36,284 bases of DNA from a virus. Positions 1 through 36,284 of this stretch are shown here, piece by piece. The translations under genes and the position numbers were made by a program. Location of the stretch: positions 1 to 36,284 of IMG/VR virus record IMGVR_UViG_3300030104_007459; one strand, 5' to 3'. The stretch's first letter is position 1. Each line of letters opens with the position of its first letter. The notes below the pieces were generated by a model that saw nothing but the letters and a program-made list of their open reading frames with translations, searched no databases and was not told the origin of the DNA.

Positions 1-77
1 ACGGACACAACAAAGCTCGCAATTACAAGCAACCTCTCAGATTTAAACAATGTGGGAACGGCTCGAACGAACTTAGG
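1..77 (+). repeat. Terminal direct repeat of the contig (left copy)
   Basis: These 77 bases are identical to 36207-36283. The next base differs (A at 78, C at 36284), which is a known variant position between fibre repeats. The overlap preserves the reading frame. It is either a circular-contig overlap or a break between two near-identical repeat copies, so the true repeat number is uncertain. Confidence 0.85.
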
Positions 78-385
78 ACTTGGAACCTCTGCAACGAAGG
101 ACACAGGGACCTCTAATGGAAACGTGGTCCTCTTAGATGCGACAGGGCTCCCCGCTGTTGATGGATCCCAATTGACAGGAGTGACAGGAACGGACGCAAC
201 GAAGCTCGCAATTACAAGCAATCTTTCAGATCTTAACAACGCGGGAACGGCTCGAACTAACTTAGGACTTGGAACCTCTGCGACTATAGACGTTGGGACG
301 GGGGCGAGTGAAATAGTTCAGTTGACAGCTGCAAGTAAGCTCCCTGCAGTTGATGGATCTCTTTTGACTAATTTGCCAGGCGGCG
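1..385 (+). repeat. Tail-fibre repeat array, left part
   Basis: Two copies of the fibre repeat lie here, with the LSDLNN codons at about 34 and 223 (189 bases apart). The first unit is the SATKDTGTSNGN type and the second the SATIDVGTGASE type; the same two types occur at 35280-36284. The array ends at the glycine-rich hinge near 380. Confidence 0.85.
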
Positions 386-699
386 GGGGCGGTTCCGTTC
401 CAAATGTCAACACAGATTCAAGCGGATCCGATTCAACAATTTCAACAACAACAGGGATCGAAGAGGTTCATTTAATTTCTAATGGATCGACTGCGGTCGT
501 TATCACAATTCCTTCTGCTTCTTCTTCAGGTGCAGGATACAAGTATCAAATAAAGCGCTTAGGAACTGCGAACGTTACAACAGGGACTGCGACTCCAGGA
601 TCAGACGGACAGATTGATTCATCAAATTCTTATGTTTTAACATCTCAATATCAATCTGTTACTCTAGTCAGTGATGGATCGAACTATTTTATCGTTTAG
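1..699 (+). CDS. Tail fibre protein, C-terminal part (5' partial)
   Basis: The frame is open from base 1 to the TAG stop at 697-699. It begins inside a repeat of about 63 residues (LAITSNLSDLNN... NLGLGTSAT... LPAVDGS), shows two such units, then a glycine-rich hinge (LPGGGGGSVP) and a C-terminal domain ending in SVTLVSDGSNYFIV. Such ends are common in phage fibres, where a trailing beta domain follows a shaft of repeats. Bases 1-77 equal 36207-36283 in the same frame, so this is the continuation of the gene that starts at 34950. Merged through the overlap the protein would be about 651 residues with seven LSDLNN elements. The role, host adsorption at the tail tip, is inferred from the repeat type and the position after the lysis genes. 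The ATG at 52 is internal to the repeat and is not a start. Confidence 0.8.
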   Translation, partial: TDTTKLAITSNLSDLNNVGTARTNLGLGTSATKDTGTSNGNVVLLDATGLPAVDGSQLTGVTGTDATKLAITSNLSDLNNAGTARTNLGLGTSATIDVGTGASEIVQLTAASKLPAVDGSLLTNLPGGGGGSVPNVNTDSSGSDSTISTTTGIEEVHLISNGSTAVVITIPSASSSGAGYKYQIKRLGTANVTTGTATPGSDGQIDSSNSYVLTSQYQSVTLVSDGSNYFIV

Positions 700-706
700 G
701 GGGAAT

Positions 707-1159
707 ATGTCTTATTTAACACATTCAAACTATAATAGAAGATTTGTTGAATTAACATTAAGCAGTGATCAAGCGGTGTCTGTTGACACGTCTGTTTTAG
801 TTGATTTTGATACTATCAGAGGTGATGCAGGACATAGTGTTTCTTTAGTAAGCGGTGGGAACGGCAGAATCCGATTCTCTGCTAACTGTCACTACTGGTG
901 TTTTGGCACTATTGCAATGAATAGAGATAGTGACACAACAGATTACACTACTTCTTTTTTTGCAACAGACGGCACAGAGTTGACAGCAGAACAAGGGAGT
1001 TTTAATTCTGCTCTTGCTAGATTGACCCATGCTGAAAGCCGAATCTTTCAACTTTTAATAAATCCGACATCTGACACAGATTATGACGTGAAAGTCACAG
1101 GTGAAACAGGCGATATCAAAAGTGACGGTTCACATTTAATTATTATAGAAATGAGTTAA
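707..1159 (+). CDS. Small tail-tip or fibre-head protein, unknown
   Basis: 150 residues. The ATG at 707 follows a strong G-rich ribosome binding site (AGGGGGAAT) right after the fibre stop, so it is preferred over the ATG at 671, which lies inside the fibre gene. The protein is rich in Ser, Thr, Asp and Val and is probably all-beta; no signal peptide or membrane segment is seen. Its position just behind the fibre gene and ahead of two similar-sized beta-rich genes suggests a virion surface component such as a receptor-binding head domain or a fibre chaperone. I do not recognise the family. Confidence 0.6.
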   Translation: MSYLTHSNYNRRFVELTLSSDQAVSVDTSVLVDFDTIRGDAGHSVSLVSGGNGRIRFSANCHYWCFGTIAMNRDSDTTDYTTSFFATDGTELTAEQGSFNSALARLTHAESRIFQLLINPTSDTDYDVKVTGETGDIKSDGSHLIIIEMS

Positions 1160-1160
1160 C

Positions 1161-1583
1161 ATGTCTTACAATCCAAACAGCTCGCCGCTTGTTTGTTTTT
1201 TCAATTCGAGCACTTCAGAATCTACAAGTTTAACATCATACGCAAGATTTGACACTAGTTTATTTGAAGGTCAAATTGATGCTAGTGACAATACTATTCT
1301 CTCAAGTCAATATAGCCTCCACTTAACAGGAGATATTAGATATACAGGATCATACAGCGGTGGTTTGCGTTCTCTCTCATATTTTGAACTGAATGGAACT
1401 AATCAAATTAGTAAAGGAAGAAATGAGAACGGAGCCGGCCAAGGGAATAAAGGCGTTTCTCCGGAAATTTGTTTTGCATCAACAACATCTAATCAATCTA
1501 TTAAACTAGAAAACAACAAGAAATCTTCAACAGATTTCACATATTCAGTTGATTACAACAGAGTAACGGGGTTGGTTCAATGA
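1161..1583 (+). CDS. Small beta-rich protein, unknown
   Basis: 140 residues. It starts two bases after the preceding stop, within the tail-fibre transcription unit, and its TGA stop overlaps the next start (ATGA at 1580). It is Ser/Thr/Asn-rich (FFNSSTSESTSLTSY near the N-terminus) with no membrane segment. Size and context suggest a virion or tail-tip accessory protein. No family is recognised. Local base use is more AT-rich than in the structural genes, as in its neighbours from 707 to 2848. Confidence 0.55.
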   Translation: MSYNPNSSPLVCFFNSSTSESTSLTSYARFDTSLFEGQIDASDNTILSSQYSLHLTGDIRYTGSYSGGLRSLSYFELNGTNQISKGRNENGAGQGNKGVSPEICFASTTSNQSIKLENNKKSSTDFTYSVDYNRVTGLVQ

Positions 1584-2086
1584 CTGCATTAATCAAAAAA
1601 AAATCGGGTGTTGAAATGATGACTATTCAAGCAAAAGATGGCACTACAGTTTCAAGCGTGACTTATGGCACTTTTGATAAAACACAACTAGTCACCGGGT
1701 TTGGATTATCTTCTACAAATGATTATCAATTTACACTAGATAACACGCTTTCTAAAAGCTTTATTTTAATGGGTGGAATGAGTGTTGATAGGACGTCTGG
1801 CACTGCTGTTGATCTGATTTATCAATGGTATGATGAAACAAACAGTCAATATATTGGACACAAAGCAGTTTTAAGAAGTGGAACATCTGGAAATATACAA
1901 ACTAAAATCAACCCCCCTTATCGCCAGGATGCGGTCGCCTGTATTTTGTCTTCTGATTTTGGTGGATCTGACATTGTTGTTTCTTTGCGTGTTGTTTCTG
2001 TCACAGGATCTCCAAGCTATGCGTGGACACCATCTGGCTTTGAGGATTGGAGTGGCGCACCGGTTTTAACAGTCTTAAAAACATAG
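1580..2086 (+). CDS. Small beta-rich protein, possible jelly-roll tail-tip domain
   Basis: 168 residues, translationally coupled to the preceding gene through ATGA. After a short basic start (MTALIKKKSG) come alternating hydrophobic strands (FILMGGMSVDR, VDLIYQWYDE, IVVSLRVVSV) and an aromatic C-terminus (SGFEDWSGAPVLTVLKT). The strand pattern resembles compact jelly-roll heads at phage fibre tips, but this is an impression from sequence only. With its two neighbours it forms a trio of similar-sized beta proteins behind the fibre gene. Confidence 0.55.
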   Translation: MTALIKKKSGVEMMTIQAKDGTTVSSVTYGTFDKTQLVTGFGLSSTNDYQFTLDNTLSKSFILMGGMSVDRTSGTAVDLIYQWYDETNSQYIGHKAVLRSGTSGNIQTKINPPYRQDAVACILSSDFGGSDIVVSLRVVSVTGSPSYAWTPSGFEDWSGAPVLTVLKT

Positions 2087-2093
2087 GATAAAC

Positions 2094-2432
2094 ATGTTTA
2101 ATTTAAATCTAGATTTTAAAAACATTGATCATTTATTTAATTCACCTGCATTTTTGTTTGTGTTGTTTGTCATTTCATGCATGATTTCTTTGATGTTTGG
2201 GATTCATTTGGGGCCGGTTTCAAAAAAAGAGGTGTGTCAAGAAGAACTCCTTTTGATTGAAGTTCAACAAAAACAGATTCAACATTTAGAGTTTTCTAGT
2301 GCAGCTTGTGTGTCAACAGGTGAGACTCAATGCATAGAGAGAGAACAAAGAATATGCAGACAAGAGAAAGAACGTATAAAAACAAATTGTAATCATTTGA
2401 TTGATAGACTCAATAGAGAGGAGTGTGACTGA
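2094..2432 (+). CDS. Membrane-anchored coiled-coil protein, possible inner-membrane spanin
   Basis: 112 residues. A hydrophobic segment at about residues 19-42 (FLFVLFVISCMISLMFGIHL) is followed by a charged, probably helical tail with several Cys residues (C49, C72, C80, C87 region). N-terminal anchor plus periplasmic coiled coil is the usual plan of an inner-membrane spanin or Rz protein. The TGA stop overlaps the next ATG (TGATG at 2430-2434), so the pair is probably co-translated. The endolysin and holin are about 4 kb upstream on the circle. Spanin assignment rests on topology and pairing, not on a recognised family. Confidence 0.5.
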   Translation: MFNLNLDFKNIDHLFNSPAFLFVLFVISCMISLMFGIHLGPVSKKEVCQEELLLIEVQQKQIQHLEFSSAACVSTGETQCIEREQRICRQEKERIKTNCNHLIDRLNREECD

Positions 2433-2848
2433 TGTTGACTTTTTTAATTTCGGCAATCTTACAAGCTGGTTTTGCCACAATTAAATTAGATGACGGGCAT
2501 TTAATTCAATCAACTTTTGTATTAAAAGGAACTGTTTCTAGTGAATCGGGTTTTGTTGTCAAAATAGGAGACATGGCAGACATCCAAAGTTCATTGAATG
2601 GAAATTCATGTTTAATTCGAGTAAGTGAAATTAAGGAGCGTTTTGAAAAAGAAGTCAAGGATCGAGTCCATCGATGTGATCAAAGACTCGATGTATTTAG
2701 AAAGTCTCTTGACGAATCACAACTCTTGAATAAGAATCTAAAACTTGAACTAAAAAAAGAGCGATCAAAGTATAAAAATTTAGTGATGGGGTCAGTCGTC
2801 GGATCGATTGCTCTTACAGCGGCGGGTGTCTATTTCGCTACACGTTAA
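2432..2848 (+). CDS. Secreted coiled-coil protein with C-terminal membrane anchor
   Basis: 138 residues. The N-terminus (MLTFLISAILQAGFA) looks like a short signal peptide. A small beta-like part follows (residues 17-60), then a charged coiled coil (about 65-118), then a hydrophobic C-terminal segment (MGSVVGSIALTAAGVYFATR). An exported coiled coil tethered at its C-terminus is the topology of a unimolecular spanin, but there is no lipobox Cys after the signal, so it does not fit that class fully. With the preceding gene it may form an envelope-spanning lysis pair. The family is not recognised. Confidence 0.5.
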   Translation: MLTFLISAILQAGFATIKLDDGHLIQSTFVLKGTVSSESGFVVKIGDMADIQSSLNGNSCLIRVSEIKERFEKEVKDRVHRCDQRLDVFRKSLDESQLLNKNLKLELKKERSKYKNLVMGSVVGSIALTAAGVYFATR

Positions 2849-2860
2849 AGAGTTGTATAT

Positions 2861-4855
2861 ATGTCACAGAATGAAATCATGGGTCGCGTTGCATTCGCTG
2901 CTCAATATGCTCATCCTACCCCCAACGGGAGAGAGTCATGGGAAGAGGCAATCGATCGAGTTGCTTCAATGCACAAAAAGAAATATCCCGAAGAAGAAGA
3001 TCGGATCGATTGGGCCTTCTCTCTAGTCAAAGATAAAAGAGTAGTCCCTTCTCAAAGATCAACGCAATTCGGAGGAGATGCAATCCTGAGAAATAATATG
3101 AGGATGTATAATTGTACTTTCTCTCCTGTTGATCGTCCTCGCTTTTTCTCAGAAATGTTTTGGCTTTTGCTTTGTGGAAGTGGGACGGGCTTTTCTGTAC
3201 GTCGGACTGATATCTCTCAGCTTCCAAGAGTAATTTTAAGAGATGCGTATTTAAGCAGAAGATCAATGGAGTATGTTGTTAAAGACTCAATTGAGGGTTG
3301 GGCGGAGGCTCTCCAAGCTCTCCTTGATTCATACTTCTTTACTGATTATTTTGATCACGCTTATGATTATGAACTAGAGTTTAACTTCTCTAAAGTACGT
3401 CCAAAAGGATCTCCGATCTCATCGGGTGGGATTGCTCCAGGTCCTGAGCCCTTGAAGACATGTCTTGAGAAGATCAAAAAGATTTTACATTCTCGATTTA
3501 GTCAAAGATTAAGATCAATTGATGTCTTCGATGTATGCATGGAATTGAGCGCGGCGGTCTTAAGTGGAGGCGTTCGTCGATCCGCTTCAATCTGTCTTTT
3601 TGATAATGATGATAATCTCATGTTAAATGCTAAGACGGGCGATTGGTGGAAGTATGCACCCTCCCGCGCATATGCAAACATCTCCGCAACGATTCCGACG
3701 GATGGGAGCGAGACAAAGAGCATGATCAATAGGGCCGTTAAACTCAATCGAGAATGGGGAGAACCTGGAGTCTTCTTCTCAAACTCTCCCGACTTTGGGA
3801 CTAATCCATGTTGTGAGATCGGGCTCTATCCTTATTTTGTTCAATCTGCTCTCGGAACTCATCAGACAGATCTCCCTCTAACAGTTACTAGAAATAGGAA
3901 AAGATTAGAGATGGGCGGGTGGATGTGGAGAAGTGGATGGGCTGTGTGTAATCTAACTGAGATCAATATGGAGAAGAATCTCACTGAAGAGCAATTTTAT
4001 GAGTCTTGTGAAGCGGCCTCATATATCGGAACACTTCAAGCGGGATATACAGAGACGGGGTACTTAGGACGGGTGACTAAAACGATTATAGAGCAAGAGG
4101 CTTTGATCGGAGTTTCTTTGACAGGAATGCATGCAAACCCGCTCTCTTTTGTTCCTAGTTTGTTAAGACAAGGGGCTAAAGTCGTTAAGGATGTAAACAA
4201 GTTGACAGCTGAGAGAATAGGAATCAATCATGCTTCTCGATTAACATGCATTAAACCAAGCGGTAACACTTCAACGATTTTAGGCACGTCCTCAGGAATC
4301 CATCCGTTCCATGCAGATCGATACATAAGAACAATCCGACTTTCTAAAATTAATCCAATTTGGAAACTCATCCAAGAAAAGCTCCCTGAAGCGACGATTG
4401 ATCTTGAAGGAGATACAGGGATAATCCAATTTGCTTGTGTAGGAAATGGAACTCCAAGAGAGCATCTCTCAGCTAAAGAGTTTTTGGAAACAGTCGCTCT
4501 CGTTCAGTCTCACTGGGTCGAGTATGGATCTCAAGAGAGTAGAGTTGAGGGATTGACTCATAATGTCTCTAATACTTGTACTGTAAAAGATAATGAATGG
4601 GGCGAAGTATCAGACTGGCTTTGGAAGAATCGAAGGACTGTCAAGGGCGTTGCTCTCTTGTCGGACTATGGAGACACAGTCTATCAAAACGCTCCCTTTC
4701 AAACTGTCAAGAATGGGACAGAGCAGGAGAAGGAGTGGAAAAGATTACTTGATCTAGATTGGAATAAAATTGATCTGACTTCTGTTAAGGGTGGAAATGA
4801 TGCACATTTAACGAGTGGATGCGATGGGCTTAAGTGTGAATTAGGCTCCAATTAG
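2861..4855 (+). CDS. nrdJ: Adenosylcobalamin-dependent ribonucleotide reductase (class II)
   Basis: 664 residues, resembling the monomeric B12-dependent ribonucleoside-triphosphate reductase (RTPR, about 740 residues in Lactobacillus). It reduces ribonucleotides to deoxyribonucleotides by a cobalamin-initiated thiyl radical. Visible features are the N-terminal redox Cys in RMYNCTFSP (C85), the block WLLLCGSGTGFSV (about 101-113), the catalytic N-x-C-x-E signature NPCCE (N315, C317, E319), the second redox Cys in VCNLTEIN (C363), IKPSGNTS (465-472), and a C-terminal Cys pair C654/C659 for re-reduction. C317 and C363 lie 46 residues apart; in RTPR the equivalent pair is about 11 apart, so there is an insert of about 35 residues. 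The 3' end overlaps the convergent gene by 15 bases. Phages use such enzymes to enlarge dNTP pools, here together with dCMP deaminase and ThyX. Confidence 0.93.
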   Translation: MSQNEIMGRVAFAAQYAHPTPNGRESWEEAIDRVASMHKKKYPEEEDRIDWAFSLVKDKRVVPSQRSTQFGGDAILRNNMRMYNCTFSPVDRPRFFSEMFWLLLCGSGTGFSVRRTDISQLPRVILRDAYLSRRSMEYVVKDSIEGWAEALQALLDSYFFTDYFDHAYDYELEFNFSKVRPKGSPISSGGIAPGPEPLKTCLEKIKKILHSRFSQRLRSIDVFDVCMELSAAVLSGGVRRSASICLFDNDDNLMLNAKTGDWWKYAPSRAYANISATIPTDGSETKSMINRAVKLNREWGEPGVFFSNSPDFGTNPCCEIGLYPYFVQSALGTHQTDLPLTVTRNRKRLEMGGWMWRSGWAVCNLTEINMEKNLTEEQFYESCEAASYIGTLQAGYTETGYLGRVTKTIIEQEALIGVSLTGMHANPLSFVPSLLRQGAKVVKDVNKLTAERIGINHASRLTCIKPSGNTSTILGTSSGIHPFHADRYIRTIRLSKINPIWKLIQEKLPEATIDLEGDTGIIQFACVGNGTPREHLSAKEFLETVALVQSHWVEYGSQESRVEGLTHNVSNTCTVKDNEWGEVSDWLWKNRRTVKGVALLSDYGDTVYQNAPFQTVKNGTEQEKEWKRLLDLDWNKIDLTSVKGGNDAHLTSGCDGLKCELGSN

Positions 4856-6001
4856 TTTCTTGATTTTATAAAATGTTCCTCCATTGGGATTCATTGTAAT
4901 CACTCTCTCGTATTCATTAAAAGTCTTTTGATCAATCTTCTCTTCGTTTAGCTGCTTTCTCAAGAGAAGCATAGTCTCTGACCAAGCGGGGTTTTGAGAA
5001 CACATAAAGACTCGAAAGCAATAGTCTGCAGGAGTTTGATCATGAGCAGGATCAAAGCAGGTTCCATAAGTCAGATCAAAGAGACTTGAGAGAATCCCTC
5101 CATCCGCTGGATCCCACTCTCTAAAAGATTCATAAGTGAGCTCGATCTTGCCTTCTTGGAGAAAGACTCGAAGGGGTGAGAGTCCATAAGTATAAAAAAG
5201 CTTTTCGAGTTCGTTTGATTCGCATTGATCGAGTGGCTTACTAGAATAAGTCTCCATCGCTACCAGGGCTTGATCAATGTCAGCTTCTTCTTTTACAAGT
5301 TCCTCAATCGTTGTATTGATTGAGAAGAAGTTTCTTAAAGGATTAGATGAAGGAGGCTTGATGGGAAGAGGAGGTGAAGTCTCTAATTTAGTTTTTTTTT
5401 TAGGAGCAGCAGCAGGAGAGGGAGGGGTTGAAGCCTTGGGAGGTTTGGCGGATTCAACGGAAGCATATACAATTCGATCTCTTTCCGCTTCATCCTGGAT
5501 CATGACTTCAGCGAGTTCATCAGGAGAGCAAGCCGTCCCGATCACCTCAGGAAAAGCAAGTCGTAGGAGAGCGGTCAAGGCTCGTTTATGCATCATAACC
5601 TTAGGCATCTTCTTCCAAGAGGATTGATTTAAAGTTCCTCTTAGTCGAGCGTCTTCAAGTGTATAAGTCCATTGCTTTGTTTGAGGTTCAAATCCAAACT
5701 CTTTACTCGTCTCTAGTTCATCTCGACGTAAAGCATAGACAGTGACAAAGTCTTCTCCTACTTCTTCCCAAATCGCTGCACACACTTTTTTTCCATCTTT
5801 TCCAACATAGCGTCGAACGGCTCCAGCCATTGCATCTGCATTAAGAGCGGGCTTTCCATGTAGACAATATGTTTGTGAAAGAGTGATGGGAATATTGAAC
5901 TCAAACAAATGTCCAAATGTAAGAAAGCATTTTACATTATCATTGAAGTCTCGATCTGTTGAAAGGTTTTGAATCATTTGCAATTGATTATCGTGTAACA
6001 T
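4841..6001 (-). CDS. Candidate RecT-like single-strand annealing protein
   Basis: 386 residues, read leftward. The N-terminal half has a pattern I associate with phage RecT-like proteins: a GKPALNADAMAGAVRR block (about 50-65), a beta region with the tag-like string QWTYTLEDARLRG, then W-K-K-M-P-K-V-M-M-H-K-R-A-L with RLAFPEVIG (about 130-160). A Pro/Lys/Ser-rich linker (about 186-225) leads to an acidic helical C-terminal domain of unknown role. Such proteins coat and anneal single-stranded DNA in replication and recombination. The start at 6001 has GGAGAGAAGAACC ahead of the ATG. It is last in the leftward operon that begins at 6931 and converges on nrdJ. No matching exonuclease gene was recognised nearby. 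Confidence 0.5.
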   Translation of the reverse strand: MLHDNQLQMIQNLSTDRDFNDNVKCFLTFGHLFEFNIPITLSQTYCLHGKPALNADAMAGAVRRYVGKDGKKVCAAIWEEVGEDFVTVYALRRDELETSKEFGFEPQTKQWTYTLEDARLRGTLNQSSWKKMPKVMMHKRALTALLRLAFPEVIGTACSPDELAEVMIQDEAERDRIVYASVESAKPPKASTPPSPAAAPKKKTKLETSPPLPIKPPSSNPLRNFFSINTTIEELVKEEADIDQALVAMETYSSKPLDQCESNELEKLFYTYGLSPLRVFLQEGKIELTYESFREWDPADGGILSSLFDLTYGTCFDPAHDQTPADYCFRVFMCSQNPAWSETMLLLRKQLNEEKIDQKTFNEYERVITMNPNGGTFYKIKKLIGA

Positions 6002-6025
6002 GGTTCTTCTCTCCAGGTTGTTTGT

Positions 6026-6220
6026 TTATTGATTAGCTCTAATATTAGAGACTGTCTCAAGAATAAAGGGATTAGGACTCTTAACAGCGTCCTCTCGTTG
6101 TGTACGTTTATGAAATGAGTTGAGAGCAAGGACAGCACAAAGGGCAATGATACTCATAAAGATCATAAAATGCTTTTCTGCGAATGTTCTTTTGTCTTGC
6201 TTGGGGATGTACTTAATCAT
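6026..6220 (-). CDS. Small single-pass membrane protein, unknown
   Basis: 64 residues with one hydrophobic stretch (FMIFMSIIALCAVLAL, about residues 18-34) between a basic N-terminus and a polar tail. AAGGAA precedes the ATG. It overlaps the end of the HTH gene by 8 bases, so the two are coupled. Small membrane proteins of this kind are common in early phage operons; no function can be given. Confidence 0.55.
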   Translation of the reverse strand: MIKYIPKQDKRTFAEKHFMIFMSIIALCAVLALNSFHKRTQREDAVKSPNPFILETVSNIRANQ

Positions 6221-6428
6221 TGATGTATTCCTTAAAGTCTTCGATTGTAAAAGTAGAGCCTGTCATCTCATTGAGACAAGCACATAAGATAAAGAAAAAT
6301 CTTTTAGGGGCTTTTCTTTGTTTATTAAAAATCATTGTTAGATATGCGCGGTTATATCCCATTTTATTTGCTAAATGTCCGTAATTGTATCTCTCTTTCT
6401 TGAGAGCTTCTTTGACTTGTTCTTTCAT
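6213..6428 (-). CDS. Small helix-turn-helix regulator (Cro/CI-like)
   Basis: 71 residues. LANKMGYNRAYLTMIFNKQR (about 18-38) has the helix-turn-helix layout of Cro/CI-type DNA-binding proteins, and the protein is about the size of the DNA-binding domain alone. AAAGGA lies 8 bases before the ATG, and TAATG joins it to the gene before it. It is a good candidate to bind the palindrome at 6961-6977 in the divergent promoter region 0.5 kb upstream and so control its own operon. No integrase or larger CI repressor was found, so a lysogeny role is not supported. Confidence 0.65.
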   Translation of the reverse strand: MKEQVKEALKKERYNYGHLANKMGYNRAYLTMIFNKQRKAPKRFFFILCACLNEMTGSTFTIEDFKEYIND

Positions 6429-6931
6429 TAAATCAATCCTTTGTATGTCAATAAATCTTCTCTATTTACTAAATGAATGGCATAAACAGTCCCTTGCTCG
6501 TCTTCTGATCTACAAGCAACAAATCCGTTTTCTCTTGCTGTCTTTGCTTGATATCCTTGAACATACCAAGAAAGCTCTCCAAGACTAAATCCGTCTAACT
6601 TAAAGCAATTCTCTTCATCTTCAAAATCTCCCATAAAACAATGTGTATCATTTGTGGTGATTAGATCCCAAGCTTCATCATCGTCTAAAGTAATATCAAA
6701 AAGAGATTTTACTCTGTATTGTGCTTCTTCAATCATTTCTTTACTTGGCTCAAGGTCTTGATAGTCAATGACTTGATCCTCTTCAATTTCTAAAGTATAT
6801 AAATGAACTTCACTGCTACAAGTCATAACGTATACATTAGTTGAAAAAAACAGAGTCCCTTCAAAATAATCATGATCTGAGTTGATTGTGTTAATAATTG
6901 ATGGGCTTGTGTGATTTAAAGTAAAAGTCAT
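6428..6931 (-). CDS. Acidic protein, unknown, first gene of leftward early operon
   Basis: 167 residues, strongly acidic (runs such as EIEEDQVIDYQDLEPS and DITLDDDEAWDL). It is read from AAAGGA 8 bases ahead of the ATG and from a near-consensus leftward promoter at 6986-7014. There is no membrane segment or recognised motif. A small acidic first gene in an early operon is typical of host-takeover or DNA-mimic proteins, but that is only a contextual guess. Confidence 0.6.
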   Translation of the reverse strand: MTFTLNHTSPSIINTINSDHDYFEGTLFFSTNVYVMTCSSEVHLYTLEIEEDQVIDYQDLEPSKEMIEEAQYRVKSLFDITLDDDEAWDLITTNDTHCFMGDFEDEENCFKLDGFSLGELSWYVQGYQAKTARENGFVACRSEDEQGTVYAIHLVNREDLLTYKGLI

Positions 6932-6960
6932 TTTTTAAATCCTTTCGAGATTTGTGTAAG

Positions 6961-6977
6961 TGATCAATCGTTGATCA
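6961..6977. promoter_or_regulatory. Operator-like palindrome
   Basis: TGATCAA-TCG-TTGATCA is a perfect 7-bp inverted repeat with a 3-base centre. It lies just downstream of the leftward -10 box (6986-6991), at about the expected transcription start. A repressor bound here would block the leftward promoter. The HTH protein encoded at 6213-6428 is the obvious candidate. Confidence 0.6.
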
Positions 6978-6985
6978 TGTTTAAA

Positions 6986-7014
6986 GTTATATCTTGTTTT
7001 TTTTACTGTGTCAA
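6986..7014 (-). promoter_or_regulatory. Strong sigma70-type promoter, leftward
   Basis: On the minus strand a perfect -35 TTGACA (7014-7009) is followed after 17 bases by TATAAC (6991-6986). It should drive the operon 6931 to 4841. Confidence 0.75.
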
Positions 7015-7017
7015 ATC

Positions 7018-7051
7018 TTTTTTTAAAAAAAGTTAAAAAAGAATTAAAAAA
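7018..7051 (+). promoter_or_regulatory. Phased A-tracts upstream of the initiator promoter
   Basis: A T7A7 palindrome (7018-7031) is followed by A-tracts at about 7035-7040 and 7046-7051. The tracts recur at roughly 10-11 base intervals directly upstream of the -35 box at 7053. Phased A-tracts bend DNA and can act as UP elements; that role is inferred here. Confidence 0.5.
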
Positions 7052-7052
7052 G

Positions 7053-7081
7053 TTGATAAAGAAATAAACATAGTATATAAA
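7053..7081 (+). promoter_or_regulatory. Sigma70-type promoter, rightward
   Basis: TTGATA (7053-7058), a 17-base spacer and TATAAA (7076-7081) lie just ahead of the initiator gene start at 7103. It likely drives 7103-9069. The transcript leader would be short. Confidence 0.7.
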
Positions 7082-7102
7082 GAAAGCATGAAAGGAGTTC
7101 AT

Positions 7103-7786
7103 ATGAATGAATATAATTTAAGAAAACTAATTCTGAGTTGTCCAGATTTAGACTCTAATGAAAAAGTTTTACTTTTTGCTCTTTGCTTTCGCTTGGATTG
7201 GAAGACATGGAGCGGCTTTGTGTCAGTTTCAAATCTTGCAGATTTAACACAGAGTACAGAAAGAACAATAAGAAGAGTCCTCTCGAAGTTAAAGACTAAG
7301 GGAGTTATTCAAAGAGTCTCAACTAGAGAGAAAGGAGCCTCAAAAAGTCGAGTCGCTTTCACTAAAATCAATCTAAGTTTCTTTGATAAGTATGACAATA
7401 TTGACACTGACAAGATTGACACTGACAAGATTGACACTGACAAGATTGACACTGACAAGATTGACATTGACAAGGGGGACAAGATTGACATGGACAAGGG
7501 GGACAATATTGACCCCCATACAATAAGTAACAATAATAAACAATATTCTAACTCTCTGATAAAGAGGAAGTGGGGAAGCATGGAAGAGGAAGAAGAATAT
7601 ACAGAAGAGATTGAGGAGGATGATCGAGAGGTCAATCAAGTCTATACTTTTCAATATCCGTCTTCTATACTCGATCCTGAAGAAAGACTCAAAGCAGAGA
7701 ACCACGTCAAAGCAAACTATCATCGATTATCATACACAGATCGAGAGCGGATTATGTATCCCGATCTTACAAAGCCTTTAATCTAA
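7103..7786 (+). CDS. Replication initiator with winged-helix N-terminus and internal iterons
   Basis: 227 residues from the ATG at 7103, chosen because AAAGGAG sits 5-6 bases ahead of it; the ATG at 7088 lies upstream of that site. Residues about 1-95 form a helix-turn-helix/winged-helix domain (DSNEKVLLFALCFRL, then NLADLTQSTERTIRRVLSKL). Residues about 100-138 are a tandem Asp/Lys pentapeptide repeat (IDTDK) encoded by a 15-bp DNA repeat, and the C-terminal part is acidic then mixed. The DnaC-like loader gene follows. This matches lambda O-type and other phage initiators that bind iterons inside their own gene and recruit the host helicase through the loader. The protein-level repeat may simply be a by-product of the DNA iterons. 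Confidence 0.75.
   Translation: MNEYNLRKLILSCPDLDSNEKVLLFALCFRLDWKTWSGFVSVSNLADLTQSTERTIRRVLSKLKTKGVIQRVSTREKGASKSRVAFTKINLSFFDKYDNIDTDKIDTDKIDTDKIDTDKIDIDKGDKIDMDKGDNIDPHTISNNNKQYSNSLIKRKWGSMEEEEEYTEEIEEDDREVNQVYTFQYPSSILDPEERLKAENHVKANYHRLSYTDRERIMYPDLTKPLI
7394..7553 (+). other. Putative replication origin (iterons plus AT-rich region)
   Basis: Four exact copies of ATTGACACTGACAAG stand head to tail at 7400-7414, 7415-7429, 7430-7444 and 7445-7459. A one-base variant follows at 7460-7474. After GGGGACAAG comes a further variant at 7484-7498, then GGGGACAAT and another ATTGAC. An AT-rich stretch (about 7517-7553) follows, a plausible unwinding element. Iterons inside the initiator gene followed by AT-rich DNA are the lambda-type origin plan. 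Confidence 0.65.
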
Positions 7787-7804
7787 GCAAGCAAGGAGAG
7801 AAGA

Positions 7805-8797
7805 ATGCAAAGCTTAAATGAATCTTTAAATCTATTAATCAAAGCAGTAAAAAAGAAAAGCGGCGGGGGGATCAAGACAGATATAAAACGTCCTGATCTT
7901 ATCCATTCTTTTGAACTTGAGAATCTTAATCTTTTGACAAAAGAAGTCATTATGGGGATCCCAAAACTTAAGATCAATTTTATTCCCTCTTGTGGATATT
8001 CAGGATGTACAGCCTCTCATTCTCAAATACATGTGAGAGAGCGGGTTGAGTTCATTGATGACTTAATAAGATATGATCCAGCAATGATCGAGGATGATGA
8101 AGGGAACAAGATTGAAGATCTATCAAAGCGTCCTCTAGGCTTAAGAGTTGAGGACGATGGACTATGGCTCCCAATTCAGCATCGATATGTCTATAGTGAG
8201 CCTTGTCCATATTGCGGGCGCACAAATCAATTTCTCATTCGATTCAAACAAAGCGGGCTCACTGCTCAAGCAATCAATAAACATCTTGGAAATTATAACT
8301 TTGAGCCTGGGCTAGAGGATCTTGCTCAATCATTTGCAAATAGACAAATAAGAGGCGGCTTGATTCATGGGCACACAGGGAACGGAAAGACGCACCTTTT
8401 AGCTGCTCTTGCTCGTGAGATGATCTGGAGAGGGAAGAGAGTCCGATATGTTTCTCATCAGTCTCTCTTAGAAAGAATCAAGCAGTCCTTCGATGATAAG
8501 ACAGATGTAAAAGATCCTCGCTATACCTGGCTCGATCGTGTGGACGTGGTCTTCTTCGATGAGTTGGGATTCTTCAGGATGAATGAATGGGGAATACAAA
8601 CGACTAACGAGCTTATTCATGCTCTGTATGAGTCTGATGTTCAAGTACTCTTTGCTTCAAATCTTTCTCCACGCCAAATGAAACAAAAGTTTTTAGACAT
8701 CCGAAGTCAATCTAGAGTCGTTGAGATGTGTAAAGATTTTGTTTTTGCGATGAAGGGGAATGATCGCAGAGGAGATGTGGAAGGATTCTTTAAATGA
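7805..8797 (+). CDS. DnaC-like helicase loader (AAA+ ATPase)
   Basis: 330 residues. The C-terminal half is a DnaC/IstB-type AAA+ domain: Walker A GHTGNGKT (189-196), Walker B VVFFDELG with D252 and E253, and a sensor-like strand VLFASNLSP. The N-terminal part carries cysteine pairs (C63/C68 and CPYC at 134-137) that may bind zinc. Helicase loaders deliver DnaB to melted origin DNA. It lies 18 bases after the initiator gene with GGAGAGAAGA ahead of its ATG and overlaps the next gene by ATGA. Confidence 0.85.
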   Translation: MQSLNESLNLLIKAVKKKSGGGIKTDIKRPDLIHSFELENLNLLTKEVIMGIPKLKINFIPSCGYSGCTASHSQIHVRERVEFIDDLIRYDPAMIEDDEGNKIEDLSKRPLGLRVEDDGLWLPIQHRYVYSEPCPYCGRTNQFLIRFKQSGLTAQAINKHLGNYNFEPGLEDLAQSFANRQIRGGLIHGHTGNGKTHLLAALAREMIWRGKRVRYVSHQSLLERIKQSFDDKTDVKDPRYTWLDRVDVVFFDELGFFRMNEWGIQTTNELIHALYESDVQVLFASNLSPRQMKQKFLDIRSQSRVVEMCKDFVFAMKGNDRRGDVEGFFK

Positions 8798-9069
8798 ATA
8801 GAGAAGATCTAATTAAAGAAATCAATCGATTAAGATTAATGCGATACTCTTGGAGACAAATACAATTAAAACTATTTAAAGATCCGAATCCTCCCTCTAT
8901 TCCCTCTTTGCAGCGATGGGCAAAGGGAGAGGGTCCCGTTTATTGCAAAGCTTATCCTATACCTCCTCAACATCAAGACGAGGTAAGAAGAATCTTTATA
9001 AAACAACTCAAAAAAATGGGCTTTAATTCAAGTGAGATCAAAAAAGAATTAAAAAAACTTATTCTTTAA
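8794..9069 (+). CDS. Small helix-turn-helix protein, unknown
   Basis: 91 residues, starting within the stop of the loader gene (ATGA). YSWRQIQLKLF followed by IPSLQRWAKGEG (about 18-46) looks like a helix-turn-helix, and the C-terminus is Lys-rich and helical (KQLKKMGFNSSEIKKELKKL). It is the last gene before the bidirectional terminator. A DNA-binding role in replication or regulation is likely, but the family is not recognised. Confidence 0.6.
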   Translation: MNREDLIKEINRLRLMRYSWRQIQLKLFKDPNPPSIPSLQRWAKGEGPVYCKAYPIPPQHQDEVRRIFIKQLKKMGFNSSEIKKELKKLIL

Positions 9070-9072
9070 AAA

Positions 9073-9112
9073 CAAAAGCCTTCAACGGAGAGAAGAACGT
9101 TGAAGGCTTTTG
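9073..9112. terminator. Bidirectional intrinsic terminator
   Basis: Perfect 15-bp inverted repeat: CAAAAGCCTTCAACG (9073-9087), a 10-base loop, and its exact complement (9098-9112). The stem has A/T-rich ends, so a U-run forms in either direction. It separates the convergent rightward replication operon (ends 9069) from the leftward nucleotide operon (ends 9172). Confidence 0.88.
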
Positions 9113-9171
9113 CTCGAAAGGATTGATCACCCCCCAACCAGGGAAAGAAGATGAACACAAAGAATCTATCA

Positions 9172-9633
9172 TCAAATATAATTCAAGTCAATCAAATCGA
9201 CTTTGACCTTGTTCCCTTCTAAATACTCTTGTCCTCTTCGATCATATTTAGAGGACTCAGGAAAGAAGACGTGTTGAATCCCTGCATGATGAATCAATCT
9301 TGCACACACTAAACAAGGGGCGGTTGTTATCACGAGAGAGCAGCGATCAACAGAGATTCCTTTTCTCAGTGCATTCATCAAAGCATTAGCCTCCGCATGA
9401 TGACAGCCTATCTCAACATGAGTCCCACTTTTGATATTTAAATCATTTCTCTCACATCGATCATTCTTGCAGAGTGTTCCTTCTGCTCCTCTTGGAGGTC
9501 CATTGAATCCCATTGAGATCGAATTGTTGAAAGAGTCTATAATGACGGCTCCAACATTTCCTCTAGTACATGGGGATCGATCTGACAGGAGGAGAGCATG
9601 ATAATACCAGTGGCGAGCATATTTATATTTCAT
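9172..9633 (-). CDS. Deoxycytidylate (dCMP) deaminase
   Basis: 153 residues from the ATG at 9633, chosen because GGAGGAG stands 4-5 bases upstream; a longer frame to 9714 would lie inside thyX. The zinc-binding cytidine deaminase signatures are present: H79-A-E81 in CHHAEANALMNAL and P-C107-L-V-C110 in TTAPCLVCARLI. GNVGAVIID and GFNGPPRGAEG match dCMP deaminases. It converts dCMP to dUMP, the substrate of the ThyX enzyme encoded immediately before it. The thyX stop overlaps this start by 11 bases, so the two are coupled. The extra Cys residues at about 22, 55, 60 and 77 fit the zinc-binding insert seen in T4-type deaminases. Confidence 0.9.
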   Translation of the reverse strand: MKYKYARHWYYHALLLSDRSPCTRGNVGAVIIDSFNNSISMGFNGPPRGAEGTLCKNDRCERNDLNIKSGTHVEIGCHHAEANALMNALRKGISVDRCSLVITTAPCLVCARLIHHAGIQHVFFPESSKYDRRGQEYLEGNKVKVDLIDLNYI

Positions 9634-10339
9634 TGATCTCCTCCATAATCTCTTTAATCCCGTCGAGTTCAAAGAGGATGGATTGTACTTTCTTTGCGTA
9701 ATCCTGGATCTCAACTTGTGAATGTGAATCGAGTCTAAGATCTAAGAAGTGGAGAAGGGCTTGGAAAGATACAGTCCAATAGCATTCTGAGTATAGAGAC
9801 AAGGGAAGAATCATTCGAGCTTGTTCTTTGCACACTCCAAGACAAATCATTTCTTTATAAAGTCTATGACACTGCTCAATCACTTCTAAATACCTTCGAG
9901 AAATGATTTCACATTCATCATTATAAAAAGCGTCACCGCTTCCTTGCTTTATTGAATCAAGAGGTCGAGTCCTCCACTCTTCAGGGCAAAAGAACTCATA
10001 GTCAAATTGAACATATCTCCCACTAATCTCATTCCAAGAGCATCCTATTTGATGCTTCATCCATTGACGCAAAACGAAGATGGGAGCTTTAATGTGAAAA
10101 GTAAAATGAATATGACGAAAGGGAGAGGTGTGTTTATTCTTCCACAAATAACGAATCAACTTAAGATCCTTCTCCTCGATCTTATCAATCCTCTTTCCAA
10201 AAGATACACGAGCAGCATTGACGATCTCAACAGCTCCTCCAGTTTGATTGACAAGCTTTACAAAGCCTATTTCTCTGTGTGTTTTTGAATCGTCTCGACT
10301 GCTGTCAATCGCTCTCTCATTTTGTTTACTTCCGTCCAT
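9623..10339 (-). CDS. thyX: Flavin-dependent thymidylate synthase
   Basis: ThyX methylates dUMP to dTMP using methylenetetrahydrofolate, NADPH and FAD. Recognisable blocks are KLVNQTGGAVEIVNAARVSF, HTSPFRHIHFTFHIKAPIFV and the signature region RQWMKHQIGCSWNEISGRYV. The canonical RHR of the ThyX motif reads K-H-Q here, with one extra residue before NEISGRY, a variant I believe occurs in some phage enzymes. The start is uncertain. The ATG at 10339 has only a distant AAGGA and overlaps the upstream gene out of frame by 73 bases. Homology would start near 10270, where the only candidate is an ATA overlapping the upstream TAG stop (ATAG). From there the protein would be 215 residues, a normal ThyX length. 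Confidence 0.88.
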   Translation of the reverse strand: MDGSKQNERAIDSSRDDSKTHREIGFVKLVNQTGGAVEIVNAARVSFGKRIDKIEEKDLKLIRYLWKNKHTSPFRHIHFTFHIKAPIFVLRQWMKHQIGCSWNEISGRYVQFDYEFFCPEEWRTRPLDSIKQGSGDAFYNDECEIISRRYLEVIEQCHRLYKEMICLGVCKEQARMILPLSLYSECYWTVSFQALLHFLDLRLDSHSQVEIQDYAKKVQSILFELDGIKEIMEEINEI

Positions 10340-10530
10340 AATTCGACTCGTCCTTCTCTGCATGATTTATGTTGAATATCTAGATTTTGCTGAAGAGTAT
10401 CAATCGCTTTTGAAAGTCTTTCAATCTGCTCGACAGTCTTTCCAAACGATCGAGCTCCGTAAAAGATAAAAGATCCGATCGCTCCAAGTAGTCCGATGAT
10501 GTGCCAAATAGAAGTAAAGTCAATAATCAT
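10267..10530 (-). CDS. Small membrane protein with coiled-coil tail, unknown
   Basis: 87 residues. A hydrophobic N-terminal segment (IWHIIGLLGAIGSFIFYGA, about 8-26) is followed by a long heptad-like helix (TVEQIERLSKAIDTLQQNL onward to about 80). AAGGAG lies 6 bases before the ATG, and a leftward promoter lies at 10564-10591. It heads the operon containing thyX and the dCMP deaminase. Membrane-anchored coiled-coil proteins of this size are common in phages, sometimes in lysis modules; no function can be given. Confidence 0.6.
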   Translation of the reverse strand: MIIDFTSIWHIIGLLGAIGSFIFYGARSFGKTVEQIERLSKAIDTLQQNLDIQHKSCREGRVELWTEVNKMRERLTAVETIQKHTEK

Positions 10531-10563
10531 AATAGTCTCCTTTTTTGGAAATTGTTTCTTTTC

Positions 10564-10591
10564 ATTATATTATATCAACCTCTTGACTCAA
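10564..10591 (-). promoter_or_regulatory. Leftward promoter sharing the palindromic -35 region
   Basis: On the minus strand TTGAGT (10591-10586) is followed after 16 bases by a perfect TATAAT (10569-10564). It drives the membrane protein, thyX and dCMP deaminase genes. Its -35 overlaps that of the rightward promoter within CTTGACTCAAG (10582-10592). Confidence 0.65.
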
Positions 10592-10611
10592 GAATCTTTT
10601 GTATGTAGTAT
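10583..10611 (+). promoter_or_regulatory. Rightward promoter for the RHH/ssb operon
   Basis: TTGACT (10583-10588), a 17-base spacer and TAGTAT (10606-10611). It lies 41 bases ahead of the RHH gene start. The two operator palindromes begin two bases after the -10 box. Confidence 0.65.
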
Positions 10612-10612
10612 T

Positions 10613-10630
10613 TCATATGATGTCATATGA
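10613..10630. promoter_or_regulatory. Paired operator palindromes
   Basis: TCATATGA occurs at 10613-10620 and again at 10623-10630. Each is a perfect 8-bp palindrome and the pair is offset by 10 bases, one helical turn. They sit over the transcription start of the rightward promoter and ahead of a ribbon-helix-helix gene. Arc/CopG-type proteins bind such adjacent sites cooperatively, so autoregulation is likely. Confidence 0.65.
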
Positions 10631-10651
10631 TCTCAAAACAAAGGAGAGAAG

Positions 10652-10804
10652 ATGTCTAGTAAAGATATAGCTTTAAGAGTCCCAGCAAAGATGTTTGAGG
10701 ACTTAAATCAAATCGCAAAAAAAGAGAATCGTCCTCGCTCTAGAATCATGAGAGAGATGCTAGAGAGAGGCATTAAAGAAAGGAAGAATTATGGGAGTAA
10801 ATAA
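10652..10804 (+). CDS. Ribbon-helix-helix (CopG/Arc-type) regulator
   Basis: 50 residues, too short for routine gene calling but well supported. AAGGAG lies 5 bases ahead of the ATG, and a promoter and operator-like palindromes lie directly upstream. A single strand IALRVPAKM is followed by two helices (MFEDLNQIAKKENRPRS, then RIMREMLERGIKER), the complete ribbon-helix-helix fold. Such proteins bind DNA as dimers and usually repress their own operon. Its last codons overlap the ssb start (ATG at 10791). Confidence 0.8.
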   Translation: MSSKDIALRVPAKMFEDLNQIAKKENRPRSRIMREMLERGIKERKNYGSK

Positions 10805-11111
10805 TTTAAACATTCTAGGCAATCTTGGAAGAGATCCAGAAAAGGTCGGAACTTTTGATAAATCGATCGTTCGCTTTTCCGTTGGAGTAAGTGAGGCGAT
10901 CAAAGGAGAGAAGAAGACAACTTGGTTTAATTGTGTCTCATTCGCAGCTAAAGCAGACTACATCCTTAAGACGTGTCAAAAGGGATCTCAAGTCTTTATC
11001 GAGGGACCCTTTAGATCAGAGGAGTATGAAGGAAAGACAAGATGGACGCTCTTCGTAAATAAGATTATCGTCTTGAATAATCGAAAGGAGTCTCCTCATG
11101 ACAAAAAGTAA
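10791..11111 (+). CDS. ssb: Single-stranded DNA-binding protein
   Basis: 106 residues with the SSB OB-fold pattern: NNLNILGNLGRDPE at the N-terminus, VRFSVGVSEA, TTWFNCVSFAAKADYI, KGSQVFIEGPFRSEEYEG and WTLFVNKIIVLN. The acidic C-terminal tip typical of bacterial SSB is missing (it ends ESPHDKK), so it probably lacks that protein-recruiting tail. It protects single-stranded DNA during phage replication and recombination. It overlaps both neighbours, so the unit RHH-ssb-11098 gene is tightly coupled. Confidence 0.9.
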   Translation: MGVNNLNILGNLGRDPEKVGTFDKSIVRFSVGVSEAIKGEKKTTWFNCVSFAAKADYILKTCQKGSQVFIEGPFRSEEYEGKTRWTLFVNKIIVLNNRKESPHDKK

Positions 11112-11277
11112 AAAAGGAAAAGTCTCTGAGAAACAACTCAAAGTTGAGGCTATCGATCTATGGTTGAGAATTGGGATCGAAGTCTTAAGAGATCTTCCTG
11201 AAGTGTATGAGGAAGTTGAACAGCATTTAAATAAAAAGATTGAAGAGATCACACTCTCGGACCTGGAGGGGATATGA
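11098..11277 (+). CDS. Small protein, unknown
   Basis: 59 residues. AAGGAG lies 7 bases before the ATG; the frame overlaps the ssb end by 14 bases and the next start by ATGA. A Lys-rich N-terminus (MTKSKKGKVSEKQLK) leads into an amphipathic helical part (AIDLWLRIGIEVLRDLPEVY). No family is recognised. The spacing and overlaps make it a real gene in the ssb operon. Confidence 0.6.
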   Translation: MTKSKKGKVSEKQLKVEAIDLWLRIGIEVLRDLPEVYEEVEQHLNKKIEEITLSDLEGI

Positions 11278-11756
11278 GACATTTTGACTATCTAAGACAT
11301 GAATATTCAAGAAAAAAAACACCTGTTTTAACAGAAAAAAGTATTCTAGGATTTACAGAAGAAGAACTTATACAGAGAAAAAAAGCTTTAGAGGAGAAGG
11401 ATTTGTGGGTGGGATGGACAAAAGCTGATTATGTTTACAGATGTTTTGTTGGGCAATATTTAGAATACTTAAATCCAAGAGAGGAGAAGGGGGTATACAT
11501 AAGCTTTAAGTTAAAAGATTATATTGACTGGATTAAAATAAATTTAATGGACTTAGAGGAGTTTCGTCTTAGGTTGGATTCATTTATTAGTGAGAATCAA
11601 AGAGAAAGTCCTTTTATAAGTACTTATGAAGAATTGCTTATAAGGTGGATTAATGAAGGTCTGGAAGTTTTAAAAAATAAAAAGATTATTTTAGACTTTT
11701 ATGTGGCTTGCGAATGCAACGACTATCCTAACAATCACGTAATATTTCTGACTTAA
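11274..11756 (+). CDS. Unknown AT-rich gene between ssb and terminase
   Basis: 160 residues, coupled to the preceding gene by ATGA. The protein is rich in Lys, Glu, Ile, Leu and Tyr, with aromatic motifs (LWVGWTKADYVYRCFVG, YIDWIKINLMDLEEF) and two Cys near the end (ACECNDYPNN). There is no membrane segment. Its base use is visibly more AT-rich than ssb before it or the terminase genes after it, which suggests a recently acquired gene. No function is recognised. Confidence 0.55.
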   Translation: MRHFDYLRHEYSRKKTPVLTEKSILGFTEEELIQRKKALEEKDLWVGWTKADYVYRCFVGQYLEYLNPREEKGVYISFKLKDYIDWIKINLMDLEEFRLRLDSFISENQRESPFISTYEELLIRWINEGLEVLKNKKIILDFYVACECNDYPNNHVIFLT

Positions 11757-11766
11757 AGGGTTATTT

Positions 11767-12264
11767 ATGAGTAAAGAAGAATCAAGTCTTGAAGGATTCG
11801 CAGCAAGAGAAGCTTTTATTGATAATTTAAATAAGACTGAAAAGACTAACCCAACGCGCAAAAGGGCAGGAAAATATACTACTGTTCTAGCTCATCAAGT
11901 CTGTGATCTTATTGCAAAGGGTGTCCCTTTTGGAGCTGCAGCAAGTGGTAACGGGATTCATGTCTCCACTCTTCATCGATGGAGAAATGAAAGGGAGGAC
12001 TTTGCTGAAATGATTGATCAAGCTATCGGAGTGAGTGAAGCAAGATTGATTACTGAGATCTCGACGAGTGAAGACTGGAGGGCTAAGGCTTGGGTTCTTG
12101 AGAGGCGATTTCCTGAGAATTGGAGTAAAAGAGAAAAGATGGATTTAAATGTCTCGAAGTCGGAGGGACTCGAAGAGATCAAGTTGATGATGAAGCAGAC
12201 AGATCATTTACTCGGAATTGATAAGAGCGAGGACACAGACAAAGAAGATATAGAACGAGATTAA
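11767..12264 (+). CDS. Terminase small subunit (probable)
   Basis: 165 residues. A central helix-turn-helix (VCDLIAKGVPFGAAASGNG then HVSTLHRWRNE, about 47-78) is followed by KAWVLERRFPENWSKREKM, a pattern typical of phage terminase small subunits, and an acidic C-terminal tail. Small subunits bind the packaging site and stimulate the large subunit. The large-subunit gene lies about 1 kb downstream, separated by the PD-(D/E)xK-like gene. AAAGGG precedes the ATG. Confidence 0.7.
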   Translation: MSKEESSLEGFAAREAFIDNLNKTEKTNPTRKRAGKYTTVLAHQVCDLIAKGVPFGAAASGNGIHVSTLHRWRNEREDFAEMIDQAIGVSEARLITEISTSEDWRAKAWVLERRFPENWSKREKMDLNVSKSEGLEEIKLMMKQTDHLLGIDKSEDTDKEDIERD

Positions 12265-12346
12265 AATAAACTCATAATTTAACATGATATATCCAAGGGA
12301 AAAAAAGACAACTCTCTTAAACACTAAAAAGAAATAGGATGTCAAA

Positions 12347-13264
12347 ATGAATCATCATATAGGAAGAGGCTATCGTTTTGAATTGGAGGTCTTAGGGGCT
12401 TTTTACGCTTCTCCTCTTTATGTCACAGAAGACGACATGAGATTGATCGCAGGAGAAAGAGGGTATTGTGATGGAATCTTATGGGCAGGTCATACAAGGG
12501 ATAATCAATTTGTAAAAGATCAAAAGGTCTGTGAGATCGAAGTGAAGTTGAGAAGTACAATTGGGAAAGAGCCAAAGAAGGCACTGATTGAGACTCTCCA
12601 GGAGAAGCATGTTAGATCATTCCTCCAACACAATCTCCACAAAGATCGATCTAACTCTAAGAGAATCTTAGTCGTAGGGTTTACGACTACTCTTGAAGAT
12701 CAACAGGCTCAAGGTGTTTGTAATTATGATCAGTATGGACTTGTTGCAGTCGTCTATTTTCATAAGCAGTGGAATGAGTTTGACGAGTTTAGATTTAGAC
12801 AGGCAATACGCTTTTATGATTCTTTCCACGACTTCAATAAAGATCTTTATCAGTGTGTCAACTTAGATGAATACTTTGATTTGTTGGAGGGTGAAAACGC
12901 AGTTCAAACATATTTATATTTGATTAATCAAAAGAGATATAACGATCTAATTATGGAGATCTTTTCGAAGATGTCTGAGGGGAACTATACAAACACTCAA
13001 CAGATCTACATTATGAAGCTTTTAAACTATCAACTTAAGATCGGAGTTGATGCTTACTTTACAAGCTTAAGCAAAGCACTCAATACAAACAATGGCCCTC
13101 AACACTTAAAGCCTTTTATTGAAAAGTCATGGATTCAAAAAACAGGAAAGAAGTATCGAGTCAACTTTGAGAAGATTATTAAAGATCTGTTTCAAAACAA
13201 AATGAAAGTCAATGCTAGAAACTTACTCAATAAAACAGGCATAGACTTTACAGAAACATACTAG
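12347..13264 (+). CDS. Putative PD-(D/E)xK nuclease-like protein
   Basis: 305 residues of a family I do not recognise. The N-terminal third carries a plausible PD-(D/E)xK core: a helix with acidic residues (RFELEVLGAF, about 10-19), D42 in YCDGILWAG, and E65-V-K67 in CEIEVKLRS, followed by helices and a strand RILVVGFTT. The C-terminal half (about 185-305) looks helical and may be DNA-binding, ending in a Lys/Asn-rich region (NKMKVNARNLLNKTG). It lies between the small and large terminase genes, in the same direction, with an 82-base gap before it and 8 bases after it. It could assist packaging, act as a mobile or restriction nuclease, or resolve DNA; only the active-site pattern supports any of these. 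Confidence 0.5.
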   Translation: MNHHIGRGYRFELEVLGAFYASPLYVTEDDMRLIAGERGYCDGILWAGHTRDNQFVKDQKVCEIEVKLRSTIGKEPKKALIETLQEKHVRSFLQHNLHKDRSNSKRILVVGFTTTLEDQQAQGVCNYDQYGLVAVVYFHKQWNEFDEFRFRQAIRFYDSFHDFNKDLYQCVNLDEYFDLLEGENAVQTYLYLINQKRYNDLIMEIFSKMSEGNYTNTQQIYIMKLLNYQLKIGVDAYFTSLSKALNTNNGPQHLKPFIEKSWIQKTGKKYRVNFEKIIKDLFQNKMKVNARNLLNKTGIDFTETY

Positions 13265-13272
13265 AGGATCTC

Positions 13273-14640
13273 ATGGATTTACAACTCAATGAGCTTCAAC
13301 AGAACATTATCGCAAGAATCAGAAGAAGGGATCGTGTGATCTCTGCTCGATGTGGATGGGGAAGTGGAAAGACAAGCGGCCTTGTCTTTGCCTTGTGGTT
13401 TATTAGTCGGATCCGTCCAGGAACATCTTCTCTTCTCATCACAGACACCTCTCCACGCTATCGATCTGTTTTAGGACCTGAGTTAGAAAAGTGGCTAGGG
13501 CCTCTCGGATGGACTTTTAATTCTTTGGAGATGAAGTGGACTTGCCCGATCACTCAATCTTCCATATGGTGCAGGTCTTACTTTCGACCTGGTACAAGAG
13601 AAGCGACACACAATCCCCTTGAAGGATTGAACATTACTTCAGGAGTTGCTCTGATTGATGAATGTCAGACTTTCCGATCTGATGAAGTAGCACAGAAAGC
13701 TCTAGGACGACTTCGAGCGGGTCCCTCTCCCATCATGATTCTCGTCGGTCTTCCTGTGAGTGACGCTTGGTGGTGTCAACTTGCAGAGAAAGCAAACTAT
13801 GATCCTCTCCTTTTCACTTCATATGTAAATCAAAACAATTTGAGTGACGAGTGGTTTGAGGCGACTAAGCTCCTTCCTGAAGAAGAGCGGCTTGCGATGG
13901 TCATGAATCAACCTCGACCTCCAACAGGCTTAATTTATAATGAATGGACAGAGAGTCACGTGATCGACGGATTCAAATACAAGGAGGAGATGACAGGAAG
14001 GATCGCAATCGATTGGGGATTTAGAAAGCCTTCAGTTCTGATCATGGTATACGATGAGAAGAGAGAGGCAACAATCATCCTCCATGAGATCAACCCCCAA
14101 GAGGTGACCATCTCCCAACTCTCAAAGATGATCCTCTCAATTGCATGGCCTCGTAAGTTGAAAGACTCTTCTCCAGGTCCTCGAATATGGCTTGACAGTG
14201 GAATCGCAGACAAGGCGGGATCCGCTCGCAATGATCAGACAGGACGGACAGCTTTTAGAGAAATCATGAAAGCTCCTCATCTTGGAGGAATAGGACTTCC
14301 TCTTCGATATACTACTGACCCCGTCTTGACGAATGTTTTAAACGGAATCCAAAAACTAAAACGGGCTTTTGCTCGAAAGAAATATCTCTGTACTAGAGAA
14401 GTATGGACAAGAGGAGAAAAGTCCATAGGGAACTCATTCAGAAAAGCGATCCTCTCTTATGGATGGAATCCAACACGAGACGAACCCAAGAAGGACGGGA
14501 GAGAGGATCCTTTAGACGCTCTGAGATACGATTGTATTATCCATCATTGGAGCGATCTCTCCACTCCATCTTATTCCCCATCCTCTAGAAGAAGAACAGA
14601 AAAACGACAAAGACGAATCGGACGAAAGGAAACATTTTGA
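13273..14640 (+). CDS. Terminase large subunit
   Basis: 455 residues. Packaging ATPase: Walker A GWGSGKT (28-34), Walker B VALIDE with D129 and E130 in GVALIDECQ. Nuclease domain: D247 in AIDWGF, D308 in WLDSG and the C-terminal DPLDALRYD (412-420), the usual three acidic clusters of an RNase H-like terminase nuclease. It cuts concatemeric DNA and drives it into the procapsid through the portal encoded at 15611. The last five codons read K-E-T-F-stop, and a near copy reading K-E-A-F-stop lies 722 bases downstream, beyond the next gene. Confidence 0.92.
   Translation: MDLQLNELQQNIIARIRRRDRVISARCGWGSGKTSGLVFALWFISRIRPGTSSLLITDTSPRYRSVLGPELEKWLGPLGWTFNSLEMKWTCPITQSSIWCRSYFRPGTREATHNPLEGLNITSGVALIDECQTFRSDEVAQKALGRLRAGPSPIMILVGLPVSDAWWCQLAEKANYDPLLFTSYVNQNNLSDEWFEATKLLPEEERLAMVMNQPRPPTGLIYNEWTESHVIDGFKYKEEMTGRIAIDWGFRKPSVLIMVYDEKREATIILHEINPQEVTISQLSKMILSIAWPRKLKDSSPGPRIWLDSGIADKAGSARNDQTGRTAFREIMKAPHLGGIGLPLRYTTDPVLTNVLNGIQKLKRAFARKKYLCTREVWTRGEKSIGNSFRKAILSYGWNPTRDEPKKDGREDPLDALRYDCIIHHWSDLSTPSYSPSSRRRTEKRQRRIGRKETF
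14624..14640 (+). repeat. Direct repeat flanking the T5orf172 gene (left copy)
   Basis: GAAAGGAAACATTTTGA matches 15346-15362 at 16 of 17 bases. It encodes the end of the large terminase and also provides the ribosome binding site and TTG start of the next gene. Confidence 0.75.
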
Positions 14641-15344
14641 GCTATTTATATTTTATTCAAGATGAAGAATCAAAAGACATTAAGATCGGAAGAACAAAAG
14701 ATATTAATAGAAGAATTAAAGAAATTAGAAGAGGGTCAAATCGATCCTATCAAGTCTTATATGCTTTTAATAATCTCGCTCATCTAGAGATTGAGCTTCA
14801 TCAATATCTTTTTAAATATAGGATTAGATATGAGTGGTTTCGAGAGGATTGTTTGGATCTAGCTTTAAGTTTTCTAGAGTCTTATGGAATAAATGAAAAA
14901 GGATTAAGTCAGACTTGGGGGAAGGTCTGTGACTTTGATCGATGGCTTAAATCATCTGATCTAAATCTTTATCAAAACATATCGGATTTTATATTTATCT
15001 CTTTGTGCTTTGGGTACAAGTGGACAAAAGAAAGCATTGAGTCAACTTTTAGAATTACTAAAAGAGATGCTTTAAGCTTAATATGTGAAATTGAGCTAAG
15101 AAATAAAACTCATATATTGAGTCGATTTATTGAGCTTTTAATAGATGAAAAAAAATTAGAACCTGGAGTCTTTAGTTTTTCTAGTTTTGATGAGATCAAA
15201 ATAGTAACGGGCTTTGTTGTGTATGTTCAATCTCCTCTAAAAATGCATGAAAACATTAGAAAAGAATTGAATGGACTCAAGATTGAATTGGCCTCTCTCA
15301 CTAGAGAAAAAACTTGTTCTTCGTATCAAGTAAGCTTGTTTTAA
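14637..15344 (+). CDS. T5orf172 / GIY-YIG-like protein, likely mobile cassette
   Basis: 235 residues, starting with TTG at 14637 that overlaps the terminase stop (TTGA); GGAAACAT lies ahead of it. Residues about 3-70 fit the T5orf172 (MUG113-type GIY-YIG) domain: YLYFIQDEESKDIKIGRTKD, then RRIKEIRRGSNRSYQVL, the helix EIELHQYLF and EWFRED. The C-terminal part (about 85-235) is helical and of unknown family. GIY-YIG-type proteins are often mobile endonucleases. The gene is more AT-rich than the terminase and portal genes and is flanked by 17-base near-identical direct repeats, so it looks inserted between them. Confidence 0.7.
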   Translation: MSYLYFIQDEESKDIKIGRTKDINRRIKEIRRGSNRSYQVLYAFNNLAHLEIELHQYLFKYRIRYEWFREDCLDLALSFLESYGINEKGLSQTWGKVCDFDRWLKSSDLNLYQNISDFIFISLCFGYKWTKESIESTFRITKRDALSLICEIELRNKTHILSRFIELLIDEKKLEPGVFSFSSFDEIKIVTGFVVYVQSPLKMHENIRKELNGLKIELASLTREKTCSSYQVSLF

Positions 15345-15345
15345 A

Positions 15346-15362
15346 GAAAGGAAGCATTTTGA
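15346..15362 (+). repeat. Direct repeat flanking the T5orf172 gene (right copy)
   Basis: GAAAGGAAGCATTTTGA, one mismatch to 14624-14640. Read in the terminase frame it gives K-E-A-F-stop, a displaced second version of the terminase C-terminus. It begins two bases after the T5orf172 gene stop. Confidence 0.75.
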
Positions 15363-15373
15363 AACTAATAAAT

Positions 15374-15479
15374 GACATCGAAGAGAGAAATTGAATCGAC
15401 TGAAAATATCTACTCTCTTTTATAACGTCTTTGACGTACATAATAAAAAAAGAATGTGTACCCTCTCCGATGTCGAGAG
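15374..15479 (+). ncRNA. Candidate structured RNA in the 266-base gap before the portal gene
   Basis: Several pairings can be read by eye. AAGAGAG (15381-15387) pairs with CTCTCTT (15413-15419). ACGTC-TTT-GACGT (15425-15437) is a hairpin. GTACATA (15436-15442) pairs with TGTGTAC (15455-15461), with one G-U, and competes with that hairpin. CTCTC-CGATGTC-GAGAG (15463-15479) is a hairpin whose whole 7-base loop complements GACATCG (15374-15380), giving a possible pseudoknot; alternatively GACATCG and CGATGTC form a closing stem extended by AGAG/CTCT. It could be a cis-regulatory leader element, a small RNA, or a remnant of a mobile intron linked to the adjacent GIY-YIG-like gene. The family is not recognised. 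Confidence 0.4.
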
Positions 15480-15493
15480 CAATTTATAAAGCC

Positions 15494-15521
15494 TTGATTA
15501 ACTTGTCAATATGTTTTATGT
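15494..15521 (+). promoter_or_regulatory. Possible weak promoter ahead of the head genes
   Basis: TTGATT (15494-15499), a 17-base spacer and TATGTT lie about 90 bases before the portal start, in an AT-rich stretch. The match is modest. A late promoter of another type is equally possible. Confidence 0.25.
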
Positions 15522-15542
15522 TTTAAAATAACGAACGATTTT

Positions 15543-15578
15543 GTTTGAAATAATAGAATAGTTTGAAATAATAGAATG
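15543..15578 (+). repeat. 18-bp tandem repeat, two copies
   Basis: GTTTGAAATAATAGAATA (15543-15560) is followed at once by GTTTGAAATAATAGAATG (15561-15578), differing only in the last base. It lies 33 bases before the portal start and just ahead of its ribosome binding site. It may be a binding site for a late activator or a duplicated promoter element. Confidence 0.75.
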
Positions 15579-15610
15579 AAATCCTTTGTTCTTTTGGAAG
15601 AGGATCAAAC

Positions 15611-17032
15611 ATGAGCAACGAGCAAGACGAGAGAACTCCCGATCATCTCAAAGCGATGTATCCAAGATTTAAGACCCGCGGGATAAGTGGTACTCAGATC
15701 TCAGGGGGGAAGATCACAGGTAAAGAGCGTAATCCAAAACTAACGGGGCTCAATTGGGTTCAAGAAGCAGAGGACATGCTTGCAACTGATCCCGTCGTCC
15801 GTCGATCGTGGCACATGTTGAGACAGACTCTTCTCTCTGCAACATGGCGTTTTATTCCTGGAGTTAAAGGGGATGAGATCTCCGAAGAACTCGCAAGATT
15901 TAGTAACGAGGCTTTTGGATTCGATGGATATGCAGGACAGCTCTCGACTTCTTGGGAAGAACAATTAACATACTTATGGGAGTTCGTCCCTGTGGGCTAT
16001 CGATACGCAGAGGAGATCTATAGGGTAGGCCCTGATTCAAGAGGCAAGGTTAGAGTGTGGCTTGATTACTATGCAGATCGAGAACCTTCTGCTCATAATC
16101 GATGGTTATCAAGAGATGGACAACACTTGGATGGAGTCCTTCAGAATGTAGTAGGGACGACCTACACTCCTGAACCCATCCCTGCAAACAAACTCCTCCT
16201 CCTCACTTTGAATAGAACAGGATCAAACTTCGAGGGGATTGGGATGCTGCGTCCAGTGTGGTGGTGGTGGAGGACTAAGCAGCGAGTTAGTAACTTAATG
16301 TGTGTAGGTTTAGAGAGATGGGCCTTGCCTACTCCAAAAGTAAAAGTAGATCGATCTCAGGCAGAGATGCAAGGATTGACGGATGCAGATTTGAGCGTAA
16401 TGATTGAAGAGGCAGCGGATCAAGCTGAAGCCTTCCTCGCCACTGAACTCTCCTATTTAGTTGAGTCTCCTGTCATTCAATTTGATTCATACTCCACAAC
16501 TCCATACTTGTATTCTCAAGGCCCTCTCGACATAATCAAAGAATGTGATAATCAGATCTCTCAAGCTTTCCTCGCTCAATTTGCTAATCTTGGGATTAGT
16601 GATACAGGATCGAGATCTGTGGGAGAAGTTCACCTCTCAGTATTTAGAAGAGCAGCGATCAATCTTTGTGATATAGTCGCAGCTCAAGTCTCAGGAGTAG
16701 ATCGAAGGGGAGGGGGAACAATAGGCCGCTTGATTCGTTGGAACTATGGAGCGATTGATCCAAGTAAGCTCCCTCGATTAACTCACACGGGCCTTGATAC
16801 TGATGACCTCGCAGAGTCTTTAGGCATGCTTCCAGGTCTTGTCCAATCGGGTCTACTTACTCCTGATGATGATCTTGAAAGAGCGATTCGAGAAAGACTA
16901 GGAGCGGGGGATCTTCCTGAAATCGCAGAGCGTACACCTCTCGAAAGATCTATGATTAAAGGCGGGGGTGTCGCTTCATTAACTGAGAATCTACTTAGAC
17001 GAAAAGGAAGAACCCATGGTCAAGAAGATTAG
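15611..17032 (+). CDS. Portal protein (DUF935 / Mu gp29-like)
   Basis: 473 residues. The layout fits DUF935-type portals: DPVVRRSWHMLRQTLLSATWRFIP near the N-terminus, LWEFVPVGYRYAEEIYR, the motif PANKLLLLTLNR, a Trp-rich stretch before KQRVSNLMCVGLERW, and a late FLAQFANLG helix region. The portal is the dodecameric ring through which the terminase pumps DNA. GAGGA lies 7 bases before the ATG. It directly precedes the protease/scaffold gene, overlapping it by 17 bases. Confidence 0.82.
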   Translation: MSNEQDERTPDHLKAMYPRFKTRGISGTQISGGKITGKERNPKLTGLNWVQEAEDMLATDPVVRRSWHMLRQTLLSATWRFIPGVKGDEISEELARFSNEAFGFDGYAGQLSTSWEEQLTYLWEFVPVGYRYAEEIYRVGPDSRGKVRVWLDYYADREPSAHNRWLSRDGQHLDGVLQNVVGTTYTPEPIPANKLLLLTLNRTGSNFEGIGMLRPVWWWWRTKQRVSNLMCVGLERWALPTPKVKVDRSQAEMQGLTDADLSVMIEEAADQAEAFLATELSYLVESPVIQFDSYSTTPYLYSQGPLDIIKECDNQISQAFLAQFANLGISDTGSRSVGEVHLSVFRRAAINLCDIVAAQVSGVDRRGGGTIGRLIRWNYGAIDPSKLPRLTHTGLDTDDLAESLGMLPGLVQSGLLTPDDDLERAIRERLGAGDLPEIAERTPLERSMIKGGGVASLTENLLRRKGRTHGQED

Positions 17033-19016
17033 ACTCAAAGCAAAAAAAGATCGGACGGAAGCTCAAACCCCTGCACCTCCTAAAGACAGAGTTAAAGGAT
17101 CGAAGAAGAATCCTAAAGGGGCGGCGAGTGGATCAAGGGGAGGGCTTAAGATTCCTCAAAAATCTTTAAAAGCTTTAGAGAATTATCGTGATGAACATAA
17201 TGAAAAGTATTCTGCTAAGTCTAAAAGAGTTGATCTTGGAACTCTTAAAGCTGTTTATCAAAGAGGAGCGGGGGCCTTTTCCTCCTCTCATAGACCAGGA
17301 GCATCGAGGGAACAATGGGCTCTCGCAAGAGTCAAAGCTTTTCTTAAACTAGTGGGAACGGGCGAGAGAAAGAAAGCATACACGACTGATCTTGATCTGC
17401 TCCCTCAAGGGCATCCCCAAAAGAGCAAGGCAGAAAAGAAAGCGGAAGTTTTAAGCGTTCCTAAAAAGTATGATCATATTGACTTCACTCCTCCTAAAGG
17501 TGTACAGGAAGCCGCTCAACGTGCTTTAAAAGTTAGAGCAGAAAAGCCTGAATCTCAAAGGGGAATGACTGATGTAGGATTGACCCGCGCTCGTGATCTT
17601 ATCAATGGAAAAACACTCTCTCCCGATACTGTCAGAAGAATGCTTGCCTACTTCTCAAGGCATGAAGTTGATAAGCAGGGAAAGACTTGGGACGAAAAAG
17701 GGAAAGGGTGGCAAGCTTGGAACGGATGGGGAGGTGATGCAGGATTCTCATGGTCAAAGAAAGTAGTAAAACAAATGAACACAGCAGACAACAAAGCGAA
17801 ATCACTTCGAGCATATTCCGAAGCGAATCTTTTAGGAGAGGCGGATCCCATTTATGAAGTCCCTGAAGGATTGACAATTGGAAAGCCCTTCAAGACTTTG
17901 TCTCTTGGTCAAGTATCATCTCGAATGAATGGGGATAATATTGGAAAAGAGATTGATCAAGATCTTCTTCAAGAGATGGTCAGAGTCTACAAAGAGAGAC
18001 GTGAGGCGGATCCAGTAATCATCGATTGGCAACACGCTACAAGCCCATTTCAAGGAGAGAGCCCTGCACCTCCTGAGAGTGGTAACGCCCTCGGACTCAT
18101 CATCGATCTCGACTTAAGAGACGATGGACTTTACGCAATCCCCGCTTATAACGAAAGAGGACTTAAAGTCGTCAAGGATGCAGGGGGGATATTATGGTCT
18201 TCTCCTGAATATTTGCAGGGAGAAATCTTCACTAGAGACGGAGGGGAGAAAGTCGGAGATGCTCAACTTTTAGCGATCACTCTTACTCCTCGACCTGCTC
18301 AACAATCTGACAAAATTGACCGTATCACTTTAAAGGAGGCACTCATGGTGACCGAATCTGATTTAAAGGGAATGTCTCAAGAAGACTTGATTGATCTCGC
18401 TATGCAAAAGGACTCTATGGTCCGAAGCCTTGAAGCGAAAATCAAAGAAATGTCTCAAGAGAACGAAGCCAAAATCAACAAAGACTCTGAATCTCAACTT
18501 GAAGAAAAAGAAGAGAATGAAGAGAAAGAAGAGCTAAAAGAAGAGGCTCAAAAACTTGAAGAGAAAAAAGAAGAAGAAGAGGAAGAGAAAACAGAATCTA
18601 ATAAGATGTCTGAGGCTCTCCCATCAACTCAACTTCTCTCTGAAATCCAATCTCTTCGAGAGCAAGTTCAAACTCTTCAATCTGAGAAACTCGACGCAGA
18701 GCGACGCGAAGCAGTTGGATCTCTTTTGCGAGAAGGCAAGATCTCTCCTTCTGAAGAAGAAGCAGCAAATAAAGCTTTTGACTTCAAGAAAAAAGGAGAC
18801 GGCATCTTCTGGACTATGTTCTCCGAGCGTCCCTCTAATTCCGTTGTGCCTATGAATCAAGTAGGACATGGAGCAAGCGGGCAAGAGATCACTAAAGAGA
18901 CTATCAATCTTAAAATCAAAGCACTCTCAGAAGAAAAAGGGATGAGTTATGCTCAAGCTCTTTCTGAGTTTCGACAAACTAATACTCAAGAGTTCTTGAA
19001 AGCCTACGGAGTCTAA
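17016..19016 (+). CDS. Head maturation protease with scaffold domain (Mu gpI-like), multidomain
   Basis: 666 residues with at least four parts. Residues 1-50 are a basic Lys/Arg tail. Residues about 60-120 contain RGAGAFSSSHRPG and REQWALARVKAFL, a small domain found in other phage head proteins. Residues about 175-245 contain TDVGLTRARDLINGKTLS, RMLAYFSRHEVDKQGK and GWGGDAGFSWSKKV, also a recurrent phage domain. Residues about 270-440 are the Mu gpI-type protease, with VIIDWQHAT (about 335-342) and ILWSSPEYL near its core. From about 444 on is a Glu/Lys-rich coiled coil with a C-terminal tip, the likely scaffold. The fused accessory domains make it larger than a typical gpI (about 360). Confidence 0.78.
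   Translation: MVKKIRLKAKKDRTEAQTPAPPKDRVKGSKKNPKGAASGSRGGLKIPQKSLKALENYRDEHNEKYSAKSKRVDLGTLKAVYQRGAGAFSSSHRPGASREQWALARVKAFLKLVGTGERKKAYTTDLDLLPQGHPQKSKAEKKAEVLSVPKKYDHIDFTPPKGVQEAAQRALKVRAEKPESQRGMTDVGLTRARDLINGKTLSPDTVRRMLAYFSRHEVDKQGKTWDEKGKGWQAWNGWGGDAGFSWSKKVVKQMNTADNKAKSLRAYSEANLLGEADPIYEVPEGLTIGKPFKTLSLGQVSSRMNGDNIGKEIDQDLLQEMVRVYKERREADPVIIDWQHATSPFQGESPAPPESGNALGLIIDLDLRDDGLYAIPAYNERGLKVVKDAGGILWSSPEYLQGEIFTRDGGEKVGDAQLLAITLTPRPAQQSDKIDRITLKEALMVTESDLKGMSQEDLIDLAMQKDSMVRSLEAKIKEMSQENEAKINKDSESQLEEKEENEEKEELKEEAQKLEEKKEEEEEEKTESNKMSEALPSTQLLSEIQSLREQVQTLQSEKLDAERREAVGSLLREGKISPSEEEAANKAFDFKKKGDGIFWTMFSERPSNSVVPMNQVGHGASGQEITKETINLKIKALSEEKGMSYAQALSEFRQTNTQEFLKAYGV
18345..19016 (+). 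CDS. Internal scaffold product of the protease gene (in-frame start)
   Basis: An in-frame ATG at 18345 (residue 444) is preceded by AAAGGAGG with 5-6 bases spacing, much better than chance for a coding interior. It would give a 223-residue protein made only of the coiled-coil scaffold and its C-terminal part (it ends SYAQALSEFRQTNTQEFLKAYGV). Mu I/Z and lambda C/Nu3 use the same nested arrangement to make protease and free scaffold in different amounts. Confidence 0.65.
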   Translation: MVTESDLKGMSQEDLIDLAMQKDSMVRSLEAKIKEMSQENEAKINKDSESQLEEKEENEEKEELKEEAQKLEEKKEEEEEEKTESNKMSEALPSTQLLSEIQSLREQVQTLQSEKLDAERREAVGSLLREGKISPSEEEAANKAFDFKKKGDGIFWTMFSERPSNSVVPMNQVGHGASGQEITKETINLKIKALSEEKGMSYAQALSEFRQTNTQEFLKAYGV

Positions 19017-19019
19017 ATC

Positions 19020-19415
19020 ATGCAAACTCAAAATATTGTAAAATCATATGTCGCAGCGTCAACAATTGCAGAGTTCGATCTCGTTAAGTTCGATGCTAAT
19101 GGAAAGATCGCTCAATGTGGAGCGGCGGATGCTACCTCTGCTCTCATTCTTGGAATTGCTCAACGTGGATGTGCAGCGGGTGAAGTTACCGACGTTCTTA
19201 TTCATGGAGTAAGTCGAGTTAAACTTGGAGCAATTGCCGCTTTTGAAAATTCAGGAGATTGCCTTTTAACTGCTGCTGCAAATGGCACTCTCGATAGCGC
19301 AGCCTCAACTAATTTTGTAGTTGCTCGTATTCTTCCAAACATTAACTCAACTGCAAGCGCGGCAAATGATCAAGGCGAAGTCCTTTTCTTTGGTCCCGTG
19401 ATTGTTAAAGCTTAA
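19020..19415 (+). CDS. Capsid decoration-type protein (DUF2190-like)
   Basis: 131 residues, all-beta, small-residue rich: VAASTIAEFDLVKFDANGKI, ALILGIAQRGCAAGEVTDVLIHG, then GDCLLTAAANGTL. This strand order and the position between protease/scaffold and major capsid fit the DUF2190-type decoration proteins that stabilise HK97-fold heads. GGAG lies 8 bases before the ATG. Confidence 0.75.
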   Translation: MQTQNIVKSYVAASTIAEFDLVKFDANGKIAQCGAADATSALILGIAQRGCAAGEVTDVLIHGVSRVKLGAIAAFENSGDCLLTAAANGTLDSAASTNFVVARILPNINSTASAANDQGEVLFFGPVIVKA

Positions 19416-19425
19416 GGAGTAAACA

Positions 19426-20439
19426 ATGGCTTCATCATATAGCAATATCCATCCAGTCGATCAGATCTTAACTAATCTTGCTATCGAGGCGATTCCCTCA
19501 GATAGTCAATTGATTGCTGATCAAGTTTTTGAAAAAATCAACATCCCTGAACGAAGCGGGACTCTCTTGATTGAGAACACTCGTAATTTCATGGGAGCTA
19601 CTGACCTTGATCTAGAACGGGCTCCAGGTTCAAGCCGCGCAATGATTGGATCTTTTGATCGAACTAACATGACTTATAAAGCAAAGATCTATTCTGCAAG
19701 CGACTCAATCGCAATGGAAGATATCTTTGATTCTCAATATCCAGGAAGTGAAGAAGCTCGGATCGTTCGCAAAGTTGCACGTACTATGAAACTTGCTAAA
19801 GAGAAACGAGCCGCTGATCTTCTTTTTGATACTGCGACTTTCACAAATAACAGCACAGTTGCAGCCTTGACAGGTGGAGCAGGAACTCAATTCAATGCAG
19901 CAGGTGGAGAGCCTCTTCATGATCTTCATGTTGTTAAAGATATTGTTTTTGCAAACTCACACGGGATCAATCCTGACTGCTTGATTTTGGGTCGTGATGT
20001 CTTTCGTGAGCTTGCCCGTAATCCTGAAGTAAGAGGATTCGCAGGAACAACTGCTAATAATCTCGCAAGCGGAAATCGTATCTTAAACGACGAAGTTGTA
20101 ATCCAAGTACTTAAAGATGTTCTAGGCATTCCGAATGTGTACGTGGGAGCGGCTCGACGTGAGACAGCTAATCCAGGCGCGACTTCATCAGAAGGATACA
20201 TTTGGAACGGAGAGACGATCTTCATGGGTATCCTTAAGGGATCCGATGCATCCGTAGGCAAAAGCGGAAATGTTCGAGCTATGCCAGTCGCTGCTCTTGA
20301 CTTCGAGTTCTCTGGACTTTCTGCAGGTCAATATGATGCTTTGGATTCAACTCGTCGATATGTATGGAATGAAGAAGTGCAATCATTCACGAAGGTTGAC
20401 GATTCATTCGCATATCTTTTGACTGATTGCCTAGCGTAA
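19426..20439 (+). CDS. Major capsid protein (HK97 fold, probable)
   Basis: 337 residues. It is located after the decoration gene with a strong AAGGAG site. Features fit an HK97-type major capsid protein of the family that uses gpI-type proteases: an N-terminal ADQVFEKINIPERSG segment, a long helix EEARIVRKVARTMKLAKEKRAADLLFD (the spine-helix region), then NPDCLILGRDVFRELARNPEVRG and a C-terminal beta part with SSEGYIWNGETIFMGI. The same pattern is typical of phages with DUF2190 decoration proteins. There is no separate N-terminal scaffold region, in keeping with the scaffold domain in the protease gene. Confidence 0.82.
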   Translation: MASSYSNIHPVDQILTNLAIEAIPSDSQLIADQVFEKINIPERSGTLLIENTRNFMGATDLDLERAPGSSRAMIGSFDRTNMTYKAKIYSASDSIAMEDIFDSQYPGSEEARIVRKVARTMKLAKEKRAADLLFDTATFTNNSTVAALTGGAGTQFNAAGGEPLHDLHVVKDIVFANSHGINPDCLILGRDVFRELARNPEVRGFAGTTANNLASGNRILNDEVVIQVLKDVLGIPNVYVGAARRETANPGATSSEGYIWNGETIFMGILKGSDASVGKSGNVRAMPVAALDFEFSGLSAGQYDALDSTRRYVWNEEVQSFTKVDDSFAYLLTDCLA

Positions 20440-20448
20440 GGTCAAAGC

Positions 20449-21366
20449 ATGTTCTCTTGTCTTGATGATCACGATCACATTCTTCTTGCAGAGCGAATCG
20501 ACGCAGATGAAAAAGCGATCGAAGATCTAACACGTCAGGCAAAAGAGCAGCCTCCCATTCTTGCAAAGATTACAAAAGCAAGAATCAAAGAGCTAAAAGC
20601 AGAGAAAAAAGCGGCGGATCAATTTGGAGTTGTTTACAAAAAAGCGACCCGTCGCCTTATGGATTCCCTCAAAGATTCCATTGATCAATCCTCTCCTGAG
20701 GCTCTCCTATCTCTTCCAAAAGATCAACTCATTGAATTGATTCTTTCTGGAGGGATTGCTGATTCTGTGGAAGATTTCATCGAGCAGCAAAACAAAATGT
20801 TAGAAGCAATTAACGAATCTCTTTTAGTAGTTGAGCCTACATGGACTCCTCTCTTTATTGAGACAGAGGTCAACTCGATTCGATCCTTGACAGTTCAAAA
20901 TGTGTTTGATGACATTGTCATCCCAAGCGTAGCAAAGAATGTTAAGGAATCGCTTCTTTCAATGATAATTGATACACCTCCAAACCTCGCTCTTTCAAAT
21001 CTCGCTCTAAGTTTAGAGAGAGGGGCAGGGACATTACAAACGGAGGTGAGGACTAAGATTTCTCAATTTGGGAGATCTGTCAATATGATCGCAGCTGATA
21101 CAGTCGGACTCGATCATTATCTATACACAGGTCCAAAGGATGGAATCACACGGGCCTTTTGTCGCCCTTTAATCAATAAAGTCGTCGACAAAACACAACT
21201 CGGAAAGCTAAACAACGGACAAGGATTGAGCGTTCGAACTTCAGGAGGTGGATATAACTGTCGACACTCTTGGAGCCCTGTAACAGAATCCTTTATGAAA
21301 GCCGCGGGCCTTGATAAAGCGACTCAATCCGATATCTCAAAAGCGAACACAGGAGGCAAGAAATGA
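20449..21366 (+). CDS. Minor head protein (MuF / SPP1 gp7-like)
   Basis: 305 residues. The N-terminal two thirds are helical. The C-terminus carries the MuF-type signature YTGPKDGITRAFCRPLINK followed by GGGYNCRHSWSPV (about 270-280), where the paired Cys and the YNCRH ending are characteristic. MuF proteins sit inside the head near the portal and in some phages are carried into the host. The usual position is right after the portal; here it follows the major capsid gene. Its stop overlaps the next gene by ATGA. Confidence 0.72.
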   Translation: MFSCLDDHDHILLAERIDADEKAIEDLTRQAKEQPPILAKITKARIKELKAEKKAADQFGVVYKKATRRLMDSLKDSIDQSSPEALLSLPKDQLIELILSGGIADSVEDFIEQQNKMLEAINESLLVVEPTWTPLFIETEVNSIRSLTVQNVFDDIVIPSVAKNVKESLLSMIIDTPPNLALSNLALSLERGAGTLQTEVRTKISQFGRSVNMIAADTVGLDHYLYTGPKDGITRAFCRPLINKVVDKTQLGKLNNGQGLSVRTSGGGYNCRHSWSPVTESFMKAAGLDKATQSDISKANTGGKK

Positions 21367-22310
21367 AGAAGGCAATTTTAAACAAGACCTATCTCTTTGA
21401 GTGGAATGCACCTACACCCATCAATGGGACTCCTGTCTTAACTCTTAATTCAACAGACTACTCTTTTACTCAAACGAGAGCAGCGGCCTCCGTCTCTGCG
21501 ATTGCAAACGATCGAAGAACTTTAACGATTGCCAATCAAGTGACAGGACTTCAAAGAGATCAGATTAAAGGATTCTTAATTACAAGCGGAGACACTTACT
21601 ACTCAGTGAATATTAATAGAGTAGTAGGAACCTCTGCGATATTAGCGGAGCCTCTTCCAAGAGACATCGATCTAAGTTCTTCTGCTTCCCTAGAGTTCGC
21701 TTTGTGGACTACTTCCATCGCCTCGACTGAAGGAGTTTTGACGAGTGCAAACACGTATCCATATTTGATTAACTACACAGGTGACATCGGAGCAAATACG
21801 CATTCTAAACAGGAGAAGGGATTATTTAAATCTACTCCTAGACCTTTCTCTACTGGATTGTCTCACGATGATCTTGTTCAAATATTTGCCCCTCTTGCTG
21901 ACATGGTCCCCCGTCGTCAATCTGATTTCTCAAATCAAATCAACGCAGCTCAAGACGAGATTATTCTTCAGATTCGAGATGTCGTTTTAACAGAGGATGC
22001 CACTGAAGACGAGGTATTCAATCCTGAGCAATTTAAACTTAGTCATGCTTATTGCACAGCGGCCCTCATCTATGAACAGAATCTTCAAATGGATGTCGCA
22101 GAGCAAATGAGGACTCGATGCTCTGAGTTGATGCAAGTCGCTCTTAGATCCCTTGCTTTAGATTTGGATGGGGATGGAGTGATTGATTCAGGAGAACTCG
22201 ATTTAAGAGAGAGCGGGGGAAAGACAACGGACTTTCGAGCCTCATGGAAAAACTACACTAGAACTTCAAACGACTCCTTCTTCACTGCGACAAGAGGGAT
22301 GAGGCATTAA
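21363..22310 (+). CDS. Neck or head-completion protein with an EF-hand-like loop
   Basis: 315 residues. By position it should be a head-tail connector component. The N-terminal half is beta-rich; the C-terminal half is helical with NQINAAQDEIILQIRDVVL and FKLSHAYCTAALIYEQNLQM, which resembles connector/adaptor (gp6-type) helices. Residues 267-278 read DLDGDGVIDSGE, a full canonical EF-hand loop (D267, D269, D271, D275 and E278 at loop positions 1, 3, 5, 9 and 12), so the protein probably binds calcium there. The exact connector family is not recognised. Confidence 0.6.
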   Translation: MKKAILNKTYLFEWNAPTPINGTPVLTLNSTDYSFTQTRAAASVSAIANDRRTLTIANQVTGLQRDQIKGFLITSGDTYYSVNINRVVGTSAILAEPLPRDIDLSSSASLEFALWTTSIASTEGVLTSANTYPYLINYTGDIGANTHSKQEKGLFKSTPRPFSTGLSHDDLVQIFAPLADMVPRRQSDFSNQINAAQDEIILQIRDVVLTEDATEDEVFNPEQFKLSHAYCTAALIYEQNLQMDVAEQMRTRCSELMQVALRSLALDLDGDGVIDSGELDLRESGGKTTDFRASWKNYTRTSNDSFFTATRGMRH

Positions 22311-22331
22311 ATAGGAAATCAGTTCCTATTT
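22309..22331 (+). other. Hairpin between neck genes
   Basis: AAATAGGAA-ATCAG-TTCCTATTT is a perfect 9-bp stem with a 5-base loop, just after the stop of the preceding gene and before the AAAAAGGAG site of the next. No U-run follows, so it is more likely an RNA processing or stability element than a strong terminator. Confidence 0.5.
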
Positions 22332-22347
22332 AGAAAAAGGAGATCTT

Positions 22348-22878
22348 ATGGGTAAAGTAAAATTAAAGTTTCCAAAAAAACTTTGGACTAAAAAAGACAC
22401 TATGAGACTCGCTATGAATACGCTTGCATCCATCAAGCTAAGGACCTCAAGAGGTCTTGATGCGAATGATATTTCTTTTGATAAGTATTCAGACAAGCCG
22501 ATCTATATCCCAATTGGAAAAGGAACGGGGGCAAGATTGAAGCCCAAAGGGGGACGGGTAAGCAGGACAGGAAACTCCATCTTTTATTCAGGAGGGTATC
22601 AAGAGTATAAGGAGGAGTCTCGAAAGAGAGGCGGGGGGGATGACTCTGCAGAAGTGGATTTAGTTTTAAGCGGGGCTTTGATGAATAACTTAGTCGTCTT
22701 AAGTGCAGAGCAAACACGTTTCACTATTGGATTGACTTCTCATGTAAAACACTATGGATACTTTGTGAATGATACTAGAGAATACATAGGACTATCAGAT
22801 CGAGACGTTGAAATCCTTTTTCAAAGTGTGAGAGAAGAGATTGCAAATAAGATCGATAAGGAGGGTAATAAGAAATGA
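22348..22878 (+). CDS. Tail-completion / virion morphogenesis protein (Mu gpG or HK97 gp10-like)
   Basis: 176 residues. A basic N-terminus (MGKVKLKFPKKLWTKK) and LSGALMNNLVVL, then VKHYGYFVNDTREYIGLSDRDVEIL near the C-terminus. The order 'S-G-x-L ... H-Y-x-x-F-V-N ... R-x-Y-I-G-L-S' is typical of phage neck/tail-completion proteins. AAAAAGGAG lies 6-7 bases before the ATG, and its stop overlaps the tail-terminator gene. Confidence 0.65.
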   Translation: MGKVKLKFPKKLWTKKDTMRLAMNTLASIKLRTSRGLDANDISFDKYSDKPIYIPIGKGTGARLKPKGGRVSRTGNSIFYSGGYQEYKEESRKRGGGDDSAEVDLVLSGALMNNLVVLSAEQTRFTIGLTSHVKHYGYFVNDTREYIGLSDRDVEILFQSVREEIANKIDKEGNKK

Positions 22879-23339
22879 GTCAAGGTATATTTAAAAGCTT
22901 AGAAAAACTTGAGGATATGATTCAATCCATCACTCCTAAAACGGACTCTCATCAAAGCTTTGTCGCTATCCAAACGGGGAACGGACGAACGCTCCCATTA
23001 GATCAAAGATCCAACTCAACACGCTATTTTGAAATAGAGACTTTGACTTATGCAGAGGACGACGGACTTGCTGGATTGAGTGGGAGAAAGAGGACCTCTC
23101 TTGAGTTGCGTGTACGTTATGACATTCCCAACGATTTAGGATTTCTGAAGAGGATAATCAATGAGGATGCATCTAAATTGATTGATACTTTGAAGGGACC
23201 TAACTATGATTTATCTACAACAGGGATCGTATCAGTGATCCCTGGAGTTCCATCAACGGAACCTCTCACAGACTTGAATGGAGAACTCTTTGGATTTGTC
23301 CTTCTTGTCCCTTTTGATTTGCTATACTTGGAGGAATAA
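22875..23339 (+). CDS. Tail terminator protein (probable)
   Basis: 154 residues. Size, position directly before the tail tube gene, and the order of an N-terminal helix, FEIETLTYAEDDG, RTSLELRVRYDIP and a final FGFVLLVPFDLLYLEE strand fit tail terminators of the lambda gpU type, which cap the tail tube and join it to the head. GGAGGG stands before the ATG. It shares a single base with the next gene. Confidence 0.6.
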   Translation: MSQGIFKSLEKLEDMIQSITPKTDSHQSFVAIQTGNGRTLPLDQRSNSTRYFEIETLTYAEDDGLAGLSGRKRTSLELRVRYDIPNDLGFLKRIINEDASKLIDTLKGPNYDLSTTGIVSVIPGVPSTEPLTDLNGELFGFVLLVPFDLLYLEE

Positions 23340-24628
23340 TGAGTGTTACACATCGATCTCTTTCTGTCGTCCCTGAGTCTTCATTTGGATCTCTTGACTC
23401 TACAACGGGTCTACCTTCCACATCAGGACTATCTTTTGTCTCTATTCCCTGCGAACGAGATCCAATTGTTATCTATGGAGAGCCCATTGCAAGCGAAAGA
23501 AGCGACGCTCGTGACGGATCATATGGACTTCCTCCCGAACCCGATACAGTTTTTTCTAGTGGTTCTCGTGTGCGTCGTCGTACTGGACAAGTTAATCTCA
23601 GATTAGACTTGACTACAATTGGAACTTCAGCGAGTCATTATGATAATAACTATTTAGGATATTTACTTGGAGCGGGCTTTCAAACTGTAAAACATGCTTT
23701 TACAGATGACACGGCCTCCGCTGTTACAAGTACTAATCTTTTTACACCAACTACAGTCGAAGCTAATTATACTGTAGGAGGACTAATTGGAGTTGAAGTT
23801 GCAGGGCGCTCTGAATACTCTGCAGTAACTGACAATGATGAGGGTAATGATGTTGCTATTTCTCCTGCCTTCTCTGCGTTAACTACGTCAGACACTATTC
23901 GAGCCCTTCAAACGTGGTATCCAGGAAGTAGAGCCCAAACAGGAAACAAAGTGGCCTCCGTCGCTTTTCAAGTTCAAGGAGTTGACTTTCTTACTAATTG
24001 CTTTGGATGTGTCTTGGAGTCAATCTCGATCTCTCTAGACAATGGTCGAGTGATGGCTGATCTTACTTATCAGTCTGCATGTATTCAAGATGATCATGGG
24101 AGCGCTGTTTCTCCTGTTGAGCCTTCCTATAATGCAGGCTCTCCCCCCTTCTTCAGAGGATCTTATGTTGTAGTCTCTACGACTTCACCAACTAGTTTAA
24201 CGAATGCAACTGCAGGAGACAAGCTAGCAAGAACTGCTCTCGATTGTGAAGACTTTACCTTGACAGTGACTAACACTCTCACCCCTCTCGGATATTCTAA
24301 CTCAATCCTTGCGATGTCTGATATGGAGATTAGTGACGTTGACGTTGAATTGACATTGACCCTCTCAACTCCATCAACTACTTTAAACAATGATTATTTT
24401 AATCGAACTATAAGACAAGTTCTAGTTGGGACGGGTCCAATTGCGGATGGTAAAGGATGTGCTTTCATGCTTCCCGCTGCTTATCTCATCAATGATCCTT
24501 CTCAATATGATGTAAGCGGTAACGACATCGTTCGCCAAACTTTAACATATAAACAAGGACGATTTGGAGGCGATGTTGTCGAGACAGGCGCTGCAAACTC
24601 TCCTTTAAGAATTGGACTAGGAGTCTAA
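23339..24628 (+). CDS. Major tail (tube) protein
   Basis: 429 residues, probably all-beta, with many Ser/Thr/Asp. GGAGGAATA precedes the ATG. It lies between the terminator and the frameshifted chaperone genes, which is the fixed position of the tail tube gene in long non-contractile tails. Strings such as NYLGYLLGAGFQTVKH and CVLESISISLDNGRVMADLTYQS resemble phage tube proteins. It is longer than the 150-250 residues usual for simple tubes, so an extra surface domain is likely. Confidence 0.65.
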   Translation: MSVTHRSLSVVPESSFGSLDSTTGLPSTSGLSFVSIPCERDPIVIYGEPIASERSDARDGSYGLPPEPDTVFSSGSRVRRRTGQVNLRLDLTTIGTSASHYDNNYLGYLLGAGFQTVKHAFTDDTASAVTSTNLFTPTTVEANYTVGGLIGVEVAGRSEYSAVTDNDEGNDVAISPAFSALTTSDTIRALQTWYPGSRAQTGNKVASVAFQVQGVDFLTNCFGCVLESISISLDNGRVMADLTYQSACIQDDHGSAVSPVEPSYNAGSPPFFRGSYVVVSTTSPTSLTNATAGDKLARTALDCEDFTLTVTNTLTPLGYSNSILAMSDMEISDVDVELTLTLSTPSTTLNNDYFNRTIRQVLVGTGPIADGKGCAFMLPAAYLINDPSQYDVSGNDIVRQTLTYKQGRFGGDVVETGAANSPLRIGLGV

Positions 24629-24631
24629 ATC

Positions 24632-25138
24632 ATGGCTATATCTTTCTTGACAAGTACAGACATTGAAATAGATGTCTTTCTCACCTTCGATCCATCAATT
24701 GAAATCACAGAGGATCAAAGATCTTCCTATCTTTCAACAGGCGAACTTGAAGGAGAAGTCAAGGAGGATGCAACTAGATTCACTATTAAAGCTCTTTCCC
24801 CATCCGATCGAGAAGAGGCAGAGGTCAAGGCGGGCTCTTATTCTCGAAGTGAATTAGGGCGGATGCTTTGGATTGAATCTCCAAGCGATGATAAAGAGAA
24901 AGCACGATGGCATCACAATTTGGAAGAGGACGAGAGACAGGCTTTTGCTTCTTATCAAGCTTATCTCAATCGAGTCTACATTGAAATGATTAGAGCCTCC
25001 CTGGTGAAAGTGGATGGGGAGGAAGCCTCTCTTGATACTATCCAATCAATACGCCCTGAGTCTCATCGAGTGCAAGCCATCACAGAGTTAGTCCTCCACA
25101 TTCAAAGATTAAGCTTGATAGGTGATGAGGGAAAATAG
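24632..25138 (+). CDS. Tail assembly chaperone, short form (gpG analogue)
   Basis: 168 residues, ending GDEGK-stop. The position between tail tube and tape measure, acidic/helical composition, and the slippery site immediately before the stop identify it as the G-type chaperone that binds the tape measure protein during tail assembly. The last sense codons GGA AAA form the slippery heptamer with the preceding G. The bulk of ribosomes should stop at the TAG (25136-25138). Confidence 0.8.
   Translation: MAISFLTSTDIEIDVFLTFDPSIEITEDQRSSYLSTGELEGEVKEDATRFTIKALSPSDREEAEVKAGSYSRSELGRMLWIESPSDDKEKARWHHNLEEDERQAFASYQAYLNRVYIEMIRASLVKVDGEEASLDTIQSIRPESHRVQAITELVLHIQRLSLIGDEGK
25129..25135 (+). other. 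Programmed -1 frameshift site (G GGA AAA)
   Basis: The heptamer GGGAAAA is read as G GGA AAA in the upstream frame, directly before TAG at 25136. It is a canonical X XXY YYZ sequence, close to the lambda G-T site (GGGAAAG). The -1 frame is open exactly from here to 25572. Confidence 0.85.
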
Positions 25139-25572
25139 CACTTGCCTCCTCTGTATGGATTCCATTTAGTGGGGGCCGATCCTGGTCTTGTGATCAATGC
25201 AAATCAAAAAAAGGATTGCGTCGATTGAGGGGGAATTGTGGAGGACGTTTTAAACAAGGCCTTCCTTTATCAGACATAGACGATCAAGGACGCTTTATCC
25301 CTGGATATAGAATTGCTCCTAATTGTGGAGAGTTCTTTTCTGATCTCAAAGTCAGATCTTGCCCCGTGGCAAATATGAATAAACTTGCACCCATCATCAC
25401 AGCTTATCATAGACATCGAAAGGGCCTCTTGACATTAACACAATCTTTTAAAAGTCCATCGTGTGCAATTGTCGAGGCTTATGATATATTAGAAAACAAC
25501 ACTGAGGAAATGATCCGACGCTCTCAAGAGCAACAAATGAAGGAGTTTAACAATGGCTCAAACACAAGTTGA
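25129..25572 (+). CDS. Tail assembly chaperone, frameshift extension (T part of G-T)
   Basis: After a -1 slip, translation continues for 145 residues (KIALASSVWIPFSGG...) to TGA at 25570-25572, giving a 313-residue G-T fusion. There is no ATG or ribosome binding site at the head of this frame; the first possible start, TTG at 25216, lies well inside it. The extension has five cysteines (C-D-Q-C, then GNCGG, PNCGE and SCPV), so it may bind a metal. Its C-terminus (AIVEAYDILENNTEEMIRRS) is helical. It overlaps the tape measure start by 20 bases. In lambda, G-T recruits the tail tube protein onto the tape measure. Confidence 0.8.
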   Translation, partial: GKIALASSVWIPFSGGRSWSCDQCKSKKGLRRLRGNCGGRFKQGLPLSDIDDQGRFIPGYRIAPNCGEFFSDLKVRSCPVANMNKLAPIITAYHRHRKGLLTLTQSFKSPSCAIVEAYDILENNTEEMIRRSQEQQMKEFNNGSNTS

Positions 25573-27694
25573 AATCGAAGTCGAGTTGAGCGGGGCGGGT
25601 AAAGTAGACAAGGGCATTCAAAAGATCGAGGGAGGACTCGAAGGTATAGGAGAGACGGGCTCTCGATTAGCTCAGGCGATGGGGTCAACTAATGAGAAAC
25701 TAGGGGAGGGTTTAGAGAATGTTAGTGGGACAGTGGGAGAGGTAAGAGAGGCTTTTTCAAGTCTTGGATCTTCTATCACAAACTTAGGACAAACTGGAGC
25801 AAAAGGCTTTATGTCTTTATTGGGTCCTCTCGGAATGTTAGTCGGGGCGGGAATCGCTGTCTATGAAACTTTTAGACAAATATCTGGAGCGGCTCAAGAG
25901 GCTCAAGAGGCAGAAGAGGCAATGAATGCTGCGTCTTCAGATCTTCAGTCAAAGTTAGAGTCTCTGGCAGAAAAGGGAATTATCCCGACCACAAAAGAAC
26001 TTGAAAAGTTTTCTCTTGCTGTGATTGAGTCCCAACTTGCAAAAGAAACTTTTGAAAAAGCATTGACTAAATATAGAAAGTCTTTTGAAAAAATTACTCT
26101 TGCAAAAAAACAAGCGGCGGATGCGACCCGTGACGAAGCAAAAGCGGAAGAGATTGGAGGGGCTGTATATGTTGAAAACGTGCTTAAAAGACAAGCAGCA
26201 GACAGAAACTTAATTAAAGCCCGTCGAGAATCAACAAAGGTTCTCAAAAACTTTCAAGCAGTGCAGAGAGAAACATTAAAAGAAATCATGGCCGCGGGGG
26301 AGCAAGAGCAGGGATTTGAAAAAAGATCGACAGACTCTTTAAAAGCGGAGGCTAAAAAATTAGCAAATCTTCAAAAAGAACTCGCTTTATTAAAAGCAAG
26401 GAAAGAAGCTAAAGGAGATGAGCTTTATATTTTACAAGAAGAACACACTCAAAAAGTAAGATTGTTAAATTTAGAAGAACAGATTGAGGATGCTAGTCAT
26501 GAGCAAATTGAACTAATTTTAGCTCGTCTTAAGATTGAAGGGCGCGTCAAAGCTGAGCAGGTGGAACTTTTACGATTTCAACAAAAACAAATTGAAGTAG
26601 TAAAAAAAGAAGGTGAGGAGCAAAAAAAATTAACTGAAACAAGGCGCAAAGATTTTGAGGCAAGGCGCAAACAACAGGAACAAGAATTCAAAAAAGATTT
26701 AGTCTTAACCAGTCAAATCAATCAAGCTAAAATTAAACTTCAGTTTGATGGAGATCAACAGATTTTAAAGCTCGAAGAGGAGAGACATCGAGCAACTCTT
26801 GAACTTACAGAAGCAGGATCCAAAGAGAGAGAGCTTGAAGAGTTAAGGCATCAATTTGCTATACAATCGATCAAACAAAATCGACTCAAGGAAGATAGAA
26901 GAAAAGAAGACGAGCGTCTTCAAATACTTCAAGAGTCAAATGAGAGAGAGCTTAATTTACGTTATGATTTAGCGAGGCGACTCTTTGAGATCGAACAAGA
27001 GTCTTCAGGATTTGGGACAGATATGGAGTCTCTCACTTTTGAGAGTGAACAGAGATTGAAGATTCTTGAACTTGAGTTTCAAAGAGAGATCAATCTTGCA
27101 AAGATGAAGGGTCAAGAAATCACAGAGATTCAAAAAAGGTTTGCAGTTGAAAGATTAGCAATTACGAAAGAATCAACACGAGATCAAGCTGAATTACTCT
27201 CGGAATACTTTGCGGAATATTCGGAGGGATTCGCACAAGCGGGCTTTAATGCTCTTTTCTTTGGAGAGTCCTTCCAAGAAGCGACTGCTCAAGTCTTAAA
27301 GTCTCTTGCTCAACAGGCTGTTAGTCAATCAGTAATGAAAGCGGCTGAAGGCTTCGGACTTCTTGCGATGGGTTTACCTGGATCCGCGATGGCTTTTAAG
27401 TCTTCTGCTCTCTTTGCAAGTGCAGCAGCGATTGCAGGAGTTGCCTCGAATACATTAGGAGGAGGAGGAGGAGGGGGAGCGGCTCAATCAGGAACTTCCC
27501 CAACGGGTCAACCCTCGACAGCTCCAACTCCTGAGAGAGAAGAGAGGACGACTGACTCGATGGTGTTTAATATTAACTTTGGGGGGGCGGTCGTATATGA
27601 TACGAAGAAAGCAGCAGAACAGGCTTTTGCAGATCGTCTAGTCTCAATCATTAACACCCCTCGAAGGGGAGCCGTACAATTTAATAGGAGATAG
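25553..27694 (+). CDS. Tail tape measure protein
   Basis: 713 residues with the features of a tape measure: N-terminal QVEIEVELSGAGKVDKGIQKIEGGLEGIG, a hydrophobic segment at about 85-108 (GFMSLLGPLGMLVGAGIAVY), and then a very long Glu/Lys/Gln-rich coiled coil (about 110-560). A second hydrophobic, Ala-rich segment lies at about 570-640, followed by a Gly-run hinge and Pro/Thr-rich end. At about 0.15 nm per residue it predicts a tail of roughly 100-110 nm. AAGGAG lies 7 bases before the ATG. Confidence 0.85.
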   Translation: MAQTQVEIEVELSGAGKVDKGIQKIEGGLEGIGETGSRLAQAMGSTNEKLGEGLENVSGTVGEVREAFSSLGSSITNLGQTGAKGFMSLLGPLGMLVGAGIAVYETFRQISGAAQEAQEAEEAMNAASSDLQSKLESLAEKGIIPTTKELEKFSLAVIESQLAKETFEKALTKYRKSFEKITLAKKQAADATRDEAKAEEIGGAVYVENVLKRQAADRNLIKARRESTKVLKNFQAVQRETLKEIMAAGEQEQGFEKRSTDSLKAEAKKLANLQKELALLKARKEAKGDELYILQEEHTQKVRLLNLEEQIEDASHEQIELILARLKIEGRVKAEQVELLRFQQKQIEVVKKEGEEQKKLTETRRKDFEARRKQQEQEFKKDLVLTSQINQAKIKLQFDGDQQILKLEEERHRATLELTEAGSKERELEELRHQFAIQSIKQNRLKEDRRKEDERLQILQESNERELNLRYDLARRLFEIEQESSGFGTDMESLTFESEQRLKILELEFQREINLAKMKGQEITEIQKRFAVERLAITKESTRDQAELLSEYFAEYSEGFAQAGFNALFFGESFQEATAQVLKSLAQQAVSQSVMKAAEGFGLLAMGLPGSAMAFKSSALFASAAAIAGVASNTLGGGGGGGAAQSGTSPTGQPSTAPTPEREERTTDSMVFNINFGGAVVYDTKKAAEQAFADRLVSIINTPRRGAVQFNRR

Positions 27695-27695
27695 T

Positions 27696-28892
27696 ATGCC
27701 TTTAAATAATCCGTCACCTAACTTTGCCCTCCTCTCCTCCTTTAATGCTAGAACATGGAGCGGGGTCAATGTCTTCGATCGAGGCTCAAACAATGTCTCT
27801 CTTCCTACATTCGCAATTGGAGAGGGGATCTATGAAGATGCGATCTCTTTTTTAAATGGGAGAGGGTCAGAGTCAGGGATAGCGATTCCTGATCTCTTGC
27901 AATCTACTTCTAATTTTGGGGCGAATTGGTCAGTCTCGATCAACTCCTCTGATAAAGTTTTGATTTCATGTGATGACTCCTTCAAAGTCAGATCACAATC
28001 AGGAACTGATATTCTAGGAGTCGGATCCTCATCTTTTGGAGTTGCTTCAACCTCCTTTACATGTCCCAACAATTGGACAAGAGGAAACAGTTTAAGCGAT
28101 TCACAATATGAGTTTCAAAATGCAGCGGGCTCAAGTACTTTCTCATTGACTTTGCAAGGCTCTCTCAATGCTCAAGATTTAATTGTTGCGATTCGAGAGC
28201 GAGGGACTACAAGTGATCTTGATGATTTAAACTCAACAAACTGTCTAGAAAAATTAGATATCAACGCAAATACATTGAGTCAATATATCAAATGGTACAT
28301 CACAAGTGAGGGCTTTGTAGAGTGTATGTATTATTCTGCTATAAGTGATATCGCTTGGGTATCCACTACTTTTCGAGATCGTCTAGGATTCACAGGGAGT
28401 GAGACTCCAAGCGGCTCCTCGATCAAGACTCTTACTGCGACTCATCCTTTACCTGGATCTCTTTTCCCCTCTCGTCCATATCAAAGACATCATCTACAAA
28501 CGGACACTCTCACACAAGCCCGTCGAAAGATCGGAGGGGGATATACATCAAACTTTATAGGATCTTATATTCAATCAATCCTCGACTTTGATCTTGACGC
28601 TCTTCTTGATGAGAAAGACTTGTACAGACACTTTACTAATAACTTTGTCGAGTATATCCCAAGCGGAGAACGAATAAACTTTTATCAAGGATGGGGAGAC
28701 AGTCGACGGGCTTTGATTACATCAGGAGTAAATGCCACTCAATCCGCTTATGATCTTCTTTATACTTCTGAAGACAACGGAGATCAAGGACGTATTAGAG
28801 CGTCCGTTGTAAATAATGGAATGATCTCTCTCGCTTATCCTAATCGACTGAGAAGACGGGTTCCTGTATCGATGACTTTGGAGCATTTATAA
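27696..28892 (+). CDS. Tail protein behind the tape measure (possible distal tail protein)
   Basis: 398 residues, mainly beta. GGAG sits 5 bases before the ATG. The first gene after the tape measure usually encodes the distal tail (Dit) or adjacent tip protein, and the size would fit a Dit with an extra domain. Visible segments include SYAIKWYI-like strands (SQYIKWYITSEGFVECMYYS) and LPSRPYQRHHL-type text (LPGSLFPSRPYQRHHLQTD). I do not recognise the family. Confidence 0.5.
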   Translation: MPLNNPSPNFALLSSFNARTWSGVNVFDRGSNNVSLPTFAIGEGIYEDAISFLNGRGSESGIAIPDLLQSTSNFGANWSVSINSSDKVLISCDDSFKVRSQSGTDILGVGSSSFGVASTSFTCPNNWTRGNSLSDSQYEFQNAAGSSTFSLTLQGSLNAQDLIVAIRERGTTSDLDDLNSTNCLEKLDINANTLSQYIKWYITSEGFVECMYYSAISDIAWVSTTFRDRLGFTGSETPSGSSIKTLTATHPLPGSLFPSRPYQRHHLQTDTLTQARRKIGGGYTSNFIGSYIQSILDFDLDALLDEKDLYRHFTNNFVEYIPSGERINFYQGWGDSRRALITSGVNATQSAYDLLYTSEDNGDQGRIRASVVNNGMISLAYPNRLRRRVPVSMTLEHL

Positions 28893-28893
28893 A

Positions 28894-29955
28894 ATGGGCA
28901 ATACATACACAACACCTCCAACTCTTCCGGATACAGGCGATTTAATCGCAGGAAAAACAATCAAGACTCAAACAATTGAGAGAATGGGAGATCTATCAAA
29001 CTATCTCCACGCAAACGGGGGGACTTCTACTTGCTTGTCTCAGGCTTTCGATCGTAATACCTGCGTCACCAATTCTACTTCATTCGTTGAATTATGTAGA
29101 TGGAGAATCCCCATCCCCTCCAACAATCACACGACTATAGACTTTCATGTTAACGCTCAAGTGACTACAACAGGAACGGGCAAAATAGAGTTTAGTTTAA
29201 CGGATGGAAACTCAGTCTCTCAAGGCTCCTCAACAATCACACTGACCTCAACCTCAATGGCTCTTGCTACTGTATCTCATACGTTCTCTTCTGCGACGAC
29301 TTCGAGCTATGTTGATATTTTAATGAAAGGAAAAGTGGACTCTGCTGCTTATGATTTAGACATTCAAATCGTTGCAGCTCGATTCCTTCCCTTATCCTCT
29401 CCTTTGTCAGCAGGTGCAGCGGCTCAAGGAACAGACACGGTCACTCCTTTTGGAGTTGGGCGGCTTGCAGCAAATTATCCATTGACTTCGAGAGCAGGGG
29501 TCCAATGGAGAAAAAACATAGAAACAATGAGGAAACGAAAAAGGCCCCTTCTCTCTTGGAGTGGAATCATGAATCCATCTTCAGCTTTTACAGGAAGGGG
29601 GAAGGGTCCAAAGTCTCTTGGAGTTGGAGATGTGGAGACTATGCAAATCCAAGGCCCTCTCTTTGTAGGAGGGGGGGATTTAACTTTGTGGGTATATGTT
29701 GAAAGTATAAGCGGATCAAAGAACTTTGCTTTTATGGGGAGGATCTTTACAGTCTCCTCGAACGGATGGAATGAATATACTTTCTCTCCTGATCTCTCGA
29801 ATGTCTCAGAGCAATCTTCCTCTTTTGGAATATCTCTTTATAAAATCTATCCTTCATCTTATAATCAAAGTGATACTCTTCTAGATAACTTAGATCGAAC
29901 AGCAGCGATTTCGAGTCTTCCTCGAATTACAGCTCTTTCACTTTGGAGTAATTAA
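28894..29955 (+). CDS. Tail-tip protein, unknown, beta-rich
   Basis: 353 residues, Ser/Thr-rich. Two parts can be seen: residues about 35-165 with beta strands (TSFVELCRWRIPIPSNN, TIDFHVNAQV), and after a Gly/Ala-rich linker residues about 190-353 with WSGIMNPSSAFTGRGKG and DLTLWVYVESISG. The last part has a strand pattern like carbohydrate-binding modules, but this is only an impression. Position in the tail-tip cluster suggests a structural or receptor-related role. Confidence 0.5.
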   Translation: MGNTYTTPPTLPDTGDLIAGKTIKTQTIERMGDLSNYLHANGGTSTCLSQAFDRNTCVTNSTSFVELCRWRIPIPSNNHTTIDFHVNAQVTTTGTGKIEFSLTDGNSVSQGSSTITLTSTSMALATVSHTFSSATTSSYVDILMKGKVDSAAYDLDIQIVAARFLPLSSPLSAGAAAQGTDTVTPFGVGRLAANYPLTSRAGVQWRKNIETMRKRKRPLLSWSGIMNPSSAFTGRGKGPKSLGVGDVETMQIQGPLFVGGGDLTLWVYVESISGSKNFAFMGRIFTVSSNGWNEYTFSPDLSNVSEQSSSFGISLYKIYPSSYNQSDTLLDNLDRTAAISSLPRITALSLWSN

Positions 29956-30591
29956 ATGTTGATCCCTACATCATTTCAACCTCTCACGAGTGAAGAATCT
30001 GTGTACATGGGAGTCACTGTTATGGGTGGAGTCGTCTCTCAATTTGCTCAAGCACTAGCACAAATGAGTCATTGTAAGTTTTTAGGCTTTGCAAATTATA
30101 CAATCGCCAAACCTACACAAAGTCCTCTCTTTTCAAATGTATATCTTTTTACGAATTGGAGCGGGCTCCCTAAAGGACTCAATAAACTTAGTAAGTATTA
30201 CTCGTTTCTATATGGATCTACTCCCTTATCTGAATGGATCGGAGTCATATTCCAATACGTAGCGACAAAAGAAAGCTCAACAAACTCTCCTATCATTACT
30301 CTTAGAGTAAAGGACTTAAGTGGGACGCTACTTTCAAAGCCTGTTCGATTTACGTATTCTTCCCATTTAAATATGTCAATCGATGGGAATATTGATAGAC
30401 CCTACACTGCGACAACAGGAGCGACTTTCTACGATCCCCCAAGTGGGACAAGTGGCTTTGATACCCCTCGCCCTTTATACGTTCCCTCCTCTGATCGAGG
30501 GGATATGCTTCTCCTGGAGGTTGAAGTTGAAGACTGTGACTTAGTCTCAGTTTCCTTTTTTGATTTGTATCAACCTGAGGTCACTCCATGA
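29956..30591 (+). CDS. Tail-tip protein, unknown
   Basis: 211 residues. GGAG is placed 7 bases before the ATG; the stop overlaps the next ATG (ATGA at 30588). Beta-rich, with a repeated aromatic pattern and the C-terminus DMLLLEVEVEDCDLVSVSFFDLYQPEVTP. It shows no motif that identifies it. It is translationally coupled to the large hub protein after it, so it probably joins the same tip complex. Confidence 0.5.
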   Translation: MLIPTSFQPLTSEESVYMGVTVMGGVVSQFAQALAQMSHCKFLGFANYTIAKPTQSPLFSNVYLFTNWSGLPKGLNKLSKYYSFLYGSTPLSEWIGVIFQYVATKESSTNSPIITLRVKDLSGTLLSKPVRFTYSSHLNMSIDGNIDRPYTATTGATFYDPPSGTSGFDTPRPLYVPSSDRGDMLLLEVEVEDCDLVSVSFFDLYQPEVTP

Positions 30592-33500
30592 TTGATTATG
30601 ACTTTGGACGACGTGTATTTGTTTTAGAGATCGGGGGACTCTCGATTCGTTATGTGTCTAATGATGTAGACATTACTACAACGAATCTAGACGCAAATCT
30701 TACAACAGGGATCCCCTATGTAAATAAGCAGGGAATCGTAGGAGTAGGAGCCTATCAAGCCTCGATTGATCCAGCGGGGGGGATTGCTAACTACTCTCCT
30801 TTAACGATTTCTTTATCAATAGACAGATTCAACGGAGATACAACGGACCCTCACGTCGTTTTTGGAAGATGTGGTCCTAGAGCAACGGACGTTACTAAAG
30901 CTCAAGTCTTCACTGATATGTTTCATAAAGATACAAGTAAAACAATTGTAGTCGATCAAGACTTTACATCTTTGTCTTTTCCTCGTGTCATGCATATCGG
31001 AGCGGAGACAGTGAGAGTCTCTTCAGCTATTCCAACAAAGTTGACGATTTCAGATCGAGGAGTAGGACGCACACCTATTCAAAATCATGTCACAACAATT
31101 GGAGGGACGAACGTCCCAGAGGTCTATACAGAGATCATAACATTCAGAGGACGCAAAGCCTCTCTTTACATGGGACAAATGAATCCCGATGGATATGTAG
31201 AATCTTTTACTGAAATCATCAACGGGTTTATAGAGTCCTCTCCTTCCATTGATGAAGATGTCGTCTCTTTGTCCTTAGTCCCTCTCACAGCTTTGATTGA
31301 CAATGACATATCAGAGATCTCTTTAGAGACAGGGCTTCTTCATGGATATCATAATTTTGATCAACTCAATGGATCTAAATTAGAGTATGGTGTCGCATGT
31401 ATGGAGAGTGAATCCTTTAATCTTGTGGGGTCCACAGGATCAGGAACTTTGACAGTTGAGACAGCAGATCAACCCCTTGAGATTAGTAACGCTTTCGATG
31501 TCTCCCTTTATCCTGGATCGGATGGGACCTACTTAATACATCCTCGATATCCTGATTTAACAAACTCTGCAGGCGGGCGGCTTTTCCCTCAAACGATTTC
31601 AACGTCTAGTCTCACATATGACAGCGGTGACGTTACTTATAATTCACTTGTACCCTCAGGAGCCTCGACAACTTTTAGAGTAAAAGTCGCAACTCCAAGA
31701 GGAGAAGTAAAATCTTATAGAATTACTTCAGGGCTTCAAAGATTTCCTGAGATTATCAATACAGTTTTAGAAGCAAATCACACAGGATCAAGTCAGGGAG
31801 CTGGGGGCTCTTTTGCTCAATGGACGATTGCAGACGATACAACTTTAATGATCAAGTCAAACGTCAATCGAGAGGCCGCTCAAACTTCAATTATCTTCTA
31901 TTCATCAAAGAGGGCTTTAAGCTTTTTTGAAAGAATGAATGGAATAAATACACCCATGTCGATATGGGACTCGACATCCTTGGGAATATATCAGACTCAA
32001 AATATGGAGCGGCTATGGTATCCCTTCGATGTGTGGTCAGAAGGTCGTCCTTTTCCTGAAGATCCTTTAGTAGAAGAGGGGACGCTTTTTCATAATAGAG
32101 CAGAGTTTTCAGAAGAGTTTGCAGCTCCTATTTTGGAGAATCAAAGCAGAGAGCAAAAGATCAATGGGATTACGAAAGCTTATTATCAGAACGGAGAGTC
32201 TACAATCTTAGTCAAGGATAATCTAGGACTCCCATCCTCTGCGACAAGTGGTGTCTCCTTTGATTTAGAGGTCGTGTATTATGATCGAAACTTAGATCAA
32301 GAATCCTTCCAAACTTTTCCTATTACTCATCAAACGACTGCGACTTATTCAGGGACAGATGTTGGATACTTCCTTCATATTCAAGAGCCCTTCACTTCAT
32401 CGAGACGGAGGTCTTTTGGAGATTGGGAAGGATACGAGCCCACAAAGATTTATTTGACAACTCGAATCAACTTCCAAACTCCAGGACAAGCGATCCTCCA
32501 AATCTTACAAAGTGGGGGCGGCTCGTCAATCAATGGATCTTATGATAAATCCTCAACGGGATTAAACATTGATCAAACAGAGATTGATATACAATCTTTT
32601 CTTCAATATGAATCCATCCCCAACTTGATGATTAATCTTGATCTTCGAGGACAGGGGACAGATTTAAGATCAACATTGACTCCCCTCCTTCAAGCTATGG
32701 GATCCGTTTTAGTCATGAGAAGGACAAGAAACGGACGCTCGAGAATTGCCCTTCAACCCTTGGGAATGGATCAAACGAGTGCAGCAGCGATCACAATCAA
32801 TCAAGGCGACTGGTTAACAGATGACCCGCCAATGTGGGACACGTACGAAGATATTATCAGTCAAGTAGAGATCAATTTTGATTATGACATCACAGAGCAA
32901 AAGCTAAGGACTAAGAGGATCTTTAATAATCAGGAGGCGATTAATAGATATGGGGGAGAGAAATCAAAATTAACTCTCGATCTCTTTGGATTGTCCTCTG
33001 ATCAAATAGGCTCAACGGGGGGAGACTCTTTTTCCTTCTTTCTTCCTGTGATCTCTCGAATCTTCAATCTTTTATCTAATCCTTTGAGGACTTGGAGAGG
33101 GTCAATAGGGACGGGTCAAAGTGCTTTGATTGACATTGGGAGATATGCTCTTGTTTCGTCCGATCGTTTAAAAGCTTATGGCCCTGACTATGGGGTGACG
33201 GACGGAGTCGGATTAATTAGATCGATCCGTCAAGAGCTTATGAGTGAGGGTTGCGAGTTAGAGATTTTGACAACAGGAACAAAGACGGCGGGATGGAATG
33301 ATTCAGCAAAAGTCCTCACTATCCCGTCGACGACATCCGTCACTATTGATCAAGATCTCTTTTCAAATACTGATCTCTTGGGAGACTCTGTCAAAGACTC
33401 CTCGTTTTTCAAAGTTAATGATGTTGTGGATTATGTTTTAGAGGGAGATCATGATAACTCTGTAACGGGCCTCACTATTCAAAGTATAGTTGATAACGGG

Positions 33501-33668
33501 GCGGATGCGACAATCACCTTTACGGGTGTTCATGGAATATCAAGTACAGGAGGAACTATTGAACCTACTGTCTACACTTCTGCAACATCAGATCAAAAAC
33601 TAGACGCATATATAAGCAACTCATCAGGAGTCTTAGGAGCCTCCGACGATGGGAAGGAGTTTGCATAA
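30588..33668 (+). CDS. Large central tail-tip / baseplate hub protein
   Basis: 1026 residues, the largest protein of the window. Beta-rich in the first part; around residues 680-760 FLQYESIPNLMINLDLRGQG and LTPLLQAMGSVLVMRRTRNG resemble segments of phage tail hub proteins. The C-terminal part contains a Thr/Val-rich beta region. Position after the tape measure and before endolysin and fibres is that of the central tip protein (lambda J analogue), which caps the tail tube. GAGG lies 7 bases before the ATG. Confidence 0.6.
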   Translation: MIDYDFGRRVFVLEIGGLSIRYVSNDVDITTTNLDANLTTGIPYVNKQGIVGVGAYQASIDPAGGIANYSPLTISLSIDRFNGDTTDPHVVFGRCGPRATDVTKAQVFTDMFHKDTSKTIVVDQDFTSLSFPRVMHIGAETVRVSSAIPTKLTISDRGVGRTPIQNHVTTIGGTNVPEVYTEIITFRGRKASLYMGQMNPDGYVESFTEIINGFIESSPSIDEDVVSLSLVPLTALIDNDISEISLETGLLHGYHNFDQLNGSKLEYGVACMESESFNLVGSTGSGTLTVETADQPLEISNAFDVSLYPGSDGTYLIHPRYPDLTNSAGGRLFPQTISTSSLTYDSGDVTYNSLVPSGASTTFRVKVATPRGEVKSYRITSGLQRFPEIINTVLEANHTGSSQGAGGSFAQWTIADDTTLMIKSNVNREAAQTSIIFYSSKRALSFFERMNGINTPMSIWDSTSLGIYQTQNMERLWYPFDVWSEGRPFPEDPLVEEGTLFHNRAEFSEEFAAPILENQSREQKINGITKAYYQNGESTILVKDNLGLPSSATSGVSFDLEVVYYDRNLDQESFQTFPITHQTTATYSGTDVGYFLHIQEPFTSSRRRSFGDWEGYEPTKIYLTTRINFQTPGQAILQILQSGGGSSINGSYDKSSTGLNIDQTEIDIQSFLQYESIPNLMINLDLRGQGTDLRSTLTPLLQAMGSVLVMRRTRNGRSRIALQPLGMDQTSAAAITINQGDWLTDDPPMWDTYEDIISQVEINFDYDITEQKLRTKRIFNNQEAINRYGGEKSKLTLDLFGLSSDQIGSTGGDSFSFFLPVISRIFNLLSNPLRTWRGSIGTGQSALIDIGRYALVSSDRLKAYGPDYGVTDGVGLIRSIRQELMSEGCELEILTTGTKTAGWNDSAKVLTIPSTTSVTIDQDLFSNTDLLGDSVKDSSFFKVNDVVDYVLEGDHDNSVTGLTIQSIVDNGADATITFTGVHGISSTGGTIEPTVYTSATSDQKLDAYISNSSGVLGASDDGKEFA

Positions 33669-34363
33669 TGAGTAAATATACAAAACGACAATTAGAAGAA
33701 CAGCTCGATTTAATTCAACATGAGAATCGTCGATACAAGCGAGCGATGAATCAACTTTGTATTGATATAGATAAGACTGTTGAAGTCAATATGAATATCA
33801 ATATTGATCGAAAAGTAAATCCAAATGAGAAAACACTTCGAGCTTTAAAGAGAAGTGAATCAGAATGGGAAAAGAATGTAACGGAGCCTGAAGGGGGAGG
33901 GGATTGGAAAAGGATCAACTCTTATATTAAATCAATCGAGGGGATTGGATGGACTTGGGAAGATGATTATGTGAAGAATGGAGACTTTGCTTGGTGCGGT
34001 GCTTATGCTGCGTTTTGTTTTGGGGATATGGTCAATCTCCAAGTAAGAAAGAACACGTTTCCTTCTTGCTATCGAATGAGCAGAGACTGGAGCAACTCTT
34101 CAAGAGTCCAAACGAAAGAGAACATTCTTCCTGGAGACATCGTTGTCGTTTATACCTCTGATTCCCACTCTCCCTCGTATGGGAATCATATAACTATTGC
34201 AAGGACCTCTCCAACTAAAGAAGGTAATTTCCACACGATCGAGGGGAATGCTCACGGAATAGGACCCGATCAAGATTGGAGGGAAGGAGTAATCAAACGA
34301 ACTCGAAATCTTTCCAAAGTTGCAAGAGTTTACAGATTGATTGATGAGGACTACAATGAATAA
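33668..34363 (+). CDS. CHAP-like peptidoglycan hydrolase (endolysin)
   Basis: 231 residues. The N-terminal 40 residues form a coiled coil (LEEQLDLIQHENRRYKRAMN). The C-terminal two thirds are a CHAP/NlpC-type cysteine peptidase of the kind often called TIGR02594: C110 in FAWCGAYAAFC, H174 in GNHITIAR and N194 in IEGNA, with LPGDIVVVY between. It cuts peptide cross-links or amide bonds in peptidoglycan. There is no signal peptide, so release would need the holin next door. It follows the hub gene with a TAATG overlap, so a role as a tail-associated lysin is also possible. Confidence 0.75.
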   Translation: MSKYTKRQLEEQLDLIQHENRRYKRAMNQLCIDIDKTVEVNMNINIDRKVNPNEKTLRALKRSESEWEKNVTEPEGGGDWKRINSYIKSIEGIGWTWEDDYVKNGDFAWCGAYAAFCFGDMVNLQVRKNTFPSCYRMSRDWSNSSRVQTKENILPGDIVVVYTSDSHSPSYGNHITIARTSPTKEGNFHTIEGNAHGIGPDQDWREGVIKRTRNLSKVARVYRLIDEDYNE

Positions 34364-34583
34364 AAAGAGGACTATGCTCCAGCGGATGGGAGGACGTAAA
34401 GCGATGGCCTTTTATGCCACTTTGCTCGCTCTTTTTATTCTTGCAATAATGAATAAAGCCCATGCAGAGATAATCTCTGCAATTGATTCCCTCTTCTTGA
34501 TCTTCGCAGGCGCTAATGTTGCCAAAGGGAGACAAGACCAAGCCCCAAAAGAAACTAAAAAGGAGAAGACACATGAGTCTTAA
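34356..34583 (+). CDS. Holin-like small membrane protein
   Basis: 75 residues from the ATG at 34356, supported by GAGG 6 bases ahead; earlier in-frame starts at 34341 (TTG) and 34344 (ATG) are weaker. Two hydrophobic stretches (AMAFYATLLALFILAIMN and ISAIDSLFLIFAGANVA) and a basic tail (APKETKKEKTHES) give the class II holin plan. It overlaps the endolysin stop by 8 bases and the next gene start by 11. Holins form the lesions that set lysis time. Confidence 0.65.
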   Translation: MNKKRTMLQRMGGRKAMAFYATLLALFILAIMNKAHAEIISAIDSLFLIFAGANVAKGRQDQAPKETKKEKTHES

Positions 34584-34938
34584 TGTACAAGATCCAATCA
34601 TTGCAGGATCAAAAAGAGCTGTCTACAATGCTTCATCTGTTAACGATACAGACTGGCATGATTTATCATCCTCAGATTTTATCGACTCGGTCACAGGGTC
34701 TGCATTGGCCGCGGGTCTATCCTTTGCTTTTCTTGCAGTTGTCAATAAAGGGAGTGATCTTGCTTATATTAAATATCGAGCGAGAACAGGAGCAGGAGAC
34801 GCGGTAACTAACGAGATCCCCGTTGACTACTTTTACTCTGATGATGTTGGAACAATCAATACGACAGTCTCAACAATTGCTTACAAGAAGTATGCAGGAT
34901 CAGACACATTCTACTTAATCGCAGGATTCTCAAAATAA
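34573..34938 (+). CDS. Small virion-type protein, unknown
   Basis: 121 residues from the ATG at 34573, which has AGGAGAAG upstream; a longer frame from 34516 would lie within the holin gene. Beta-rich, no membrane anchor: SLNVQDPIIAGSKRAVYNAS, FAFLAVVNKGSDLAYIKYRA. Located between the holin and the fibre gene, it may be a fibre-attachment or head-surface protein. The family is not recognised. Confidence 0.5.
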   Translation: MSLNVQDPIIAGSKRAVYNASSVNDTDWHDLSSSDFIDSVTGSALAAGLSFAFLAVVNKGSDLAYIKYRARTGAGDAVTNEIPVDYFYSDDVGTINTTVSTIAYKKYAGSDTFYLIAGFSK

Positions 34939-34949
34939 GGAGTTGAGTT

Positions 34950-36284
34950 ATGAGTTTAGATATTAGACCTAATCCAGCGGTGACGGGATCCGTCACGGGC
35001 TCTTTAGTTTATAAAGGATCTTATAACGCTACGACTTCAAGCCCTTCTTTAACAAGTGCAGAAAAAGGTGACTTCTATATTGTAAGTGTGGCGGGCTCTT
35101 TAGCGGGCGTGACGCTTAATGTAGGAGATCATATTGTCTTTAATCAAAACGCTGCAAATCCTGTAACGTCTGCGATGTTTGATGTGATTGATAACACTGA
35201 CGCAGTCGCCTCGGTGAATGGACAGACAGGTGTTGTTTCTCTTGGAGCTTCCGATGTCTCTGCTTTAGCTATTGCAAGCAACCTCTCAGACTTGAATAAT
35301 GTAGGAACGGCTCGAACTAATCTAGGCCTTGGAACCTCTGCGACTATAGATGTAGGGACAGGAGCGAGTGAAATAGTTCAGTTGACAGCAGCAAGCAAGC
35401 TCCCCGCTGTCGACGGGTCTTTGTTAACGAATGTCACTTCAACGGACACAACAAAGCTCGCAATTACAAACAATCTCTCAGACTTGAATAATGCAGGGAC
35501 AGCTCGAACTAATTTAGGCCTTGGAACTTCAGCGACTATAGATGTAGGAACGGGGGCGAGTGAAGTCGTCCAATTGACAGCAGCAAGTAAGCTCCCCGCT
35601 GTCGATGGGTCCCTTTTGACGAACGTGACAGGAACGGACGCAACAAAGCTCGCAATTACAAGCAACCTCTCAGACTTGAATAATGTAGGAACGGCTCGAA
35701 CGAACTTAGGCCTTGGAACCTCTGCAACGAAGGACACAGGGACCTCTAATGGAAACGTGGTCCTCTTAGATGCAACGGGGCTCCCTGCGGTCGATGGATC
35801 TCAATTGACAGGAGTGACAGGAACGGACACAACAAAGCTCGCAATTACAAGCAACCTCTCAGATTTAAACAATGTGGGAACGGCTCGAACGAACTTAGGC
35901 CTTGGGACATCTGCAATTATAGACGTAGGGACAGGAGCGAGTGAAGTTGTACAATTGACAGCAGCAAGCAAGCTCCCTGCGGTCGATGGATCTCTTTTAA
36001 CAAATGTCACTTCAACGGACACAACAAAGCTCGCAATTACAAACAATTTAAGCGATCTTAACAATGTGGGAACGGCTCGAACGAACTTAGGCCTTGGAAC
36101 TTCAGCGACTATAGATGTAGGAACGGGGGCGAGTGAAGTTGTACAGTTGACAGCAGCAAGCAAGCTCCCCGCTGTCGATGGATCTCTTTTAACAAATGTC
36201 ACTTCAACGGACACAACAAAGCTCGCAATTACAAGCAACCTCTCAGATTTAAACAATGTGGGAACGGCTCGAACGAACTTAGGC
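34950..36284 (+). CDS. Tail fibre protein, N-terminal part (3' partial)
   Basis: At least 445 residues, running off the right edge and continuing at position 1. AAGGAG lies 7 bases before the ATG. Residues 1-85 are a distinct N-terminal domain (attachment to the tail), ending at SVNGQTGVVSLGASDVSALA, a junction typical of phage fibres. The rest is a shaft of 63-64-residue repeats (SNLSDLNN, GTARTNLGLGTSAT, LPAVDGS). Two types of unit alternate irregularly (SATIDVGTGASE and SATKDTGTSNGN). The role, reversible host binding, is inferred. Confidence 0.8.
   Translation, partial: MSLDIRPNPAVTGSVTGSLVYKGSYNATTSSPSLTSAEKGDFYIVSVAGSLAGVTLNVGDHIVFNQNAANPVTSAMFDVIDNTDAVASVNGQTGVVSLGASDVSALAIASNLSDLNNVGTARTNLGLGTSATIDVGTGASEIVQLTAASKLPAVDGSLLTNVTSTDTTKLAITNNLSDLNNAGTARTNLGLGTSATIDVGTGASEVVQLTAASKLPAVDGSLLTNVTGTDATKLAITSNLSDLNNVGTARTNLGLGTSATKDTGTSNGNVVLLDATGLPAVDGSQLTGVTGTDTTKLAITSNLSDLNNVGTARTNLGLGTSAIIDVGTGASEVVQLTAASKLPAVDGSLLTNVTSTDTTKLAITNNLSDLNNVGTARTNLGLGTSATIDVGTGASEVVQLTAASKLPAVDGSLLTNVTSTDTTKLAITSNLSDLNNVGTARTNLG
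35270..36284 (+). repeat. Tail-fibre repeat array, right part
   Basis: LSDLNN-coding units start at about 35283, 35475, 35667, 35856, 36048 and 36240, spaced 192, 192, 189, 192 and 192 bases. The third unit is of the SATKDTGTSNGN type and the others of the SATIDVGTGASE type. Long stretches are identical between copies at the DNA level, not only in protein. Confidence 0.9.
36207..36283 (+). repeat. Terminal direct repeat of the contig (right copy)
   Basis: Identical to bases 1-77. Because 36207 is a codon start of the fibre frame and base 1 is a codon start too, circular joining through this overlap keeps the fibre gene intact. Confidence 0.85.

Follow-up and report, generated by a model that had tools for sequence, protein, structure and literature searches.

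A cargo slot between the terminase and portal genes of a phage, with a probable gene-swap scar behind the terminase

Genes in the terminase-portal gap

The window analysed here is a 36,284-nucleotide stretch of viral DNA (IMG/VR record IMGVR_UViG_3300030104_007459). In it, a T5orf172/GIY-YIG gene lies between the genes for the large terminase subunit and the portal protein, and is followed by a structured hairpin (Table 1). The first-pass annotation had noted two copies of a 17-base sequence around the T5orf172 gene, and both lie where it placed them, 722 bases apart and identical at 16 of 17 positions. As it also stated, the left copy both ends the terminase and starts the T5orf172 ORF: it contains an AAGGA ribosome-binding-like site and the TTG start at 14637, which overlaps the terminase stop (TTGA). 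The repeat is more than chance. None of 200 shuffled 17-mers matched as well in the slot as the terminase tail does, and the 36 kb contain five matches with at most three mismatches, versus 0.85 in shuffles. The inserted gene is indeed AT-richer than its neighbour (30.4% GC versus 45.5% in the terminase). The T5orf172 genes of relatives are likewise AT-rich (31-37% GC), so this property does not date the insertion.

Table 1. Positions of the features discussed in the text, in window coordinates
Feature	Position	Strand	Evidence or remark
Bet/Red-beta-like annealase	4841-6001	-	TIGR01913 2.6e-6, below cut-off
Large terminase subunit gene, left border of slot	13273-14640	+	phrog_2 terminase 3.7e-12
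Left 17-base copy GAAAGGAAACATTTTGA, terminase end K-E-T-F-stop	14624-14640	+	
T5orf172/GIY-YIG gene, 235 aa, TTG start	14637-15344	+	PF10544 3.3e-9, PF13455 1e-9
GIY-YIG-type nuclease domain, residues 1-71	14637-14849	+	Pfam match 3-71
QVSLF, sliding-clamp-binding-like C-terminus	15327-15341	+	low-confidence tail, pLDDT 28
Right 17-base copy GAAAGGAAGCATTTTGA, K-E-A-F-stop, relic of old terminase end	15346-15362	+	same as L045/L018 terminase end
Probable swap scar: relic terminase tail and first bases of deleted N6/N4 methyltransferase (TTG AAA CTA AT)	15346-15369	+	24/24 identical to L045 junction
AT microhomology, 2 bp, at putative methyltransferase deletion joint	15368-15369	+	from 15370 the window equals L045 post-stop sequence
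Structured hairpin	15370-15478	+	outer-stem arms 15373-15387 and 15462-15475; conserved CTACTCTCT in loop
Portal gene, right border of slot	15611-17032	+	PF06074 1.2e-25, phrog_113 2.1e-33

The inserted gene and its protein

Two nuclease-domain profiles match the T5orf172 protein significantly, namely PF10544 (37.6 bits, cut-off 20) and PF13455 (MUG113; 39.3 bits, cut-off 22.3), and the PF01541 (GIY-YIG) score of 17.2 bits is under its cut-off of 22.6. Homologues occupy the same slot in seven relatives (L002, L008, L014, L020, L047, L053 and L059). Among the eight proteins, Y5, K16-I17-G18, R19, R26, E51, H55 and E66-W67-F68 are invariant, and all of these except W67 and F68 are candidate catalytic residues of the family. 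The AlphaFold model has a beta-beta-alpha-beta-alpha core with a pLDDT of about 75-93, and residues 1-80 model as GIY-YIG-type. The C-terminal half, where a free-standing homing endonuclease would be expected to have a separate DNA-binding domain, has helices at residues 109-154, predicted with moderate to low confidence (8 sequences), and Foldseek found no match for it at E <= 0.001; the weak matches are mostly to unrelated or winged-helix-like structures. With dN/dS values of 0.045-0.12, the gene is under purifying selection.

Matches to described phages are limited to 30-37% identity over the N-terminal domain, and we found no described phage relative of the terminase. A tblastn search of genome contigs gave no host or prophage copy, and no PADLOC or NCBIfam match labels T5orf172 as part of an anti-phage system. 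The nearest homologue has 69% DNA identity; the donor was not found.

Slot contents among relatives

We kept 80 relatives of the terminase (67-99% identity), and compared the terminase-portal gap in the window and 32 close relatives. In these 33 phages, the gap contains T5orf172 in 8, an N6/N4 methyltransferase in 11, a C5 methyltransferase in 5, a small HTH-like gene alone in 2 and no gene in 7. On a terminase tree built without the junction, slot content changes 17 times, versus a mean of 19.0 for shuffled labels, which reach as low a value in 26 of 200 cases. Thus, what the slot contains depends very little on ancestry. For T5orf172 and for non-nuclease cargo alike, occupied and empty sites occur at one position beside a conserved gene. 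We conclude that, in this group of uncultivated phages, the gap between these two essential packaging genes serves as a slot in which single accessory genes are rapidly exchanged, DNA-modifying and predicted DNA-cutting ones among them. Given that the same slot takes three other types of cargo, entry needs no homing endonuclease.

In relatives at about 70% identity, the slot has other small ORFs, sometimes with a methyltransferase after them. A further methyltransferase family, the D12-class adenine methyltransferases (PF02086), occurs in the slot of the more distant relatives L071 (positions 5400-6185) and L072.

Origin of the second terminase end

The closest relatives of the window are L045 (the same contig as L001) and L018, whose terminase DNA is 93-95% identical to that of the window (L018 95%, L045 93%) and whose portal DNA is 94% identical. 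The three form a clade with support of 100/100 in the terminase tree. Directly behind the terminase, where the window has T5orf172, L045 and L018 carry an N6/N4 DNA methyltransferase gene (PF01555, 1.4e-30). Their junction between the two genes reads GAAAGGAAGCATTTTGAAACTAAT and then CAATGG, and the terminase end within it is identical to the right copy, in agreement with the earlier proposal that this copy is a displaced terminase 3′ end.

The first-pass annotation had also predicted that phages without T5orf172 would read from the terminase through a single 17-base copy into the sequence that follows the right copy. In L045 and L018, the terminase does run through one copy into AACTAAT (window 15363-15369), and the prediction holds as far as 15369, but the supposedly empty site holds another gene, the methyltransferase. 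The right-hand identity to relatives extends into methyltransferase codons, a point that the first-pass annotation had missed. Beyond it, the window continues with AAATGACATCGAAGAG, which is the sequence just past the methyltransferase stop in L045. This complete match to the L045 junction, followed by post-methyltransferase sequence across a 2-bp microhomology, argues that the second tail is a gene-swap scar. It is the original terminase end, still joined to the first codons of a methyltransferase gene that was deleted.

We also considered whether the similarity of the copies merely reflects selection for ribosome-binding sites beside TTG starts. The pattern AAGGAA-ATTTTG recurs at the terminase end in many relatives, as does the use of the same TTTTGA start by the cargo, and many T5orf172 and N6/N4 genes begin at a TTG that overlaps the terminase stop. 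However, the right copy precedes an ORF of just 11 codons, and a comparable match is absent from the slots of all other relatives. Convergence on ribosome-binding sites is ruled out by the 24/24 identity to L045, since this identity reaches into methyltransferase codons, and we give the idea practically no credence.

A different suggestion in the first-pass annotation was that a free-standing GIY-YIG gene inserts behind the terminase as a homing cassette, equipped with an additional terminase end that serves for its own repair. T5orf172 is a known class of phage homing endonucleases, whose genes lie close to the terminase in 35% of neighbourhoods (PMC10448857), and the window does have a second tail. 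However, five other T5orf172 loci can be read on the 3′ side of the gene (L002, L020, L047, L053 and L059; L008 and L014 end inside the gene and are left out of this count), and none of them has such a tail; the scar is particular to the window. Moreover, the tail in the window runs on into methyltransferase codons, which marks it as a deletion scar. Given that the tail belongs to a terminase/methyltransferase junction from which the methyltransferase was apparently deleted, the repair-end mechanism seems to be wrong, and a homing cassette of this kind is very improbable.

Our preferred explanation, to which we assign a probability of about 0.72, is an imprecise cargo swap in the exchange slot, by which T5orf172 came in, a methyltransferase went out and a scar with a terminase tail was left. 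The slot in the lineage of the window would first have held an N6/N4 DNA methyltransferase gene. The T5orf172/GIY-YIG gene would then have come in at the terminase end, and the methyltransferase would have been lost by deletion across the 2-bp microhomology, leaving the original terminase tail and about three methyltransferase codons at 15346-15369. The two copies would thus be alternative terminase ends produced by the imprecise swap. The gain of T5orf172 and the deletion may have been one event or two, in either order. Swaps in the slot most likely proceed via short identities at the terminase stop or end, at the ends of cargo genes and around the hairpin, and the Bet-like annealase encoded in the window is a plausible helper of such short-homology recombination.

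A variant is that the methyltransferase was lost first, yielding a scarred empty slot, and that T5orf172 later entered the terminase tail, duplicating 17 bases of its target. The two copies differ at one base and flank the gene exactly, as this scenario would have it, but the census of 33 phages revealed no scarred empty slot among the relatives. Also, a 17-base target duplication is not a known feature of GIY-YIG homing. We regard this order of events, with its duplication, as unlikely.

Lateral transfer and the question of homing

A nuclease gene next to a phage terminase is commonly interpreted as a selfish homing gene. The DNA of L059 and L020 is 68% identical in the terminase and 73% in the portal gene, versus 86% in T5orf172. 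L060 and L066, which are sisters of L059 (95.5% identity in the terminase, 98% in the portal gene), do not have T5orf172. Comparison of these sequences shows that T5orf172 was transferred laterally between lineages, and this movement, together with the alternation of cargo, bears out the earlier view of the inserted gene as a mobile accessory gene. In L059 (positions 3732-4694), T5orf172 is joined in frame, at its TTG start, to the end of a small HTH-like gene across a short identity, TTGAAGC.TCTG, while the slot of L060 and L066 has the HTH gene alone. The L059 junctions fall at short identities.

The transferred gene could nonetheless encode an active homing endonuclease that cuts gene-less slots, in which case the tail in the window would be a repair accident and clamp binding (see below) would serve homing at replication forks. 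Membership in the GIY-YIG family and purifying selection are consistent with this, as are the transfer across lineages, the existence of gene-less slots and the clustering of T5orf172 homing endonuclease genes at terminases (PMC10448857). On the other hand, three types of cargo that are not nucleases turn over as fast in the same slot, such that homing is not needed to explain the turnover, and the short identities at the L059 junctions also speak against it. Active homing is therefore a serious possibility, if one that we doubt. Because the same position hosts methyltransferases, an HTH-like gene or nothing, almost independently of the tree, the slot is a natural system in which to separate homing from ordinary cargo exchange.

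A covarying hairpin closes the slot

The hairpin downstream of the cargo, which the first-pass annotation had also missed, exhibits compensatory changes at all 13 consensus stem pairs (16 sequences). The mean pairing energy of stems is -19.4 kcal/mol with their own arms versus -6.1 kcal/mol with swapped arms. An automatic inverted-repeat search picked another repeat in the window, and the arms in Table 1 were set by hand from the alignment with L045. A covariance model, R1, scores 84 bits at the hairpin, its sole match in the window. The model matches at the 3′ end of the slot in the window and in each of the 27 relatives searched whose terminase shows 79% identity or more, a count that leaves out the L052-L055 group, where a different hairpin occurs; 16 of these 28 sequences were used to build the model and match by construction. 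Matches outside the slot are weak (E > 0.05). No Rfam family reached its gathering score in eight sources including the window, the best sub-threshold match having E >= 1.2. The hairpin is thus an undescribed, strongly covarying element. Given that no T-run follows it, it is unlike a standard terminator.

The hairpin occurs also at slots without cargo. After T5orf172 in L059, it is of the type found in L020 and L003, up to the end of the right arm. L062, in the lineage of L059, pairs this type of hairpin with a methyltransferase, so the hairpin may have been transferred in either direction. In L058 (positions 6774-7024), a C5 methyltransferase is followed by two tandem hairpins, an arrangement that looks like the addition of a second unit. 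A wider search for the hairpin with a DNA pattern gave four further viral matches (L035, L037, L038 and L044), which lie in unrelated contexts and which we take to be chance matches.

The combination of a single ORF that can be exchanged and a structured hairpin behind it resembles integron cassettes with their attC hairpins, as do the tandem hairpins of L058. Unlike integrons, the slot is confined to one fixed position, where there is mostly one cargo gene, and the hairpin is present without cargo too.

A sliding-clamp-type motif shared by two cargo families

The T5orf172 proteins end in QVSLF or QVC[IL]F, and 11 close N6/N4 methyltransferases end in QLSLF or near variants. The motif QLxLF at a C-terminus is known to bind the sliding clamp (PMC4549789, PMC12309361). 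In the examined loci, 15 of the 765 ORFs of at least 90 aa end in Q-h-x-h-F, all of them slot cargo (T5orf172 or N6/N4 methyltransferase); since the loci are related, these 15 C-termini count as two protein families and not as 15 independent observations. The two families are unrelated to one another. The last 21 bases of T5orf172 in L020 and of the methyltransferase gene in L045 agree at 17 positions (by eye), so swaps could have passed the motif on as DNA sequence. In N6/N4 enzymes that are more distant (L067, L094 and L115), only a degenerate xLPLF is present. The C5 methyltransferases in the slot lack the motif, which is therefore not required of cargo.

The window encodes a DnaC/DnaA-like loader, which would fit a phage that replicates with the replisome of its host, clamp included. 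Most likely, the inserted gene encodes a GIY-YIG nuclease, was brought in by short-homology recombination and yields a protein that is tethered to the host clamp. It would then act on replicating DNA, and its targets could be the DNA of competing phages, host DNA or its own homing target. If the motif does bind the host clamp, these phages would have brought two DNA enzymes with opposed actions to the replication fork. A bolder and rather doubtful extension is that the slot serves specifically as an entry point for DNA enzymes tethered to the clamp. Its cargo, T5orf172 nuclease or N6/N4 methyltransferase genes, would be swapped as units, sometimes with the covarying 3′ hairpin, which would aid recombination or expression. 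Related phages would in this way exchange a fork-tethered methylase that protects DNA for a fork-tethered nuclease that attacks competitors.

Comparison to known systems

T5orf172 homing endonuclease genes have been described in ICP1 and other phages (Barth, Dunham and Seed 2023; PMC10448857). As there, the gene in the window is free-standing, lies by an essential gene in the neighbourhood of the terminase, is variably present and marks a boundary of genetic exchange. Unlike the ICP1-type genes, it alternates in its slot with DNA methyltransferases, it shares a C-terminal clamp-type motif with other cargo, the extra terminase end is probably a swap scar, and homing is only a candidate function. 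Neither “methyltransferase” nor “sliding clamp” occurs in the main text of that paper. Among the papers found, none ties T5orf172 to clamp motifs or to a slot in which it alternates with methyltransferases, and none of those listed deals directly with the sliding clamp in connection with homing endonucleases or methyltransferases.

IS transposases bind the beta sliding clamp via a C-terminal QLxLF (PMC4549789). They too are DNA-acting enzymes of mobile genes, with unrelated families converging on the same type of C-terminal motif. The slot differs in that its enzymes are a phage GIY-YIG-type nuclease and N6/N4 methyltransferases, with no transposase, and clamp binding is predicted from the motif. 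In the DnmA-YeeB-YeeC system of Bacillus subtilis, a DNA methyltransferase, a T5orf172/GIY-YIG gene and a helicase share one operon (PMC9973331). A DNA methyltransferase is thus associated with a T5orf172/GIY-YIG gene in both cases, but here the two are alternative occupants of one slot.

Two repeats elsewhere in the window were also observed. A 15-base tandem repeat at 7393-7513, in the ORF at 7088-7786, codes for DKIDT repeats. Tail-fibre-like GTARTNLGLGTSAT repeats with a 192-base unit occur at both ends of the contig (35271-36284 and 1-700), and since the 50-base ends recur inside, the contig probably broke in this repeat.
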